A DNA stretch of 64,000 nt from Ilyobacter polytropus DSM 2926 (GTDB taxonomy: Bacteria > Fusobacteriota > Fusobacteriia > Fusobacteriales > Fusobacteriaceae). The stretch lies in NCBI RefSeq assembly GCF_000165505.1, contig NC_014632.1:806001-870000 (forward strand). Reading direction: 5' to 3'. Made by a program: the position numbers and the translations under genes. Below the pieces are notes generated by a model. It did not search any database. It was not told the origin of the DNA and saw only the letters and a program-made list of their open reading frames with translations. This document shows positions 1 to 64,000 of this stretch, piece after piece; within the stretch, counting starts at the first letter, position 1; each line of letters opens with the position of its first letter.

Positions 1-29
1 AAAAACCCCCTTGGATTTACCAAGGGGGA
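1..29 (-). terminator. Rho-independent terminator of the amino-acid permease
   Basis: A perfect 9-bp stem (positions 6-14 with 20-28, CCCCCTTGG type) closes a 5-nt loop. On the minus strand it is followed by a T run (the A run at 1-5), as expected for a terminator just after the permease stop codon. Confidence 0.85.
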
Positions 30-49
30 CGTAATTTCATATAGTAAGA

Positions 50-1366
50 CTATTTCTTATAGAAGAGCAGCCCTGAAAGGGTAGCTAATAGAGAGATAAG
101 CATATATTTAGGGTTGCTGATGGCGGCATATACTCCGATGGATACTCCCCCTAGAATTGCTAGGATGGGAACCACAGGGTATAGGGGAACCTTATAAGGT
201 CTTTCTAATTCAGGCTCTCTTTTTCTAAGGATGATTACCCCTAAAAATACCATAGAGTAGAACAACCAGAATATTGCCACCGGTATATCACCAAATACAT
301 CGGGATTCCCAGTAATAAACATAGCTATCAGATAAACCATAGAGAGTATAAACATAAGTCCTGCTGATCTCATAGGCTGGTTGCTTTTTTCCTCTACCTT
401 GGAGAAATAATTCTTTGCCGGGAAATGCCCCTCTATAGCCAGAGAGTAAGGGACTCTCGTAGATATAAGGGAGAAACCGTTTAGTCCTCCGAAAGAGGAG
501 ATCATTATTCCTAGGAATATAACCTTGGCACCGTAATTTCCAAATAAATTCTGAGCAACTCCAAACATACCCTGGTTTACAAGTTCATCTGCAGAGAAAA
601 CCTTGAGAAGTCCGATGTTTAAAGCTACATATATTATGGTAATAAATCCAAGACCGAATATAATGGCCTTTGGAAGGTCTTTTTTTACATTTTTCAAATC
701 TCCTGAGATTGTTCCCACGTAGATCCAGCCGTCAAAGGCAAACATCACAGGTACCAACGCCATACCCAAAAGAAGAATAGGAGGTTTTGTAGAAACTGCC
801 TCTGTAGATGTATAAAAAATCCCGGCACTGTTGTTGTTTGACATGAATCCGAATATGGTTATTGCCGCCAGAGGGATTATTTTGGCTCCTGTTGCCAGGG
901 CCTGGATTATTCCACCTGCTCTTTGTGTAAAAGTGTTTACAGCAAAGACAAGTACCAGTGCTCCTGCTGACAGGGGAAGCATATATTTAGGACCAGCTTC
1001 TACTCCTAAAAACTGTGTGGTGAAAAATGCAAAATAATAGGCTATGAGAGCCACTATTGCAGGGGTGTATACTATAGCCTGAGTCCATCCAACGAGAAAC
1101 GCCACCTTATCCCCGTAAACCCTTCTTATCCAGGCAATGATTCCACCTGTTTCGGGAACTGCCGCTCCGATCTCTGCCGCTGTTAGCCCAGAGAGAATAG
1201 AGATAGTCCCACCCAAGATCCATGCAGAAATTGCGATTTTTGGGTGAAGCCCCGATGCTATAAGAACAGGTTTCGCCTTGAAAAATATTCCTATACCGAT
1301 TACTACTCCTACTACCATTGAAAAAGCAACTGGAAAGCCGTACCTTCCCTTTAGTTTATCTTCCAT
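50..1366 (-). CDS. APC-superfamily amino-acid permease
   Basis: A 438-residue, very hydrophobic protein with about 12 membrane segments. The N-terminal part carries the first-helix pattern of APC transporters (VVGVVIGIGIFFKAKP, near residues 18-33) and the conserved ALIAYYF/GGLNG-type helices. It probably moves amino acids across the inner membrane by proton- or exchange-coupled transport. It resembles the SteT/YhdG branch, but the substrate cannot be read from sequence. The start is supported by AAGGAG about 7 nt upstream. It stands alone: a terminator follows directly and more than 500 bp of gene-free DNA lies upstream. Confidence 0.85.
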   Translation of the reverse strand: MEDKLKGRYGFPVAFSMVVGVVIGIGIFFKAKPVLIASGLHPKIAISAWILGGTISILSGLTAAEIGAAVPETGGIIAWIRRVYGDKVAFLVGWTQAIVYTPAIVALIAYYFAFFTTQFLGVEAGPKYMLPLSAGALVLVFAVNTFTQRAGGIIQALATGAKIIPLAAITIFGFMSNNNSAGIFYTSTEAVSTKPPILLLGMALVPVMFAFDGWIYVGTISGDLKNVKKDLPKAIIFGLGFITIIYVALNIGLLKVFSADELVNQGMFGVAQNLFGNYGAKVIFLGIMISSFGGLNGFSLISTRVPYSLAIEGHFPAKNYFSKVEEKSNQPMRSAGLMFILSMVYLIAMFITGNPDVFGDIPVAIFWLFYSMVFLGVIILRKREPELERPYKVPLYPVVPILAILGGVSIGVYAAISNPKYMLISLLATLSGLLFYKK

Positions 1367-1933
1367 ATTATTTTCTCCTTATATATTGTGTAATTTAGTT
1401 TATGTGTAACACAACTTTTTATATCTGTAAAAATTCTGAAATTAAGAATTGTTTAATTACAAAATTTAATTAAAAATTACAATATTATGTTTTTTCTTAT
1501 TGTGTTTAATATCATCCTTACATAGTTATTGTTCGATATAGTATAGGTTAAAAGAGTTATATCTTTTGAAATATCTATCTTTTAAATAATTGATTAATTC
1601 TAGATTGTTCGTACATCAACTTTATTATAATAGCATAATTTTTAAAATATTGAAATAAAAATAAGGGTAAAATCATAATTTTTACAACAAATTTTATATC
1701 AAAGATGCTGATTTTACGGATGAAATGATCTCTTTCGGTGTTTTTTGTCAAGTGAGCTTTGTTTATAAATAATCTGAAAGACAGTTAATATGGAAAAAAA
1801 TAGTACAGTTACAATACGACATAGACCTGACACAAACATGACAATAGTCTGACACAAAACAACAATATATATTTACTGAGAGGAATATGAAAAAGTATGA
1901 TAATAAGTGAAAAGTATAGGGGGAGTATGATTG
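1367..1933. other. Gene-free AT-rich intergenic region between divergent units
   Basis: About 567 bp separates the minus-strand permease from the plus-strand pseudopilin cassette. It is very AT-rich and I see no convincing gene, RNA fold or riboswitch in it. The only structured element is the phased TGACA series near its right end (1828-1858). Promoters for both flanking units must lie here, but no single one stands out. Confidence 0.6.
1828..1858 (+). promoter_or_regulatory. Three TGACA boxes spaced exactly 11 bp
   Basis: TGACA occurs at 1828, 1839 and 1850. The first and third boxes extend to the identical ten-mer CTGACACAAA, 22 bp apart, or two helical turns. The array sits about 75-105 bp upstream of the first cassette start and looks like a direct-repeat activator site on one DNA face. 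No cognate regulator is encoded nearby, so the role is inferred. No similar array was seen ahead of the second cassette. Confidence 0.4.
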
Positions 1934-2497
1934 ATGAAAAGAAAAGGTTCTGTGCTGATAGAATGTTTAATTGCCATTGTGATATTTCTTATTGGAATGA
2001 TTCCCATAACAAGGTTTACTATAAATTCCCTATGCATGGACAGAAGGTCTGCTGAGATTGAAGAGGCTGCAAGAATTGCAACAACCATAATAGATTATGT
2101 AAAATCCAAGGGATATACAACTGTTGTTGCTAATGCCAGTTGGGATACAGATAAATACTATGCAGAAAGCCATACAATAACAGATGGTGAAACTGATACA
2201 GGAGATCTTTTAGACAGTACTTTGACACTAGAGGGGCGAGGGATAGATCTGGAAGATGCAGAATTTACTATATCTATGATGGAAACAAACCTAGAGCTGG
2301 TTACAGAGGACACTTATACAAATCCTGTTACCAATTCAACTGCATCAGATGTAATCTTTGGAACCGGTGGTCTGTTAGAAGATCAACCAGTATACGGGAC
2401 TGTCACACTGACATACCAGTCCAGTAAATCCACAGAAGAAGAGATCAGGGAATATAGCGAGAACTTCATTTTAGTTCCCATGGAAAACTTAAATTAA
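1934..2497 (+). CDS. Minor pseudopilin, GspI/PilV-like (cassette A, gene 1)
   Basis: The 187-residue product starts with a short basic leader and a type III (class IV pilin) signal: MKRKG then SVLIE, with cleavage expected after Gly5 and Glu at mature position 5. A hydrophobic helix of about 20 residues follows, with a Cys right after Glu5. The conserved post-helix stretch (DRRSAEIEEAARIATT) resembles GspI/PilV minor pilins; the C-terminal domain is acidic and unrecognised. The upstream TTG at 1931 is in frame, but ATG 1934 has the better spacing from GGGGGAG and gives the normal short leader. It opens a tight operon (12-nt gap to the next gene). Its paralogue is at 6110-6673. Confidence 0.75.
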   Translation: MKRKGSVLIECLIAIVIFLIGMIPITRFTINSLCMDRRSAEIEEAARIATTIIDYVKSKGYTTVVANASWDTDKYYAESHTITDGETDTGDLLDSTLTLEGRGIDLEDAEFTISMMETNLELVTEDTYTNPVTNSTASDVIFGTGGLLEDQPVYGTVTLTYQSSKSTEEEIREYSENFILVPMENLN

Positions 2498-2509
2498 GGG
2501 GAGACTGTC

Positions 2510-3130
2510 ATGAAAAGAAAAGGTTTTAATATCATAGAGATGATAATAGTAGTAGCAATAATAGGGATAGTGTTTTCACTGACAGCTCCTCTTGTAAAAA
2601 GCTTTGGAATGGTAAACGAAAGAATAAGAGTCCAAAACGAGGTGGACAGGGAGTTTGCAGTAGTCAGTAAATTCATAAAAGAAGAGGTGAGATCTGCAAG
2701 GAGGACATCAAAATCTCTAGATGTAGACGTAAAATACGCTGCAATTTTTAATTTAAATGGAGAGGATTTTGATAGTTTTAGTGATTTAATCCTTGAAACA
2801 GAACTAGATGAAGATACAGGCACGATAAGTGCTCTTAGCACAGGTTCGGTATTATTTTTAGAAATCCCCTATGAAGACTCTGAGGATGGCTCAGACGATG
2901 ATTCTAAGCTGGTGTTTTTGTTTTTTGAAGATAGCCAGTTAAGATACATAGAAGATTTTGATGACAGCACAGAAGAGATACTCATGGAAAATATATCAGA
3001 TGGAAGCTTTGAACTTAGCACAGATGGGGTAGTTATTTTTTCAATTGATTTAGACGTGGGAGATTATGAAGGGAAAATCAAAGATTCTATAAGGGAGTCT
3101 GCTGTGAGCAGGATAGACCTGGATATATAG
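2510..3130 (+). CDS. Minor pseudopilin, GspJ/PilW-like (cassette A, gene 2)
   Basis: The 206-residue product begins MKRKG then FNIIE, a textbook prepilin peptidase site with Glu5, and a long hydrophobic helix (MIIVVAIIGIVFSLTAP). The amphipathic stretch after the helix (NERIRVQNEVDREFAVVSKFIK) resembles GspJ/PilW, which sit third in the pseudopilus tip complex. The variable middle is rich in Asp/Glu and the last 40 residues are strongly conserved with the paralogue at 6685-7338. AAGGGGAG precedes the ATG. The order GspI-, GspJ-, GspK-like matches the tip-gene order of type II secretion operons. The exact family is inferred from the N-terminus and position only. Confidence 0.75.
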   Translation: MKRKGFNIIEMIIVVAIIGIVFSLTAPLVKSFGMVNERIRVQNEVDREFAVVSKFIKEEVRSARRTSKSLDVDVKYAAIFNLNGEDFDSFSDLILETELDEDTGTISALSTGSVLFLEIPYEDSEDGSDDDSKLVFLFFEDSQLRYIEDFDDSTEEILMENISDGSFELSTDGVVIFSIDLDVGDYEGKIKDSIRESAVSRIDLDI

Positions 3131-3141
3131 GGGTGAAAAAT

Positions 3142-3885
3142 ATGAAGAGAAAAGGATCATCTTTAATACTAGCGGTACTGTTACTTGGGTTTTTTACGGC
3201 AATGTCCATGAATATATACTATATAAGTCAGAAAAAGGCGGAAAACGCAGGGGATAAAAAAGGTGGTGAGCAGCGTACCAATGAGATAGATATAGCTTCT
3301 AGTATAATATATCAGGAGGCCTATCTTGCAGAGAATTTTGTGAGAAAGGGAGTCGTATATGACCCTGATCATCCTGCCAGCTTAGGTGATACAGACGACT
3401 ACACAGAGCCCGATGAGGATGAGATCTATTTAGATTATGATTCTGATTCAGGTGAATGGACATATTCATATACTTATTGTGGGATACAGCTCAATGATAT
3501 TTCAGAATACTTTGACTCTAACTGGGATTATACAAAGGATGATTCAACCTCCCAGAATATAATTATAAGTGAGGAGGTAGAGGACGGAGAGGTAAAAAGC
3601 AGGATATGGCAGACTGGGGAAGTTCCTAGCAAGATAACCAAGCTTTGGGATGATTCTGACCTTCTAAGTATAGGGGGATATAAGCTAATCAGTAAAACAG
3701 ATAACGGTACAGAAAGAACAGCTGTCTTTGAAAAAACAGTGAAAATTGTGGGAAATGACGATGAGATTTCCAGTATGACTTTTCTCATAACGGCTACAGA
3801 GACTGTAAATGTAAGTACAAATTCAGATGATGAGGAGGAATATTCTGGAGCAGAGATGAGTTTAGCCATAGAAAAGATAGATTAG
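3142..3885 (+). CDS. GspK/PilX-like minor pseudopilin lacking Glu5 (cassette A, gene 3)
   Basis: The 247-residue product starts MKRKG then SSLILAVLLLGFF, a prepilin-type signal. Mature position 5 is Leu rather than Glu, the hallmark exception of GspK and PilX-type tip subunits. The remainder is a large soluble domain with no repeat and many acidic residues. The upstream GTG at 3133 is in frame, but it overlaps the GGGGTG ribosome binding site that correctly spaces ATG 3142. It lies 11 nt after gene 2. The missing Glu5 and the I-J-K order suggest it caps a pseudopilus. Its paralogue is at 7349-8167. Confidence 0.72.
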   Translation: MKRKGSSLILAVLLLGFFTAMSMNIYYISQKKAENAGDKKGGEQRTNEIDIASSIIYQEAYLAENFVRKGVVYDPDHPASLGDTDDYTEPDEDEIYLDYDSDSGEWTYSYTYCGIQLNDISEYFDSNWDYTKDDSTSQNIIISEEVEDGEVKSRIWQTGEVPSKITKLWDDSDLLSIGGYKLISKTDNGTERTAVFEKTVKIVGNDDEISSMTFLITATETVNVSTNSDDEEEYSGAEMSLAIEKID

Positions 3886-3963
3886 GGTGAAAGGCGGATC
3901 ATCTTTTAAAGGAAGACATGGGATTTTTTATAGCACTTTGGATTGTTGAGTATAGGGGGAAAT

Positions 3964-4977
3964 ATGAAGAGGGTAATGATATTTTTGATGTTTTTGATTT
4001 TGGTGAGTGGGATGGCCTATTCTGAAACAAGGACAGTTTATCTGATAGTACCTGCAGATGCAGGAACTTTGAGCTATTATGCCGTGGATGAATACGAAGC
4101 CGAGGTAACTATAACAGCTTCAACGGAAACAACATCATACCTGGGAAATTCAAACCTTAAGTTGGTGACTCTAGACGCTAGTACATCAGATACATTTAAG
4201 CTGATGGCCAAGTATAAGTTAAATGATAAGTATTATTTTTTGATATCATCGAATACAGATACAGAAAGTGATGACAATTTAGAAATTCTCGAAACTAACT
4301 TTGTAAGCACTAATTCCCCTTCTGAAGTCTATAATGTATTTGGCAGCTTTGATGATTATCCAGGGATAAAAATACAGGATGATGTGAGACTTTCGATGAT
4401 CCCCGTAACAGATGAATTTACAGAGTTTACTGATGGTATAGTAGATGAAGTCTATCTCAGTGATGACGATGAAACGTATAATAATGTAGCAGTAAATGGT
4501 TATGCTGGAATAAGTCCTAATAATTCAACAACATTTACTATTAAAGAAAAAGACAGTGAAACAGAGACGGTATATACAGACCTAAAAACTATATCAGACC
4601 CCCTAACATACTCTTACACTGACGATGACGGCAATGATCATTATACTGTCACAGTCACTTATGCACAATTTAGAGCAAAAAATACAAATAGTTCGACATT
4701 CACTTATGACGGTAAAAATGATGGAAATGAAACATATACATTAACTGGTGAAATGGTTCTAGATCTTTATGCATATAATTCAGGTCAGGGTAGTTACTGG
4801 ATGGAGATTATACCTGAAGGAGACACCGTGGTACTTATAGATGACATAGGAGTCACTGCTGAAAGGGAAATAGATGCGACGAGTAAAGCATCTGATAAAT
4901 CAAAATCAAGGGATACAAATATAAAGACAAGCCTTATTGATAGCGACAATTTCATAATAAAAAATATAGAAGAATAA
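3964..4977 (+). CDS. Sec-exported protein of unknown family (cassette A, gene 4)
   Basis: I do not recognise this 337-residue protein. Residues 1-20 form a clear Sec signal peptide (MKRVMIFLMFLILVSGMAYS, cleavage expected after the Ser or nearby). The mature part is acidic, rich in Thr, Ser and Asp, and probably beta-rich. Segments shared with the paralogue at 8249-9283 include YYAVD, FKLMAKYKL, a YPGIK block and the C-terminal RDTNIKTSLIDS. ATG 3964 follows TAGGGGG; an in-frame TTG at 3943 would put seven extra residues ahead of the signal peptide and is less likely. A 78-nt gap separates it from gene 3. It may be a partner or cargo of the pseudopilus; this is inferred from position only. 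Confidence 0.6.
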   Translation: MKRVMIFLMFLILVSGMAYSETRTVYLIVPADAGTLSYYAVDEYEAEVTITASTETTSYLGNSNLKLVTLDASTSDTFKLMAKYKLNDKYYFLISSNTDTESDDNLEILETNFVSTNSPSEVYNVFGSFDDYPGIKIQDDVRLSMIPVTDEFTEFTDGIVDEVYLSDDDETYNNVAVNGYAGISPNNSTTFTIKEKDSETETVYTDLKTISDPLTYSYTDDDGNDHYTVTVTYAQFRAKNTNSSTFTYDGKNDGNETYTLTGEMVLDLYAYNSGQGSYWMEIIPEGDTVVLIDDIGVTAEREIDATSKASDKSKSRDTNIKTSLIDSDNFIIKNIEE

Positions 4978-4981
4978 TCAA

Positions 4982-5235
4982 CTTAAGCTGCTACTTGAAA
5001 TAATTTCTGATAAATTACTGAATTTACAAGAATACTAGAGTCAAAGGATTTTGTCACGAATGAAAATCTATAAAAGATAAAAAATTATCACGAATAAGGA
5101 TAAAAGATTTTTGCCACAGAGCATCATAAAAGTGTATGTTGCGCAGAGGAAAAGAGAGTTTCGCAGAGTAAAAGTAACACAGTTTTTCTGAGAAATTCAA
5201 TAGTTTGATTTGAAATAAAAGGGCAACTTGGGTTA
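4982..5235. repeat. Dispersed intergenic repeat, copy 1 (short form)
   Basis: It fills most of the gap between genes 4 and 5 of cassette A. It shares with copies 2 and 3 the end GATAAATTACTGAATTTA, the core TTTTGTCACGAATGAAAA, the GAGAGTTTC-CAGAG block and the right end AAATTCAATAGTTT. The long middle part present in copies 2-4 is missing. No coding capacity is evident. The matching gap in cassette B carries no such element, so this copy is probably an insertion. Confidence 0.75.
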
Positions 5236-5332
5236 ATTTTAGTTTCTCAGTTGAAAGTAGTTTAAATTTTAAGTCTGTTCTTATTGAAGGTTGGATAAAA
5301 TTTATTGTAAAAAAACTTGGGGTGGAAAGCAG

Positions 5333-5956
5333 ATGAAAAAAAAGGGATATACTGCTATAGAATTTGTGGTTGCGATAGCAATACTTCTGGTCCTTGCATG
5401 GATAGGAGGACTTTCTGTTATAGAGTCTATAAAGAGAAATGATTATAATGAGATGATATCTATAATCCCCAAGGCTATATTTGTAGAAACAAACAAGGCC
5501 TTTGAAGAGGGAGAGGAAAAAATCATCACATTAGATTTGACTTCAAAGTTTATAGAGGCAGAGGAGGGGGAGAAATATCTTCCGGAAAATTATACTTATT
5601 CTGTGTACTCTGTAACCAGGGATGATGACTGGAGTATAGGGGAATCTTCTTCTAGCACAGATGTAACTGAGAAACTTACAGATTCTCATTCAGAGGTTGA
5701 ATTTGAGGTAGATGATGAGGGTAAGATCAATTCTGTCTATTATGACGGTGATGATTCTTCTGAAGATTCAGGGTTTTACAGCAAATACCACCCCTCTATA
5801 CTGGTGGAAAGCGACGGTGAGCCATTTTGCAGAATCGATATAATCTCCTCTTTGCATATAACTCCGAAGGTAAAGGTTTATAGGCCAGATGGTGCTGATT
5901 CGACTATAGAGGATATGAAAGACCCGGATAAGTGGATTCTTGATTCAAGGATTTAA
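5333..5956 (+). CDS. Prepilin-like protein, GspG/GspH type (cassette A, gene 5)
   Basis: The 207-residue product begins MKKKG then YTAIE, a canonical prepilin cleavage site with Glu5, followed by a hydrophobic helix and a conserved amphipathic stretch (KRNDYNEMISIIPKAIFVE). The C-terminal half contains an Asp/Ser/Glu-rich variable loop and ends with a conserved block (CRIDIISSLHITPKVKVY) also found in the paralogue at 9393-9968. It resembles GspG/GspH subunits in layout, but no calcium-binding motif can be named. The longer frame from 5291 has no ribosome binding site and would bury the signal; GGGGTGGAAAG precedes ATG 5333. A terminator closes the cassette. Confidence 0.72.
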   Translation: MKKKGYTAIEFVVAIAILLVLAWIGGLSVIESIKRNDYNEMISIIPKAIFVETNKAFEEGEEKIITLDLTSKFIEAEEGEKYLPENYTYSVYSVTRDDDWSIGESSSSTDVTEKLTDSHSEVEFEVDDEGKINSVYYDGDDSSEDSGFYSKYHPSILVESDGEPFCRIDIISSLHITPKVKVYRPDGADSTIEDMKDPDKWILDSRI

Positions 5957-5972
5957 TATTTGAATTCAAAAC

Positions 5973-6015
5973 AAAAAAGGAAGAACAAGATTAAAAATCC
6001 TGCTCTTCCTTTTTT
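5973..6015 (+). terminator. Terminator ending cassette A
   Basis: A 12-bp outer stem (AAAAAAGGAAGA with TCTTCCTTTTTT) with an inner GATT/AATC pairing, ending in a T run 17 nt after the stop of gene 5. The U-tract on both sides could let it work in either direction. It separates the two cassettes. Confidence 0.8.
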
Positions 6016-6109
6016 ATTTTGCCAGTTGATTTATTTTGGCTTATTTTGTTGAAAAAAAAGGAAAAAAAGTATACCATTGAGTATATGTTTTTTAAAGGGG
6101 ATGTTTTTT

Positions 6110-6673
6110 ATGAATAAAAAGGGTTCTGTGCTTATAGAGTGTCTTATTGCTATAGTAATATTTTTGATAGGGATAGTGCCGATAACTAACTTCACAATTA
6201 GTTCACTTAGTATAGACAGAAGGTCTAACGAGATAGAGGAGGCGGCACGTATAACTACCACTGTTATAGATTATATAAAATCTGAAGGCTATGACACTAT
6301 TCTTGCAAAAAATTATTGGGGCACAGATACATATAAAATAGCCAGTGGTTCTGTTCAGATAGACTCTGATAATAATAAAAGTAATGAGATCTTGGGCAGT
6401 TCTTTTGACCTGGAAGGCCGTGGAATAGACCTGGAGGATGCAGAACTTACCATATCAGTCATGAAATCAGACCTGGTTTTGGATACGACTGAAACTTATA
6501 CCAACCCTGTTACTAGTGTGGCATCTAATGTTTTGTTTGGAAGCAGTGGTCTTTCAGAGGAACAGTTTATATACGGCAGGGTTACTTTGAAATATGAATC
6601 ACTAAAAAATGGTTCCGGAGAGAAAACATACGGCCAAAATTTCATCTTGGCACCTATAGAAAACAGAAAATAA
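6110..6673 (+). CDS. Minor pseudopilin, GspI/PilV-like (cassette B, gene 1)
   Basis: Paralogue of the protein at 1934-2497, same length (187 residues). The leader is MNKKG then SVLIECLIAIVIFLIG, with Glu at mature position 5, and the post-helix block is nearly identical (DRRSNEIEEAARITTTVIDY). The C-terminal half is diverged but keeps LEGRGIDLEDAE and the TYTNPVT segment. AAAGGGG lies 9 nt before ATG 6110; in-frame alternatives at 6077 and 6101 would lengthen the leader. Its own upstream region has no visible TGACA array. It sits 11 nt before gene 2. Confidence 0.75.
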   Translation: MNKKGSVLIECLIAIVIFLIGIVPITNFTISSLSIDRRSNEIEEAARITTTVIDYIKSEGYDTILAKNYWGTDTYKIASGSVQIDSDNNKSNEILGSSFDLEGRGIDLEDAELTISVMKSDLVLDTTETYTNPVTSVASNVLFGSSGLSEEQFIYGRVTLKYESLKNGSGEKTYGQNFILAPIENRK

Positions 6674-6684
6674 GGGGCGTTGTA

Positions 6685-7338
6685 ATGAAAAGAAAAGGCT
6701 TTAACCTCATAGAGATGATAATAGTTGGAGCTATAATAGGATTGGTGTTTCTCCTTACAGCACCACTTGTAAAGAGCTTCGGGATGGTAAATGAAAGAAT
6801 AAGAGTCCAGAATGAGGTGGACAGAGAGTTTGCCGTAGTGAGCAAATTTATAAAAAAACAGGTGAGGTCTGGAAAAAATACCAGAGAAAATGAGAAGCTG
6901 ACCTACACTAAAAGTGACGGTAGTGAAAAAACAATCGATGGAGTAGGATACTCTAAAGTATTTGAAACGGAAACGGATTTTGTAAATTTCAGCGATCTCT
7001 ACTATGATGATCTAAAAAAGAAGGATGACGACAAAGAAGGCAATGTACTTTTCGTAGAGATACCAAGTGAAAGCGGTTCAAAATATGCATTTTTTGTTTT
7101 TAAAGAGGATGAAAATCAAAAAGGTCAACTTATATACACAGAGGTAGACGAAGATGCTACTGACTTCGGTTTAGTGGCTGAAGAGGTCTTGATGGAAAAT
7201 GTATCGAGTGCAAGCTTTGAACTGAGTTCAGAGGGAGTAGTTACTTTTTCTATAGATTTAGATGTGGGAGAATTTGAAGGGAAAATCAAAGATTCTATAA
7301 GGGAGTCTGCTGTGAGCAGAATAGACCTGAAAATATAG
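6685..7338 (+). CDS. Minor pseudopilin, GspJ/PilW-like (cassette B, gene 2)
   Basis: A 217-residue paralogue of 2510-3130. It has the prepilin signal MKRKG then FNLIE and a hydrophobic helix in which VVAII is replaced by VGAII. The NERIRVQNEVDREFAVVSKFIK block is shared with cassette A. The central region is unrelated in detail and Lys/Asp rich, while the last 40 residues match cassette A almost exactly, also at the DNA level. This pattern of conserved ends around a variable middle fits a shared assembly function with a diversified exposed face. Assignment to GspJ/PilW is by N-terminus and gene order. Confidence 0.75.
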   Translation: MKRKGFNLIEMIIVGAIIGLVFLLTAPLVKSFGMVNERIRVQNEVDREFAVVSKFIKKQVRSGKNTRENEKLTYTKSDGSEKTIDGVGYSKVFETETDFVNFSDLYYDDLKKKDDDKEGNVLFVEIPSESGSKYAFFVFKEDENQKGQLIYTEVDEDATDFGLVAEEVLMENVSSASFELSSEGVVTFSIDLDVGEFEGKIKDSIRESAVSRIDLKI

Positions 7339-7348
7339 GGGTGGATTT

Positions 7349-8167
7349 ATGAAAAAAAAGGGATCGGCTATAATACTTACCGTCTTACTACTTGGATTTT
7401 TTACGGCCATGTCACTGAATATATATTATATAGGGCAGAAAAAGTCCGAAACGGCAGGGGATAAAAAAGCCGGAGAGCAGCTGACAAACGATATAGATAT
7501 AGCTTCTAGTATAATATATCAGGAGGCTTATTTGGCTGAAAATTTTGTGAGAACCGGCGTACTTTATGACTTGGATAAGTACGGGACAGACCTCAGCGGT
7601 TTCGATGATTATGAACTAAAAAACGGAGATAATTCATATTTTGATGTTTCTGATGGTACTTATGATAAGGAATATCCTGGGATACAGCTAAGCAGTATAT
7701 CTGAATACTTTGACTCTAACTGGAATTATAAACTTGATAATGATGGAAATGAAACGGGAGCAGCATCTCAAAAGCTCATTATGAGCGAGGTGGTAGAGGA
7801 CGGCGAGGCAGAAAGCAGGATATGGCAGTCTGGGGGGGTTCCCAGTAAGATAACCAAGCTGTGGGAGGACACTTCTCTGCTCAGTATAGGGGGATATAAA
7901 CTTAAAAGTATCGAGATAGATGGCGTCGATGTGAGCGTCGGTACTAATACTAAAACTGAAATAGAAAACGAGCTGGATACAGATTCTACTTATATAAAAG
8001 CTTCTTTTGAAAAAACTGTGGAAATAGAGGGGAATGGCGATATCCCCAGTATGAAATTCGTAATAACGGCTACAGAGACTGTTAATCTGGATACAACTTC
8101 GGGAACAACTTTGGCTGATGTTGATTTTTACGGAGCAGTGATGAATTTGACCATAGAAAAACAATAG
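7349..8167 (+). CDS. GspK/PilX-like minor pseudopilin lacking Glu5 (cassette B, gene 3)
   Basis: A 272-residue paralogue of 3142-3885. The signal MKKKG then SAIILTVLLLGFF again lacks the Glu5 found in its three prepilin neighbours, as in GspK. The shared first 60 mature residues include TAMSLNIYYIGQKKSE, and a conserved IWQSGGVPSKITKLW block lies mid-protein; about 20 extra residues occur in the second half. The codons after ATG form an eight-A run. GGGGTGG precedes the start. Gene spacing of 10 nt to gene 2 implies co-transcription and probably coupled translation. Confidence 0.72.
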   Translation: MKKKGSAIILTVLLLGFFTAMSLNIYYIGQKKSETAGDKKAGEQLTNDIDIASSIIYQEAYLAENFVRTGVLYDLDKYGTDLSGFDDYELKNGDNSYFDVSDGTYDKEYPGIQLSSISEYFDSNWNYKLDNDGNETGAASQKLIMSEVVEDGEAESRIWQSGGVPSKITKLWEDTSLLSIGGYKLKSIEIDGVDVSVGTNTKTEIENELDTDSTYIKASFEKTVEIEGNGDIPSMKFVITATETVNLDTTSGTTLADVDFYGAVMNLTIEKQ

Positions 8168-8248
8168 GGAGAGAAAACGAATCTACGAAAAAAACTGGGA
8201 GAATCTGTGTATAACATTATGGGATAATTAAGTATAGGAGGGAAAGAT

Positions 8249-9283
8249 ATGAAGAGGATAATGGTATTTTTGATGTTTCTGATTTTACTGAGCGGGATGG
8301 CATACTCCAGAAGTATTTATCTTGTAGTTCCAAAGGACGCATATAGTAGTATGAGTTATTATGCTGTTGACAAAAGTGGAACTGTGACAATTATCGAAGA
8401 TAAAGACTTATTGAATAAAAAATATATGGGAAACGATAAACTTTATCTTGTGACGCTGAAAGCTGGATCTGAAGGAACTTTTAAAATGATGGCCAAGTAT
8501 AAACTTGATGGTAAGTATTATTTTTTAGTATTACCAGATGCTGATGTAGATACTATAAAATCTGAGTTTAATAGTACCGACACATTGTCAGAGGTATATG
8601 ATAACTTTGCAAGTTATAGCAGCTATCCGGGAATAAAAATAAAAGATGATGTGAGGCTGTCCCTGTTACCTATAAATACCGGGGACAAAAATATAACCGA
8701 AATTACTGAAGAAGTTACCTTAAATGGTTATACAGGGATTAATCCTAACAGTAGCGATGATAAAGAGTTTTATATGAAATTGGAAAGTGGTACAGAATAT
8801 GGTTTGAAAAAAAATAGCGATGTAAGTACCGATAAAGACAAAGACAAAGACAAAGACAATACTTATAACCTGTATTCAATTGTTACAGATAAAGATGGTA
8901 ATAAAAGTTATTCAAAGGCTGGGACAACTGAATTTGAGAAAATAACTACTATCCGTTTTACATCAAAAGATATAAAAGATACGACCGATAATGTTTTAAC
9001 GGAAGACGGTGTATCCATTAAAAATAATGAGACCTATACCTATGAAGGGGATATGAAAGCAAGTTTTGAAAAGGAAAATGGTAATGGTCAGTGGTCAATG
9101 GTTATAGATGGAACTGCCGGAGGGGGAGACACTATAGTTTTCATAGAAGACACAGGGGTGTCTGCCGAAAGCGGGATAGCTGTGAAGAGTAAGGTAAATA
9201 ATAAGTCAAGAGCAAGAGACACAAACATAAAGACAAGCCTTATTGACAGTTATAATTTTGTAATAGAAAATATCAAGGAATAA
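8249..9283 (+). CDS. Sec-exported protein of unknown family (cassette B, gene 4)
   Basis: A 344-residue paralogue of 3964-4977, of no family I recognise. Residues 1-20 are a Sec signal peptide (MKRIMVFLMFLILLSGMAYS). Shared segments: YYAVD, FKMMAKYKLDGKYYFL, YPGIKIKDDVRLSLLP and RDTNIKTSLIDSYNF at the C-terminus. A short DKDKDKDKDN tract near residues 194-203 comes from a GACAAA hexamer repeat (about 8827-8857) that could expand or contract. The 81-nt leader ends in TAGGAGGG, giving a firm start. The role is unknown; conserved placement in both cassettes argues for a link to the pseudopilins. Confidence 0.6.
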   Translation: MKRIMVFLMFLILLSGMAYSRSIYLVVPKDAYSSMSYYAVDKSGTVTIIEDKDLLNKKYMGNDKLYLVTLKAGSEGTFKMMAKYKLDGKYYFLVLPDADVDTIKSEFNSTDTLSEVYDNFASYSSYPGIKIKDDVRLSLLPINTGDKNITEITEEVTLNGYTGINPNSSDDKEFYMKLESGTEYGLKKNSDVSTDKDKDKDKDNTYNLYSIVTDKDGNKSYSKAGTTEFEKITTIRFTSKDIKDTTDNVLTEDGVSIKNNETYTYEGDMKASFEKENGNGQWSMVIDGTAGGGDTIVFIEDTGVSAESGIAVKSKVNNKSRARDTNIKTSLIDSYNFVIENIKE

Positions 9284-9295
9284 TTTAAGATTTCA

Positions 9296-9331
9296 CAGCC
9301 TGGAATAATCTTTTCCAGGCTGGAATTTTTT
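9296..9331 (+). terminator. Terminator inside cassette B, between genes 4 and 5
   Basis: A perfect 10-bp stem (CAGCCTGGAA with TTCCAGGCTG), a 7-nt loop and a T run. It should separate or attenuate transcription of gene 5 from genes 1-4, so gene 5 may have its own promoter in the following 60 bp. Cassette A has a repeat element in the equivalent gap. Confidence 0.85.
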
Positions 9332-9392
9332 ATATTTTATTAAAAAGATTACTGTGAGACAAAGACTATATTTTTACCGGAGGCATAGTTCT

Positions 9393-9968
9393 ATGAAAAA
9401 AAAGGGATATACGGCGATAGAGTTGGTGATTGTGGTTGCCATAATACTAGTGGTAACAGGGATCGGAGGACTATCTATGTTAAAGGCCATAAAGAGAAAT
9501 GATTATAATAAGATGCTGTCTATCATCCCAAAGGCTATATTTGTAGAAACAAACAAGGCATTTGAAGAGGGGGAGAGCAAAACCATTACACTGGATCTGA
9601 GCTCAAAGTCTATAGAGACTGAGGATGGTGATAAATCTCTTCCTGAAAATTACACTTATTCTGTGGGAAATGTTACCAGGTCAAGCTTAAGTGATACAGG
9701 TACATATTCTGGTTTAATTGCCAGTACAAGTGTTGATTTTGACATTGACTCAGAGGGGAAGATAAACAATATAAAATTAGATGGGACAACATACATGGAT
9801 GGATCAGACCCGAAAGAATTTAACAGCAAGGATCACCCTTCTATACTAGTGAAAATCGACGGTGAGTCATTCTGTAGGATTGATATAATCTCCTCTTTGT
9901 ATATAACTCCCAAAATAAAGGTTTATAAACCTGACGGTTCTGACTGGATTCTTGATTCAAGAATTTAG
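9393..9968 (+). CDS. Prepilin-like protein, GspG/GspH type (cassette B, gene 5)
   Basis: A 191-residue paralogue of 5333-5956. It starts MKKKG then YTAIE with Glu5, a helix rich in Val/Ile, and the conserved KRNDYNKMLSIIPKAIFVE block. The C-terminus again ends CRIDIISSLYITPKIKVY and DWILDSRI. The variable loop is shorter than in cassette A. CCGGAGG precedes ATG 9393; the frame open from 9354 lacks a ribosome binding site. An eight-A run follows the ATG. The gene lies beyond an intervening terminator, so it may be expressed separately from genes 1-4, as a major subunit would be. Confidence 0.72.
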   Translation: MKKKGYTAIELVIVVAIILVVTGIGGLSMLKAIKRNDYNKMLSIIPKAIFVETNKAFEEGESKTITLDLSSKSIETEDGDKSLPENYTYSVGNVTRSSLSDTGTYSGLIASTSVDFDIDSEGKINNIKLDGTTYMDGSDPKEFNSKDHPSILVKIDGESFCRIDIISSLYITPKIKVYKPDGSDWILDSRI

Positions 9969-9987
9969 TATAGTTAATTTCAAAGGT

Positions 9988-10033
9988 GAAAAGGAAGGTT
10001 AGGATTTCATATCCCTGCTCTTTCCTTTTTTTA
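9988..10033 (+). terminator. Terminator ending cassette B
   Basis: An AAAAGGAA/TTCCTTTT outer stem with an internal GGAT/ATCC pairing and a long T run, beginning about 20 nt after the gene 5 stop. It is similar in design to the terminator that ends cassette A, as expected if the cassettes duplicated as whole units. Confidence 0.75.
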
Positions 10034-10075
10034 TTTTGACCATTGATTTGGTTTTATATTTAATTCGATGTGTTA

Positions 10076-10574
10076 CTAAATAAATTACTGAAATTTACAA
10101 GAATATTAAAGTCAAAAGATTTTGTCACGAATGAAAACTAATAAAATACAAAAAAATTAACACGAATAAAGAAAAACCTTTTGGCCATAGAGGGCGCGGA
10201 GAAAAATAGAGAGTTTCACAGAGTTAAAACCAAACTATATATGCTTTCTTTTGCGAGAGGTTTTCAGTCTCTTTTCCCTTGCCATTGACAAAATCAGCGT
10301 TAAGAATAACCGTAGAGAAATCCTTAGAAAAAATCGACTGTCTGAGCAAAGCGAGTAGCCAAAAAATAACGAGTTACACGAGTATATTTTATGGTTCTCA
10401 GAAACTTGTTTTCTGAGTTTCATTACTCTTCTTAGATTTCCGAAGGTATTTAGCTTATTTTTCACAGGCCTTGATTTTTGGTTATGCCCTGACCAAAGGG
10501 AGGAAATGCCCTTGGGGTACTTTGGGCAACCAAAGAAAGTAACACAGCCTTTCGGAGAAATTCAATAATTTAAA
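10076..10574. repeat. Dispersed intergenic repeat, copy 2 (long form)
   Basis: It begins AAATTACTGAAATTTACAAG and ends AAATTCAATAATTT. The middle shares a stretch of more than 100 bp with copy 3 (TTGACAAAATCAGCGTTAAG region) and about 170 bp with copy 4, including a CTCAGAAA-loop-TTTCTGAG hairpin and a CCAAAGGG-loop-CCCTTGG hairpin. A 76-codon minus-strand frame inside it has no family features and no counterpart function, so it is not called. It occupies most of the gap before the next gene. Confidence 0.8.
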
Positions 10575-10705
10575 ACAGACAATAGCTAAGTAAGAACTTA
10601 CTTTTACTGAATCAAACTAGGATCTATACAAATAAAATTTAGTTTTACCTAAAATTTGTACTATAATTTTAATACAGTTTTAATATAACTTTAGAGGAGG
10701 AGTTT

Positions 10706-11695
10706 ATGATTAGATTTGGAGTAATAGGGACTAATTTTATAACAGATTCTTTTATAGAGGCGGGGAAAAAACTTGCAAATTTTAAAGTGAAGGCAGTTTA
10801 TTCGAGAACATCAGAGCGAGCACTGACCTTTGCCGAAAAACACAGTATAGACAATACCTTTACAGATATAAGTGAGATGGCTTCTAGCAAAGAGATAGAT
10901 GCTGTCTATGTGGCAAGTCCCAATTCTCTGCACTGCAGTCAGGCAATAGAGATAATGAAGGCCGGGAAGCACGTCCTGTGTGAGAAAGCAATGGGAACAA
11001 CTTCTAAAGAAGTAGAAAAAATGATAAAAACAGCTCAGGAAAATAATGTACTTTTGATGGAGGCTATGAAAACGACATACCTTCCGAATTTTAAGGTTAT
11101 AGAGGAAAATATTCCTAGGATAGGGAAGGTGAGAAAATTTTACGGAAATTATTGTCAGTATTCCTCAAGGTATGATAAATTTAAAAAGGGAGAAATTTTA
11201 AATGCCTTTAATCCAAAATTCGGAGGAGGCGCCCTTATGGATATAGGGATATATCTTGTGTATGTGGATCTCAAGCTCTTTGGAAAACCGGAAGAGGTAA
11301 AGTGTATCTCAAATATTCTTTCATCGGGAATTGACGGTGAGGGAAGCCTTCTCTTGAAGCACAAAACATCTACCTCTGTTCTTTCTTATTCAAAAATAAC
11401 AGATTCTGATGCTCCTAGTGAGATACAGGGAGATCTGGGGAATATAATCATTGATGACATCTCAAGGGGAGGATCTGTGAAGCTGGTTTTACGAGACGGT
11501 ACAATTGAGAATCTTACATTGGACCAGGAAGAAAATTTACTCTGTTATGAAATAGATGAGTTTATTTCCCTTGCTATGAAGGGTAAAAAAGAGTCTAAAA
11601 GAAATTCCCACCGTCTTGCTCAGAAGGTTGCAAATGTTTTGGAAGAGGCGAGGGAGCAGTCGGGAATAATTTTTGGTCAAGAATTGCACGAATAG
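10706..11695 (+). CDS. Gfo/Idh/MocA-family NAD(P)-dependent oxidoreductase
   Basis: The 329-residue length is normal for the family. The N-terminal Rossmann fold has the dinucleotide motif GVIGTNFI near residues 5-12, YVASPNSLH near 72 and the signature CEKAMG near 94; the usual EKP is EKA here. The C-terminal alpha/beta substrate domain includes GGGALMDIGIYLVY. These enzymes oxidise or reduce sugar-like alcohols; the substrate cannot be read. GAGGAGG lies just before the ATG, and a TATAAT at 10662-10667 is a likely -10 box. The patatin-like gene starts 28 nt after the stop, so the two are probably co-transcribed. Confidence 0.85.
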   Translation: MIRFGVIGTNFITDSFIEAGKKLANFKVKAVYSRTSERALTFAEKHSIDNTFTDISEMASSKEIDAVYVASPNSLHCSQAIEIMKAGKHVLCEKAMGTTSKEVEKMIKTAQENNVLLMEAMKTTYLPNFKVIEENIPRIGKVRKFYGNYCQYSSRYDKFKKGEILNAFNPKFGGGALMDIGIYLVYVDLKLFGKPEEVKCISNILSSGIDGEGSLLLKHKTSTSVLSYSKITDSDAPSEIQGDLGNIIIDDISRGGSVKLVLRDGTIENLTLDQEENLLCYEIDEFISLAMKGKKESKRNSHRLAQKVANVLEEAREQSGIIFGQELHE

Positions 11696-11723
11696 AAACA
11701 AATAAAAAAAGGAGGGTTTTCAG

Positions 11724-12581
11724 GTGAAAGGTATAGGTTTGGTTCTTGAAGGAGGAGGTTTGAGAGGTATGTATACTGCAGGGGTTTTAGATTTTTTCTT
11801 AGAGAAAAATCTGGAATTCAACTATGCTGTGGGAGTATCTGCAGGTGCAATATATCCAGCCTCATATGTATCCAAACAAAAGAAAAGAAATTTCTATACC
11901 CAGATGAAATATCTAAATGACAAGAGATATATGGGTCTGAAATATCTGTTGACTACAGGGAGCTATATAAATATAGACTTTACCTATAGAAAAATGGCCT
12001 ATGAGCTGGTTCCCTTTGATTTTCATGCTTTTATGAATTCCAAAGTTGATTTCAAGATAGGGGCCTTTAACTGCAGAACCGGGAAAACAGATTATTTTTC
12101 CAATGAGGATTTTCTGAGTAAAGAAAAAGTCTTGGAAATATTAATTGCTTCGGGAAGTCTTCCTTTTATCTCAAAAGAGGTCTTTATAGAGGGGGAGCCT
12201 TATCTTGACGGAGGAATAGCCAGTCCCATTCCCATCAAGAAATCTATAGAAGACGGGAACTGTAAGCACGTTGCTATTTTGACTCAGGACACCTCCTATG
12301 AGAAAAGGCCACTCAGGTATAGGGGCATGACCAAGATTTTTTACAGAAAATATCCCAAAGTTGCCTCGGCCCTCATAAACAGACATAAGGTCTATAATGA
12401 ATCCATTAAAATACTGGAAAAACTTGAAAAATCAGGTGATGTCTATGTGATCAGACCAGATGAAAAATTGAATGTTGCAAGATTGGAAACAGATTTAAAT
12501 AAAATAAAAGAACTGTATAATCTAGGGATTAAAGACGGTGAAAAGCACTATGAAAAGCTTCTGAAATGGATAAAAAAATAA
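11724..12581 (+). CDS. Patatin-like phospholipase
   Basis: A 285-residue protein with the full patatin catalytic signature: oxyanion loop GGGLRG at residues 10-15, nucleophile elbow GVSAG with Ser39, and the dyad Asp in DGG at about residue 162. No signal peptide or membrane segment is visible, so it is probably a cytoplasmic lipid acyl hydrolase of the YjjU/RssA-like group. The start is GTG, 7 nt after GGAGGG. It lies downstream of the Gfo/Idh/MocA gene and is closed by a terminator. The lipid substrate is unknown. Confidence 0.88.
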   Translation: MKGIGLVLEGGGLRGMYTAGVLDFFLEKNLEFNYAVGVSAGAIYPASYVSKQKKRNFYTQMKYLNDKRYMGLKYLLTTGSYINIDFTYRKMAYELVPFDFHAFMNSKVDFKIGAFNCRTGKTDYFSNEDFLSKEKVLEILIASGSLPFISKEVFIEGEPYLDGGIASPIPIKKSIEDGNCKHVAILTQDTSYEKRPLRYRGMTKIFYRKYPKVASALINRHKVYNESIKILEKLEKSGDVYVIRPDEKLNVARLETDLNKIKELYNLGIKDGEKHYEKLLKWIKK

Positions 12582-12585
12582 GTTG

Positions 12586-12627
12586 AAAAAGGAACCTAAC
12601 TATCTATTTTGTTAAGTTCCTTTTTTT
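12586..12627. terminator. Terminator between convergent units
   Basis: The stem GGAACCTAAC/GTTAAGTTCC (12591-12600 with 12611-12620, one mismatch) has a T run on the plus strand and an A run on the other side. It can end both the patatin unit and the opposing deaminase operon. Confidence 0.8.
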
Positions 12628-12675
12628 ATTTATCTGTGAAATCATAGGTAATGCAATCAGAATAATAAATATTAT

Positions 12676-13995
12676 TTATAATTTATTTGCTGTTTCTAGT
12701 ATCTTATTTTTAATGGATTTTAAATTTTCTATTATCTTTTCAGGATTATTTTTTTCTTGGAATAGTTTTTTATTTTTTACCAAGATTTCACCATCAACTA
12801 TAACTGTATCAACATTACCAGGGTTTGAAGAGTATACCAAAACAGAATAAAAGTCATAAATCGGCTGCATGTTTATGGAATCTGTTTCAAATAAAACCAA
12901 ATCTGCTTTTTTACCAATTTCTATAGAACCGATCTCATGATCTAAATTTAATACTCTGGCACCTCCTATTGTGGCCAATTCCAAAATTTCTTTGGCGGGA
13001 AATATGCTACGATCTTGATTAAAGAGTTTGTGTATTTTTCCTACCAAGGGCATCTGGGTCAGAATATCTAAAGTGTTACCACTCATTGGTCCGTCTGTTC
13101 CTAGACCGATCTTCATATTTTTTTTATACATAGCTGAAATTGGGGCAACCCCTTTGGCGCCTTTGGAATTTGCTCCCATATTATGTGAAATTCCAACACT
13201 TTTTTTGTTCAGTAATTCGATATCTTTTTCTGTTACCAGTATTGAGTGAGCAGAAATAAATCTTTCACTAAGTACCCCTATACTGTCTAGATATTCTACC
13301 GGCGTCATATTATATTTTTTTTCACATTCTTCAAACTCATAGTCCATCTCTGCAACATGCATCATCATAGGGATGTTATATTTTTTTGATAATTCAGCAG
13401 TCTTTTGTAAAGCCTCTGTGTCATTGGTATAAATAGCATGTGGAGCCACTGCGGGAGTTATGAGTTTGTCATCTATCCATTTTTCTATAAACCATTTGCT
13501 ATATTCAAGTCCCCCATAGGGTTCATTTGAGTCGGGAGAAGGGAAATCAACGATGGTTTCTCCTAGTACCCCTCTTATACCAAACTCTTTTGCTGCCCTG
13601 GCAACCTGGTCTTCATAATAATACATATCTGTAAAAGTAGTTACACCGCCCAAGAGCATCTCCATAATTCCGTATTTTGCTCCTAGATATACCAACTCCT
13701 TATCAACCAGCATTTTTTCCAAAGGAAATAAGTACCTCTTAAGGCGGTCCTGGACATCGTCTGCAAGACTTCTAAATACAACCATAGAAGTATGAGTATG
13801 AGTATTTATCATTCCAGGAATCATAATTCCGTTTTTTCCGTCAATAATATTATCACATGAATATTTTGCTAGAAGAGTTTTGTCACCGATATCAAATATA
13901 AGATTATCCTTGATTACTAAGACTCCATTTTCTATAATATCTTTATCTTTATTCATGGTGAGGATATTGATATTTTTTATAATCATTGAAACCAT
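12676..13995 (-). CDS. mtaD: Amidohydrolase, 5'-methylthioadenosine/S-adenosylhomocysteine deaminase family
   Basis: A 439-residue metal-dependent amidohydrolase. Metal-site motifs are in order: HTHTS near residue 67, MMHVAE near 213, SAHSIL near 252 and GLGTDGPMSG near 298. The family deaminates 6-aminopurines or related rings (MTA, SAH, adenosine) and also includes s-triazine and guanine hydrolases, so the exact substrate is inferred. AGGAG lies 9 nt before the chosen ATG; an internal ATG three codons in is possible. It is the last gene of the minus-strand purine operon, 25 nt after adenine deaminase, which supports a purine substrate. Confidence 0.82.
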   Translation of the reverse strand: MVSMIIKNINILTMNKDKDIIENGVLVIKDNLIFDIGDKTLLAKYSCDNIIDGKNGIMIPGMINTHTHTSMVVFRSLADDVQDRLKRYLFPLEKMLVDKELVYLGAKYGIMEMLLGGVTTFTDMYYYEDQVARAAKEFGIRGVLGETIVDFPSPDSNEPYGGLEYSKWFIEKWIDDKLITPAVAPHAIYTNDTEALQKTAELSKKYNIPMMMHVAEMDYEFEECEKKYNMTPVEYLDSIGVLSERFISAHSILVTEKDIELLNKKSVGISHNMGANSKGAKGVAPISAMYKKNMKIGLGTDGPMSGNTLDILTQMPLVGKIHKLFNQDRSIFPAKEILELATIGGARVLNLDHEIGSIEIGKKADLVLFETDSINMQPIYDFYSVLVYSSNPGNVDTVIVDGEILVKNKKLFQEKNNPEKIIENLKSIKNKILETANKL

Positions 13996-14020
13996 ATAGT
14001 TATCTCCTGTTCATAATCTA

Positions 14021-15742
14021 TTATAAACCCTTGTAAAATAAAGGGACTATTTCCTGTTTAACAACATCAATTAATCCTTTATCGGATATTTTTAGGCTTG
14101 GACTAACTGGTAGAGAAAGAGTACTAAAAGACATTAATTTATTGTGATGAACATAGCCCAATTTACTCATGCAGTCACTTACAGTTTTTACCTTTTCTGC
14201 CAGCAGATCGATTCTTTCATCTGATATGATACCCCCTATAGGAAGCTCTACACCGGCAATAATCTTTCCGTCCTTAATTACACAGTAGCCTCCACCGTTT
14301 TCAATGATCCAGTTAGAAGCAGTTACCATGTCCTTTGCATTTCTACCCATGACCATAAGATTATGGTGATCGTGAGCATAGCTAGTGGCAATGGCACCTT
14401 TTTTTATTATACTTCCCGTCACTAATCCAAAAGATTGATTTTTACTTTTTCCGTATCTGTCAAACACCGATATCAGACAATAATCAGACTTTTCCCACTG
14501 TAACTTATTATTTTCTACATTGAGAGTAGTTTCTTTCTCGATTGTAAAGGTGCTTTCAGGTATCACTTCTATTGCTCTGCATTTCACCAGACCACCTTCT
14601 ATAGGAGCCTGTACTTGAAAATCTGTTTCTTTTAAAAAATTTAATTTTATACTGTTATAAAATTTTTCTGGGAATTTTTTTTCTGATTCTTTGTATTTCA
14701 CCTTACCGTCAAATATCAATTTACCGTTTTTATATACTTTTTCAATATGAAACTCCTCTATACTTTCTAAAAGTACAAAATCTGCGATTTTTCCTGGAGC
14801 GATACTTCCTCGGTCGTCTAATAGCATTCTCCTTGCAGGAGTATATGTGCTTACGTATACTGCCATCTCTTTAGGAACTCCCATACTGATTGCCTTTTTT
14901 ACAAGCTTATTTAGATGTCCTTTCACAAGTTTGTCGGCCATAGTATCGTCTGTCACAAGACAGAAATGTTCATATAACTCATTTTCAACAAGAAAGTTTA
15001 TATTTTCTTCTGTCATGGATTTTTCCTGAATCTCCATAAACATTCCATTTTTAATTTTTTCCTCGAGAGAAGCCGGTGTTTGCTGAGTATGATCAGCATC
15101 AACTCCCTGATAAATAAATTTAGCCAAGTCTAAACCGGATATTTTTGGGCAGTGCCCCTCTATTCTCATGTGAGATTTTTTATTTTTTATTTTTTGAATT
15201 ATTTTATTGATGGTGGACTCTTGATCACCAACTAAATCCTTGAAATTCATAACCTCTCCCAGACAGCATACATCCTCTATATCCAGGAGTTTTTCCACAT
15301 CTTCTGCCTTTATACTGGCTCCTGTGGTTTCTAGTTCCTTGTTTGTAGAGGGTACCGAACTGGGGATGCCGTAAAAAAAATCTACGGTACTATTTTTAGA
15401 ATTATTGATCATTTCTCTTATACCGTCCACGCCAAAAACATTTGCCATTTCGTGAGGATCGGCAACTAGCGTGGTAACCCCGTGGGGAACAACTCCCTGA
15501 GAAAACTGAAAAGGAGTTGTCATAGAGCTTTCTACATGCATATGAATATCTATAAGTCCCGGGATCATATATTTAGAATGCCCGTCAATAACTTTTTTAG
15601 CTTTTAATTCTTCATCTTGCACTTGAGAAACGTTTCCGATATATAAAAACTTGCCATCTAATATGGCTACATCTCCGTGAATAAATTTTTTCAGATAAGA
15701 ATTATAAACCTGTACATTTTTTATTATTAAATCCAGCTCCAT
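14021..15742 (-). CDS. ade: Adenine deaminase
   Basis: Adenine deaminase converts adenine to hypoxanthine and ammonia. The 573-residue length is typical. Seen motifs: PGLIDIHMHVESSM near residue 60 (metal-binding HxH), VADPHEMANVFG near 93, EGHCP near 195, DADHTQQTP near 215, LVTDDTMAD near 258 and a C-terminal substrate region with SYAHDHHNL. The start is preceded by AGAGGGAG. It follows a Pot-type ABC importer and precedes an MtaD-type deaminase, all on one strand with gaps of 25-54 nt, which suggests uptake and deamination of purine bases as nitrogen or salvage source. Confidence 0.92.
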   Translation of the reverse strand: MELDLIIKNVQVYNSYLKKFIHGDVAILDGKFLYIGNVSQVQDEELKAKKVIDGHSKYMIPGLIDIHMHVESSMTTPFQFSQGVVPHGVTTLVADPHEMANVFGVDGIREMINNSKNSTVDFFYGIPSSVPSTNKELETTGASIKAEDVEKLLDIEDVCCLGEVMNFKDLVGDQESTINKIIQKIKNKKSHMRIEGHCPKISGLDLAKFIYQGVDADHTQQTPASLEEKIKNGMFMEIQEKSMTEENINFLVENELYEHFCLVTDDTMADKLVKGHLNKLVKKAISMGVPKEMAVYVSTYTPARRMLLDDRGSIAPGKIADFVLLESIEEFHIEKVYKNGKLIFDGKVKYKESEKKFPEKFYNSIKLNFLKETDFQVQAPIEGGLVKCRAIEVIPESTFTIEKETTLNVENNKLQWEKSDYCLISVFDRYGKSKNQSFGLVTGSIIKKGAIATSYAHDHHNLMVMGRNAKDMVTASNWIIENGGGYCVIKDGKIIAGVELPIGGIISDERIDLLAEKVKTVSDCMSKLGYVHHNKLMSFSTLSLPVSPSLKISDKGLIDVVKQEIVPLFYKGL

Positions 15743-15796
15743 AACAATCTCCCTCTTTAATTTTCATATATAAATCTATAGTTTAACCAAAGTAAT

Positions 15797-16858
15797 TTAT
15801 TGGTTTAAAGTTCTGTTCCAGCTATCTATCCACTTAAATTTAACTGAATTTACAAAAGCATGATCAACAGTGTTAGATTTTTCAACTACGTCGCCATAAG
15901 TCAGGCTTGCTGATTCTTCTTCAGTCAATTCTACCTGAGAATTCACAGGGGATTCTCCCAGTGCCTTGGCAGTTCTGCTCTGAACTTCTTTGCTTAGTGC
16001 ATAATTTATAAACTTTGTAGCTAATTCCTTGTTCTTAGAAGATTTTAATATGTTTATAGTATTAAAGTTTATAAATGCCCCTTCTGATGGATCTACAAAT
16101 ATTACATCTGGTGCTCCGCCTTTGACTCTTCCATAGGCAAAATCAGCAGTGATAGCTGCAGCTATCTCATTGTTAGCAAACATATTTGCCAGGTCTGATG
16201 ATCTACTATAAGTTTTAACCAGGTTTGGTTTTAATTCTTCTAGAGCTTTAAAAGCTGCATCTCCGTTATCAGAGCTTATATCAGTGTTTTTATAATTAGA
16301 AGCAATATACATAGTAGCAGGTCCAAAAGTTGTTGTAACATCAGGAATTGATATTTTTCCTTCTAAGCTAGAGTTCCATAGGTCGTTCCATGATTTGATC
16401 TCAAAACCTGTTTTATTTGGATCATAGGCAATCGCTGCACGATTTAAAGTATAAGCAGGACCGTACCCAGATTCTGTTAATTTTTTTGCTTTTTTATCTA
16501 GATTTTCTGCATTAGGAATTTTGCTGTAATCAATTTTTTCAAATAATCCGGCTTCTATACCTTCTTGAGCAAAGGCCTCTGCCAAATAGATAATATCAAT
16601 GTTACTGTTAGGGTTGCTCTTTAATTTTGTCAGTCTTTCTGAGTTATTTCCTGTTTCCAAAATTATTTTTACATTGTTTTCTTTTTCAAATGGTGTAAAA
16701 ACATTTTCCCACAGCAAGTCCTCACTGTATCCCCATGTAGAAATAACTAATTCAGTTGGAGCATCACCCTTTGCTTCTTCTACTTCTTTTTTTCCTCCGC
16801 ACCCTGTTAGAGCCGCCAGTGTCAGTATTAAAGTTAAAATAATCGATAATTTTTTCAT
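15797..16858 (-). CDS. Extracellular solute-binding lipoprotein of a Pot-type ABC importer
   Basis: A 353-residue binding protein with a lipoprotein signal: basic start, hydrophobic core and lipobox LTGC with Cys20, then a charged linker. The mature part has the PotD/PotF-like pattern (LVISTWGYSEDLLWENVFTPFEKENN, later YGPAYTLNRAAIAYDP). This type usually binds polyamines or other small cations, but here the downstream genes are two purine deaminases, so a nucleobase or nucleoside ligand is plausible. It lies directly downstream of its ATPase gene. Confidence 0.85.
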   Translation of the reverse strand: MKKLSIILTLILTLAALTGCGGKKEVEEAKGDAPTELVISTWGYSEDLLWENVFTPFEKENNVKIILETGNNSERLTKLKSNPNSNIDIIYLAEAFAQEGIEAGLFEKIDYSKIPNAENLDKKAKKLTESGYGPAYTLNRAAIAYDPNKTGFEIKSWNDLWNSSLEGKISIPDVTTTFGPATMYIASNYKNTDISSDNGDAAFKALEELKPNLVKTYSRSSDLANMFANNEIAAAITADFAYGRVKGGAPDVIFVDPSEGAFINFNTINILKSSKNKELATKFINYALSKEVQSRTAKALGESPVNSQVELTEEESASLTYGDVVEKSNTVDHAFVNSVKFKWIDSWNRTLNQ

Positions 16859-16875
16859 AATATCCCTCCCTTTTT

Positions 16876-17928
16876 TTATACTAATATTAATTTATTTGAT
16901 GGCATGTATAACCTTACCCTGTTGCCCTTACTAAATTTTTTATCATTGCCGGCAGTTACCAGTATATTCCCTATCTCTGTATTTACAGAATACTGATATT
17001 CCTTCCCCAGATAAGTTCTGACTTCTATAGTTCCGTCTATTGTATTGTTTTCCTTGGTAGTTTCACAATCATGAATTTGAATATCATCTGGTCTTATTGT
17101 ACCTACTTTTTTGTCATTTACAGATATATTCTCACTGTCGTAGTCACTGGCAAAATTTATTCCTGATTTTGCAACATATAAATTATCACTGGTTTTACTC
17201 AGATCTAAAAAGTTTTCAAAACCTACAAACCTTGCCACAAATTCACTTGCAGGATTTGAGTATATTTTTTCAGGTGTGTCGTATTGCTCTATTATACCTG
17301 CATTCATTACAGCTACTTTATCTGATATGGAAAAACATTCTTCCTGATCGTGAGTTACAAAAACTGTTGTAATACCCAGCTTTTGCTGAAGTCTTCTTAT
17401 TTCCACTCTCATTTTCAATCTTAATTTTGCATCCAGATTACTGAGAGGTTCATCTAATAACAACAACTTTGGTTTGATAACCAAGGCTCTAGCAAGTGCG
17501 ACCCTCTGTCTCTGACCACCAGAAAGCTCCTTTGGATAACGGGAACCGAAACCGTCTAAGTCAACAAGCTTCAGTATTTTTTCCACATCTTCTTTTATAT
17601 CTTTTTTATTTGTCTTTTTCATCTTGAGTCCAAATGCCACATTATCAAAAACAGTGAGATGTGGGAATAATGCATAACTTTGAAAAACCAAGCCAAAATT
17701 TCTTTTATGCACAGGAATATGTGTGTAATCATCTTCATCAAATACAAACTGACCGCTTTTTGCATCTATAAAACCTGCGATTACCCTAAGGGTGGTAGTC
17801 TTACCGCATCCACTTGGTCCCAGTAGAGAAACCAGTTGTCCTTTTTCTATATCGATATTTAAGTTTTTTAATATATTTGTACTGCCGTCATAAGAAACGA
17901 CAATATCCTTTAAATTTATCAGTGACAT
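16876..17928 (-). CDS. ABC transporter ATP-binding protein, PotA-like
   Basis: A 350-residue importer ATPase. Walker A GPSGCGKTT near residues 38-46, Q-loop in FQSYALFPH, signature LSGGQRQRVALARAL near 135, Walker B LLLLDEPLSNLD near 155 and the switch His in FVTHDQEE near 192 are all present. A C-terminal regulatory (TOBE-like) region follows residue 240, as in PotA/FbpC-type subunits. It powers the import system formed with the two permeases upstream and the lipoprotein downstream (17-nt gap). All catalytic residues are intact. Confidence 0.93.
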   Translation of the reverse strand: MSLINLKDIVVSYDGSTNILKNLNIDIEKGQLVSLLGPSGCGKTTTLRVIAGFIDAKSGQFVFDEDDYTHIPVHKRNFGLVFQSYALFPHLTVFDNVAFGLKMKKTNKKDIKEDVEKILKLVDLDGFGSRYPKELSGGQRQRVALARALVIKPKLLLLDEPLSNLDAKLRLKMRVEIRRLQQKLGITTVFVTHDQEECFSISDKVAVMNAGIIEQYDTPEKIYSNPASEFVARFVGFENFLDLSKTSDNLYVAKSGINFASDYDSENISVNDKKVGTIRPDDIQIHDCETTKENNTIDGTIEVRTYLGKEYQYSVNTEIGNILVTAGNDKKFSKGNRVRLYMPSNKLILV

Positions 17929-17944
17929 ACTAACCTCCAGCTTT

Positions 17945-18727
17945 TTATTTTGAAAAATAACTAAGTCCTAATGTTTTTTCCACAATAAACATAATTCCTA
18001 TTGTCATAAACATCAATGTAACTGACAAGGCTGAAATTGTGGGATCGTAATAATATTCAACATAACTCATCATTCTGATAGGAAGAGTACTTACTCCAGG
18101 TCCCGTAAGGAAAATAGATATCGGAACATTATTAAATGAATTTATGAAAGCCAGCATAAAGGCAGCTATGACACCTGATGTTATATTTGGGAATACAACC
18201 AGGAAGAATGTTTTTAATCTACTCGCCCCTAAACTCACTGCCGCTTCTTCTATAGAATAGTCAAAGCCCTCTAAACTAGAAGCTACAACTCTTATAATAT
18301 ATGGCAGTATAACGATAGTGTGTCCTATTAATAAGCTTGTATAGACAGGCAATCTCAGTTTTATAATGACAAAATTGAAAAGTGAGAAACCAAAAACTAT
18401 CCCAGGAACTATAATTGACGAGAAAAACAAATTTTTAATAACATTTTTTCCTTTGAAATCATTTCTGCTCATGGCATAGGCAGCTGGGATTCCGATAATC
18501 AGTGCAATGACTGTAGCAATAACTGCAATCTGAATACTTATCTTAAAGGTATTCATAAACATATCTGATGTAAAGATGTTGTTAAACCACTTAAGGCTAA
18601 ATCCCTTTGGTGGAAAAGCAATAACCTCATCTGGACCAAATGCCGTCATTATGATAATAACTATAGGGGCAAATAGGAAAAAATATACACAGAAAGTAAA
18701 AAATGTCAGCCACTTATTCTTTTTCAT
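17945..18727 (-). CDS. ABC transporter permease, PotC-like
   Basis: A 260-residue membrane protein with about six helices. The cytoplasmic coupling loop EEAAVSLGASRLKTFFLVVFPNI is the EAA motif of binding-protein-dependent permeases. The frame is open from 18745, but AAAGGGGAG sits just upstream of ATG 18727, which begins one base after the stop of the partner permease. The start therefore overlaps the end of that gene's termination site, and translational coupling is likely. It pairs with the permease at 18729-19556. Confidence 0.88.
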   Translation of the reverse strand: MKKNKWLTFFTFCVYFFLFAPIVIIIMTAFGPDEVIAFPPKGFSLKWFNNIFTSDMFMNTFKISIQIAVIATVIALIIGIPAAYAMSRNDFKGKNVIKNLFFSSIIVPGIVFGFSLFNFVIIKLRLPVYTSLLIGHTIVILPYIIRVVASSLEGFDYSIEEAAVSLGASRLKTFFLVVFPNITSGVIAAFMLAFINSFNNVPISIFLTGPGVSTLPIRMMSYVEYYYDPTISALSVTLMFMTIGIMFIVEKTLGLSYFSK

Positions 18728-18728
18728 A

Positions 18729-19556
18729 CTAAACTCCCCTTTCATTTAATTTACCGGCTAGTTTATTTATAATTCCAATAACAGTCAGAGTGGTAATTAT
18801 CATTACTGTAGCCACAACAGAGGCTCCGGTCCAGTCTCCCAAAGTCATTGCCCGTTGATAAACAAGAGTAGCTAAAACCATATTTTGATTTCCACCTAAA
18901 AGCTGAGGAGTCGTATATGCTGTAAAGGCTCCGGTAAAAACAAGGACACTTCCCACTATAAGTCCTGGCATACTTAAAGGGAATATAACTTTAAAAAAAG
19001 CAGTAAATTTATTTGCTCCGAGGCTTTCTGCAGCCTCTAGGAGATCATCTTCGATATTTTCCATGACTCCTACCAATGAAACTACCATGAGGGGTAAAAA
19101 AAGATAAACAGAACCGATTATAATCGCAAACTCTGTATATAGAAGTTTTACCGGTTTATCAACTAGATGTAGGGCCATAAATATATTGTTGAAGACTCCG
19201 TTTTTACCTAAAATCGTCATCCAGGCAAAAGACCGGACAACTGAATTGGTCAGAAGAGGGAAAACTGTACAGGCGATAAATATTCCCCTTAGGCTTTTTT
19301 TACTTCGGGATATAAAATAAGCAACTGGAGTCCCCAGTATCATAGAAATAACTGCCGTAATAAGTGCTATTTTGAGAGTCCTGTTATATATCTTCAGGTA
19401 ATACTCATCTTTAAAAAAAACCAGATATCGTTCTAAAGTGAGTTTACTTCCATCAATGACAGTAGAGCTCGTTGTATAAACTAATGGAACCAGTAAAAAC
19501 AAGACTATCAGAATCAATCCGGGGAGTAACAGGGCATAGAGCCATTTTTTCTTCAT
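18729..19556 (-). CDS. ABC transporter permease, PotB-like
   Basis: A 275-residue inner-membrane protein with about six helices and the EAA coupling loop (LEAAESLGANKFTAFFKVIFPLSMPG). The N-terminus MKKKWLYALLLPGLILIVLFLLVP and the AYTTPQLLGGNQ segment are typical of the PotB/CysU-like subgroup. AAAAGGAGA lies upstream of its ATG. It is the first transport gene after the LacI-type regulator and forms the membrane channel with the PotC-like subunit. Confidence 0.88.
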   Translation of the reverse strand: MKKKWLYALLLPGLILIVLFLLVPLVYTTSSTVIDGSKLTLERYLVFFKDEYYLKIYNRTLKIALITAVISMILGTPVAYFISRSKKSLRGIFIACTVFPLLTNSVVRSFAWMTILGKNGVFNNIFMALHLVDKPVKLLYTEFAIIIGSVYLFLPLMVVSLVGVMENIEDDLLEAAESLGANKFTAFFKVIFPLSMPGLIVGSVLVFTGAFTAYTTPQLLGGNQNMVLATLVYQRAMTLGDWTGASVVATVMIITTLTVIGIINKLAGKLNERGV

Positions 19557-19596
19557 AAAAATCTCCTTTTTCAGTTTAAAATTTAAATATAAAAGT

Positions 19597-20604
19597 TTAT
19601 ATTTTCTTTTTATTCACAAAATCTGCAGATTCACGTTCAATGAGTCTTGCAAAAAGACAGCTGCTCATATAATCTCTTTCTGATCCTGAGATACTTTGTA
19701 TTACAGCTTCTATGGCAAGTTTACTCATTTTTACAAGTGGATAAGCAATTGTTGTAAGCTTCGGAGTAATAGATGAAGCCAGCTCTATATCATCAAAACC
19801 AACAATTGAAATGTCTTCAGGTATCTTGTATCCCTTAAAGTTTAGATAATTTATGGCTCCTATTGCCATTAAGTCATTTCCGGCTACAATACCGGTAATA
19901 TCTTTAGACGAATTCATCAGTTTTTTTATAGACTTGTATCCAGATTCCAAACTGAAATCACCGTGTTCTACAATGTTTTTATTATAATCTAGCTTGTGTT
20001 TTTCCAATGCCATTTTGTAACCCTTGTGTCTGTAAAAGGAAATTTCCATATTTTCTGTACCGCCGATAAAAGCGATTTTTTTATGTCCCAATTTGATCAG
20101 GTACTCTGTTGCCAAATATGCTGCATTTTCATTATTTACCGATACTGAATCTACCTGAATGTTTTTAAGTTCCCGGTCTAAAACTACAATTGGAATTTTG
20201 ATCTCCTTTGCTTTATTTATGACATCTTCCAAACGAAAGGATGATGTATAAATAATCCCGTCAATACCTGTTCCTATAAGATTTAGAAGAAAAGATCCTC
20301 CGTCATTTTTTAGTCCGCTCAAATTGATAAGCAGAATATTATAGTCCAATGTATTGGCAATTTCACTTATTTCTTTGGTTAATTTTGCAAAAAATGGGTT
20401 TTCAATATCAGGAACGACCAAAGCTAATGTTCGTGTTTTTCTGTTTTCAACGTTTCTTTGCAGTGGTTTATAATCTAGTTCATTGATTGCCTTGAGAACC
20501 CTAGCCTTCATTTCATCACTGACATATCCAGATCTGTTGATGACTCTAGATACTGTGGCAGTAGAAGTTTTTGCCAATTTAGCAACCTCTTTTATGTTGG
20601 ACAT
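19597..20604 (-). CDS. LacI-family transcriptional regulator of the purine importer/deaminase operon
   Basis: A 335-residue LacI/GalR protein. The N-terminal helix-turn-helix (IKEVAKLAKTSTATVSRVIN, residues 4-23) includes the hinge-proximal DELDYKP-like region, followed by a periplasmic-binding-protein-like effector domain with ALVVPDIENPFFA and GIVAGNDLMAIG. It is the first gene of the minus-strand operon, 40 nt ahead of the permease, and a perfect inverted repeat lies 39-64 bp upstream of its start. It probably represses itself and the operon, with a purine or nucleoside as effector; PurR is the family precedent for purine effectors. Confidence 0.88.
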   Translation of the reverse strand: MSNIKEVAKLAKTSTATVSRVINRSGYVSDEMKARVLKAINELDYKPLQRNVENRKTRTLALVVPDIENPFFAKLTKEISEIANTLDYNILLINLSGLKNDGGSFLLNLIGTGIDGIIYTSSFRLEDVINKAKEIKIPIVVLDRELKNIQVDSVSVNNENAAYLATEYLIKLGHKKIAFIGGTENMEISFYRHKGYKMALEKHKLDYNKNIVEHGDFSLESGYKSIKKLMNSSKDITGIVAGNDLMAIGAINYLNFKGYKIPEDISIVGFDDIELASSITPKLTTIAYPLVKMSKLAIEAVIQSISGSERDYMSSCLFARLIERESADFVNKKKI

Positions 20605-20642
20605 AAATCAACACCTTTCTTCACTTTGTAATAATTTTCATA

Positions 20643-20668
20643 CTCATATGTAAACTGTTACATATGAG
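20643..20668. promoter_or_regulatory. Operator-like perfect inverted repeat upstream of the LacI gene
   Basis: CTCATATGTAA, a 4-nt spacer, then TTACATATGAG: 11-bp arms with no mismatch. It lies 39-64 bp upstream of the regulator start on the minus strand, where a repressor would overlap the promoter or transcription start. LacI-family operators are usually palindromes of this size, so autoregulation and control of the whole operon are inferred. Confidence 0.65.
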
Positions 20669-20734
20669 GCTAAAATAAAATGACATAGATATGCCAAAAA
20701 ATCAAAATATTTTTTTTATTTGAGAATACTATAA

Positions 20735-20753
20735 ACTAAATATTGTATTTAGT
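20735..20753. promoter_or_regulatory. Second inverted repeat between divergent genes
   Basis: ACTAAATA, TTG, TATTTAGT: 8-bp perfect arms in the 368-bp gap between the LacI gene and PBP1A. In such AT-rich DNA it could be chance. It does not match the 20643-20668 palindrome, so a different protein would bind, if any. The rest of this gap shows no gene. Confidence 0.3.
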
Positions 20754-20972
20754 CAATATTTTTAAAGCTGTATTTTTCAAAAGAAAAACCTTGATCAAAT
20801 TAGTTTCCCCATAAAGAATAATGTTATTAGAGAATTAGTAATCTGAATAATTAATCTCTTATATCAAAGAAGCTTCATAATTACATCACATAAATATGAA
20901 ATAATATGGCACAATAAAAACAATGTAAAATAAAAACTACAGACTTAAAAAAACTAAGAGGTGTAAACTATT

Positions 20973-23102
20973 ATGAAAAAAATATTCAAGTATTTATTTT
21001 TATTTGTCGGAGCCGGTGCAGCAGTGGCTTTTGCTACGGGACTAATTTTACTGTTTTCTGCCTATAGGAGCCTTCCGGATATAGAGGAACTGGTAAAATC
21101 CTATAAGGACTCGGAGCCAACAATAATCTATGACAGCAAAGGGAAACAGGTGGATCTTATAACCAAACGTAGGGGAGAACCTATACATATTGATGAGATT
21201 CCTGAAAACATGAAAAATGCTGTTATTGCTATAGAGGATAAAAGGTTTTATACTCATCACGGCTTTGATATGAGAAGACTAGGGAAAGCAGTTTTGGTAA
21301 ATCTATCAAGGGGAAGAGCGGTCCAGGGAGGAAGTACCATTACCCAGCAGCTGGCAAAAAATGCATTTCTGAGCAATGAAAAAACTTTTCTCAGAAAAGT
21401 GAAAGAAGCCTTGATAACTCTGGAAATAGAGAAAAGATATGAAAAAGACGAGATCCTTGAAAAGTATCTGAATGAAATATATTTTGGATCAGGATCCTAT
21501 GGAATAAAAGAAGCTTCAAGGTCGATATTTGATAAAGATGTGTCTAAAATAAATCTGGCTGAGGTCGCTATTCTTGCAGGTGTTCCAAACAGGCCTTCTA
21601 AATATGACCCTAGAAAGAATTTGGATAAGGCCATAGAAAGAGGTCAGCTGGTTCTGAAACTAATGTTAAAGCAGGAGTTCATAACTGAGCTAGAGTATGA
21701 GAGAGCTATGAATCATAAATTTGTCTATGAAAAAGATCTTAAAAACAGCGGAAAGAGTAAGTATGTGTCTGCAATATTGGACAAAAGAAGTAAAAGATAC
21801 TTTAAATCACCTGAATTTACAGACATAGTGGAAGACGAATTAGTTGAAATGTTTGACGAAAAAACAGTTTATGAAGGGGGCTTAAAGGTCTACACAGGAC
21901 TTGATGCAGATATGCAAAAAATTGCCCTTGAGACCTTTAACAATTATAAACCCTTTACAAATAATTCAAAACTTCAGGGAGCACTTGTAACAATAGACAC
22001 TGAAACCGGTTATGTAAAAAGTATTGTAGGTGGAAAAAATTTCCGTTCAGGAAATTTTAACAGGGCAATTAGTGCCAAGAGACAGCCTGGATCTGCATTC
22101 AAGCCTTTTGTATATTATACAGCCTTGGAAAAGGGAATAGCTATGAATGAATTGAGGGATGACTCTGCTGAAAAATACGGAGACTGGCAGCCGAAAAACT
22201 ATGGTAATAAAAGTTATGGAGAGATAACAATACTCCAGGCCATTGAAAATTCTGTAAACACAATAGCTGTAAAACTTTTAAAAGAAGTTGGTATATCAAG
22301 TGTTATAAGTAATTTTAAAAAGACAGGAGTTTCCATAGATATACCCAAAGATCTTTCTATAGCTTTAGGAACTATGAGTATTACTCCTATGGAATTGGCA
22401 ACATCTTATGCTCCCTTTTCAAATGGAGGATATTCAGTGCAGCCTATATTCATTACAAAGATAGAAGACAGAGATGGAAATGTATTGTATGAACAGTCTG
22501 TAGTGAAAAAACAGGTTTTAGACAGTGAAAATATATCACTTATTACACATATGCTAAAAGATGTTGTAAGTTATGGATCTGGAAGGCGTGCAAGAGTAAG
22601 AACTGCAAATGGGAAATATGCAGAACAGGGTGGAAAGACAGGAACTACAAATGACAACAAATCTGCTTGGTTTGCAGGTGTAACCCCGGAATATGCAACT
22701 ACTGTATATATAGGATATGATGATAATACATCTATGCCATCATATGCAAGCGGAGGATCTATAGCTGCACCTTTATGGGGTGAATATTATCAGGCTATGA
22801 TCAACAGAGGTGTATACACTCCAGGAGACTTTGGATTCATTAATGAAAACCTAAAAAACAAAACTCTAGTATCTAGAACTATCGATCTGAGAACCGGAGA
22901 ATTGGGGTCTCCTTCAAGAGAGTATAAGAGAACTGCTCTTTTCAAGAAGGGACAGGTTCCTGACGGATTTACTGATAATCTTTACTGGGGAATCAAAAAT
23001 ATGTTTGGGAATAAGGATGATCAAGTAGAAGACGAAGAGAATGAAGACGGAGAGAAAAGTAAGAAAAAAAAGTCCAGACTTTTTTTCAGACATTTTTTCT
23101 AA
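20973..23102 (+). CDS. Bifunctional penicillin-binding protein 1A
   Basis: A 709-residue class A PBP that polymerises and cross-links peptidoglycan outside the inner membrane. A short cytoplasmic tail and one membrane anchor (residues 5-28) precede the glycosyltransferase domain: EDKRFYTHHGFD (catalytic Glu), QGGSTITQQLAKN and the KEALITLEIEKRYEKDEILEKYLN-type block. The transpeptidase domain has SxxK in QPGSAFKPF, SVN in ENSVNT and KTGTT near residue 557. A highly charged Asp/Glu then Lys tail ends the protein. It is monocistronic, with a terminator after it. Confidence 0.95.
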   Translation: MKKIFKYLFLFVGAGAAVAFATGLILLFSAYRSLPDIEELVKSYKDSEPTIIYDSKGKQVDLITKRRGEPIHIDEIPENMKNAVIAIEDKRFYTHHGFDMRRLGKAVLVNLSRGRAVQGGSTITQQLAKNAFLSNEKTFLRKVKEALITLEIEKRYEKDEILEKYLNEIYFGSGSYGIKEASRSIFDKDVSKINLAEVAILAGVPNRPSKYDPRKNLDKAIERGQLVLKLMLKQEFITELEYERAMNHKFVYEKDLKNSGKSKYVSAILDKRSKRYFKSPEFTDIVEDELVEMFDEKTVYEGGLKVYTGLDADMQKIALETFNNYKPFTNNSKLQGALVTIDTETGYVKSIVGGKNFRSGNFNRAISAKRQPGSAFKPFVYYTALEKGIAMNELRDDSAEKYGDWQPKNYGNKSYGEITILQAIENSVNTIAVKLLKEVGISSVISNFKKTGVSIDIPKDLSIALGTMSITPMELATSYAPFSNGGYSVQPIFITKIEDRDGNVLYEQSVVKKQVLDSENISLITHMLKDVVSYGSGRRARVRTANGKYAEQGGKTGTTNDNKSAWFAGVTPEYATTVYIGYDDNTSMPSYASGGSIAAPLWGEYYQAMINRGVYTPGDFGFINENLKNKTLVSRTIDLRTGELGSPSREYKRTALFKKGQVPDGFTDNLYWGIKNMFGNKDDQVEDEENEDGEKSKKKKSRLFFRHFF

Positions 23103-23147
23103 AAAACTCTAAGTAACTGAGTATATGAACTATATTAAGATAAAAAT

Positions 23148-23194
23148 AAAGCCATTGTTATAGATGAGATTTCTGTAACAGTGGCTTTTATTTT
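23148..23194 (+). terminator. Terminator of the PBP1A gene
   Basis: A 13-bp stem with one mismatch (23148-23160 with 23176-23188, AAAGCCATTGTTA type) followed by a T-rich stretch, about 45 nt after the stop codon. Confidence 0.8.
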
Positions 23195-23251
23195 TGGATT
23201 TTATTATAAATTTGTGAAGAAGCTTGAAAACTTTACTCTTATATATTAGTA

Positions 23252-23719
23252 TTTAAGTTAAGCGGCTATTTGAAGTTATTGCTGATAAATTACTGAATTT
23301 ATAAGAATATTAGAGTCAAAGGATTTTGTCACGAATGAAAACCGATAAAATTCAAAAAAAATTAACACGAATAAGGATAAACCTTTTGGCCACAGAGGAT
23401 CATAAAAGTGTATGTTGCACAGAGAAAAAGAGAGAGTTTCACAGAGTTAAAACCAAACTATATACGCTTTCTTTTGCGAGAGGTTTTCGGTCTCTTTTCC
23501 CTTGCCATTGACAAAATCAGCGTTAAGAATAACCGTAGTGAAATCCTTAGAAAAAATCGACTGTCTGAGCGTAGCGAGTTTCGAGTTTTTCTTGGATTTT
23601 CAAGGTTATTTAGCTGATTTTTCACAGGCTTGAACTTTTGGTTACTTTTCTTTCAAGAGAAAAGTAACGAATCCTTATAAATTCAATAGTTTAATTGAAA
23701 TAAAAGAGTAACTTAGGTT
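23252..23719. repeat. Dispersed intergenic repeat, copy 3 (long form)
   Basis: The left end TACTGAATTTATAAG is matched near the right end by its inverted copy CTTATAAATTCAATA with one mismatch. It shares the TTTTGTCACGAATGAAAA core with copies 1 and 2 and a run of more than 100 bp with copy 2 (about 23437-23570). It contains GAGCGTAGCGAG and an AAAGTAAC-type hairpin. Two short plus-strand frames inside it do not resemble proteins. It ends just before the HAD gene's ribosome binding site. Confidence 0.8.
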
Positions 23720-23753
23720 ATTTATATATTTGTAATAAATAGGAGGATATATT

Positions 23754-24557
23754 TTGGATGTTAAAAATAAGATAAAAATTGTGGCAATTGATTTAGACGG
23801 AACTCTTCTTAATTCAAATCATGAGGTTTCCCCTAAAAATGCCGATGTTTTAAGAAAACTGGAAAAAAATGGAATTAAGGTTGTAATTACAACTGGCAGG
23901 GCCTATGAGGCCATGATAAGATTCTATAAGGAAATAGGGTTGAATGGTGAGGCAATCTGCTATAACGGGGCAGTTGTCTATGATAAAGATCATAATCCTG
24001 TATGGAAAAACACACTAGACCATGAGACAGGCCTTGAACTGGTAAAAGTGGGAGAAGAATTTAACACCTATCATCATGGTTTTATCGACAATAAATGGGT
24101 TCTTCCAGAGATGACAGATATAGCAAGAGAATACAAAAATAGAACCGGACTAAATGAAACTCTGGTTGATTTTCATCAGCTAGAAAATATCGCCTTTACC
24201 AAGATGATGTATATAGGGGAAAATGAGATACTTATGGATATATACAATGTTCTAGATGATAAATTTGGGGACCAGCTTTATAAGGCATTTTCAAATCCTA
24301 TGTTTTTGGAGATAATGCACAGAGACTCATCTAAGGCTAAAGCACTTTCCTTCCTCTTAGAGGAAAACAATCTGACTTCAGATAACTTATTGGCTATAGG
24401 AGACGGGTATAATGATTTTGAGATGCTTTCCATGGCGGGTATAGGGGTTATTATGGAAAATGCTCCTGAAGAGCTTAAAAAGCATTTTATGCACAAGGCT
24501 CTTTCCAATGATGAAGACGGAGTAGGGAGATTTTTAGAAAGTTTTTTTGAAATTTAA
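23754..24557 (+). CDS. HAD-superfamily (Cof-type) sugar phosphatase
   Basis: A 267-residue soluble hydrolase. Motif I is DLDGTLLNS with nucleophile Asp13 and Asp15, motif II is ITTGRAYE, the conserved Lys appears in SSKAKALSFLLE, and motif IV is GDGYNDFEML. The long cap insertion after motif II fits the Cof/YbiV group that removes phosphate from sugar phosphates or flavin-type compounds. The start is TTG at 23754, 7 nt after AGGAGG; a nearby ATG is out of frame. It is monocistronic between a repeat copy and a strong terminator. Confidence 0.88.
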   Translation: MDVKNKIKIVAIDLDGTLLNSNHEVSPKNADVLRKLEKNGIKVVITTGRAYEAMIRFYKEIGLNGEAICYNGAVVYDKDHNPVWKNTLDHETGLELVKVGEEFNTYHHGFIDNKWVLPEMTDIAREYKNRTGLNETLVDFHQLENIAFTKMMYIGENEILMDIYNVLDDKFGDQLYKAFSNPMFLEIMHRDSSKAKALSFLLEENNLTSDNLLAIGDGYNDFEMLSMAGIGVIMENAPEELKKHFMHKALSNDEDGVGRFLESFFEI

Positions 24558-24595
24558 ATAAATCCCCCTCTGTATACAGAGGGGGATTTATTTTT
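24558..24595. terminator. Strong bidirectional terminator
   Basis: A near-continuous palindrome (AAATCCCCCTCTGTA with TACAGAGGGGGATTT) flanked by an A run on the left and a T run on the right. It lies between the convergent HAD gene and the symporter unit, serving both. Confidence 0.88.
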
Positions 24596-24606
24596 GTGTT
24601 ATTTAA

Positions 24607-24699
24607 TTATTTCTTCATAGCGATATAGAGACAGTAACCGAAACCACCCCAAAGGATAGAGATACTTACTGCAGCAGTTATTATAGAACTAGTACTCAT
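24607..24699 (-). CDS. 30-residue MetS-like small subunit of the NSS symporter
   Basis: A small frame starts 2 nt after the symporter stop: MSTSSIITAAVSISILW then GGFGYCLYIAMKK. It has an Ala/Ile-rich single membrane helix, a GGFGY turn and a basic end. This is the layout of MetS, the short subunit needed by the methionine/alanine importer MetP, and such mini-genes commonly follow NSS transporters. GGAGG lies 7 nt before its ATG, within the end of the symporter gene, so translation is probably coupled. Stop TAA is directly ahead of the terminator. Confidence 0.8.
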   Translation of the reverse strand: MSTSSIITAAVSISILWGGFGYCLYIAMKK

Positions 24700-24701
24700 A
24701 A

Positions 24702-26204
24702 TTATACCTCCTTCTCAGTTTCTGTTTTGTCATTTACTTTTACAAACTTAGGTAGGATTACAGCAAGTAAAATTGTTCCAAGCATAAATCCGCCTCCGTA
24801 TAAAGCAATAGCATTCATAGAATATCCTTCATAAGGAGAAGAAATATCACCGATGATATTTTTAACTGTCATAACTCCAAGGATAGCAGGAGTCAGGAAT
24901 TTCAAACAGAAGTTCCACCATTTACCGATTTTGAAATCTGATAAAGGGTTAACATATTCTCTTATACTTTCAAGGTTAAAGAACCAAGAAAGAAGGATTA
25001 TCTCTATAAGACCGGCAACGGCAACACCGTAGTTATTGATATAGTGATCAACTATGTCTAAGATGTAAAGACCGGCTCCAGTTGCAAATATAAGTGATGT
25101 GCAAAGACCTACTAAAACCACTATATTAAGGGCCTTTCTACGCTCCATACCAAAGTTGTCGATTATAGCAGAAAGTACTGTCTCAACAAGAGAAATACTA
25201 GAAGATATACCTGCAAATAATAGTGAAAGGAAGAAAGTCACTCCAAACAGAGAGTTCATTCCAGGTAGAGCACTGATTGCTTTTGGGAAAACAATAAATG
25301 CAAGTCCTACTCCTGCACTTGCAACTTCACTAACTTCTACTCCCTGAGTATGAGCCATGTATCCTAAGATACTAAATACCCCTATACCGGAAAGAATACT
25401 GAAACTACAGTTTCCAAGTCCTGTTATAAATGCGTTGTTAACGATATCAGAATCTTTAGGAAGATAGCTTGAGTAAGCAAGCATTATTCCAAAAGCGATA
25501 CTTAAAGAATAAAATATCTGACCGTATGCAGCGACCCAAACTTTTGGATCTGCCAGTCTGCTGAAATCAGGTTTAAAGAAATACTCTAGTCCTTTTGCAG
25601 CTCCAGGAAGAGTTACTCCTCTTACTGTGATAGCGATAAGACTAAGTACAAGTAAAGGCATGAAGATTTTACTTGCTTTTTCTATTCCGCCTTTGATACC
25701 CATTCTTAGTACAATGAAATTAATTCCCCAGATTATAAGAAGAGGTATAACAACTTTAAGGTTAAGTCCTCCTAAATGCAGAGGGGAATCTGAAAGGTTA
25801 AGATAAGTTCCAAACAGGAATCCCTTTGTGTCTTCACCCCATCCAGTTGTAAATGCAAATTTTAGATAACTCATCGCCCATGCTATTACTACCATATAAT
25901 AAACAGTTATAGCGAAGGATATAGCTGTCTGCCACCATCCGAAAGCTTGCCATTTTTTGTTAAGAGATCTAAATACCCCAGGTGCACTACTTCTGATCTT
26001 GTGCCCTAATCCAAACTCTAAGATCAAAATAGGAATTCCCGCAGTAAGAAGTGCGACCATATAAGGAATCAGAAATGCTCCTCCACCATTGCTTGCAGCT
26101 GTATATGGGAACCTCCATATGTTACCAAGTCCAACAGCAGAGCCTATCGCAGCCATTATAAAACCAACACGCGAGCCCCACTCTCCTCTATTTTTTTTAC
26201 TCAC
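24702..26204 (-). CDS. Sodium-dependent amino-acid symporter, NSS/SNF family
   Basis: About 500 residues with roughly 12 membrane helices and the family signature near the N-terminus: RGEWGSRVGFIMAAIGSAVGLGNIW-type helix 1 (sodium and substrate site), then RFPYTAASNGGGAF. It imports an amino acid with sodium; MetP-like substrates (methionine, alanine) are suggested by the MetS-like gene behind it. The frame is open from GTG 26213, but AGAGGTGG is correctly spaced from GTG 26204, giving the usual MSKKNRGEWGSR start. About 490 bp of gene-free DNA lies upstream. Confidence 0.9.
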   Translation of the reverse strand: MSKKNRGEWGSRVGFIMAAIGSAVGLGNIWRFPYTAASNGGGAFLIPYMVALLTAGIPILILEFGLGHKIRSSAPGVFRSLNKKWQAFGWWQTAISFAITVYYMVVIAWAMSYLKFAFTTGWGEDTKGFLFGTYLNLSDSPLHLGGLNLKVVIPLLIIWGINFIVLRMGIKGGIEKASKIFMPLLVLSLIAITVRGVTLPGAAKGLEYFFKPDFSRLADPKVWVAAYGQIFYSLSIAFGIMLAYSSYLPKDSDIVNNAFITGLGNCSFSILSGIGVFSILGYMAHTQGVEVSEVASAGVGLAFIVFPKAISALPGMNSLFGVTFFLSLLFAGISSSISLVETVLSAIIDNFGMERRKALNIVVLVGLCTSLIFATGAGLYILDIVDHYINNYGVAVAGLIEIILLSWFFNLESIREYVNPLSDFKIGKWWNFCLKFLTPAILGVMTVKNIIGDISSPYEGYSMNAIALYGGGFMLGTILLAVILPKFVKVNDKTETEKEV

Positions 26205-26671
26205 TGTAACCACCTCTTTCTAAAATTTTAAAAAATTAATTTATATTAAATTAAAAATTAAATTTCACGCTTAATGAACTTTTATAATTTAATGTAAAAT
26301 TTATTTTTCACTTATGGTTACATATTATATATCATTTTTTTGTTATGTCAATACTATTTTTATATGCCTAATTGGACATCACTTCTGTAGAGCTTTTAAA
26401 TAAAAGGTTTGTTATTCCTGAGAAAGTCGAAATTAATATACAATATCAATACAAAATAACCTGAAAATATATTTAAGTAATTTTTTTCATAAATTTTTCA
26501 AAAAAACACTGTATTATTTATTAGGAAATATATGGAATTAAGTACTTTTTTTTAATACAATTAAATTATCACAGATTATTTAGAAATATTTTTTCATTAT
26601 TTTGTATAAAAATGTTTTTAATAAGCTTATACAATTAATTTATATTTAATCTTATTTTAATAAAATAGATA
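26205..26671. other. Gene-free AT-rich leader region of the symporter
   Basis: This region is extremely AT-rich with long A/T runs. I see no gene, riboswitch-like G-rich fold or repeat. It holds the promoter of the minus-strand symporter, which I could not place with confidence. Confidence 0.5.
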
Positions 26672-26696
26672 TAAAAAAAGTAGGCTTATGCCTACT
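26672..26696 (-). terminator. Terminator overlapping the GNAT stop codon
   Basis: The stem AGTAGGC, loop ATAA, GCCTACT on the minus strand is followed by a seven-T run. Its 5' arm includes the stop codon at 26695-26697, so the coding sequence ends inside the hairpin. Confidence 0.82.
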
Positions 26697-27192
26697 ATAT
26701 TTTCACCCATCCCATCATAATATCCGATTCTAGTTCGTCTCGGAAATTTTTGATTCTTCCTCTTAAACGGCCTTCTTTTATAAACCCGACTTTTTCATAA
26801 AAATAAATAGCTCTTGGATTGGATTCACGGACTAAAACTTCAAGTCTCATAATATCTTTCATCTTGTTTACCTTTTTAAAAAAATATTTAAAAAGAGATT
26901 TTCCTAATCCCATGCCCCTATACTCCCGAAGTACTGCTATATTGATATCACTTATTACGTGGTCAAAAAGATAAAAGTTTTCTCTGCAACCGTGTAGTTC
27001 ACCGATTATTTTTCCTTCTACTTCTGCTACCACTATGATTCCGCTGTCTATGGCTTTTTTCACAAATCCTTCTACATATTCACGGGTTATTTCATTTTTT
27101 AATATAGGAAGTCCGCTTCCTTCATAGGCGGCATTTTTATAGAGATTTTTTATTCCCTCTACATCTTCAATCTTTCCAAGTCTAACGATCAT
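26695..27192 (-). CDS. GNAT-family N-acetyltransferase
   Basis: A 165-residue acetyl-CoA-dependent N-acetyltransferase. The acetyl-CoA loop is YRGMGLGKSLF near residue 95, the preceding strand is INIAVLREY, and the C-terminal NPRAIYFYEKVGFIKEGRLR block is typical of RimI/PhnO-like enzymes. The acceptor is unknown. The frame is open from 27222, but GGAGG is spaced for ATG 27192, giving the usual MIVRLGKIEDVEGI start. It is monocistronic with a terminator embedded in its stop. Confidence 0.88.
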   Translation of the reverse strand: MIVRLGKIEDVEGIKNLYKNAAYEGSGLPILKNEITREYVEGFVKKAIDSGIIVVAEVEGKIIGELHGCRENFYLFDHVISDINIAVLREYRGMGLGKSLFKYFFKKVNKMKDIMRLEVLVRESNPRAIYFYEKVGFIKEGRLRGRIKNFRDELESDIMMGWVKI

Positions 27193-27373
27193 TTTTATCC
27201 TCCAAACTCTATGTGATTTCAAATTAAATTATTATCATACTTAAATCTAAATAAAAAAACTTCTGCCTAAACATAATTCTATCTCTTAAATTTATATGTG
27301 TCAATTTAAAAAAATGATTAGTTTGTATTTATTTATTGAATATCTGCCTGAAACCACTGTAGGGTGGACATAT

Positions 27374-27401
27374 TTGAAAAAAAATGTTATTTTATTATAA
27401 T
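27374..27401 (+). promoter_or_regulatory. Putative sigma-70 promoter of the histidinol phosphatase gene
   Basis: TTGAAA, a 16-bp spacer, then a perfect TATAAT at 27396-27401. The leader to the ATG is about 50 nt and contains GGGAGGAG. Confidence 0.6.
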
Positions 27402-27457
27402 TTAAAAATTGTTTCAGACTGTGAATTATACTATATACCTTAGGGAGGAGAACTAAT

Positions 27458-28258
27458 ATGTTTGATTATCATATACATTCGGAGTTTTCAGATGATTCAA
27501 CTGAAAAGATGAGTAATATAGTAGAGGAGGCCATAAAAAAGGGCGGTAAAAAACTTTGTTTTACGGAACATATGGAGTTTAACTATCCCCATGAAGAGTT
27601 GAAGTTTGAATTAGATTATGATGCTTATAAGAGTGAGTTTGAGAGAATAAAATCAATTTATGGTAAAAAAATAGACCTATATATGGGTGTTGAGATGGGT
27701 ATTCAGGGAAATGACAGAGAGATAAAGGAAACTATAAAATACGCCAAAAACCATGAGTTTGACTTTATCATAGCATCTGCCCACTGTCTAGAAGGCGAAG
27801 ATTTATACAGTATGGATCCTGAGACTCAGAATATAGATGAGTTTTTTACAAGATATTTTCATGAGATGCTAAGTGTTTTCAAACAATACAATGATTATGA
27901 TGTGGTAGGACACATAGACCTTATAAGAAGATATTTCCTCAAGGCCCATGATCATAAGTTGGAGAAATCTCAAGATGTTTTAAGGGAACTTTTATCTCAT
28001 GTGATAAACAACGGCAAAGGTATTGAGATAAATACCGGAGGTCTTTTTTATAAGTCTGCAAATATAAATCCCACTCTAGATATATTAAAGTTATATAGGG
28101 AAATGGGAGGAGAGATAATCACCATAGGAAGTGATGCCCATGTTGCTGAGAGGGTAATGAGTAACTATTCAAAGGCTATAGAGGCTCTAGATACAGCAGG
28201 ATTCAAATATGTGACTACTTTCTCTAAAAGGGAAAAAGAGTTTCATAAGATAAAATAA
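27458..28258 (+). CDS. hisK: Histidinol-phosphatase, PHP family
   Basis: A 266-residue PHP-domain phosphoesterase, close to the HisK/HisJ histidinol phosphatases that act late in histidine synthesis. Metal-binding motifs in order: DYHIHSEFSDDS at residue 3, TEHMEF near 36, MGVEMGIQ near 75, ASAHCLEG near 104, GHIDLIRRY near 150 and GSDAHVAERV near 228. Other PHP phosphatases exist, and no histidine gene is nearby, so the pathway link is inferred from family resemblance. It is transcribed alone, with its own promoter and terminator. Confidence 0.8.
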   Translation: MFDYHIHSEFSDDSTEKMSNIVEEAIKKGGKKLCFTEHMEFNYPHEELKFELDYDAYKSEFERIKSIYGKKIDLYMGVEMGIQGNDREIKETIKYAKNHEFDFIIASAHCLEGEDLYSMDPETQNIDEFFTRYFHEMLSVFKQYNDYDVVGHIDLIRRYFLKAHDHKLEKSQDVLRELLSHVINNGKGIEINTGGLFYKSANINPTLDILKLYREMGGEIITIGSDAHVAERVMSNYSKAIEALDTAGFKYVTTFSKREKEFHKIK

Positions 28259-28301
28259 AAGTTTAATTATTTTGTAAAATTTAGCAGTAATTTAATATTC
28301 T

Positions 28302-28347
28302 TTCCTGTATCATTAGATATATAATCTATTGGTGCAGGAATTTTTTT
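28302..28347 (+). terminator. Terminator of the histidinol phosphatase gene
   Basis: A TTCCTG/CAGGAA outer stem extended by an imperfect ATTAGAT/ATCTATT pairing, then a seven-T run. It ends just upstream of the ptb ribosome binding site. Confidence 0.78.
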
Positions 28348-28376
28348 ATGATTGAAAATAAAAAAAAGGAGAGTCT

Positions 28377-29279
28377 ATGGTCATTAAAAATTTTGAAGAA
28401 CTCATAGAAAAAATAAAAAAAGGTCACAAACCCAAAAGAGTTGTTGTTGTCTGTGCAGACGATCTGCATACATTAGAAGCTCTGAAAAAAAGCTGAAAAA
28501 GACGGGATATTAAAGTCTGTTTTAATAGGAAATAAAAATAAAATAAAAAAACTTTTAAAAAAATATCCTTTGAAAAAAAAGAAAATGAGATTATTGACGC
28601 AGAATCAGATACTTTTGCAGCATCTAAAGGTGTAGAGATAATAATAGGTAAGAAGGCGGACTTTATGATGAAAGGGAAAATTCAGACATCCGATCTCTTG
28701 AAAGCTGTGGTTGACAAAAAAAACGGACTTGGTAAAAGTCGAATAATGTCTCATGTCTCTATTTTGGAAATACCTACATATCATAAAATTTTGGCTGTAA
28801 GTGACGGTGGTATGGTAATCTGTCCCAGTTTAGAAGAAAAAAAACAGATATTAGAGAATACCCTTGAGGTTTTTTTGTCTTTAGGTTATGAAAATCCAAA
28901 AGTAGCAGTGCTTGCAGCAATTGAAAAAGTAAATCCTAAAATGAAAGAAACTCTTGACGGAGAAGCCTTGAAAAATATGTACATAAATAAAGAGATAGAA
29001 AACTGTATAATCGAAGGACCTATTTCTTACGATCTGGCAATATCGATGGAATCAGCCAATATAAAGGGATACAAAAGTCCTGTAGCAGGTGATGCTGATA
29101 TTCTTTTAGCACCGGATATTACCACAGGAAACATTTTGTCAAAATCTTTGGTTTATTCTGGAAAGGCAAGGATGGCAGGGTTTATAATTGGAGCAAAAGT
29201 TCCTATAGCTCTTACTTCTAGAGGTGCATCTTCAGAGCAAAAATATTTATCTCTGGTTATATGTTCGGCTATGTTTTAA
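28377..29279 (+). pseudogene. ptb: Phosphate butyryltransferase, reading frame disrupted by two compensating poly-A indels
   Basis: The full interval encodes 300 codons, the normal Ptb length. The start (AAAGGAG then ATGGTCATT) reads well to codon 38. A 7-A run at 28485-28491, one A too many, puts TGA at 28494. Removing one A gives EALKKAEKDGILKSVL. A second 7-A run at 28557-28563, one A too few, returns to the original frame, after which KGKIQTSDLLKAVVDKK and the PVAGDADILLAPDI block are intact. The enzyme converts butyryl-CoA to butyryl phosphate and is followed 33 nt later by butyrate kinase. Homopolymer sequencing errors, slippage-tolerant expression or true inactivation are all possible; the uninterrupted part begins at ATG 28665. 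Confidence 0.8.
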
Positions 29280-29312
29280 ATTGACTTTTAATTTGTAAGT
29301 TGGGAGGAAGAT

Positions 29313-30371
29313 ATGGGGAAATATATACTGGCTATAAATCCCGGTTCAACTTCGACAAAGGTAGCAGTGTATAAAGATAAAAAAAATTTATTGGAAAAAA
29401 ATATTGAACATTCATCAAAAGAGTTGTCTAAGTTTGAAAAAATTACAGATCAATATGAGATGAGATATAAAGAGATCGAAAAGATGCTGTGTGAAAATAA
29501 TTTCCAGTTAGATATTTTTTCTGCAATTGTTGCCAGAGGCGGACCAGTTTCTGTTTTAGAACCTGGTGCATACAGAATAAATGAGGCCATGGTGGAAAAG
29601 CTGATGAATAATCCCTTGGTGGACCATGCATCAAATTTGGGGGGAGTAATAGCTTTTAAACTGGCTGAACCACAAAATATACCGGCATTTATCTATGACG
29701 CAGTTTCAACAGATCAGATGACAGATATTGCGAGGATTTCCGGCATGAAGGATATAAGCAGAAAAAGCCTTGTCCATGCTCTGAACATGAGGGCGGTAGG
29801 AATGAAATGTGCCGAAAATATGGATAAAAATTATGATGATGTGAATCTTATAATTGCTCATCTAGGTGGAGGGATAACCATTGCTGTTCATGAAAAGGGA
29901 AGGATGACTGACCTTGTATCAGATGACGAAGGTCCTTTTTCTCCTGAAAGGGCAGGGAGAATCCCGGGAAAGGACTTGGTCGCTATGTGTTATTTATATG
30001 ATAAGGATGAGATGGAAAAAAAGCTCAGAGGAAAAGGGGGACTGATCTCTTATCTGGGAACCATAAGCACTCTTGAAGTGGAAAAAAGAATAAAAAATGG
30101 TGACGAATATGCAAAACTTATCTATGAAGCAATGGCATATCAGGTTTCTAAAGGAATATGTGAGCTTACTGCTGTTGTAAAGGGAAAGGTAGACAGGATT
30201 ATAATCACAGGAGGGATTGCATATTCTGATTTGATAACTTCCTGGATCAAAGAAAGGGTAGAATGGGTAGCCCCTGTTGAGATATTTCCCGGGGAAAAGG
30301 AACTAGAAGCATTAGCTTACGGTGCCTTAAGAGTCATAAAAGGTGAAGAAAGGGCTCGTGAATTCAAATAA
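29313..30371 (+). CDS. buk: Butyrate kinase
   Basis: A 352-residue acetokinase-family enzyme that makes butyrate and ATP from butyryl phosphate, the energy-conserving last step of one butyrate route. The phosphate-binding motifs are NPGSTSTKVAVY near residue 7, the HLGGGITIAVHEKGR adenosine-site loop near 183 and ITGGIAYSD near 296; the family block SLVHALNMRAVG is near 151. GGGAGG precedes the ATG. Gene order ptb-buk is the classic clostridial and fusobacterial arrangement. A dispersed repeat follows within about 25 nt, and a terminator lies beyond it. Confidence 0.95.
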   Translation: MGKYILAINPGSTSTKVAVYKDKKNLLEKNIEHSSKELSKFEKITDQYEMRYKEIEKMLCENNFQLDIFSAIVARGGPVSVLEPGAYRINEAMVEKLMNNPLVDHASNLGGVIAFKLAEPQNIPAFIYDAVSTDQMTDIARISGMKDISRKSLVHALNMRAVGMKCAENMDKNYDDVNLIIAHLGGGITIAVHEKGRMTDLVSDDEGPFSPERAGRIPGKDLVAMCYLYDKDEMEKKLRGKGGLISYLGTISTLEVEKRIKNGDEYAKLIYEAMAYQVSKGICELTAVVKGKVDRIIITGGIAYSDLITSWIKERVEWVAPVEIFPGEKELEALAYGALRVIKGEERAREFK

Positions 30372-30396
30372 TATAAGTTGTATTTTTTTTCAAATT

Positions 30397-30929
30397 AAAG
30401 TATTGACTTTATCCAAAAGCTGTGTTACTTTCTTTGCTTGCCCAAAGAAAGTAACCAAAGAAAAGGCACCCCTAAAAAATCCCTAAAATCCCTTCTGAAC
30501 TAACTTTCTATTGAAATACATTCGGTAAACCTCCTTATTTCAATGAAAGTGGATTTCACAAGATGATTTCTCAACGGTATTTTTTAAAGGGGAATTTAAA
30601 ATCTTTAAATAATTTTTTTAAATCTTTTGAAATTCTTTCGGCCATTGATAAAATAAGCGTTAAGAATGACTGAAAGAAATCTCTAGAAAAAATCAACTGT
30701 TTGAGCGTAGCGAGTAGCCAAAAAATAACGAGTTATACGAGTATATTTTCTGGTTCTCAGAAACTTGCTTTCTGAGTATCATTACTTTACTTAGATTTCC
30801 GAAGGCATTTAGCTTATTTTTCACAGGCCTTGATTTTTGGTTATGCCCTGACCGAAGGGAGGAAATGCCCTTGGGGTGCTTTTCATCAAGGAAAAGTAAC
30901 GGAACTTTGGATAAAGTCAGTAATTTATC
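30397..30929. repeat. Dispersed intergenic repeat, copy 4, with near-identical inverted ends
   Basis: Both ends carry the same sequence in opposite orientation: TATTGACTTTATCC on the left and GGATAAAGTCAGTA on the right, each next to an AAAGTAAC stretch. Near the left end GTTACTTTCTTTG and CAAAGAAAGTAAC (30424-30436, 30443-30455) form a perfect 13-bp stem. The right two thirds match copy 2, including GAGCGTAGCGAGTAGCC and the CTCAGAAA hairpin. The left third has no counterpart in the other copies. No protein is evident. Confidence 0.82.
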
Positions 30930-30976
30930 AAAATTTTTTTCAAATGGATATTAGAATTAAAAAATAGATAAGAATC

Positions 30977-31004
30977 AAAAAAGGAACCCGAAGGTTCCTT
31001 TTTT
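30977..31004 (+). terminator. Terminator downstream of buk and repeat copy 4
   Basis: A perfect 12-bp stem (AAAAAAGGAACC with GGTTCCTTTTTT) with a CGAA tetraloop. It probably ended the ptb-buk transcript before the repeat came to lie between them. Confidence 0.85.
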
Positions 31005-31253
31005 GGGGTAAAAACTTATGGCAAAGTCTTTTTAGTTTAAAATGGGGAATTAAAAACTGCGGCTAAGACATATCATTGCCATATTCATAACTGGTAATAA
31101 TAGTATAAACCAACACATATCAAAAATCAACACTTATTTCAAAATTAAGCCTTTTAAATCTGAAAAAGAACTAATAATTTATTAAATTGAAAATTCTCAT
31201 CAAAAAAGAAGAGTATTTTTGATTTTAGTAAAGGGTTGAAGCTTTACTTTTAT

Positions 31254-31282
31254 TTGCATTTTTTCATAGTTTCCTTTATAAT
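31254..31282 (+). promoter_or_regulatory. Putative promoter of lepA
   Basis: TTGCAT, a 17-bp spacer, then a perfect TATAAT at 31277-31282, about 38 nt before the GTG start. The DNA between the terminator at 31004 and this promoter shows no gene. Confidence 0.55.
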
Positions 31283-31320
31283 ATGGTGTGAAAATTTAGA
31301 TTTTGATAGGAGGACTTAAG

Positions 31321-33123
31321 GTGTTACAAAAGTTTAAGAGGAATTTCTCGATAATTGCACATATAGATCATGGTAAGTCTACAATAGCTGACAGATTGCT
31401 ACAAGTAACCGGAACTGTATCAGAACGTGATATGAAGGCTCAGGTTTTAGATTCTATGGATCTTGAGAGAGAAAAGGGAATCACTATCAAGGCTCAGGCT
31501 GTTACTCTTTATTATGATGCAAAAGATGGAAATAGATATGAATTAAATCTAATAGATACTCCGGGGCACGTAGATTTCATTTATGAAGTTTCAAGATCCC
31601 TTGCGGCATGTGAAGGGGCAATTCTAGTTGTTGATGCTGCCCAGGGAGTAGAGGCTCAGACTCTTGCCAATGTTTATCTGGCTCTTGAAAATGACCTAGA
31701 GGTAGTACCTGTAATAAATAAAATAGATCTTCCTGCAGCTGACGTGGATAAAGTAAAAAATGAGATAGAGGATGTTATAGGTTTACCTGCTGACGATGCT
31801 GTTCTTACTTCTGCAAAGGCGGGAATTGGTATAGAGGAGCTTTTAGAAGCGATAATAGAGAGAATACCTGCTCCTGAACATCAAGAGGAAGGACCCTTAA
31901 AGGCTCTTATCTTTGATTCACATTTTGATGACTATAGAGGTGTAATCACCTATGTGAGAGTACTTGACGGTTGTATCAAAAAAGGTGATAAAATAAAAAT
32001 CTGGTCAACTGGAAAAGAATTGGAAATACTAGAATGTGGAGTTTTCTCACCTGTTATGAAATCTACAGGTGAACTAAGCTCAGGTTCAGTAGGATATATA
32101 ATTACAGGGGTAAAAACAATACAGGATACTCAAGTGGGAGATACTATTACCCATGCCAAGAAACCTTGTGCAGAACCTCTACAGGGCTATAGACCTGCCC
32201 AGTCGATGGTTTATGCAGGATTGTATCCTATATCAACAGATGATTATTCTGATTTAAGGGATGCCCTTGAAAAACTTCAGCTAAATGATGCTTCTCTTTC
32301 CTTTGTACCGGAAACTTCACTGGCTCTAGGATTTGGTTTCAGATGTGGATTCTTAGGATTACTTCATATGGAGATTATAGTAGAGAGACTGAGAAGAGAG
32401 TATAACATAGATCTTATATCTACATCTCCGTCAGTTGAATACAGGGTTCATATGGAAAACGGAAGTTCATATACCATTGATAACCCTTGCGAATTTCCAG
32501 AGGCAGGAAGCGGTAAAAAAGCTGTAGAAGAGCCTTTTATAAAAGGAAACATCCTTGTTCCAAAAGATTATGTAGGTAACGTAATGGAACTTTGCCAGGA
32601 GAAAAGAGGAGTTTTTATCGATATGAATTATATCGACGAAAACAGAGCCATGATAACCTACGAACTGCCTTTGGCAGAAATAGTAATAGATTTTTACGAT
32701 AAGTTAAAATCTAGAACAAGAGGTTATGCATCTTTTGAATATGAGATGATAGGATATAAAGAATCTAAACTTGTAAAAGTGGACATACTGGTATCAGGTA
32801 ACCCGGTAGATGCCTTTTCATTCATATCCCATGCAGATCACGCATCTTCTAGAGGAAGGGCGATATGTGAAAAACTAAAAGAAATTATTCCTAGACAGCA
32901 GTTTGAGATACCTATACAGGCAGCACTAGGGGCAAAGATTATAGCTAGAGAAACTATCAGAGCATTTAGAAAAAATGTAACTGCAAAATGTTATGGTGGA
33001 GATATCACAAGAAAGAAAAAACTCTTAGAAAAACAAAAAGAGGGTAAAAAGAGAATGAAGCAAATAGGAAATGTTGAAATTCCTCAGGAAGCCTTTGTAT
33101 CTGTCTTAAAATTAAACGACTAA
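31321..33123 (+). CDS. lepA: Elongation factor 4 (LepA)
   Basis: A translational GTPase of about 600 residues that back-translocates stalled ribosomes. G1 is AHIDHGKST near residue 12, G2 [11 protein letters not shown]3 DTPGHVDF and G4 NKIDLP. The LepA-specific C-terminal domain includes [31 protein letters not shown] near residue 545, which enters the ribosomal A site. The start is GTG 31321 after GGAGG, giving [19 protein letters not shown]; the frame is open 18 nt further but would overlap the ribosome binding site. It has its own promoter and terminator. Confidence 0.97.
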
Positions 33124-33138
33124 ATATAAATAAATTTT

Positions 33139-33186
33139 ATCAGGCTCACGTCTTTTCAAATAAAAGGCTTGAGCCTGATTTTCTTT
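33139..33186 (+). terminator. Terminator of lepA
   Basis: ATCAGGCTCA pairs with TGAGCCTGAT with an inner CTTTT/AAAAG pairing, followed by TTTTCTTTT. Confidence 0.85.
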
Positions 33187-33295
33187 TGATAACCCGTTGG
33201 AAAATTAAATTTGTCCCAGGAAAAACTATAATATTGAATTTTTTTGGTTAAAAGGGTATAATTTTGTTTGAATATTTTATAAGCGGAGGCTAAAG

Positions 33296-34513
33296 TTGAA
33301 AATATATGATTTAATTGTAATAGGTGGAGGTCCGGCTGGGATTTTTTCCGCCATATACGCTGCAAAGAAAAATATGAGTGTGGCCATTATTGAGAAAAAA
33401 AATAATATAGGTAAAAAAATACTCGTGGCAGGTTCTGGAAAATGTAATGTAACACATCAGGGTGAAATTAACTATTTTTTAAATAGATACGGCGACCACG
33501 GGAAATTTTTAAAAAATGCCTTATACAATTATAAGCCAGAAGATTTAATTGATTTTATAGAATCAAAGGGACTGAAGATGCAGGCTCTGGAAAATGGTAA
33601 AATATTTCCTGAAACCATGAGATCTACAGATGTTCTGAATCTTTTGATTAAAGAGCTGAAAAAATTAAAGGTGGATATTTTTACTAATAATTCGGTGATT
33701 TCATCAGAGAAAAAAAGTGAGACTTTTAAAATTGAAACTGATAAAGAGATGTTTTCTGGAAAAAATTTACTTATATCTACAGGAGGGAAGTCATACCCGG
33801 CAACGGGATCAGAGGGAGATGGCTACAAGTTAGCTCAGATGTTTGGGCACAGTATAGAGGCTCCTAGACCTGCCTTAACAACTGTATATGTAAATGATTA
33901 CCCATATGCAGATCTTTCAGGTGTATCTTTTCAAAAGGTAAAAATAGAACTTTACAGGGAAAATAAGAAGGTTAAGGAGCATTGCGGAGACGTACTTTTC
34001 ACCCATAGTAACCTGAGTGGACCTGGAATTATTGATTTTTCACGATATTTTCTAAAGGGGGATACTCTTTTTATTAACTTTACAGGAAAAGAACTGGAAG
34101 ATATCTCAGAGGAGATTATAGAGGCTTCTAAAACAAATGGCAAGCAAAGTATAAAAAGATTTTTTTCTAGGTATAATATTCCTGAGAGATTTTTGAAAAA
34201 GTTATTTAAGATGCATGATATTGATGAAAATGTAAAACTCGGGGAACTTTCTAAAGCAGATAGAGTTCTTCTAACAAAGAAACTGTCAAAACATGAATTC
34301 TTAATATCTAGACTTGGTAATTTTGATGTGGCTATGGCTACAGCAGGAGGGGTCTCACTAAAAGAGGTGAATCAGAAAACTATGGAGTCAAAACTTGTAA
34401 AAAAGCTCTATTTTGCAGGGGAACTTCTTGATATTGATGGAGACACAGGAGGATTTAACATACAGGCTGCGTGTTCTACGGGAGTTTTAGCTGCAAAAAG
34501 TGTAAAAGTATAA
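33296..34513 (+). CDS. BaiN/YhiN-like FAD-dependent oxidoreductase
   Basis: A 405-residue flavoprotein of the HI0933/YhiN/BaiN family. The N-terminal FAD Rossmann motif is VIGGGPAGIFSAIYAA (residues 8-23), followed by GKKILVAGSGKCNVTH and STGGKSYPATGSEGDGYKLA near 160. The C-terminal FAD block GELLDIDGDTGGFNIQAACSTG is at about 375. Some members reduce unsaturated steroid acids, but the general substrate is unknown. The start is TTG 33296, 7 nt after GCGGAGGC, and the next ATG would cut into the FAD motif. It is monocistronic, ending in a shared terminator. Confidence 0.88.
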   Translation: MKIYDLIVIGGGPAGIFSAIYAAKKNMSVAIIEKKNNIGKKILVAGSGKCNVTHQGEINYFLNRYGDHGKFLKNALYNYKPEDLIDFIESKGLKMQALENGKIFPETMRSTDVLNLLIKELKKLKVDIFTNNSVISSEKKSETFKIETDKEMFSGKNLLISTGGKSYPATGSEGDGYKLAQMFGHSIEAPRPALTTVYVNDYPYADLSGVSFQKVKIELYRENKKVKEHCGDVLFTHSNLSGPGIIDFSRYFLKGDTLFINFTGKELEDISEEIIEASKTNGKQSIKRFFSRYNIPERFLKKLFKMHDIDENVKLGELSKADRVLLTKKLSKHEFLISRLGNFDVAMATAGGVSLKEVNQKTMESKLVKKLYFAGELLDIDGDTGGFNIQAACSTGVLAAKSVKV

Positions 34514-34514
34514 T

Positions 34515-34542
34515 AAAAGCCGTGGTAATGACCACGGCTTTT
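34515..34542. terminator. Bidirectional terminator
   Basis: AAAAGCCGTGGT, AATG loop, ACCACGGCTTTT: a perfect 12-bp stem between the convergent BaiN-like gene and the fruA gene. Confidence 0.88.
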
Positions 34543-34560
34543 ATAGTTAAATCACTAATG

Positions 34561-36426
34561 TTATTTCTCTAAAGGTTTCTTGAGAGTACCGATAAGAAGT
34601 GCCGCTAGTGAAGAACCGGCTATAATGGCAACTAAATACATCGCTGCATTTTTTACAAGAGGGATAACAAATAAACCTCCGTGAGGAGCAGGTAATTCAC
34701 AACCAAACATCATCGCTAATCCACCTGCTACAGCCGAACCTAATATGCACGCCGGGATAACTCTTCCAGGATCTGCAGCGGCAAAAGGAATTGCCCCTTC
34801 AGTTATGAATGAAGCACCCATGATGTAATTTGTGAGTCCAGATTCCCTCTCTTGAAGAGAGAACTTATTTTTAAAGAATGTAGTTGCCAGTGCAATGGCT
34901 ATAGGGGGAACCATTCCTCCTGCCATAACAGCAGCATGAGGAGCGAGGTTTCCAGATTCGATGGCGGCTATACCAAATGTAAATGCTGCTTTGTTTACAG
35001 GTCCGCCCATATCTACAGCCATCATTCCACCAAGGACTATTCCCATAAGAACAAGGTTTCCTGTACCCATATTAGTCAGGAAGTTTGCCATAGCTGCATT
35101 AATAGAAACTACAGGTATCAATATAATTTTCATAGCAAGTCCAGTAAAGAGAAGTCCTAAAATAGGGAAAATAAGGACAGGTTTTAAGCCTTCTAATGTT
35201 TGTGGCATTCCACTTGTAGCTTTTTTTACTGCACGAACTATATATCCACCTATGAAACCGGCAATTAGACCACCTAAGAAACCTCCACCTTGGTTGGCAG
35301 CCATAAAACCACCGACCATAGCAGGCATGAATCCAGGTCTGTCAGCTATAGACATACCGATAAATCCTGCAAGGATAGGTATCATAAGAGCAAAAGCTCC
35401 TCCCCCACCGACATCCATAAGGAATTTTGCTATAGGACTAAATGTAGGATCATTTGGATCAAATGCCTTTATTCCAAACATAAAGGATATGGCAATCAGG
35501 ATTCCACCAGCAACAACGAAAGGAAGCATGTTAGAAACTCCGTTCATAAGGTGTTTATAGAAACCTTTTCTTTCACCAGACGAAGAGCTGTTGCTTTTTT
35601 CACCTGATGCCTTGTACACAGGAGCTTCTTTATTTAAAGCTTTTTTTATAAGACCTTCAGGGTCTCTTATACCCTCTTTTACAGGAACTTCTAGAAGAAA
35701 TTTTCCATCAAATCGATCCATTTCTACTTTTTTGTCAGCTGCAATAATTATAGCCGCTGCATTGTCTATCTCTTCTTTAGTCAGAGGATTTTTTATACCA
35801 GTTGATCCGTTAGTCTCAACTTTTATATTTATTCCCATCTCTTGGGCTTTCTTCTTGAGGGAATCAGCAGCCATGTATGTGTGTGCAATTCCCGTAGGGC
35901 AGGCAGTTACTGCCAGTAAAAATCCTTTTTCCTCTGAATCCATTACATTGTTTTCTTCTGAACTTTCTTCTTCTGAATCTTTTTTGGAAATTATTGATAC
36001 TACCTCTTCTTTTGTTTCAGCTTTTAACAAGGCTTCTCTGAAATCATCATCAAGAAGTGAAGTGGTTAATTTTGTAAGAGTTTCTATATGAGAATCACTA
36101 GCTCCTTCTGATGCAGCTATCATGAAAAATAACTGAGAAGGTTCACCGTCAAGAGCATCATAATCTACTCCTGATCTGTGAAGACCAAAGGCAAGAGCAG
36201 GTGTTTTAACTGCCGCCACTTTTGCATGGGGAATAGCTATTCCTTCTTCGAGTCCTGTAGAGGACTGGGATTCTCTTTTTAATATTGCTTCTCGATAGGC
36301 ATTTTTATCAGATAATTTTCCGGATTTATCTAGAGCCTCTATAAGTTCGTCAATAACAGCTTCTTTTGTATCGCCCTTTAGATCCATAACCATGGTATTT
36401 TTTTCTAATAAATCTAAAATTTTCAT
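34561..36426 (-). CDS. fruA: Fructose PTS transporter, EIIABC fusion
   Basis: A 621-residue three-domain PTS protein. IIA (1-145) has the phospho-His in GIAIPHAK (His67), IIB (170-265) begins FLLAVTACPTGIAHTYMAA with the phospho-Cys, and IIC (about 285-621) is a membrane domain beginning NGVSNMLPFVVAGG. It imports fructose as fructose 1-phosphate. The neighbouring 1-phosphofructokinase (13-nt gap) and DeoR regulator make the substrate assignment firm. The domain order A-B-C matches Gram-positive and fusobacterial FruA. A paralogue with the same layout is at 46781-48712. Confidence 0.93.
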   Translation of the reverse strand: MKILDLLEKNTMVMDLKGDTKEAVIDELIEALDKSGKLSDKNAYREAILKRESQSSTGLEEGIAIPHAKVAAVKTPALAFGLHRSGVDYDALDGEPSQLFFMIAASEGASDSHIETLTKLTTSLLDDDFREALLKAETKEEVVSIISKKDSEEESSEENNVMDSEEKGFLLAVTACPTGIAHTYMAADSLKKKAQEMGINIKVETNGSTGIKNPLTKEEIDNAAAIIIAADKKVEMDRFDGKFLLEVPVKEGIRDPEGLIKKALNKEAPVYKASGEKSNSSSSGERKGFYKHLMNGVSNMLPFVVAGGILIAISFMFGIKAFDPNDPTFSPIAKFLMDVGGGGAFALMIPILAGFIGMSIADRPGFMPAMVGGFMAANQGGGFLGGLIAGFIGGYIVRAVKKATSGMPQTLEGLKPVLIFPILGLLFTGLAMKIILIPVVSINAAMANFLTNMGTGNLVLMGIVLGGMMAVDMGGPVNKAAFTFGIAAIESGNLAPHAAVMAGGMVPPIAIALATTFFKNKFSLQERESGLTNYIMGASFITEGAIPFAAADPGRVIPACILGSAVAGGLAMMFGCELPAPHGGLFVIPLVKNAAMYLVAIIAGSSLAALLIGTLKKPLEK

Positions 36427-36438
36427 TTTTTCACCTCA

Positions 36439-37353
36439 CTAGTTTATTTTTTCTATTTTTATCTCATTTATTAAATTTTCTACTTCTGAAAGAGTGCATA
36501 AATTTTTTGAAAAGGCTGAAGCACTTCCAGCTGCTATCCCTCTGCTAAAACAATCCCCTATACTTAAGCCCTCTGCTATCCCGGCAGTAAATCCTCCCAC
36601 CATGGAGTCCCCGGCACCTACAGAATTTATAACTACTCCCTTTGGGACATTCCCAAAGTAAACTGCATCTTCAGTAATAAGGAAGGCACCGTCACCAGCC
36701 ATGGAGATAGCCACATTTTTTGCCCCCATTTTCTGGAGTTTTTGTCCGTACTCTATTAGCTCATTTTTATTTTGTATTTTTACATCAAAAAGTTCTTCGA
36801 GCTCATGGTGATTTGGTTTTATTAAATATGGTTTTGCTTTAACTGCAGATTCCAAAGCTTTACCCTTTGTATCCAGTATTACTTTTACGCCTTCTGGGAG
36901 AGCTGCCAGGATTTTCTCATAGATATCACTTTCAAAAGACAAAGGAACACTTCCTGCCATTACTAGGATATCGCCTTTTTCCAGTTTTTCTAGCTGTTTA
37001 AAAAGCTCTTCTTTTTTATCCTCGCCTATTTTAGGGGAATTCCCGTTTATCTCAGTTTCTACATTTTTGTTTTTCATTTTTACGTTTATACGGGTATCCT
37101 CTTTTAACTGTATAAAATCACATTTTATATCTTTTTTCAGAAGTTCTTTGTGTATAAAATCTCCTGTAAATCCTCCTAAAAATCCAAGGGCGACAGACTC
37201 GTGCCCCAAGTTTTTTAAAACTTGGCTAACGTTTATTCCTTTTCCGCCTGGAAGTTTGTGTTCACTTTCACTTAAGTTTACTTTTCCCTCCTGAAAGGAT
37301 TTTAATTGGATTATATAATCTAAAGATGGGTTGAGAGTAAGGGTATATATCAT
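36439..37353 (-). CDS. fruK: 1-Phosphofructokinase
   Basis: A 304-residue PfkB-family kinase that converts fructose 1-phosphate to fructose 1,6-bisphosphate. The N-terminal MIYTLTLNPSLDYII and KLPGGKGINVSQVLKNLG (near residue 34) are typical of the FruK/LacC branch. The catalytic VGAGDSMVGGFTAG loop with the base Asp is near residue 250. It directly follows the DeoR regulator (1-nt gap) and precedes fruA, so the three form one operon. Confidence 0.94.
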   Translation of the reverse strand: MIYTLTLNPSLDYIIQLKSFQEGKVNLSESEHKLPGGKGINVSQVLKNLGHESVALGFLGGFTGDFIHKELLKKDIKCDFIQLKEDTRINVKMKNKNVETEINGNSPKIGEDKKEELFKQLEKLEKGDILVMAGSVPLSFESDIYEKILAALPEGVKVILDTKGKALESAVKAKPYLIKPNHHELEELFDVKIQNKNELIEYGQKLQKMGAKNVAISMAGDGAFLITEDAVYFGNVPKGVVINSVGAGDSMVGGFTAGIAEGLSIGDCFSRGIAAGSASAFSKNLCTLSEVENLINEIKIEKIN

Positions 37354-37354
37354 A

Positions 37355-38089
37355 CTAACACTCCTTTATTTTAGTTTTTTTTCGATACTCCTCTGGGGGA
37401 AGCTTATCTGTTATTATTGTACATTCTTTTAGTTGGGCAAATGAAACGAAAGAGGTCTTTCCGAATTTATTGAAGTCAGCTAAGATATAAGATTTCTGAG
37501 ATTGTTTTATTACCTCTCTTTTTATCTCTGCTTCTTCTATATCTGGTGTTGTATAACCAGTCTTTAAGGTTATTCCGTTGACCCCTATAAAACATTTGTT
37601 GAAGTTGTATTTTCTCAGGGATTCGACGGTTTCTACTCCTACGAGAGCCCCTGTATTATTTTTTATTTTTCCACCTGTTAGATAAGCTCTTATATTGTAT
37701 TTCATGAGCTCAGGTATATGGGTGACACCATTTGTTACCACAGTGACATTTTTACCATGGAGGTATTTTATGATTCTTTCTGTGGTTGTTCCTGCATCGA
37801 TAAAGATGCATTCACCATCTAAAACGATTTTAGAAGCAGATTCACCTATTTTATCCTTCTCAAATTTATTTTGTATATTTTTAGTGTCGAAATCAGCTTC
37901 ATAAGAATTTTCAGGTAAGGTAGCTCCACCGTGGACTCTTTTAAGAAGTCCGTTTTTTTCTAAATAACTTAAATCACGTCTGATCGTTGATTCTGAAATA
38001 TTTAAAGTGTCAACGATCTCTTTCATTTTTACAATCTCTTTATTTTTTAAAAGATTTAATATTATGTCATACCTTTCTTGACTTAACAT
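37355..38089 (-). CDS. fruR: DeoR-family regulator of the fructose operon
   Basis: A 244-residue DeoR protein. The N-terminal winged helix has the family pattern MLSQERYDIILNLLK, then LNISESTIRRDLSYLEKNGLLKRVHGGA (residues 28-55). The C-terminal sugar-phosphate sensor domain contains IFIDAGTTTERI and the GVNGI segment. It is first in fruR-fruK-fruA and most likely represses the operon until fructose 1-phosphate accumulates. Repeated TCAAAAA boxes lie upstream. Confidence 0.9.
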   Translation of the reverse strand: MLSQERYDIILNLLKNKEIVKMKEIVDTLNISESTIRRDLSYLEKNGLLKRVHGGATLPENSYEADFDTKNIQNKFEKDKIGESASKIVLDGECIFIDAGTTTERIIKYLHGKNVTVVTNGVTHIPELMKYNIRAYLTGGKIKNNTGALVGVETVESLRKYNFNKCFIGVNGITLKTGYTTPDIEEAEIKREVIKQSQKSYILADFNKFGKTSFVSFAQLKECTIITDKLPPEEYRKKTKIKEC

Positions 38090-38148
38090 TTTATCAACTC
38101 CTCATTTAAAATATACACTAACTTCTAAAAAAAATCAACCAAAATAAT

Positions 38149-38178
38149 TCAAAAACAATCAAAAATAGTCATCAAAAA
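38149..38178. promoter_or_regulatory. Repeated TCAAAAA boxes upstream of fruR
   Basis: TCAAAAA occurs at 38149, 38159 and 38172 (and again at 38190), read as TTTTTGA on the transcribed strand. DeoR-type sugar regulators often bind direct repeats of TTTG-containing boxes, so these may be FruR sites about 60-100 bp upstream of its start. In AT-rich DNA some occurrences may be chance. Confidence 0.4.
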
Positions 38179-38222
38179 TACATAAAGCTTCAAAAAAAAG
38201 CACAAATACTTGAAGTGAAATT

Positions 38223-38248
38223 AAAAAATCCTCCCTTTTCAGGGAGGA
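38223..38248 (-). terminator. Terminator of ptsH-ptsI
   Basis: On the minus strand TCCTCCCT, GAAA loop, AGGGAGGA is followed by a six-T run, starting about 15 nt after the ptsI stop. Confidence 0.87.
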
Positions 38249-38262
38249 AAAATTGATTAAAA

Positions 38263-39984
38263 TTATTTATTTGAAATAAACTCTTCGAGAACCATTTTTA
38301 TCTCTTCAGCAGTACCCATATCCAAAAGTTTTTCAACTAAAGATTCGCATTCTTTTTTATTTAATTTCATAATGTTTTTCTTTACTCTAGGTATAGAAAT
38401 GGCAGACATTGAAAATGCATCTAGTCCCATTCCTAATAAAACTGGAGTAGCTTTTTCATCTCCGGCAAATTCACCACACATAGATATTGTGATACCCTCT
38501 TCATGAGCTCCGTCAATAGCCATTTTTATCGCCTGAAGTACAGCAGGATTAAATGGATCATACAGATGTGCAATATTTTCATTTCCTCTGTCTACAGCAA
38601 GAGTATACTGAGTGAGGTCATTTGTACCGATAGAGAAGAAATCAACCTCTCTTGCAAAATGTTTAGCTCTCATGGCAACGGCAGGAGTTTCTACCATTAT
38701 ACCGAACTGAATATCTTCGTCAAATTTTATTCCTTCTTCTCTTAATTCTGTCTTACACTCTTCTAAAATAACTTTTGCTTGTCTCACTTCAACAAGAGAG
38801 ATTATCATAGGAAGCATGATTTTAACATATCCAAAAGCAGATGCTCTGAGAAGTGCTCTAAACTGAGTTTTTAATATATCTTTTCTGTCTAGACATACTC
38901 TTAGTGCTCTCCATCCTAAAAATGGATTTTCTTCTTTTGGAAGATCCATATAGCTAAGAGCCTTATCTCCGCCAATATCCATAGTTCTGATTGTTACAGG
39001 CTTACCTTCAAGTGATTCTACAACAGTTTTATATGCTTCAAACTGTTCATCCTCAGTAGGAAATCTATCGTTATTCATGAAAAGAAATTCAGTTCTGTAA
39101 AGTCCGATTCCTTCGGCACCATTTCTGTGCAGTCCTGCTACATCATTTGGACTTCCTATATTTCCCCACATATTGGCTTTTACACCGTCAATAGAAACGG
39201 CCTCTTTATCTATAAGCATTTTAAGTTCTTCTTTTTCAGCTATAAAAGCTTCTCTTTTCTTTTCGTATTGAGAGATCTCCTCATCATAAGGATGGATTAT
39301 TATATCTCCTGTAGTGGCATCTACTATGATAGTCTCTCCGCCTTCTACATGACTACATACATCTCCAGTTCCTACAACGGCAGGGATTTCTAATGATCTG
39401 GCCATGATAGATGAGTGAGCTGTTCTTCCACCTATCTCTGTAACAAATGCTAGGACATTTTCAAGGTCAATCTGAGCAGTGTCAGAAGGGGTAAGGTCTT
39501 TGGCTATGATAACTGTATTAGGCTCTAGTGAACTAAGGTCTCCTATATCATGTCCCAATAAATTGTGCAGCCATCTGTTACCTATATCTCTCAAATCTGC
39601 AGCTCTTTCTCTAAGGTACTCGTCTTCAAGGTTTCCGAGCATTTCACAATAAGATTCTATCCCACGTGACAAAGCATTCTCTGCAGAGATTTCCTCATCT
39701 TCTATAAGTTCTACAACTTCGTCAAATAGATCCTCATCTTCTAAAAGAGTAATATGACCATCAAAAATAGCTGCCTTGTCTTCTCCTAATTTAACAGCAG
39801 TCTTTTTTCTTATCTCAGTAAGCTGTTCTTTTGATTTGTCTCTAGAAGTGATTAGTCTTTCTTTTTCTTTTTCTGTATCCTCTATATCTCCAGTATTGAT
39901 CACTAGCTCTATTTCTTTATGAAGGTATACCTTACCTATCGCAACTCCCGGGGAAGCATCTATTCCTTTGATAAATTTTCTCAT
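38263..39984 (-). CDS. ptsI: PTS enzyme I (phosphoenolpyruvate-protein phosphotransferase)
   Basis: A 573-residue general PTS enzyme that passes phosphate from PEP to HPr. The phospho-His domain motif is GGRTAHSSIMARSLEIPAVVG (His near residue 188). The PEP-binding domain has GIGLYRTEFLFM near 293, NPFLGWRALRVCL near 350 and GTNDLTQYTLAVDRGNE near 453. CGEFAGDEKA with the catalytic Cys is near 500. The frame is open from 40008, but AGAAGGAG is placed for ATG 39984, giving MRKFIKGIDASPG. It lies downstream of ptsH behind a hairpin. Confidence 0.95.
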   Translation of the reverse strand: MRKFIKGIDASPGVAIGKVYLHKEIELVINTGDIEDTEKEKERLITSRDKSKEQLTEIRKKTAVKLGEDKAAIFDGHITLLEDEDLFDEVVELIEDEEISAENALSRGIESYCEMLGNLEDEYLRERAADLRDIGNRWLHNLLGHDIGDLSSLEPNTVIIAKDLTPSDTAQIDLENVLAFVTEIGGRTAHSSIMARSLEIPAVVGTGDVCSHVEGGETIIVDATTGDIIIHPYDEEISQYEKKREAFIAEKEELKMLIDKEAVSIDGVKANMWGNIGSPNDVAGLHRNGAEGIGLYRTEFLFMNNDRFPTEDEQFEAYKTVVESLEGKPVTIRTMDIGGDKALSYMDLPKEENPFLGWRALRVCLDRKDILKTQFRALLRASAFGYVKIMLPMIISLVEVRQAKVILEECKTELREEGIKFDEDIQFGIMVETPAVAMRAKHFAREVDFFSIGTNDLTQYTLAVDRGNENIAHLYDPFNPAVLQAIKMAIDGAHEEGITISMCGEFAGDEKATPVLLGMGLDAFSMSAISIPRVKKNIMKLNKKECESLVEKLLDMGTAEEIKMVLEEFISNK

Positions 39985-40027
39985 CTGTAAATTCTCCTTC
40001 TTCATCAAGTTATCAGCGATATTATCT

Positions 40028-40061
40028 AAAAATTAGAAGGTACATAGTACCCTCTAATTTT
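40028..40061 (-). terminator. Attenuator-like hairpin between ptsH and ptsI
   Basis: AATTAGAGGGTAC and GTACCTTCTAATT pair with one mismatch across a short loop, followed by a TTTTT run on the minus strand, all within the 66-nt gap. It could let more HPr than enzyme I be made from one promoter. Confidence 0.65.
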
Positions 40062-40074
40062 AATTGTCTATTAA

Positions 40075-40338
40075 TTAGTCTCTTAAGTTTGCTAAAAGAG
40101 TTGCTAGTTTTTCAACAGCTTCATCAGCGTCTGATCCTTCAGCGTGAACAGTTATTTTAGCTCCTTTTTTTATACCAAGAGAAAGAACTTTTAGAAGAGA
40201 TGTTGCCTTTACAACTTTACCAGCTTCATTTTCAACCTCTACCTTTGAATCGAAAGTTTTTGCCATAGTTACGAATTCATTACCAGGTCTTGTATGTAAA
40301 CCAGTTTCATTTTTAATCTCCACCGTTCTGCTTACCAT
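40075..40338 (-). CDS. ptsH: Phosphocarrier protein HPr
   Basis: An 87-residue HPr. The phosphorylated His15 lies in GLHTRPG, and the SLLKVLSLG segment contains the likely regulatory serine (Ser47, matching Ser46 of Bacillus HPr), so control by HPr kinase is possible. ATG 40338 places His at the canonical position 15; the in-frame GTG at 40350 would add four residues and lies within the AGGAG region. It heads the ptsH-ptsI operon and serves both fructose-type PTS transporters in this window. Confidence 0.95.
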   Translation of the reverse strand: MVSRTVEIKNETGLHTRPGNEFVTMAKTFDSKVEVENEAGKVVKATSLLKVLSLGIKKGAKITVHAEGSDADEAVEKLATLLANLRD

Positions 40339-40492
40339 TTTAAAAATCACTCTCCTTTTAAAATTATTTTATAATATTTTTAAGTGTAAAATTAAATTTT
40401 TAACTAAGTCGAAGCCTGGATAAAAAATTTAGCTTCTTAATATTATAGTTAAATATTTAAATGTTGCAAAAATTAATCACAACGCTAATTTA

Positions 40493-40521
40493 ACACTACA
40501 TCATAGAGTAAAATTTGTCAA
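40493..40521 (-). promoter_or_regulatory. Putative promoter of ptsH-ptsI
   Basis: On the minus strand a perfect TTGACA (40521-40516) is followed after 17 bp by TAGTGT (40498-40493). The -10 box is weak. The leader to the HPr start would be about 150 nt. Confidence 0.45.
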
Positions 40522-40625
40522 CGTATTTTTTTTGAACAGGTGCGCTTCATTAGGACACAATTAAGCTCAAAACTATAAATTTACTATGTATATTAAAGGT
40601 ATTTTTTATTATTTTTTTTTGTTAT

Positions 40626-40654
40626 TTGACATAATTTATTATGTGAGATAGACT
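40626..40654 (+). promoter_or_regulatory. Promoter with overlapping palindrome, FMN dehydrogenase gene
   Basis: Perfect TTGACA, 17-bp spacer, TAGACT. The inverted repeat ACATAAT, TT, ATTATGT (40629-40644) starts inside the -35 box and fills the spacer, where a bound repressor would block RNA polymerase. The regulator is not identifiable from this window. Confidence 0.55.
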
Positions 40655-40724
40655 TTTTTTAAGGATATGTTTTTAATTTTGGAAAATTTTTAACAGTGTT
40701 TCAACATTAATTTAGGGAGGTTAT

Positions 40725-41741
40725 ATGGAACTAAGAGAAGTAAGATCAAACGCTAGAGGGAAGATGAAGGGGTTTTGTAATTTATGTACCGAGTGCAACG
40801 GGGTTTGGTGTGCTGGTCAAGTTCCGGGAATGGGAGGAGCAGGAACAGGAGAATCTTTCAAGAGAAGCTTTGAAAAATTGAAGAATATAAAATTGTCCAT
40901 GAAAACTCTTCACAGTGCAACAAATCCGAACACTTCTTTTTCTATTTTTGGTGAAAAATTATCCATTCCTGTTATAACAGCTCCTATCACAGGAACAAAA
41001 TTTAACATGGGTGGAAGTGTAACTGATGAAGAATATATAAATGATGTTGTATTTGGGTCTATAGATGCAGGAACAATAGCCATGATAGGAGATACCGGGG
41101 ATTCGAGCTGCTATGTACATGGTATAGAGGCCCTGAAAAAATCAAAAGGAAAAGGAATAGCCATAATAAAACCCAGAGAAAATAGTGAGATTATCTACAG
41201 AATAAAAATGGCAGAAGAAGCAGGTGCTTTGGCTGTAGGTGTTGATATAGATGGAGCTGGACTTGTGACAATGAAACTTTTCGGTCAGCCTGTAGGCCCT
41301 AAAACTCCGGAAGAGTTAAAAGAGCTTATTGAATCTACAGAGCTTCCTTTTATAGTAAAGGGTGTTCTTTCAGTGGAAGAAGCTAAGATTTGTGTAAAGG
41401 CAGGAGCTTCAGCAATAGTAGTTTCAAACCACGGAGGGCGAGTCTTAAACCATACTCTGGCTCCATGTGAAGTTTTAAAAGATATAGTCAAAGCTGTAGG
41501 AGATGATATTATAGTTCTTGCTGACGGAAATGTCAGAGAGGGAGCTGATGTCATAAAGTACATAGCATTAGGTGCTAAAGGAGTTCTTATAGGAAGACCG
41601 GTGATATGGGGATCTATAGGGGGTAGACAGGAAGGTGTAAAAACTATACTGGAAACTATAAAATCTCAGCTTTATCAGGGAATGATTCTGACAGGTTCAC
41701 ATAGTATAGAGGCTATAGATAAAGACAAAATAATATTATAA
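40725..41741 (+). CDS. FMN-dependent 2-hydroxyacid dehydrogenase (lactate oxidase family) with a Cys4 N-terminus
   Basis: A 338-residue TIM-barrel flavoprotein. The family segments IPVITAPITG, VDIDGAGL, LPFIVKGVLSVEEA (FMN-site Lys), ASAIVVSNHGGRVL (active-site His with Arg) and VLADGNVREGADVIKYIALGAKGVLIGRP are present in order. It probably oxidises L-lactate or a related 2-hydroxy acid. Unusual is an N-terminal C-x2-C-x2-C-x4-C motif at residues 18-29 (CNLCTECNGVWC), which could ligate an iron-sulfur cluster and pass electrons onward. GGGAGG precedes the ATG. It is monocistronic. Confidence 0.85.
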   Translation: MELREVRSNARGKMKGFCNLCTECNGVWCAGQVPGMGGAGTGESFKRSFEKLKNIKLSMKTLHSATNPNTSFSIFGEKLSIPVITAPITGTKFNMGGSVTDEEYINDVVFGSIDAGTIAMIGDTGDSSCYVHGIEALKKSKGKGIAIIKPRENSEIIYRIKMAEEAGALAVGVDIDGAGLVTMKLFGQPVGPKTPEELKELIESTELPFIVKGVLSVEEAKICVKAGASAIVVSNHGGRVLNHTLAPCEVLKDIVKAVGDDIIVLADGNVREGADVIKYIALGAKGVLIGRPVIWGSIGGRQEGVKTILETIKSQLYQGMILTGSHSIEAIDKDKIIL

Positions 41742-41768
41742 AAAAAGCTGTGGCTTCGGCCACAGCTT
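41741..41768. terminator. Bidirectional terminator
   Basis: AAGCTGTGGC, TTCG loop, GCCACAGCTT: a perfect 10-bp stem with a stable tetraloop. The six-A stretch on its left gives a T run for the minus-strand gene ending at 41767. Confidence 0.85.
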
Positions 41769-42042
41769 AAATACTTAATTGGGATAATTCTATATCTTCA
41801 GGAAATATTTTCTGAAGTGCATCTAAAATTTCTATGTTTTTTTCATTTCTCTCATTATAAATTTTTAATTCATCTTCATAAACATATTTTTCATAGGTCA
41901 GTCGGTATTTTTCTAACTCCTCTTTTTCCAGTAAAATCTCTTTTTTAAATTTATCCTTAAGTGCTTTTAATTTTCTTTTAGATATTTTTTCACACATATA
42001 CATTTCTATATCATGTTTTGTGACATGTCTTTTACTAGACAT
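41767..42042 (-). CDS. Small charged coiled-coil protein of unknown function
   Basis: I do not recognise this 91-residue protein. It is highly charged (Lys/Glu rich), with a heptad-like stretch KRKLKALKDKFKKEILLEKEELEKYR suggesting a helical hairpin or coiled coil, and no signal or membrane segment. AGGGGAG is correctly spaced for ATG 42042; the in-frame GTG at 42051 lies within the upstream gene's stop region. It follows the PPC-domain gene with a gap of only a few bases, so the two are co-translated. Confidence 0.6.
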   Translation of the reverse strand: MSSKRHVTKHDIEMYMCEKISKRKLKALKDKFKKEILLEKEELEKYRLTYEKYVYEDELKIYNERNEKNIEILDALQKIFPEDIELSQLSI

Positions 42043-42047
42043 AATGC

Positions 42048-42473
42048 TCACTCCCCTTTTGTTATCTCGATTTCTTTGTATCCTGTTTTTTTGTCAAAAT
42101 TCCTCTTAAAAGAATACTGGCTGAACTCCCCTATAACAAGTTCACATGTTGTATTTATTATATTTCCTTCAACTAGGTGTCCTCCAAAGACATTCCCTTT
42201 CACATCACTGTAAGAGATATGAAGATGGTTTCCGTCTGGAGAAAGGGTGCCGTTGATAGATATAATCTCTAACCTTTCTTCTAATTCTCTTATACTTTTT
42301 CCATCTGCCAGTCTTATTCTTCCATTTATAACGCAACCTACAGAGGATAGTACCACTCCTGCCTGGATACTTTTTTCTGCCAAATAATTAGTTATGAAAT
42401 TTTTTATATCATCTCCCTTATTTAATCTGACGCAGTGTATTTTTATACTTTCCACCTCCCCTATAGAAATCAA
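42048..42473 (-). CDS. PPC-domain (DUF296) protein
   Basis: About 135-141 residues matching the plant and prokaryote conserved (PPC/DUF296) fold: VRLNKGDDI near the start, IQAGVVLSSVGCV, LSPDGNHLHISYSD and GGHLVEGNIINTTCELVIG. Members include AF0104-like proteins and plant AT-hook factors; a few bind DNA, and the bacterial role is unsettled. The start is uncertain. TTG 42473 has no ribosome binding site, and GTG 42455 lies inside GGGGAGGTG. The best-spaced codon is an ATA eight bases after GGGGAGG, which would give IKIHCVRLNKGDD. Confidence 0.75.
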   Translation of the reverse strand: MISIGEVESIKIHCVRLNKGDDIKNFITNYLAEKSIQAGVVLSSVGCVINGRIRLADGKSIRELEERLEIISINGTLSPDGNHLHISYSDVKGNVFGGHLVEGNIINTTCELVIGEFSQYSFKRNFDKKTGYKEIEITKGE

Positions 42474-42552
42474 TTTTTAAAAGTCCAATAGTAAATATAC
42501 CATACTTTTTTTATTATCCTTTTGTTATTTTAAAAAAATATTAGAAAAAAAT

Positions 42553-42580
42553 AAAAAAAGTCCCAGTAGGGACTTTTTTT
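42553..42580. terminator. Bidirectional terminator
   Basis: AAAAAAAGTCCC, AGTA loop, GGGACTTTTTTT: a perfect 12-bp stem. It ends the minus-strand enoyl reductase gene ten bases after the stop. Confidence 0.88.
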
Positions 42581-42589
42581 AGAAAATAA

Positions 42590-43786
42590 TTAAGGTTTAA
42601 GTTTTGACAGTTCTTCTAGATCGACATCTTCTTCGTAATTGACTCCTTCAACCTTAAAGCCGTTTAATTTTAAAAATTCAGTCTTATATTTATCAAAATC
42701 TGTAAGTTCTTTAAAATTGTTTTCTGTAACTTTTTTATAGATCTCTAGAACCTCTTCTTGCACATCGTCTCTAAGCTCCCAAGAATCCGGTCTCATTCTT
42801 TTTTCAGAATCAAATTCTGGTTTATCTCCGTAAACCATGTCTGCAAAGAGTCGGTGAGTGTGCTCAATGGCATTTTCTTCGATACCTTTTTCCTCCATGA
42901 CTCTCATAAGTGCAGAGGCATACAATGGAAATATAGGTATATAGGCGCTGGCCTTTGTTACGATTGCCTTGTTTACAGCTACATAGGCCTCTCCTGATTT
43001 TTCATCTTTTAAAACTTCATCAAGGTCACGTGCAGTTTTTTCAAGATGTTCTTTGGCAGAACCGATAGTTCCATGTCTATAAATTCCCTCCATTACAGCA
43101 GGGCCTATATAGGAGTAAGCCATGGTTTTAAATCCTTCAGAGACAACATTTGCTTCTATAAGGGCCTTTACCCATAGCTCCCAGTCTTCTCCTCCCATTA
43201 CTTTTACGGTATTGGTAAGGTCCTCTTCTGTGGCAGGAGATAGAGTTACCTCTTCCATACTTTCTTTTTCCACATTAAAAGTAAATCCAGTGAGTGACTC
43301 CCCCTGAGGTCTGAGATTTGACTTATAGATTTTGTTTGTGTCAGGATCAGTTCTCATACCAGAGGCCAGAGAATAAACCAGAAGGTCTATCTTTCCTCCG
43401 AATTCCTCTTTTATATATTTTATTACTTCTTCTTTCATGTTGTGGGAAAAAGCATCACCGAGGATATTTTTTGCAATAAGACCTTTTTTCTCTGCTTCTT
43501 CTCTAAACCAGATATTACTGTACCATCCGGCACTTCCTACTTTTCTCTTTGAACCCTCTCTTTCGAAGGAAACCCCTATAGTATCGGAATCTGAACCTCC
43601 GAAAGCCAAAGATATCCTTGTGGCCAGTCCGTATCCTGATGAGGCACCGATTATCAGTACTTTTTTGGCACCCTTGTATTTTTTAGAATTTTCCACATAT
43701 TTTATCTGATTTAAAACTTCCTCTTTACATCCTACAGGATGGCAGTTAAGTGCAAGACTTCCCTTGATTTTAGGCTTTATAACCAT
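42590..43786 (-). CDS. fabV: Trans-2-enoyl-CoA/ACP reductase, FabV/TER family
   Basis: A 398-residue NADH-dependent reductase that saturates enoyl-ACP or crotonyl-CoA. The N-terminal VIKPKIKGSLALNCHPVGC, the cofactor motif IGASSGYGLATRISLAFGG near residue 48 and the catalytic Y-x8-K as YRHGTIGSAK near 235 identify it. In butyrate-forming anaerobes TER supplies butyryl-CoA, which would feed the ptb-buk pair seen at 28-30 kb; a fatty-acid role is equally possible. It is flanked by a terminator and appears to be monocistronic. Confidence 0.92.
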   Translation of the reverse strand: MVIKPKIKGSLALNCHPVGCKEEVLNQIKYVENSKKYKGAKKVLIIGASSGYGLATRISLAFGGSDSDTIGVSFEREGSKRKVGSAGWYSNIWFREEAEKKGLIAKNILGDAFSHNMKEEVIKYIKEEFGGKIDLLVYSLASGMRTDPDTNKIYKSNLRPQGESLTGFTFNVEKESMEEVTLSPATEEDLTNTVKVMGGEDWELWVKALIEANVVSEGFKTMAYSYIGPAVMEGIYRHGTIGSAKEHLEKTARDLDEVLKDEKSGEAYVAVNKAIVTKASAYIPIFPLYASALMRVMEEKGIEENAIEHTHRLFADMVYGDKPEFDSEKRMRPDSWELRDDVQEEVLEIYKKVTENNFKELTDFDKYKTEFLKLNGFKVEGVNYEEDVDLEELSKLKP

Positions 43787-43823
43787 TTATTTTATCCTCC
43801 GATTTTAGAATTTACCAGGTATT

Positions 43824-44723
43824 TTAACATTTTTTGACTGATTTTTCAATTTTGAGATCTTTTTCACCTGTAATTATATATTTTTTTAATAACATTGCAG
43901 GGTTGTAGGATTCTTTTGCTTTTTTGATTCCGTCTATACCTAGATCCTCCTCTCTGTTTACATATTCTAGATGTGAAAATTCTTTTTTTAGAAAAATTTT
44001 GTTCATCTCCTGATATACTCCTTGGTATTTTATATCTCCTTTTTCTATATGTATGAGCCCTGTATTTGGTGTAATCTCTTCTCCTATGGAAAAAGCGACT
44101 ATATCTCCCTGCACCCTAAGAAGTCCCCCCTTGAGATAAAGAGATTCATAATTTTCAAAGATTTCTCTTATCCCAAGGCTTTCTTTGTCTAGCCCCTTAT
44201 AGATACTGCATTCTCTGTCTTGACACCATTTGTCTTCAAAGTCCATTACCTCTTTTATATTTGTACTGTCTATTTTTTCATATGAAAAATCATATATTTT
44301 TTCAAATCTGTTTACCTGGTTTTTTTTATTGTGAAATTTTCTTCCTTTTAACTCTATAAGTTTTTCCACCTTATAAAGGTAATCAAATCTGTCTCTTTCC
44401 TCTTGAAATGAAAAGTAATCTTCAAGAAGTATTCTCACTCCCTCAGGAACAGCACGTATCACTGTATTGACTTTTAAGAGCTCTGATATTTGTTTTTTTA
44501 TTTTTCTGAAATCCCCATGTTTAGGTAGCGGGATATAATAAAATTCACTTTTATCTTCAGTTCCTTTTATATATAATATATCGTCATTGATTTTGTATTT
44601 TAGATTTTTTCCTATTCTCCATATAAAAAGGTTTGTAAAGGTAAGGTCACCTGTCTGAAACCTTCCTAGTAAAAATTCATTGAGTCTTTCTCTGTCGTCT
44701 AACTCGATATTTTTCCATTCCAT
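43824..44723 (-). CDS. DUF2156 (lysyl-phosphatidylglycerol synthase C-terminal-like) protein
   Basis: A 299-residue soluble protein of the DUF2156 group, which has two GNAT-like folds related to the catalytic part of MprF. Seen: the FTNLFIWRIGKNLKYKINDDILYI start, a middle KNQVNRFEKIYDFSYEKID block, and the C-terminal IEKGDIKYQGVYQEMNKIFL and YVNREEDLGIDGIKKAKESYNP segments. Lacking the membrane flippase part of MprF, it probably does not modify lipids in the same way. The acceptor is unknown. AGGTGG lies upstream of its ATG. Confidence 0.8.
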   Translation of the reverse strand: MEWKNIELDDRERLNEFLLGRFQTGDLTFTNLFIWRIGKNLKYKINDDILYIKGTEDKSEFYYIPLPKHGDFRKIKKQISELLKVNTVIRAVPEGVRILLEDYFSFQEERDRFDYLYKVEKLIELKGRKFHNKKNQVNRFEKIYDFSYEKIDSTNIKEVMDFEDKWCQDRECSIYKGLDKESLGIREIFENYESLYLKGGLLRVQGDIVAFSIGEEITPNTGLIHIEKGDIKYQGVYQEMNKIFLKKEFSHLEYVNREEDLGIDGIKKAKESYNPAMLLKKYIITGEKDLKIEKSVKKC

Positions 44724-44799
44724 GCAACCACCTCTTGTTTATATAGATTAGATTTTAAGAAGGTTTTCCTTTTTACCCAAATGAGGAAATAAAAAGAAT

Positions 44800-44813
44800 C
44801 TTGTATAGACAAG
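44800..44813. promoter_or_regulatory. GntR-type operator overlapping the manA promoter
   Basis: CTTGTATAGACAAG matches the two sites upstream of the PTS gene (46703, 46748) at 12 or 13 of 14 positions. It overlaps the -35 box of the promoter at 44806-44834, so bound regulator would block transcription of manA and its own gene. Confidence 0.7.
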
Positions 44814-44834
44814 CCGACTGAATTTAAGTATAAT
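44806..44834 (+). promoter_or_regulatory. Promoter of the manA-regulator unit
   Basis: TAGACA, 17-bp spacer, perfect TATAAT, with a leader of only about 16 nt before the AAGGAGG-preceded ATG. The -35 box lies within the 44800-44813 operator. Confidence 0.7.
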
Positions 44835-44856
44835 AGAATTAAAAAGGAGGGATAAA

Positions 44857-45825
44857 ATGTATCCGTTAAAATTTAAAAAATGTTTTATCGAAAAAATATG
44901 GGGGGGAAGAGCCTTTGAAAGCGTCCTCGATATAAAGCTTCCTGAAAATAAAAAAATAGGTGAGTTGTGGGAAGTAAGTTCTCATAAAAACGGGATGTCT
45001 TATGTTGAAAATGGAGATTTAGCAGGTAAAAGCCTCGAAGAACTAATGGAGAGTTCAGGTGAAGAACTTCTAGGAAAAGAAGTCTATAACAGGTTTAAGG
45101 GAAAATTTCCTGTTCTTATAAAGTATCTTGATGTAAATGACAGACTTTCTGTACAGGTTCATCCTAGTGACGAATACGCCCTGAGAGTAGAAAAAGAATT
45201 CGGTAAGTCTGAAGCTTGGTATATAATAGATGCCAGCCCTGATGCCAAACTTATAATGGGACTTAAGGAAGGAATGACAAAAGAAGAGTTTACAGAAAAA
45301 GCCAAGGCTGGAAACTTTGAAGATATGTTTAATATAATATCAGTAAATAAAGGTGACTGCATCTATGTGAAACCAGGTCTAGTTCATGCAAGTCTAGAGG
45401 GGTCTGTAGTGATCTGTGAAGTTCAGCAAAATTCAGACACCACGTACAGAATATATGACTTTGACAGGGTGACAGACGGAAAGAAGAGAGAACTTCATAT
45501 AGACAAGGCAGCAGATGTTATAAATTTTGATGAACATCCAGAGATAACCACTGTAGATACCAGAAAAAGTATCAGACTAGAAGGGGCAGTGAAGGAAGAG
45601 GTAGTTAGATGCCAGTACTTTAATATTGACAGACTTCAAGTAGAAGGAGTCTATGATGACCAGGTGAGTCCGAGTTTTAGAGTATACTCCATCCTTGAGG
45701 GCGAGGGTAAGATTGTTCACTCTGGAAAAGAGTATTCTGCTAAAAAGGGGGATACATATTTTATTCCGGCAGGACTAGATGTGAGTATAGAGGGAAAATT
45801 GGATATACTGAAATCCTTTCTGTAA
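44857..45825 (+). CDS. manA: Mannose-6-phosphate isomerase, class I
   Basis: A 322-residue zinc enzyme interconverting mannose 6-phosphate and fructose 6-phosphate. The N-terminal FKKCFIEKIWGGRAFE, the LIKYLDVNDRLSVQVHPSD block near residue 90 (zinc ligands), the KPGLVHASLEG segment near 174 and VICEVQQNSDTTYRIYDFDR near 190 follow the ManA/GMP-like cupin pattern. Placed directly before the GntR regulator and the PTS-mannosidase genes, it would feed the mannose 6-phosphate released by the mannosidase into glycolysis. Confidence 0.93.
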   Translation: MYPLKFKKCFIEKIWGGRAFESVLDIKLPENKKIGELWEVSSHKNGMSYVENGDLAGKSLEELMESSGEELLGKEVYNRFKGKFPVLIKYLDVNDRLSVQVHPSDEYALRVEKEFGKSEAWYIIDASPDAKLIMGLKEGMTKEEFTEKAKAGNFEDMFNIISVNKGDCIYVKPGLVHASLEGSVVICEVQQNSDTTYRIYDFDRVTDGKKRELHIDKAADVINFDEHPEITTVDTRKSIRLEGAVKEEVVRCQYFNIDRLQVEGVYDDQVSPSFRVYSILEGEGKIVHSGKEYSAKKGDTYFIPAGLDVSIEGKLDILKSFL

Positions 45826-45837
45826 AGGGGGAAAATA

Positions 45838-46560
45838 ATGCTAACAAAACATGAAGAGATAGAAAAATTTATATTAAATGGAGTAATTAAAGGAAATTAC
45901 AAACCCGATGAGAAGGTGCCTTCGGAAAATCAGCTGGCTGAAAGTTTTTCTGTAAGCAGGATGACAGCCAGAAAAGCCCTTGATACCCTGGTAACCAAGG
46001 GTTATTTATACAAGATCAAGGGTAAGGGAACCTATGTAAAAGACAGGGAGAACAGGGATATAATCTATCTAGACGAGATGATAGGTTTTACGAAAAGGGT
46101 AAGGAGAACAGGAAAAGTTCCACGAACAGACGTAAAAGCCTTTGAACTAATAAAGCCAAGTGAAGATATAGCAGCTAGGCTTGGAATTACAACTAAAGAT
46201 GATGTGTATTATATCGAAAGAATCCGTAATATAGATAATGAGCCCGTTATTTTAGAGGTGACTTATATGCCTGCTTATATATCTCCTGATCTCACAATAG
46301 ATCATGTACAAAAGTCAAAATATGATTACCTAAGAGCAAAAGGGCACCGGATAGAAGAGATGGTCAAAGAATATATCCCGGTAATTCCTGAATCTAAAGT
46401 AAGGGAGGATCTTTCTTTAGATAAAAATATGACTGTATTTAAAATAGAACTTATTTCTATATTAGAGGACAGGAGTATATTTGAGTATACTAAATTGTAC
46501 TATAATCAAAATAAATACAGATTTCTTCAGATAACAAAAAACACCGGAAAGAGTTTTTAA
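45838..46560 (+). CDS. mngR: GntR-family (HutC/UTRA) regulator, MngR-like
   Basis: A 240-residue regulator. The N-terminal winged helix (KPDEKVPSENQLAESFSVSRMTARKALDTLVTKGYLYKIKGKGTYV, residues 22-66) is followed by a UTRA ligand domain with the YIERIRNIDNEPVILEVTYMP pattern. E. coli MngR, which represses mannosylglycerate genes, is of this type. Three palindromic sites (44800, 46703, 46748) lie upstream of its own unit and of the PTS gene, as expected for autoregulation. GGGGGAAAA precedes the ATG, 13 nt after manA. A terminator overlaps its stop codon. Confidence 0.85.
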   Translation: MLTKHEEIEKFILNGVIKGNYKPDEKVPSENQLAESFSVSRMTARKALDTLVTKGYLYKIKGKGTYVKDRENRDIIYLDEMIGFTKRVRRTGKVPRTDVKAFELIKPSEDIAARLGITTKDDVYYIERIRNIDNEPVILEVTYMPAYISPDLTIDHVQKSKYDYLRAKGHRIEEMVKEYIPVIPESKVREDLSLDKNMTVFKIELISILEDRSIFEYTKLYYNQNKYRFLQITKNTGKSF

Positions 46561-46577
46561 TCTTCTGGTGTTTTTTT
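46539..46577 (+). terminator. Terminator after the GntR regulator
   Basis: AACACCGGAAAGA pairs imperfectly with TCTTCTGGTGTT, then a seven-T run. Its left arm and loop include the stop codon. It separates the manA-regulator unit from the PTS operon. Confidence 0.75.
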
Positions 46578-46616
46578 CTGAAAATCAAAAAATCTTAAAA
46601 TTTTTTAAAATATATA

Positions 46617-46645
46617 TTGACAAATAAAGAAATAGAATATATCAT
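46617..46645 (+). promoter_or_regulatory. Promoter of the mngA-mngB operon
   Basis: Perfect TTGACA, 17-bp spacer, TATCAT. Both operator copies lie about 50 and 95 bp downstream of the expected start site, in the leader, so repression would be by roadblock or looping unless a second promoter exists. Confidence 0.55.
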
Positions 46646-46702
46646 TGTGTTAACAAAGCAAACTAGTAGAACGGAAAGAGGTCATTTTTTTTAACAATGA
46701 TT

Positions 46703-46716
46703 GTTGTATATACAAC
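46703..46716. promoter_or_regulatory. GntR-type operator 1 upstream of mngA
   Basis: GTTGTATATACAAC, a perfect 14-bp palindrome. TTGTATATACAA is also the core bound by the related UTRA regulator TreR of Bacillus, so the assignment fits the family. Confidence 0.72.
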
Positions 46717-46747
46717 TAACTGAAGCAATATTTTTTTAAGCCTTTAC

Positions 46748-46761
46748 CTTGTATATACATG
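46748..46761. promoter_or_regulatory. GntR-type operator 2 upstream of mngA
   Basis: CTTGTATATACATG, centred exactly 45 bp from operator 1 and about 20 bp before the mngA ATG. One arm base differs from the palindrome. Confidence 0.65.
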
Positions 46762-46780
46762 TAAAAATAAGGAGGAGACC

Positions 46781-48712
46781 ATGGATTTAAGAAAGTTAAC
46801 AAATGAGAATCTGATATTTTTGAACTCTGATTTTAAAAACAAAAAAGAGATACTGGATGTTTTTATCCAAAAACTTTATGACGAGGGTAAAATAACATCA
46901 AAGGAAGAATTCTATTCTGCAGTTATGGAGAGAGAGGCTATAGGGGCAACAGGGATAGGAGAGGGATTGGCTATTCCTCATGGTAAATCAGATGCAGTAA
47001 AAGAGGCATCATTTGTAGTTGCAACTCTTAATAATGAAATGGAATGGGAAACCCTAGATGAGGAACCTGTAAATCTTGTAATTTTACTGGCTATACCAAA
47101 ATCTGAAGAAGGAAGCACTCATGTTGACCTGCTGGCCAAGCTTACTACAAAGTTAGCAGATGATGACTTTAGAGAAGAACTGGTAAAATCAAAAGACCAA
47201 AAAGAATTTATAGATAAACTTAACATAGGTGAAGATACAGAAAAGTCAGAAGAAGTAATGGCTGAGGATGCCAAGACAATAGTAGCAGTAACAGCCTGTC
47301 CTGCAGGAATAGCTCATACTTATATGGCAGCAGAGGCCTTAGAAAAGGCGGGTAGAAAGCTAGGAGTAAGAGTAAAGGTAGAAAAACAAGGGGCAATGGG
47401 TATAGAGGACAGGATAACAGATGAAGATCTAAATAATGCTCATGCAGCTATATTTGCTGTGGAAGTAGCAGTAAAAGAAGCAGAAAGATTTGACGGAATT
47501 CCTGCAGTGGAAACTGCAGTAGCAGATCCTCTAAAAAGAGCAGAAGGGATAATAAAAGAAGCTCTAGAAGCTGGAAAAGATGGTAGAACTGCAGCGAAAA
47601 GAACTTCTACTCCTAGAAAAGAGATGTCAGCAGGAGAAGAGGCTAAGAAAGCACTTCTAAACGGGATATCACATATAGTTCCTCTAATCGTAGCAGGAGG
47701 TACTGTACTTGCAATAGCAGTTCTTATAAAGGAGATATTTGGTCTTCAGGAACTTTATGGTCAGGAAGGATCTTGGCTATGGATGTATAGAAAACTTTCA
47801 GGTGGAATGTTAGGAACACTAATGGTTCCTGTACTAGCAGCTTATGTGTCTTTCTCTTTAGCAGATAAACCTGGACTTGGGCCTGGATTTGCAGCTGGAC
47901 TTGCAGCTAATCTCATCAGTAGTGGATTCCTAGGCGGTATCGCAGGAGGTTTCATCGCAGGTTACACAATGAAATGGGTTAAGAAAAACGTAAGAGGTCC
48001 TCAGCATTTAAACGGATTCTTTACTTTCTATCTTTACCCTGTAATTGGTACATTGGTAGCAGGTTCACTTATGTTGTTCGTAGTAGGAAAGCCTGTGGCG
48101 GCTCTGAATACTGGTCTTACAAATTACCTTAACGGTCTGTCTGGTGGAAACGCTATGCTTCTAGGAGCAATAATCGGAGCAATGGTTTCATTTGACCTTG
48201 GGGGACCTGTAAACAAGGCAGCTTACGCATTCTGTGTAGGATCTATGGCAAACGGAAACTTTATGCCTTATGCAACATTTGCTTCTTGTAAAATGGTATC
48301 GGCTTTCACAACAACTTTAGCTACAAAACTCAGGCCACATCTTTATTCTGAAGAGGAGATTCAGTGCGGAAACTCAACTTGGATTTTAGGATTAGCAGGA
48401 ATCACAGAGGGAGCTATCCCACTTATGATAGAAGATCCATTTAGAGTTATTCCTTCATTTGTAGTAGGAACTGCAGTTACAGGTGCTATGGTAGCATCAA
48501 CAGGAATAGGACTACAGGTTCCTGGAGCTGGAATAATCTCTATGTTTGTATTAGAAGCTGGAAAACTATCAAAATTAACAGAGGCTGGAATATGGCTAGG
48601 TGCAGCTTTAGTTGGTACAGCAATATCCACTGTGGTTTTGACAGTTTTAAGAAGTAAAAAGCATAAATTATTGAAACAGCAAGCACACATGGAAAATGCT
48701 CACACAATATAA
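46781..48712 (+). CDS. mngA: PTS EIIABC of the fructose/mannosylglycerate family, MngA-like
   Basis: A 643-residue three-domain PTS transporter. IIA has phospho-His67 in GLAIPHGK, IIB begins VAVTACPAGIAHTYMAA near residue 170 with its phospho-Cys, and IIC is a membrane domain from about residue 285 with VNKAAYAFCVGSM. It resembles fruA at 34561 but ends differently. Placed between a MngR-like regulator and a GH38 mannosidase, it most likely imports 2-O-alpha-mannosyl-D-glycerate with phosphorylation at C6 of mannose. Another mannosyl sugar acid or disaccharide cannot be excluded. GGAGGAG precedes the ATG. Confidence 0.85.
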   Translation: MDLRKLTNENLIFLNSDFKNKKEILDVFIQKLYDEGKITSKEEFYSAVMEREAIGATGIGEGLAIPHGKSDAVKEASFVVATLNNEMEWETLDEEPVNLVILLAIPKSEEGSTHVDLLAKLTTKLADDDFREELVKSKDQKEFIDKLNIGEDTEKSEEVMAEDAKTIVAVTACPAGIAHTYMAAEALEKAGRKLGVRVKVEKQGAMGIEDRITDEDLNNAHAAIFAVEVAVKEAERFDGIPAVETAVADPLKRAEGIIKEALEAGKDGRTAAKRTSTPRKEMSAGEEAKKALLNGISHIVPLIVAGGTVLAIAVLIKEIFGLQELYGQEGSWLWMYRKLSGGMLGTLMVPVLAAYVSFSLADKPGLGPGFAAGLAANLISSGFLGGIAGGFIAGYTMKWVKKNVRGPQHLNGFFTFYLYPVIGTLVAGSLMLFVVGKPVAALNTGLTNYLNGLSGGNAMLLGAIIGAMVSFDLGGPVNKAAYAFCVGSMANGNFMPYATFASCKMVSAFTTTLATKLRPHLYSEEEIQCGNSTWILGLAGITEGAIPLMIEDPFRVIPSFVVGTAVTGAMVASTGIGLQVPGAGIISMFVLEAGKLSKLTEAGIWLGAALVGTAISTVVLTVLRSKKHKLLKQQAHMENAHTI

Positions 48713-48744
48713 GCACATTTGTCTAAAAAAGAAGGAGAGTAATT

Positions 48745-51381
48745 ATGAAAAAATATAAAGTACACGTAGTTCCCCATATGCACTGGGACAGAGAATGGTA
48801 CTTCACAACAGAAGAATCAAGAATCCTACTCTTAAACAACATGGAGGAAATACTTGAAAGGCTTGAAACTGATCCCCAGTATAAGTATTATGTACTAGAC
48901 GGTCAGACAGCTGTACTGGAAGATTATTTTGCCATAAAACCTGAAAATAAAGATAGAATCAAAGCTCTTGTACAGGCTGGAAAGCTGATTATAGGTCCGT
49001 GGTATTCTCAGACAGATTCTATAATTGTAAACGGAGAATCTATAACCAGAAATCTTTTATATGGAATAAAAGACTGTAAAGAGTTTGGACCTCATATGTC
49101 GATCGGTTATATCCCTGATTCTTTTGGACAAAGTGAGCAGCTTCCACAGATATTCAATGGTTTCAATATTGATAAAAGTATGTTCTGGAGAGGGTGTTCT
49201 GAGAGACACGGAACTGATAAAACTGAGTTTTACTGGGAAAGTCTTGAGGGAAGTAAGGTATTAAACCAGGTAATGCCACTAGGGTACGCCATAGGTAAAT
49301 ACCTTCCTACAGATAAAGAGGGCCTTAAAAAGAGACTAGATACTTACCTAAAGGTACTAGAGCACGGAGCAACTGGAGAAGCCCTTATTTTACCAAACGG
49401 ACACGATCAGATGCCTCTTCAAAAAAATATATTTGAGGTAATGGATACTCTAAATGAGATGTATCCCCAACATGAATTTTTTATGAGTAACTTTGATGAA
49501 GTATATAAAGATATTGAAAAAAATGCAGACCAACTAGACACAATCAGAGGGGAATTCATAGATGGAAAGTATATGAGGGTTCATAGATCAATCTCATCTA
49601 CTAGAATGGATATAAAAGATATTCATGCAAAACTTGAGTACAGAATTACCAATGTACTTGAGCCCCTCGCCGCTGTTGCAAGCAGTCTTGGGTTTGAATA
49701 TCATCACGGTCTTATAGAGCATATCTGGAAACTTATCATGAAAAACCATGCCCATGACAGTATCGGATGCTGCTGCAGTGACAAGGTTCACAGAGAGATT
49801 TTAGAAAGATTTGTCTTGGCCAGCGATAAGGTAGAGAGTCTTATCATTCATTATAAGAGAAAGATAGCAGATCATTCACCGGCAAAAGACGGTGCAGACA
49901 AACTTGTAGTATATAACCTTCTTCCTAATAAAGTAAAGAGAGTTGTAGACGCAACTGTAAGAATAAGATCCAATGATTTTAGTTTAAAGGATTATGAAGG
50001 AAATAATGTAAAATATAATGTGATTTCAAAGAAGGAGATCGATCCTGGTCTAATTGACAGACAGATCGTTCACTATGGTGTATATGAGCCGTTTTTAGAA
50101 TATGAGATTCAGTTTGAAGCTGCTGTCCCTGCAATGGGATATGAGACATTGTATATATCCAAAGTTGATGCCGAAAACAGTCCAGTAAAGCCAGAAGCTA
50201 AGGAAACACTTGAGAATGAGTTTTATACAGTGAGCTTCAATAAAAATGGTACAATCAACTTGGAAGATAAAGAACTAGACAGAGAGTATAAAAACTTGCT
50301 TCTTCTAGAAGAGGGATCAGATGACGGAGATGAGTATGACTACTCACCCCTTAGACCTGAAGAAGAGATGATCATAACCAATGAAAGTGTAAAAGCTGAT
50401 ATAGATGTATTTAGCCTTGGACTTGAAGAAAAAGCCGTAATAAAATACAGACTTGATCTGCCTCAAAATCTCGAGGACAGAAAGAAGAAGATCATCAACT
50501 CATATAACGACTTTGAAATAGAAGTATCTCTAAAAAAAGGTCAAAAGAGAGTAGATGTAAAAGTAACTATAGATAATAATGTCTCAGATCACAGATTGAG
50601 AATGCATCTGCCTACTCCTTATAAGTCATCTATCTCAGTTGCTGACCAGCATTTCGGATCTATAGAGAGACCTGTACATGACGCTGCTATGGAAGTATGG
50701 GAAAAAGAGAAGTGGAAAGAGATGCCTGTAAGTATCTATTCTATGATGAGTCTAGTGGGACTTCATAACAATGAAGAAGGACTTGCAGTTCTTACCAAAG
50801 GACTGAGAGAGTATGAGGTAATAGGTGAAGGCTATGATACCATTGCAATCACTCTTATGAGAGGTATAGGGGTTCTTGGTAAGGAGGAGTTATACTACAG
50901 ACCAGGAAGACCTTCTGGGATAAAGCTACCTACACCAGACTCTCAAATGCTTGGAAAACAAAGTTATGAGCTTTCTTTATACACTCACAAGGGACCTACA
51001 TTAGAAGGAGAAACATTTAAAGCCGCTAAGGACTATACGACATCTTATGACATCTATAATAAGATTCCTTACGATGCTATGAAACTAAACCTTGAAGACT
51101 TCAAACTGCCTTTAAGCTACAGCCTGTTTGAAGCAGAAGGCAAAGCAGAGCTAAGTGCAGTAAAAATGTCTGAAAACAATGAGTATCTTGTAGTCAGAAT
51201 TTTCAACCCTTACAGAGACAGAGAAATTGACGAGACTCTTATATTTAACAGAGAGTTTAAAGAGGTTAAGGCAGGAAACTTAAATGAAGAGGTCATAGGA
51301 GAGCTGTCTTATGACGGAAACAAAGTGAAGATAGAAAAACTAAAACCTTGCCAAGCTAGAACTATATTATTAAAACTATAA
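48745..51381 (+). CDS. mngB: GH38 alpha-mannosidase, MngB-like
   Basis: An 878-residue glycoside hydrolase family 38 enzyme, nearly the length of E. coli MngB. The N-terminal HVVPHMHWDREWYFT carries zinc-binding His and Asp residues, IGYIPDSFGQSEQLPQIF near residue 130 contains the family's catalytic nucleophile Asp, and KNHAHDSIGCC near 335 supplies further zinc ligands. The C-terminal half is the beta-sandwich part. No signal peptide is visible, so it acts in the cytoplasm on the phosphorylated product of the PTS. GAAGGAG precedes the ATG, 33 nt after mngA. Confidence 0.92.
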   Translation: MKKYKVHVVPHMHWDREWYFTTEESRILLLNNMEEILERLETDPQYKYYVLDGQTAVLEDYFAIKPENKDRIKALVQAGKLIIGPWYSQTDSIIVNGESITRNLLYGIKDCKEFGPHMSIGYIPDSFGQSEQLPQIFNGFNIDKSMFWRGCSERHGTDKTEFYWESLEGSKVLNQVMPLGYAIGKYLPTDKEGLKKRLDTYLKVLEHGATGEALILPNGHDQMPLQKNIFEVMDTLNEMYPQHEFFMSNFDEVYKDIEKNADQLDTIRGEFIDGKYMRVHRSISSTRMDIKDIHAKLEYRITNVLEPLAAVASSLGFEYHHGLIEHIWKLIMKNHAHDSIGCCCSDKVHREILERFVLASDKVESLIIHYKRKIADHSPAKDGADKLVVYNLLPNKVKRVVDATVRIRSNDFSLKDYEGNNVKYNVISKKEIDPGLIDRQIVHYGVYEPFLEYEIQFEAAVPAMGYETLYISKVDAENSPVKPEAKETLENEFYTVSFNKNGTINLEDKELDREYKNLLLLEEGSDDGDEYDYSPLRPEEEMIITNESVKADIDVFSLGLEEKAVIKYRLDLPQNLEDRKKKIINSYNDFEIEVSLKKGQKRVDVKVTIDNNVSDHRLRMHLPTPYKSSISVADQHFGSIERPVHDAAMEVWEKEKWKEMPVSIYSMMSLVGLHNNEEGLAVLTKGLREYEVIGEGYDTIAITLMRGIGVLGKEELYYRPGRPSGIKLPTPDSQMLGKQSYELSLYTHKGPTLEGETFKAAKDYTTSYDIYNKIPYDAMKLNLEDFKLPLSYSLFEAEGKAELSAVKMSENNEYLVVRIFNPYRDREIDETLIFNREFKEVKAGNLNEEVIGELSYDGNKVKIEKLKPCQARTILLKL

Positions 51382-51384
51382 AAG

Positions 51385-51410
51385 AAGGGCAGCTTAAAGG
51401 CTGCCCTTTT
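51385..51410 (+). terminator. Intercistronic hairpin after mngB
   Basis: AAGGGCAGC, 6-nt loop, GCTGCCCTT, then TT and GCC. The stem is strong but the T run is short, so it is likely an attenuator or 3'-end stabiliser rather than a full stop before glycerate kinase. Confidence 0.65.
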
Positions 51411-51451
51411 GCCAATAAAATCAGGTTAAATATAAACTAGGAGGAGATAAA

Positions 51452-52600
51452 ATGAAAGTCGTTGTAGCGATAGATTCATTTAAAGGAAGCCTTAGCTCAC
51501 TTGAACTTGGACTGCTTATAGAAAAAGGAGTAAAAAAAGTATATAAAAATGCAGAAGTAAAAAAAGTTCCCATAGCAGATGGTGGAGAGGGGACAGTAGA
51601 AGCCCTTGTAGAGGGAACAAATGGAAAATTTGTAGACATAAAAGTACACGATCCTCTCATGAGAGTTATTGATGCAAGATACGGGATAATGGGAAATAAT
51701 GTGGCTGTTATAGAAATGGCTGAGGCCTCTGGACTGCCCCTTTTAAAACCTGAGGAAAGAGATCTAAGAAAAGCTACAACATATGGTACAGGGGAACTTA
51801 TAAAAGATGCCGTTGAAAAAGGATGTAGAGAGTTTATCATCGGTATAGGGGGAAGTGCCACAAATGATGCAGGTCTTGGAATGATGCAGGCCCTTGGATA
51901 TAAATTTATGGATAAAGATGGAGAAGTTCTTGGTTACGGTGGAGAAATAATGGAAAAAGTCGCCGAGATAGATTCTAGAGGAGCTATAGAGGGTCTTGAT
52001 AAGTGTAAATTTAATATAGCTTGTGACGTGGATAATCCTTTCTATGGGCCTAGAGGCGCTGCTCATGTATATAGCAGACAAAAGGGGGCCGATGATGAAA
52101 TGGTGGAGTATTTAGACTCATCCCTTCAAAAGCTGGCCTTGACTCTGAAGGAAAAGACATGTAAAGATATAGCAGAAATACCTGGAGCAGGAGCAGCAGG
52201 AGGTCTAGGAGGAGGATTTGTAGCCTTCTTAGACGGGGAACTGAAGCCTGGGATAGATATAATTCTTCAGGAAGTTGGACTTGCTGAGAGTATAGAGGGC
52301 GCCGACTTTGTAATAACCGGTGAAGGGAAAATAGACTTCCAGTCTATTATGGGTAAGGCCCCTATGGGTGTATCCAAACTTTCTAGAGAAAAGGGGATTC
52401 CTGTCATCGCAATCGCAGGATGTGTAGCAGATGATGCAGGAGCTATGCATGATCATGGTTTAGATGCCTTCTTCTCCACGATCAATTACCCTGTCTCTCT
52501 CGAAGATGCAATGGATAAGGAAAGAGCCGGTATTTTTGTAGAAAAGAATATAGAAGAAATATTCAGACTTGTAAAAATCTGTGAAAAAAAGTTCAGCTAA
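51452..52600 (+). CDS. Glycerate kinase, type I (GlxK/GarK)
   Basis: A 382-residue glycerate kinase that phosphorylates D-glycerate to a phosphoglycerate. The N-terminal MKVVVAIDSFKGSLSS, the PIADGGEGTVEAL segment near residue 46, the GIGGSATNDAGLGM block near 130 and GAGAAGGLGGGFVAFL near 246 are family hallmarks. In this position it would consume the glycerate left after the mannosidase acts, a step that the E. coli mng operon does not encode. GGAGGAG precedes the ATG. It lies 70 nt after mngB behind a hairpin, so it may be partly uncoupled. Confidence 0.93.
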   Translation: MKVVVAIDSFKGSLSSLELGLLIEKGVKKVYKNAEVKKVPIADGGEGTVEALVEGTNGKFVDIKVHDPLMRVIDARYGIMGNNVAVIEMAEASGLPLLKPEERDLRKATTYGTGELIKDAVEKGCREFIIGIGGSATNDAGLGMMQALGYKFMDKDGEVLGYGGEIMEKVAEIDSRGAIEGLDKCKFNIACDVDNPFYGPRGAAHVYSRQKGADDEMVEYLDSSLQKLALTLKEKTCKDIAEIPGAGAAGGLGGGFVAFLDGELKPGIDIILQEVGLAESIEGADFVITGEGKIDFQSIMGKAPMGVSKLSREKGIPVIAIAGCVADDAGAMHDHGLDAFFSTINYPVSLEDAMDKERAGIFVEKNIEEIFRLVKICEKKFS

Positions 52601-52618
52601 GTCATAGAAATACTGATA

Positions 52619-52658
52619 CAGGCTCCTTTGATATAGAGCTCTATATCAAAGGAGCCTG
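52619..52658. terminator. Perfect 40-nt palindrome between convergent genes
   Basis: Two perfect 20-bp arms (left begins CAGGCTCCTTTG, right ends CAAAGGAGCCTG) meet at GAGCTC with no loop bases of their own. It lies between glycerate kinase and the GNAT gene. The T-rich downstream stretch is short, so it may be a bidirectional terminator or another protein-binding or extruded structure. Confidence 0.7.
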
Positions 52659-52663
52659 TTTGC

Positions 52664-53095
52664 TTATGAATTAATTTTTTTATTGAGGAAATATCTTTTA
52701 ACTCCGTCTGGATATCCTTCTAAGATGCCGAATATTTTATAGCCATTACTTTGGTAAAAGCTAGGTGCCTGGAAGCTGAATGTATCTAAATGAATGAAAT
52801 TACATTTTTTTGAAGCTGCAATCTCTTCTGCTTTTTTTAACATTTTAGATCCGTATCCATGTTTTCTAAGACTTTCTTCAACCCATAAAATATCAATAAA
52901 CAGACAGGATCTGTAAAATTTTCCGATAAGTCCACCATATATTTTTTTATCGTCTCCTCTCAGAGTAATGCCAAGTTTTTCAAAAATTGGGCCATCTTTT
53001 ACAGGAGCTCTTTCTAAATTATGCTGAATAAGTTTATCCTCTATAAACTCGGCCTCTTCTTCTTTCATATCTAAATCTATTGTAAACTTTGTCAT
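52664..53095 (-). CDS. GNAT-family N-acetyltransferase
   Basis: A 143-residue acetyltransferase. The acetyl-CoA loop is RKHGYGSKMLKKAEE near residue 78, preceded by the strand FIDILWVEESL, and the C-terminal FQAPSFYQSNGYKIFGIL is typical of GNAT folds. The acceptor is unknown. Only 2 nt separate it from the DUF2207 gene upstream on the same strand, so it is probably co-transcribed with the lemA-DUF2207 pair. Confidence 0.87.
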   Translation of the reverse strand: MTKFTIDLDMKEEEAEFIEDKLIQHNLERAPVKDGPIFEKLGITLRGDDKKIYGGLIGKFYRSCLFIDILWVEESLRKHGYGSKMLKKAEEIAASKKCNFIHLDTFSFQAPSFYQSNGYKIFGILEGYPDGVKRYFLNKKINS

Positions 53096-53097
53096 AG

Positions 53098-54975
53098 TTA
53101 CCAGCTTCCGCCGCCACCGCCTCCTGAACCTCCTCCAGAAGAACCACCGCTAGAAGAAGATGACCCAGGTCTTGAGCTCATTGTGTTTCCTATAGAGTTG
53201 ACAGATTGATTTATCTCTCGTATAAAGGAATGAGTGGTAAATCCCCTATACCCCCTATACCAACGAGGTGGTTTGCTAGCGATACCGTCAAATTTGTCCG
53301 CCCATACATTTGTAACTCCAAGAACTATTGCATAAGGTAGTATGTTGTAATAGTATTGAGGATTTTTCTTTACCAGTGTTTCCAATCGGTTCTTTTCGGC
53401 ATGTATCAAAAAGTTTCTAAATCCTTTTAATTTCCCCAAAACTTCGGTACTGTATTCTGTCCTTTTAAGGGTGAATTCTGCAAGGATAAATGAAATAATA
53501 AAAATTATCGCTTTTATAACAAACTCAACTATGTTGAAGACAATACTTAAATTTGCTATTCTGAATATATTAAAGGACACAAATAATATAACTAAAAATG
53601 GTATTATATTCATTATTTTTCTTGAGAGCCTTAGTTTCATATCCTCTCTTTTAACTTCGAAATTCATAATGAATTTAACAGTTTTTTCTGTCACACCGTA
53701 AATTAATAAGGAGATGGCTCCTGCAAATGGAATACTGATATAGAGGTCTCCGGTGAGAAGATAAAATCTGGTGTAACTTTCCAAAAATACAGGAAGTATT
53801 GCCAGTACCTTCATAAAAGCAGAAAGATTTTTACTATTATTTGTATATAACGTCTGAGTCTTAAGAGACTTATGTTTTTTTATGATGCTTTTTACCTTAT
53901 TTGTAATTTTATAAAAATTATTTCTAAGAGATGATAGTTTTACCTTTTCACCGTCACCATATTTATAAAATAATTCGTTGAACATCATTGTCTCATAATA
54001 AGGTGCATCTCTTCTGTCTTTTAGTTTTATAAAAGTATAATCCTTTCCTAACAACATCTTTATCATGCCATTGGTTTCTTCCTCTTCTATTTCAATATAA
54101 CCTTTTTCAGCCCAATAAAATAAAAGTGAAGTAACATCTTTGGTATCTACCGATCCGTCTATCATGTATCCAGCTTCTGCTGGAGTAATACCTTCTGGAG
54201 GATAAAACTCAACTGACTCGATGATTTTTTTGTCTCTTCCGAAAAAGAACCATACAAATGAAATGATTGTGAGAAATAAAATTCCGGCCCATTTTTTTAA
54301 ATAGTAAAGTACATCTAGAGGCCCATTGAATTTAGAGGTATTTCTGTAGTACCCTTCTGGGAGGGGAAGAGCTATTGTCAAAGCTTCTCTAGGACCTAAA
54401 GGTTTCAGAGTCTCTCCACTTATGGTGTTTTTCTCTATACGATAGTCTATACCAGAGCTGTCTGTGCTTCCTCTGATTCCAGATGTAAAGTTTACCTTGC
54501 TTTTGTCAAAATCTGACGGCATCTCTATGGTAAATTTAACTTTTTTTATGGTTGTATCCCATCTGTCCCCTATAATATTGTGATAAAATTCATCCATTTT
54601 TTTATTGCCGTCATCTCCTACAGTATAGTCATAGGAAATAATATATTTTTTCTCTCCTAAAACAAATCTATAGGGGTCTCCTATTTTTATTCGGGTATTA
54701 CTTCCAGAACGTAGCTTTTTGAAAGGTGATCCCTTTACTGCTATGTTGTCAATTTTTACATTTTTCCCATTATAGGTAGATGGAATATCCCGGTAGATTC
54801 CGTGTCTCTCTGTGTCAAAATTTACAAGTAGTTCTTCTTGGATATTATAGCTGTTATTTTCATTTACCTTTATGTCTACAATATAATTTTCTATTGTAAA
54901 GTATTCCTGTCCATAGGCTCCTATAGACAAAACCAGTAGTAGCACAAGGATGTATTTAAAACTTGACCTGAACAT
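53098..54975 (-). CDS. DUF2207 membrane protein with a Gly/Ser-rich tail
   Basis: About 625 residues. An N-terminal signal helix (MFRSSFKYILVLLLVLSIGAYG) leads to an extracytoplasmic domain (IENYIVDIKVNENNSYNIQEEL, the DUF2207 start). A membrane helix near residue 235 is followed by a domain and a multi-helix hydrophobic region near 395-500, then a low-complexity tail, GSSSSSGGSSGGGSGGGGGGSW. Function is unknown; DUF2207 proteins are regularly paired with LemA. The frame is open from 55005, but AAGGAG is spaced for ATG 54975, giving a 20-nt overlap with lemA and likely translational coupling. Confidence 0.82.
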   Translation of the reverse strand: MFRSSFKYILVLLLVLSIGAYGQEYFTIENYIVDIKVNENNSYNIQEELLVNFDTERHGIYRDIPSTYNGKNVKIDNIAVKGSPFKKLRSGSNTRIKIGDPYRFVLGEKKYIISYDYTVGDDGNKKMDEFYHNIIGDRWDTTIKKVKFTIEMPSDFDKSKVNFTSGIRGSTDSSGIDYRIEKNTISGETLKPLGPREALTIALPLPEGYYRNTSKFNGPLDVLYYLKKWAGILFLTIISFVWFFFGRDKKIIESVEFYPPEGITPAEAGYMIDGSVDTKDVTSLLFYWAEKGYIEIEEEETNGMIKMLLGKDYTFIKLKDRRDAPYYETMMFNELFYKYGDGEKVKLSSLRNNFYKITNKVKSIIKKHKSLKTQTLYTNNSKNLSAFMKVLAILPVFLESYTRFYLLTGDLYISIPFAGAISLLIYGVTEKTVKFIMNFEVKREDMKLRLSRKIMNIIPFLVILFVSFNIFRIANLSIVFNIVEFVIKAIIFIISFILAEFTLKRTEYSTEVLGKLKGFRNFLIHAEKNRLETLVKKNPQYYYNILPYAIVLGVTNVWADKFDGIASKPPRWYRGYRGFTTHSFIREINQSVNSIGNTMSSRPGSSSSSGGSSGGGSGGGGGGSW

Positions 54976-55501
54976 TTGATCTCTCCTTTTCATCTGTAAT
55001 TTCAAAATACTCTTTTTGTGTAAAAGAGAATATCTTTGCTATAATCAGGCTTGGAAAGGTTTCACACTTTGTGTTAAAGGACCTCACCACACCGTTATAA
55101 TATTTTCTAGACTGAAGAATATCTCCCTCTATAGTTTCGAGCTGTCCCTGAAGTTTCATAAAGTTACCGTTAGCCTTTAGATCAGGATAGCTTTCAGACA
55201 GTGCAAAGATAGTTTTTAGTGCCCCTGTGAGTTCTCCTTCCATCTTTTGACGGTCTTTGAGATTCCCCGCATTCATAGCCATATTTCTTTTTTCTATGAC
55301 ATTTTCAAGGGTCTTACTTTCATGGGTGGCATATCCCTTTACCGTCTCTACCAGATTTGGTATAAGATCGTATCTTTTCTTTAAATAGACATCCATTGTT
55401 GAAAATGCCTCTTCTACAATATTCTGTAGCTGAACAAAACCGTTGTAGCTCATTGTAGTATAAATTCCTGCGATTAACATAATCGCTGCAAAAAGAATCA
55501 T
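54956..55501 (-). CDS. lemA: LemA-family membrane protein
   Basis: A 181-residue protein with an N-terminal membrane anchor (MILFAAIMLIAGIYTTMSY) and the LemA core helices: the family motif KKRYDLIPNLVETVKGYATHE near residue 42, FALSESYPDLKANGNFMKLQ near 106 and SRKYYNGVVRSFNTKCETFPS near 138. Its exact role is unknown, though LemA proteins often work with a DUF2207 partner. GGGGAGG lies 6 nt before ATG 55501; earlier in-frame starts are within the ribosome binding site region. It overlaps the DUF2207 start by 20 nt. Confidence 0.9.
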   Translation of the reverse strand: MILFAAIMLIAGIYTTMSYNGFVQLQNIVEEAFSTMDVYLKKRYDLIPNLVETVKGYATHESKTLENVIEKRNMAMNAGNLKDRQKMEGELTGALKTIFALSESYPDLKANGNFMKLQGQLETIEGDILQSRKYYNGVVRSFNTKCETFPSLIIAKIFSFTQKEYFEITDEKERSNVQVKF

Positions 55502-55746
55502 ATTTTTCCTCCCCTTCATAATCACTTAATTTCATGATACCATAACCAAAGCCGCGAAACAATGCACATCTAATTTTTCAGATTTTGATTTTTCCACAAT
55601 ATTTTAAATTATGAAAATCTATTGGTATTCAAAAAAATTGTTCAAAAGATTATATTTTATGTTTCAACTCTATTTTACCCCATTTAATCCCAATGTTAAA
55701 AGGTTTTTTATATTTGCAAGAGTATATCAATTATGAGGTGGTTTTC

Positions 55747-57024
55747 ATGAAGTTCATCAACAATCTAAGAAGTATTTACAGTAATATAATGAATGAAAGT
55801 CTTTATACATATGATTCTAGTAAGAAAAAGGCGGCCTCACTGGTGAGAATGGTTGTTTTCACTGCAGAAAATTACAAAAAAACCCGTTCAAATTTATGGG
55901 CATCTTCGATATCCTATTATGCCCTCCTATCTATAGTTCCCATTCTAGCAATAGCTTTTAGTATAGCCAAGGGACTAGGAGTAGAAGAGTTAATAAGAAA
56001 TGAGATTTTAAAAAATTCTCCTCTTCAGGAGGATGCTCTGGAAAAACTTATTCTCTTTTCTGAAAAATTAATGTCTAGTGCCAAAGGCGGAGTACTTGCA
56101 GGAGTAGGATTTGTATTTTTGGGCTGGTCGGTAATAAAGATTTTTACTCTAATAGAAAAATCCTTTAATGAAATATGGGGAGTAAAAAGACAGCGAAGTA
56201 TAATCAGAAAATTTACAGACTATTTTTCCATAGTTCTTATGTTTCCAATGGTTTTACTGCTTTCAAACGGTGTAATTACGACACTTCAGATGCATTTTAT
56301 AAGTGAGGGGTCTCCTTTGTTTTTTATAATACACTGGATACCTTATTTGCTGTTAATATCCTTTTTCACTTTGCTTTACCTTATTATTCCTAATACAAAG
56401 GTTAATTTTTCCCATGCTCTGTTGGCAGGGCTAGTTGTGGGGATACTTTTTCAAGGGCTTCAGCTTTCCATGATAAAATTTCAGGTTATACTTTTAAACT
56501 ACAACAAGGTATACGGAAGTTTTTCAGTGATACCCATATTTATGATTTGGCAGAAGATAGTCTGGATAATAATAATTTTAGGTGCTCATCTGTCTTTTAT
56601 ACTTCAAAACTCTTATAAGTTCAGCTATACAATAGCAGGAGTAAATTTAACTTTTGCTTCTAAACGGGATATACTATTTATTATATGTCATGTTATGGCA
56701 AAAAATTATCAAGAGGAAGGACCCTCCTTAACAGCGGACTTCATAGCTGAAAAACTTTCTATAGCCACAGGAACAATAAGTGAGATGCTAGAGATTCTTC
56801 TTCAGTTAGACATTGTTGTCGAGCTTTTTTCTCCTGTTGAGGACAGGGAGTTCAAACTAAAAAAGAATATAAACACTTTTACAGTAAAGGAGTTTGTAGA
56901 CCTTCTTGAAAACTATGGATTTATTCAAAATATTCAGGGTGATGAGGAGATTATGTCTACAGTTACAAATTTTCATAAAATTTACCGAGGAAATAAATTG
57001 GAGACACTTATCAAAGATGTTTAG
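55747..57024 (+). CDS. YihY/BrkB-family inner-membrane protein
   Basis: A 425-residue protein. The hydrophobic core (about residues 45-300) has the YihY pattern: SNLWASSISYYALLSIVPILAIAFS, LGWSVIKIFTLIEKSFNEIWG, and FSVIPIFMIWQKIVWIIIILGAHLSFI. The last 120 residues form a soluble winged-helix-like region (ATGTISEMLEILLQLDIV), found in a subset of the family. Function is unknown; it was once misassigned as RNase BN. The ATG follows GAGGTG by six bases. The SIMPL-domain gene begins 13 nt after its stop. Confidence 0.88.
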   Translation: MKFINNLRSIYSNIMNESLYTYDSSKKKAASLVRMVVFTAENYKKTRSNLWASSISYYALLSIVPILAIAFSIAKGLGVEELIRNEILKNSPLQEDALEKLILFSEKLMSSAKGGVLAGVGFVFLGWSVIKIFTLIEKSFNEIWGVKRQRSIIRKFTDYFSIVLMFPMVLLLSNGVITTLQMHFISEGSPLFFIIHWIPYLLLISFFTLLYLIIPNTKVNFSHALLAGLVVGILFQGLQLSMIKFQVILLNYNKVYGSFSVIPIFMIWQKIVWIIIILGAHLSFILQNSYKFSYTIAGVNLTFASKRDILFIICHVMAKNYQEEGPSLTADFIAEKLSIATGTISEMLEILLQLDIVVELFSPVEDREFKLKKNINTFTVKEFVDLLENYGFIQNIQGDEEIMSTVTNFHKIYRGNKLETLIKDV

Positions 57025-57037
57025 CAGGAGGTTATAT

Positions 57038-57727
57038 ATGAAGAAAATAGTAGTTCTGATGATGTTCTGTTTATTTGTGTTAAGCTATGGTGAAACACCT
57101 ATAACCAGAACCATAAATGTCCAGGGTAATTCACAAGTATCTGCAGTACCAGATACTGTGACAATAACTGCCATGGCAGAAACAAGAGACATAGAGCTTT
57201 CAAAGGCTGCAAATGAAAATAATAAAATAATAAGAAATGCCAGAGAATTTTTGCTGAGAGAGGGAATAAGAAAGGATGAAATTTATACTTCCAGATACAC
57301 TGTATCTCAGCAAATAGAAAGATTGTCAAAAAATGTTCCTGGAGTAAGAAAGTATTTTGTTAAAAACCAGATTGTTATAACTTCAAAAAAAATAGATAAG
57401 ATAGGAGAGATAATAACAGCTCTTGAAAAGGCAAAAATAAACAACGTTCAGGGTCTGAGTTATTCCTCTTCTAAAAGCAAAAAATATGAAAAAGAGGCTA
57501 TGGTTCTAGCTTATAAAGATGCAAAGGAAAAGGCTGAAGCAATAGCAGCCCTAGAAAACTATTCCATTATTCCTATGTCGATCAACTCAAGTGTTTATTT
57601 CCCTAGAAATACAAATTATATGGTTCAGGCAGATAGTTTTTCAAAAGCTGCCCCTGCCCCTATATACACTCCCAAAACCATTGATATAACTGGAAATATA
57701 AATGTTACTTTCCAACTAAAAAAATAA
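57038..57727 (+). CDS. SIMPL-domain (DUF541) exported protein
   Basis: A 229-residue protein with a Sec signal peptide (MKKIVVLMMFCLFVLSYG) and a SIMPL/DUF541 domain: TRTINVQGNSQVSAVPDTVTI, the ENNKIIRNAREFLLREGI helix, TSRYTVSQQIE near residue 87, and the SKKIDKIGEIITALEKAKI and EKEAMVLAYKDAKEKAEAIAAL helices. Such proteins (for example YggE) sit in the periplasm and are linked to stress resistance, without a known activity. GCAGGAGG precedes the ATG. A strong terminator follows, closing the YihY-SIMPL unit. Confidence 0.87.
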   Translation: MKKIVVLMMFCLFVLSYGETPITRTINVQGNSQVSAVPDTVTITAMAETRDIELSKAANENNKIIRNAREFLLREGIRKDEIYTSRYTVSQQIERLSKNVPGVRKYFVKNQIVITSKKIDKIGEIITALEKAKINNVQGLSYSSSKSKKYEKEAMVLAYKDAKEKAEAIAALENYSIIPMSINSSVYFPRNTNYMVQADSFSKAAPAPIYTPKTIDITGNINVTFQLKK

Positions 57728-57750
57728 AGGGCTTTCACCCTTTATTTTTT
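57722..57750 (+). terminator. Terminator of the YihY-SIMPL unit
   Basis: AAATAAAGGG, 6-nt loop, CCCTTTATTT, then a T run. The stem starts inside the stop codon region. Confidence 0.87.
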
Positions 57751-57775
57751 TACCTATTATCTTTTTAATGTCAAT

Positions 57776-58282
57776 TTAATCGTCTAAAAAGGGTTCATAG
57801 TTTGCATTTCTTTTGCTTATATAATTTACTTCGGCTTTTTTCAAGATAAATATCATAAAGAAAACTATAACAGTGACCACGAATCCTAAAAAGTAAAACC
57901 CCATACCAAATGCTATTCCGATAGCTGCGACTACCCATATTATAGCTGCTGTGGTTATACCCTTTATACTTCCTTTTTCGTGTATAATGGCTCCTGCACC
58001 TAAAAATCCTACTCCTGATATAATCTGAGCCGTCATTCTAGCAAGGTCACTTTTAAATACAAGGGCATTATTGGGGTCTGAGGCGATAAGCTCTAAAGAA
58101 TCCCTAATAATAAGTACCTGTATTACCGATATTGTAGCAGCTCCGACGCACACTAGCATATTAGTCACAAATCCAGCTGCTTTTCCTCTTCTTTCCCGTT
58201 CCCATCCAATGATTCCTCCTGCTAAAAGTGCACTGCAGACTCTCAAAACAATCTCCCACTCATCTATCATATATCTTTCCAT
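57776..58282 (-). CDS. MgtC/SapB-family inner-membrane protein
   Basis: A 168-residue MgtC-family protein with about five helices. The conserved block LLAGGIIGWERERRGKAAGFVTNMLVCVGAATISV (from residue 16), TAQIISGVGFLGAGAIIHEKGSIKGITTAAIIW near residue 75, and a hydrophobic C-terminus are present, without the soluble ACT-like tail of some MgtC proteins. MgtC is tied to magnesium limitation and ATP synthase inhibition, but many relatives have unknown roles. AAGGAG is placed for ATG 58282; the frame opens seven codons earlier. Confidence 0.88.
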   Translation of the reverse strand: MERYMIDEWEIVLRVCSALLAGGIIGWERERRGKAAGFVTNMLVCVGAATISVIQVLIIRDSLELIASDPNNALVFKSDLARMTAQIISGVGFLGAGAIIHEKGSIKGITTAAIIWVVAAIGIAFGMGFYFLGFVVTVIVFFMIFILKKAEVNYISKRNANYEPFLDD

Positions 58283-58315
58283 AAATATCTCCTTATATAG
58301 CAAAGTATTGTCAAA

Positions 58316-58352
58316 ATAAAAACCGTCCCGGACAAACCCTGACGGTTTTTAA
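58316..58352. terminator. Terminator between MgtC and dipeptidase genes
   Basis: AAAAACCGTC pairs with GACGGTTTTT across a 13-nt loop. It lies directly after the minus-strand dipeptidase stop, so it serves that gene. Confidence 0.75.
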
Positions 58353-58355
58353 ATA

Positions 58356-59741
58356 TTATTTTGCAAGTTTATATATGGCTTCAGTGTATATTTTGAGCCA
58401 AGTATCTATTTTACTTATCTCAAGATATTCATCTTTTTGATGCATATTGTCCTCTTGATCGTGTAAGAGAGAACCAAATGCTACGCAGTTTTTAATAGCT
58501 CTGGCGTAGGTACCTCCCCCTATAGCGATAGGCTCGGCTTCTAAGTCACCAGTCACATCCTTATAGACATCCATAAGTGTTTTTACAAGGAAGTGATCTC
58601 TAGGAATGTATAGAGGGTCCTTACCTCCAACTACTTCCATTTCCATCCCAAATTCTGAAGCATTTTTTTCTAGCCCATCGAGCACTGAATCTTTTTCTAT
58701 AGTCACAGGATATCTTATATCAAATGAGATTTCCAGGCTGTTTTTTTCTAGAGAGATCATACCTATGTTGAGGGTAAGTTCGCCAGAATCTTTATCTTCA
58801 AAGTTTACATCCATAGATGCGCCGTTAGTCTCCATCTTTATCTTTTCAGAGAAAAATTTTGCTATCTCTTCTAAAGGTCCACCTTTATATCCTGATTCAG
58901 AGATGCATTTCATCAGTGCGGAGATAGCATTATATCCCTTATCAGGTCGAGAAGCATGGGCAGATTTACCATTTGATGTAAAAATAATATTTCCTGATTT
59001 TTTTTCCACTTCTAGTTTATAATCTTTATCTTTATTGAAAGAATCAATATAATCTAAAATTATTTTTCCAGAGTCCTCTGAAATCTCTAAAAATGCTTTT
59101 TCAGAAACAGAATTAAAGGCATTTCCACCTTTTATTTTGATGTTCTCTGAATCTTCATAGTTTTTCTTTAAAACTACCTGCATAATTCCCTTCTCAGCAA
59201 AGGTAACAGGGAAAGTAGAGTCAGGTGTAAAAGAAAGTTCTGGATGAGGCATATTAAGTTTTCCAAAATAATGATCCATGCATCCCCAACCTGATTCTTC
59301 ATTGGCACCTAGAATCATTCTTATTTTTTTATCTGTTTTAAGTCCAGAATCTTTTATGGCTTTCATTGCATAAAGGCATGTTATCATAGGACCCTTGTCA
59401 TCAAGAACTCCACGTCCGAATATTTTGCCATCTCCGATTTCTCCTGCATAGGGAGGATGGCTCCATCCTTCACCTTCTGGAACCACATCTACATGGCCTA
59501 ATATACCTATTGTCTCTTCACCAGAACCAAAGTCTATATGACCTGCATAATTATCAAAGTTTTTTACTTCAAAGCCCATACTTTCTCCCAACTGAAGAAA
59601 ATATTTAAGTGCCTCTGCAGGTCCCTTTCCGAAAGGTTTACCAGGAAGCGGAGCCTCCTCTACACTTTTTATTCTAACAGCTTCTTGTATTGATTTTATT
59701 ACATCTTCTTTGTAACTTATAGCTTTTTCCTGTAAGTTCAT
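58356..59741 (-). CDS. pepV: PepV/Sapep-type M20 dipeptidase
   Basis: A 461-residue zinc dipeptidase. The metal-binding motifs are LGHVDVVPEGEGW near residue 80, GVLDDKGP near 114 (Asp ligand) and GANEESGWGC near 147 (catalytic Glu); the lid domain follows at residues 190-330. GGGTYARAIKNCVAFGS near 410 is typical of the PepV group, which cleaves dipeptides and aminoacyl-histidine. No signal peptide is seen, so it is cytosolic and may process imported peptides. It is monocistronic with a terminator. Confidence 0.92.
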   Translation of the reverse strand: MNLQEKAISYKEDVIKSIQEAVRIKSVEEAPLPGKPFGKGPAEALKYFLQLGESMGFEVKNFDNYAGHIDFGSGEETIGILGHVDVVPEGEGWSHPPYAGEIGDGKIFGRGVLDDKGPMITCLYAMKAIKDSGLKTDKKIRMILGANEESGWGCMDHYFGKLNMPHPELSFTPDSTFPVTFAEKGIMQVVLKKNYEDSENIKIKGGNAFNSVSEKAFLEISEDSGKIILDYIDSFNKDKDYKLEVEKKSGNIIFTSNGKSAHASRPDKGYNAISALMKCISESGYKGGPLEEIAKFFSEKIKMETNGASMDVNFEDKDSGELTLNIGMISLEKNSLEISFDIRYPVTIEKDSVLDGLEKNASEFGMEMEVVGGKDPLYIPRDHFLVKTLMDVYKDVTGDLEAEPIAIGGGTYARAIKNCVAFGSLLHDQEDNMHQKDEYLEISKIDTWLKIYTEAIYKLAK

Positions 59742-59847
59742 CCAAGTATCCTCCCAAAATTATTTTATAGATAAAATTATAACATATATCAGACTTGGTT
59801 GCGAAGGTTTCAGTCTTTTATCTAAAATAAATAAAATGACTTATTTT

Positions 59848-60123
59848 TTAGAATAGAACATCTGCATATTCTTCATATCTTCTGAAAAAAGTAACTGCAA
59901 AGCTGCAAACCGGTATTATCTTGTAGCTGTTTTCTCTTGCGTATTTTACACACTCGATTGCAAGTTCTTTTGCCAATCCTTCACCTCTGTGATCTGGCTC
60001 GACATATGTATGGTTTATAGCTATTTTTCCCTCTCCGCCGTAGACATAAGTAAGCTCAGCTATTCTTAGTCCCTTTTGCTCAATATAAAATATTTTCTCA
60101 CTTTCATTGTGTAATATCTCCAT
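59848..60123 (-). CDS. Short GNAT-like (YjdJ/NATD1-type) N-acetyltransferase
   Basis: A 91-residue minimal GNAT domain: FYIEQKGLRIAELTYVYG at the start, INHTYVEPDHRGEGLAKELAIECVKYARENSYKIIPVCSF containing the acetyl-CoA loop RGEGLAKEL, and a C-terminal TFFRRYEEY. The short length, Cys in PVCSF and the EPDHRGEG motif are typical of the YjdJ group, for which the acceptor is unknown. TGGAGGTG is spaced for ATG 60123; the frame opens 15 nt earlier. Monocistronic. Confidence 0.85.
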   Translation of the reverse strand: MEILHNESEKIFYIEQKGLRIAELTYVYGGEGKIAINHTYVEPDHRGEGLAKELAIECVKYARENSYKIIPVCSFAVTFFRRYEEYADVLF

Positions 60124-60190
60124 ATTAAACACCTCCATTATAAATTATTTTATAATTTTCTATGTTTCCTTTCTTTTTTTTGATTAAATA

Positions 60191-60220
60191 AAAAAAACTT
60201 CTACGAAATTATAGAAGGTT
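60191..60220 (-). terminator. Terminator of the MerR regulator gene
   Basis: CTTCTA pairs with TAGAAG across an 8-nt loop, extended by AA/TT, with a seven-T run on the minus strand. It starts about 12 nt after the stop. Confidence 0.7.
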
Positions 60221-60234
60221 TAAGAAATATGCTC

Positions 60235-61044
60235 TTAGATCCTCTTTACTTTAACCTGAACTTGGTATATACTTCCTGCTATATTTAAAAATGGTAAAAG
60301 CAGAGGTACGATGATGGTATTACCAGAAGCTACATAACCGTTTTTACTACACCATTCATCTATAATACCTGAATTTTCCCCTTCCAAAAAAAATCCATTT
60401 CTGTAAAAGCAAAGGTACTCTCCCTTATCAAACTTGTAATTTTGGACTCCATCATCAGACTTATCGACTTTACTAAATATACCAATGGAAATTTCCTCTT
60501 CTTTTCCCTCTGAACATTTCTTTACTGCAGCCACATCTCCTACCACCAAAACATCTTTTTTAAGAATTTTTTTTTCAAGATTTAAAACAACAGGGGGCAG
60601 ATCTTCCAATTTTTTACTTTTTATATTGGAATAGATGAGATATCTAAGAGGCATCTCTTTGAGTTTGAATTCTATTTCGTCTTTGAGGTCTACTATCTCT
60701 TCTAAGCAGTTTAGTTTATCTGCCAATATTTTTTTTGCAGTTTGTATTTCTGCAAATTTTTTTTCAATTATTTTTTCCTCTCTTTTGAGATTTTTTAAAT
60801 AGTCTTTTATATTTGTGTTTAGGTATTTTTCCTTGATCTCTCCTAATGTTACTCCTATGGCCTGTAAAGACTTTATCATTGCCAGTGACTTGATCTGTTG
60901 AATAGAGTAATATCTGTATTTTGTATCAGGGTCTGTATAGGCAGGTTGAAGTAGTCCCATTTTGTCATAATGTATAAGCATTTTTCTAGATGTTTTACCT
61001 AGCCTTCCAAATTCACTTATTTTTAAAAAGTTATTAGAATCCAT
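60235..61044 (-). CDS. MerR-family regulator with GyrI/BmrR-like effector domain
   Basis: A 269-residue regulator. The N-terminal MerR wing (FLKISEFGRLGKTSRKMLIHYDKMGLLQPAYTDPDTKYRYYS, residues 5-46) is followed by a long dimerisation helix and a C-terminal effector domain (from about 125) with an FKLKEMPLRYLIY-like start as in BmrR/GyrI small-molecule sensors. Such regulators usually activate an efflux gene. The DUF606 transporter pair lies directly upstream on the same strand, so it is a candidate partner. AAAGGAAG is placed for ATG 61044. Confidence 0.83.
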   Translation of the reverse strand: MDSNNFLKISEFGRLGKTSRKMLIHYDKMGLLQPAYTDPDTKYRYYSIQQIKSLAMIKSLQAIGVTLGEIKEKYLNTNIKDYLKNLKREEKIIEKKFAEIQTAKKILADKLNCLEEIVDLKDEIEFKLKEMPLRYLIYSNIKSKKLEDLPPVVLNLEKKILKKDVLVVGDVAAVKKCSEGKEEEISIGIFSKVDKSDDGVQNYKFDKGEYLCFYRNGFFLEGENSGIIDEWCSKNGYVASGNTIIVPLLLPFLNIAGSIYQVQVKVKRI

Positions 61045-61083
61045 ATTTACCAACTTCCTTTAACTGAGGTTTACCATTATATT

Positions 61084-61539
61084 TTACCTGATTATTTCTT
61101 CTTTTGAAAATCTTTTTTCAACATAGTCATAAGCTATTATATACAGTATTCCTGTAAAGATAAATGATATACCTACCAATTTAGATATTGGAAAATTATA
61201 TCCATATATAGAATCCAAAATAAGACTGGCTATGATCTGTCCTAAAAAAGTAAAAATAGTGCTGTAAATAAGAGGCAATTTTGGTATCAAAAAATTTGCC
61301 AAAAGTGTTATAATGATAACTAAAAGACCACCTGAAAAAAATACAAAAGGTATATCAGAAATATTTGAAAAATTATAAAAATCAAATTTATACGCCCTGT
61401 ATATAAAAAGAACCACAAAGGCTACGAAAAAATTTATAAAAGTTGCATTTATTAGACCTATTTTTTTTGACAGTGAAGAGTTACATACTAGTTGAATGTT
61501 AATAACAACTCCAGTTAAAAAAGCGACTAAAAAGAACAT
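61084..61539 (-). CDS. DUF606/YdcZ-type DMT transporter, half-size
   Basis: A 151-residue protein with about five membrane helices, typical of the YdcZ (DUF606) branch of the drug/metabolite transporter superfamily. VAFLTGVVINIQLVCNSSLSKKIGLINATFINFFVAF at the N-terminus is the family pattern, and IYSTIFTFLGQIIASLILD lies in the second half. A second half-size member starts upstream, 18 nt before this gene. The two may form a heterodimer. The exported compound is unknown. Confidence 0.8.
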   Translation of the reverse strand: MFFLVAFLTGVVINIQLVCNSSLSKKIGLINATFINFFVAFVVLFIYRAYKFDFYNFSNISDIPFVFFSGGLLVIIITLLANFLIPKLPLIYSTIFTFLGQIIASLILDSIYGYNFPISKLVGISFIFTGILYIIAYDYVEKRFSKEEIIR

Positions 61540-61557
61540 ATGAATTTACCTCCGTTA

Positions 61558-61977
61558 TTATACGTTTATAATGATTATTCCTATAAAAATGAGCATAAGT
61601 CCCATGGTTTTCTTTAGAGGAAACTTATGTGATGATCTTCCGAATAAACCAAAATGATCAATGGTTAGGGAAGAAGTTAGCTGGCCGATTATTAAAAATA
61701 GTACTGTGAGAGAAACACCAATTTTTTTCATTGTGACGCTTTCAAGTAATATAATAAAAATACTGAGAATTCCACCAGTATATAAATATAATTCAGCTGG
61801 GAATTTTTCAATTTTACTTTTAGTAAAAATCTTCACAACTAATATAGATAAAAAAGCAAGAGTGTGTACAATAAAAACAGCTTCTGAATCTCCGACAAAC
61901 TTTGATAAAATTCCATTTGAAAATATTAAAAGGCTTATCAGTCCCCCGGTAATTATGTTTCCAATATGATAATTCAC
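61558..61977 (-). CDS. DUF606/YdcZ-type DMT transporter, half-size (second member)
   Basis: A 139-141-residue hydrophobic protein with about five helices: GGLISLLIFSNGILSKFVGDSEAVFIVHTLAFLSILVV at the start, and VTMKKIGVSLTVLFLIIGQLTSSLTIDHFGLFG in the second half, matching the DUF606 pattern. The start is uncertain: GAGGTG directly abuts ATG 61983, while GTG 61977 is better spaced. It is the first of two tandem transporter genes, followed by the MerR regulator on the same strand, and divergent from a Crp/Fnr-type regulator. Confidence 0.78.
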   Translation of the reverse strand: MNYHIGNIITGGLISLLIFSNGILSKFVGDSEAVFIVHTLAFLSILVVKIFTKSKIEKFPAELYLYTGGILSIFIILLESVTMKKIGVSLTVLFLIIGQLTSSLTIDHFGLFGRSSHKFPLKKTMGLMLIFIGIIIINV

Positions 61978-62016
61978 TTTCATCACCTCAATAGAAATAT
62001 ATCAGAGACATAAAAA

Positions 62017-62037
62017 ATATGACCGGACATATGACCG
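62017..62037. promoter_or_regulatory. Operator-like repeat between the DUF606 and Crp/Fnr genes
   Basis: ATATGACCG occurs at 62017 and 62029, 12 bp apart, and CGGACATATGACCG (62024-62037) is an imperfect palindrome around CATATG. It lies in the 77-bp divergent gap, so a protein here could control both directions. The adjacent Crp/Fnr-type regulator is the obvious candidate. Confidence 0.5.
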
Positions 62038-62054
62038 TAATCCAAAGGAGAATT

Positions 62055-62690
62055 ATGGAAAACAGCAGAGAAATAGAAAAATTTATAAAAAAATATAAGC
62101 TGGATAAATACTTAGAAGGCTATAACTACAGAGATATTGAGATTAAAGTACTTGAAAAGGGTTCATATCTAATGATGTCAGGTATGGATAAGAGAAAGCT
62201 TTATCTTTTTGTAGATGGACTTTTAAAAGTAACTTTGTTATCTAGTGACGGTGATGAGATGCTTCTTGAACTAACTAAACCCTTTGATATTTTAGGGGAT
62301 GTAGAGTTTCTTTTAGAGGAAGATGTCCATTATAACATCCAGATAAAAGAAAGAAGTACCTTTCTTGAGCTTGATTTTGACAAGGCGGTAAAAAACCTGA
62401 AGTTTTATCAACTAATGGCAAAAACTCTGGCTAAAAAACTTCGAAATACTTCTAAAAAATATTCTGCAAAAAAACTTTGCAACAGTGAGGTACTTGTGGC
62501 AAAGTTTATCCTTGAAAATAGAGAATATTTTTTAAGTACAATAAAGTACGGGGATATTTCAAAATTACTAGGACTTTCTGAACGGCAACTGAGAAGAATT
62601 CTGAAAAAATTTGAAGATGAAAAGCTCATAAAGAGAAATGGGAGAAAAATAGAGATCCTAAACAAAAATGGAATAAAAAGATTAACATAA
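62055..62690 (+). CDS. Crp/Fnr-family transcriptional regulator, YeiL-like
   Basis: A 211-residue regulator. The N-terminal cyclic-nucleotide-binding-like beta-roll (LEKGSYLMMSGMDKRKLYLFVDGLLKVTLLSSDGDEMLLELTKPFDILGDVEFLLE) lacks the usual cAMP-binding RE-SA pattern. The C-terminal winged helix has IKYGDISKLLGLSERQLRRILKKFEDEKLI. The effector is unknown and no FNR-type N-terminal cysteine cluster is seen. AAAGGAG is placed 4 nt before ATG 62055; the frame opens at 62019. It is divergent from the DUF606 genes, which it may regulate. Confidence 0.83.
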   Translation: MENSREIEKFIKKYKLDKYLEGYNYRDIEIKVLEKGSYLMMSGMDKRKLYLFVDGLLKVTLLSSDGDEMLLELTKPFDILGDVEFLLEEDVHYNIQIKERSTFLELDFDKAVKNLKFYQLMAKTLAKKLRNTSKKYSAKKLCNSEVLVAKFILENREYFLSTIKYGDISKLLGLSERQLRRILKKFEDEKLIKRNGRKIEILNKNGIKRLT

Positions 62691-62810
62691 TAATGCATTC
62701 TTTACTTATATCTGCATTTCATATATAATAAAATGAATGTTTTAAAATATAATAAAAGTATATCTATAGGAGAATAAAACTCCTAATATTTGATGAAGAG
62801 GTGTAATAAT

Positions 62811-64000
62811 TTGAATGTAAAAAAGAGAATCATAAAACTTTTGGGAGAATTTGAAGATGGAAAATATTCTAATATCCTTTTAAATGAATATTTCAGAGAA
62901 AACAATCTAAGCCGTGGGGAAAAGGCATTCATCACAGAGGTTTTTTACGGAGTTATAAGAAATATAATATTTTTAGACTATCAGATAGATAAGAGAGCTA
63001 CTAAAAAAGTTCACAGAAGATGGCTGAGAAATCTTCTGAGAATCTCCTACTACCAGGCTTATTTTATGAGAAGTGACGATGCAGGAGTGGCATGGGAAGC
63101 CACAGAGCTTGCAAAACAAAAATTGGGAGTATATGTGGGAAGATTTGCCAATGGTATCGTCAGATCTTTTATGAGAGAGATGGACCAAGAGGCTGAAAAC
63201 TTAAAATCCCAAGGAAAGATGGACATTTTATATTCATGTCCAAAATGGTTTTATGAGAAAATAGAAAAAGAGTATGGAGAAGAAACAGAAAAACTTCTGA
63301 AATCCTATAAAAAGATACCATATCTAAGTGTAAGGGTCAATAAACTGAAATATAACGAGGATGAATTTGAAGCTCTTCTTGAAAAAATGGGAATCAATAT
63401 AATGAAACAGATAGATTCTGTGTATTACTTAGATTCTGGGGCACTTATTGATTCTAAAGAGTTCAAAGAGGGTAAAATAACAGTCCAGGATGGATCCTCA
63501 TATCTGGCTGCTAAAATGCTAGGTGCCAGACCAGGAGACATAGTTCTTGATACATGCAGTGCACCTGGATCAAAGGCTGTAGTTCTGGCTGAACTAATGG
63601 AAAACAAGGGAGAGATAACAGCTCTTGACATACATCAGCATAAGATAAAACTTCTAGATGCCAACGCCAAAAATCTAGGGGCCAAAATAATAACAGGTGT
63701 AAAACTTGATGCAAGAAAAGTAAAAGAACAGGGAAAAAAGTTTGACAAGATACTGGTAGACGCACCATGCAGCGGTTATGGGGTACTACGTAAAAAACCA
63801 GAGGCCCTTTATAATAAAGATATGACAAATGTAGAGGAGCTTGCCAAACTCCAGTATGAGATACTTGAGTCGGCATCTAAATCTCTTAAAGAGGATGGAG
63901 AGCTGGTATACAGTACCTGTACTATTTTCAATGAGGAAAATACAGACAATGTCCAGCGTTTCCTGCAAAACAACCCTGAGTTTGAGGTTGTAGAGCTTGA
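62811..64000 (+). CDS. rsmB: 16S rRNA m5C967 methyltransferase RsmB (3' end cut by window)
   Basis: Some 396 codons are visible with no stop. The N-terminal part (MNVKKRIIKLLGEFEDG, NLSRGEKAFITEVFYGVIRN) resembles the NusB-like domain of RsmB. The methyltransferase domain contains the SAM-binding block LDTCSAPGSKAVVLAELM near residue 246, the catalytic Cys motif DAPCSGYGVLRKKPE near 321 and YSTCTIFNEEN near 367. It methylates C967 of 16S rRNA. The start is TTG 62811 after GAAGAGGTG; an ATG four bases later is out of frame and meets a stop immediately. It continues past 64000. Confidence 0.92.
   Translation, partial: MNVKKRIIKLLGEFEDGKYSNILLNEYFRENNLSRGEKAFITEVFYGVIRNIIFLDYQIDKRATKKVHRRWLRNLLRISYYQAYFMRSDDAGVAWEATELAKQKLGVYVGRFANGIVRSFMREMDQEAENLKSQGKMDILYSCPKWFYEKIEKEYGEETEKLLKSYKKIPYLSVRVNKLKYNEDEFEALLEKMGINIMKQIDSVYYLDSGALIDSKEFKEGKITVQDGSSYLAAKMLGARPGDIVLDTCSAPGSKAVVLAELMENKGEITALDIHQHKIKLLDANAKNLGAKIITGVKLDARKVKEQGKKFDKILVDAPCSGYGVLRKKPEALYNKDMTNVEELAKLQYEILESASKSLKEDGELVYSTCTIFNEENTDNVQRFLQNNPEFEVVEL

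Follow-up and report, generated by a model that had tools for sequence, protein, structure and literature searches.

Gene Content of the Locus

Five intact genes follow one another in the same direction on the plus strand between positions 44857 and 52600 of the window, the 64,000-nucleotide stretch of Ilyobacter polytropus DNA analyzed here. They encode, in order, a mannose-6-phosphate isomerase (ManA), a GntR/UTRA regulator, a PTS EIIABC transporter, a GH38 hydrolase and a glycerate kinase; these are the five adjacent genes that a preliminary description had placed here. Two congeneric genomes (G042 and G043) show the same five-gene layout. The genome comprises 3,132,314 bases, and chromosome I, which bears the window, accounts for 2,046,464 of them. 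Proteins were assigned with the equivalog cut-offs of NCBIfam models (NF and TIGR identifiers) and their domains with Pfam, and the two were in agreement.

The transporter gene mngA (46781–48712, plus strand) encodes a member of the fructose superfamily with EIIA, EIIB and EIIC in one chain, as seen from matches to PF00359, PF02302 and PF02378 in this order. Over residues 1–633, the protein scores 996 bits against NF007293 (“PTS 2-O-a-mannosyl-D-glycerate transporter subunit IIABC”), for which the cut-off is 763. The phosphorylatable residues, as read from the translation, are His67 of EIIA in the motif IPHGK and Cys173 of EIIB in the motif CPAGIAHT. The protein is 59% identical to MngA of E. 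coli K-12, and its predicted substrate, by homology, is mannosylglycerate.

The GH38 α-mannosidase gene mngB (48745–51381, plus strand) follows. Its product scores 1243 bits against NF007331 (“mannosylglycerate hydrolase”; cut-off 1138), compared with 1509 bits for E. coli MngB itself, to which it is 54% identical. The metal ligands and nucleophile are His13, Asp15, Asp125 and His337, all in matching motifs; those of the streptococcal relative SpGH38 are His13, Asp15, Asp125 and His351 (PMC2815779). The specificity for a phosphorylated substrate, 2-O-(6-phospho-mannosyl)-D-glycerate, is a prediction by homology.

Several GH38 proteins that are only 36–37% identical to that of the window (loci L122, L124 and L125, in genomes G090, G045 and G076) also pass the NF007331 cut-off, with scores above that of the window’s MngB, and their genes adjoin other fructose-type PTS genes. 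The model may therefore span more than one substrate, and a match to NF007331 by itself does not prove what the enzyme cleaves.

The glycerate kinase gene (51452–52600, plus strand) encodes a protein of the GlxK/GarK class, with 466 bits against TIGR00045 (cut-off 168) and 482 bits against PF02595. The product of this class in E. coli is 2-phosphoglycerate. The genome contains exactly two PF02595 glycerate kinases, which are 88% identical, and the tree places the second as a duplicate that arose within the genus.

The manA gene (44857–45825, plus strand) encodes a class I (short) isomerase of 322 amino acids, which scores 187 bits against TIGR00218 (cut-off 116). It carries the only type I phosphomannose isomerase catalytic domain in the genome, and a separate PF01050 protein, of the isomerase/GDP-mannose pyrophosphorylase type, is encoded elsewhere. 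The regulator gene (45838–46560, plus strand) starts after a gap of 12 bases and encodes a protein of 240 amino acids of the GntR/HutC family, with GntR and UTRA domains. The regulator had been described as MngR-like. This holds for its position and its domain type; its score against the MngR model NF007292, however, is 152 bits, below the equivalog cut-off of 281.

Transcription Units and Candidate Operators

The regulator gene closes with an intrinsic terminator on the plus strand, a stem-loop followed by a T run (46541–46577; fold −17.6 kcal/mol, z = −4.7), whose stem is kept in the congeners. A second, strong terminator with a 19-pair stem follows the glycerate kinase gene (52618–52659, plus strand). 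Since a terminator ends each of them, the genes form two transcription units and not a single operon: manA-mngR and mngA-mngB-glxK. Each unit is preceded by a sigma-70-like promoter (11/12). The one before manA spans 44806–44834; the one before mngA, TTGACA-17-TATCAT, spans 46617–46645 on the plus strand, and the congeners share both its TTGACA hexamer and its TATCAT segment unchanged.

Three similar palindromes accompany these promoters as candidate operators. Before manA, the putative site TTGTATAGACAA (44801–44812, a CTTGTATAGACAAG palindrome) is overlapped by the −35 hexamer of the promoter and is invariant in both congeners. Two more precede mngA: TTGTATATACAA at 46704–46715, where the congeners have TTGTATATACAG, and TTGTATATACAT at 46749–46760, of which CTTGTATATACATG is invariant. 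All three are thus kept in the two congeners with at most one change each, and the surrounding spacers are less conserved. The occurrence of palindromes of the TTGTATATACAA type before both units suggests that the regulator controls them in common.

Near-matches with one mismatch are no commoner in the whole genome than those of a reversed control pattern (eight versus seven), so that the case for the palindromes rests on their position and conservation, and a genome-wide regulon is not claimed. In E. coli, no similar palindrome was found within 260 bases before mngA, where the best candidate has four mismatches.

Related Loci in Other Bacteria

The mngR-mngA-mngB genes of E. coli K-12 (hrsA/farR) were reportedly described by Sampaio et al. 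in 2004. The E. coli system resembles the Ilyobacter locus in its orthologous EIIABC transporter and GH38 hydrolase and in the adjoining GntR/UTRA regulator gene. That regulator is divergently oriented in E. coli, whereas in Ilyobacter it is upstream and co-directional, behind manA, and the two proteins are only 31% identical. As had been pointed out for E. coli, the mng operon there lacks both an isomerase and a kinase gene, unlike that of Ilyobacter; it is flanked by sucD/sdhX and cydA.

If this was meant to imply that the complete set is unique, the comparison of loci does not support it. Among the best 80 of 244 candidate loci (one genome per species), at least 16 hold all five genes, mostly in Vibrio and Psychromonas; several contigs are short, which makes this number a lower bound. 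In the Vibrionaceae and Psychromonas loci that were examined (V. superstes L041, V. breoganii L046 and P. arctica L088), the same five functions are found in one stretch. The order is mngR | mngA-mngB-glxK-manA, with a divergent regulator and with manA downstream. The ManA encoded there is the long form known from E. coli, in contrast to the short class I type of Ilyobacter, and the glycerate kinase is only 37–40% identical to that of Ilyobacter. Oceanobacillus senegalensis (L101), also among the best 80, groups glxK, mngA, mngB and manA as Ilyobacter does, but its kinase gene is read from the other strand, and an MngR-like regulator was not detected at this locus.

The differences in gene order and in ManA type suggest that the Vibrio/Psychromonas and Oceanobacillus sets were assembled separately. 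That the two helper genes turn up again in other orders and from other gene lineages argues well for the pathway, and just as well against the uniqueness of the complete set. The five-gene locus is therefore not new: it is a fuller form of the E. coli system that is also present in marine vibrios. A limited literature search, which does not prove absence, yielded no description of this particular Ilyobacter locus.

Proposed Pathway and Alternatives

Taken together, the five genes very probably constitute a complete module for the utilization of mannosylglycerate (2-O-α-mannosyl-D-glycerate), as judged by homology. MngA would take up mannosylglycerate in a PEP-dependent manner and phosphorylate the mannose at C6, and MngB would hydrolyze the resulting 6-phospho-mannosylglycerate to mannose 6-phosphate and D-glycerate. 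ManA would convert mannose 6-phosphate to fructose 6-phosphate, and the kinase would convert glycerate to phosphoglycerate, probably 2-phosphoglycerate. By these last two conversions, both halves of mannosylglycerate would enter glycolysis. The GntR/UTRA protein is proposed to act as a repressor that binds the TTGTATATACAA-type palindromes before manA-mngR and mngA-mngB-glxK. We infer both this pairing of regulator and operator and the inducer, which would be mannosylglycerate or its phosphorylated form; as the palindromes precede both units, lifting the repression would induce the two terminated units together.

This pathway is the one that had been read from the locus at the outset, and it is borne out in its main parts at the level of homology: MngA and MngB both exceed their equivalog cut-offs with the catalytic and phosphoryl-carrying residues in place, and the kinase and the isomerase, whose assigned roles match precisely what the two products of MngB call for, recur beside mngAB in distant bacteria. 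The hint at a marine or algal food source also fits the host. The type strain CuHbu1T came from anoxic mud of marine origin at Cuxhaven (PMC3035301), and red algae of the Ceramiales are a known source of mannosylglycerate (PMC8490865). On the evidence of this locus, an anaerobic marine fusobacterium is likely to consume this algal osmolyte completely. Few sugars are known to be used by the strain, and mannosylglycerate gives it a growth substrate that can be tested cleanly.

It is rather improbable that the PTS and the GH38 enzyme serve a different α-mannoside, e.g., a manno-oligosaccharide or another mannosyl-acid, with the kinase and isomerase as incidental neighbours. GH38 is a broad family, work on its member SpGH38, an α-mannosidase, has concerned glycans that contain mannose (PMC2815779), and elsewhere in the phylum GH38 proteins go together with EIICB transporters of a quite different kind. 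However, such a substrate has to be reconciled with a transporter and a hydrolase that both lie above their MngA and MngB cut-offs, and it leaves unexplained why a glycerate kinase gene recurs next to them in Vibrio, Psychromonas, Bacillaceae and Fusobacteriota. The chance that the locus recycles mannosylglycerate produced by the cell itself is smaller still, and we consider it slight. In its favour, mannosylglycerate serves as an osmolyte and I. polytropus requires 1% NaCl, but a PTS acts on external substrates, and the genome encodes no mannosyl-3-phosphoglycerate synthase (PF09488). As far as the PF09488 route goes, the substrate is most simply an external one.

A third possibility touches only the extent of the module. 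ManA could be a housekeeping isomerase that is located upstream by chance, in which case the pathway locus would consist of mngR-mngA-mngB-glxK only. We regard this as unlikely, though less so than the two alternatives above. In its favour, ManA is the sole type I isomerase of the genome, and a terminator separates the manA unit from mngA. On the other hand, a conserved palindrome like those of mngA precedes manA, the regulator gene begins shortly downstream of it, and manA adjoins mngB or glxK in vibrios as well. The PF01050 protein could provide the isomerase for biosynthesis. Glucose and fructose are among the listed substrates of I. polytropus, while mannose, maltose, sucrose, trehalose and melezitose are not used (PMC3035301), so that ManA is unlikely to serve free mannose. 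In view of the unused mannose, the PF01050 protein and the palindrome before manA, this ManA is more likely to act in catabolism than to be a housekeeping enzyme only.

A Sister Locus and a Candidate Route for Glucosylglycerate

The only other glycerate kinase gene of the genome, the duplicate mentioned above, belongs to a second locus outside the window, at about 534.7–540.3 kb of chromosome I (L123:4733-10264). The genes there encode, in order, a GntR/UTRA regulator, a GH4 enzyme, an EIICB of the glucose/maltose family, the glycerate kinase and an EIIA. The GH4 enzyme is closest to solved 6-phospho-α-glucosidases, and it has a CDQP motif where maltose-type enzymes carry CDMP. One congener has kept the unit, and a genome from another genus in the same family carries it with disrupted reading frames. 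In a different phylum and in a different gene order, plasmid NZ_CP045340 of Vibrio sp. THAF190c (L206:6035-11229) carries GntR | EIICB-GH4-glycerate kinase, with 75% identity to the sister locus for GH4 and 42% for the kinase.

The sister locus may provide PTS uptake of glucosylglycerate, with hydrolysis of the 6-phosphate to glucose 6-phosphate and glycerate, although the chances for and against this reading appear to be about equal. A linked glycerate kinase was one of the clues to a glycerate-glycoside substrate of glucosylglycerate phosphorylase (GGaP, GH13_18), whose gene clusters contain such a kinase too (PMC7178133), and for this reason glucosylglycerate is the simplest reading here. 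GGaP differs in that it phosphorolyzes the unphosphorylated glucoside, as opposed to PTS uptake and hydrolysis of a 6-phosphate in Ilyobacter. That the organism uses neither maltose nor sucrose, trehalose or melezitose fits the glucosylglycerate reading as well. Against it counts that the GH4 gene is often found without a linked kinase gene: in four genomes of marine vibrio-family bacteria and on a Photobacterium plasmid, GntR, EIICB and GH4 (75–76% identical) are encoded with no kinase gene adjacent. The substrate of this type of GH4 may thus be broader or different. Among the other close fusobacterial kinases whose surroundings were read, most adjoin a gene of about 415 codons, and the one tested encodes a GntP-type permease.

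Ilyobacter may accordingly possess twin, separately regulated PTS routes, mng for mannosylglycerate and the sister locus for 2-O-α-glucosylglycerate, with a kinase that was duplicated within the genus; we see this as an evenly balanced proposition. Glucosylglycerate is probably a main compatible solute of Prochlorococcus (PMC9606707). In a limited search, which is not proof of absence, no PTS route for it was found described. If the reading is true, PTS import of glucosylglycerate would be a new route for heterotrophs. The sister locus would then matter more than that in the window, and it is the part worth an experiment.

Other Observations

In five Fusobacteriota genomes (L147, L148, L149, L157 and L158), a GH4 gene of the same type is grouped with a 241-codon gene, a GH38 gene and a glucose-family EIICB gene. 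The GH4 gene is one gene away from that for GH38, which is about 36% identical to MngB, and the 241-codon gene encodes an RpiR/SIS regulator in the one case tested. The arrangement looks as if a single transporter served both glucosyl and mannosyl substrates. Two further loci (L154:5834-12078 and L155:6517-12808) combine GH38 with an EIICB of the glucose family, a regulator of the RpiR type and a glycerate kinase that is 63–65% identical to the second kinase of the I. polytropus genome; they possibly contain a second, unrelated type of transporter for mannosylglycerate.

Elsewhere in the window, the minus strand encodes a protein (34561–36426) that matches a type 2 PTS EIIA domain and an EIIB domain of the lactose/cellobiose type but no EIIC, and that may belong to a second PTS system in this stretch. 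Just downstream of the mng locus and on the opposite strand, adjoining genes for LemA and a DUF2207 membrane protein occupy positions 53098–55525.
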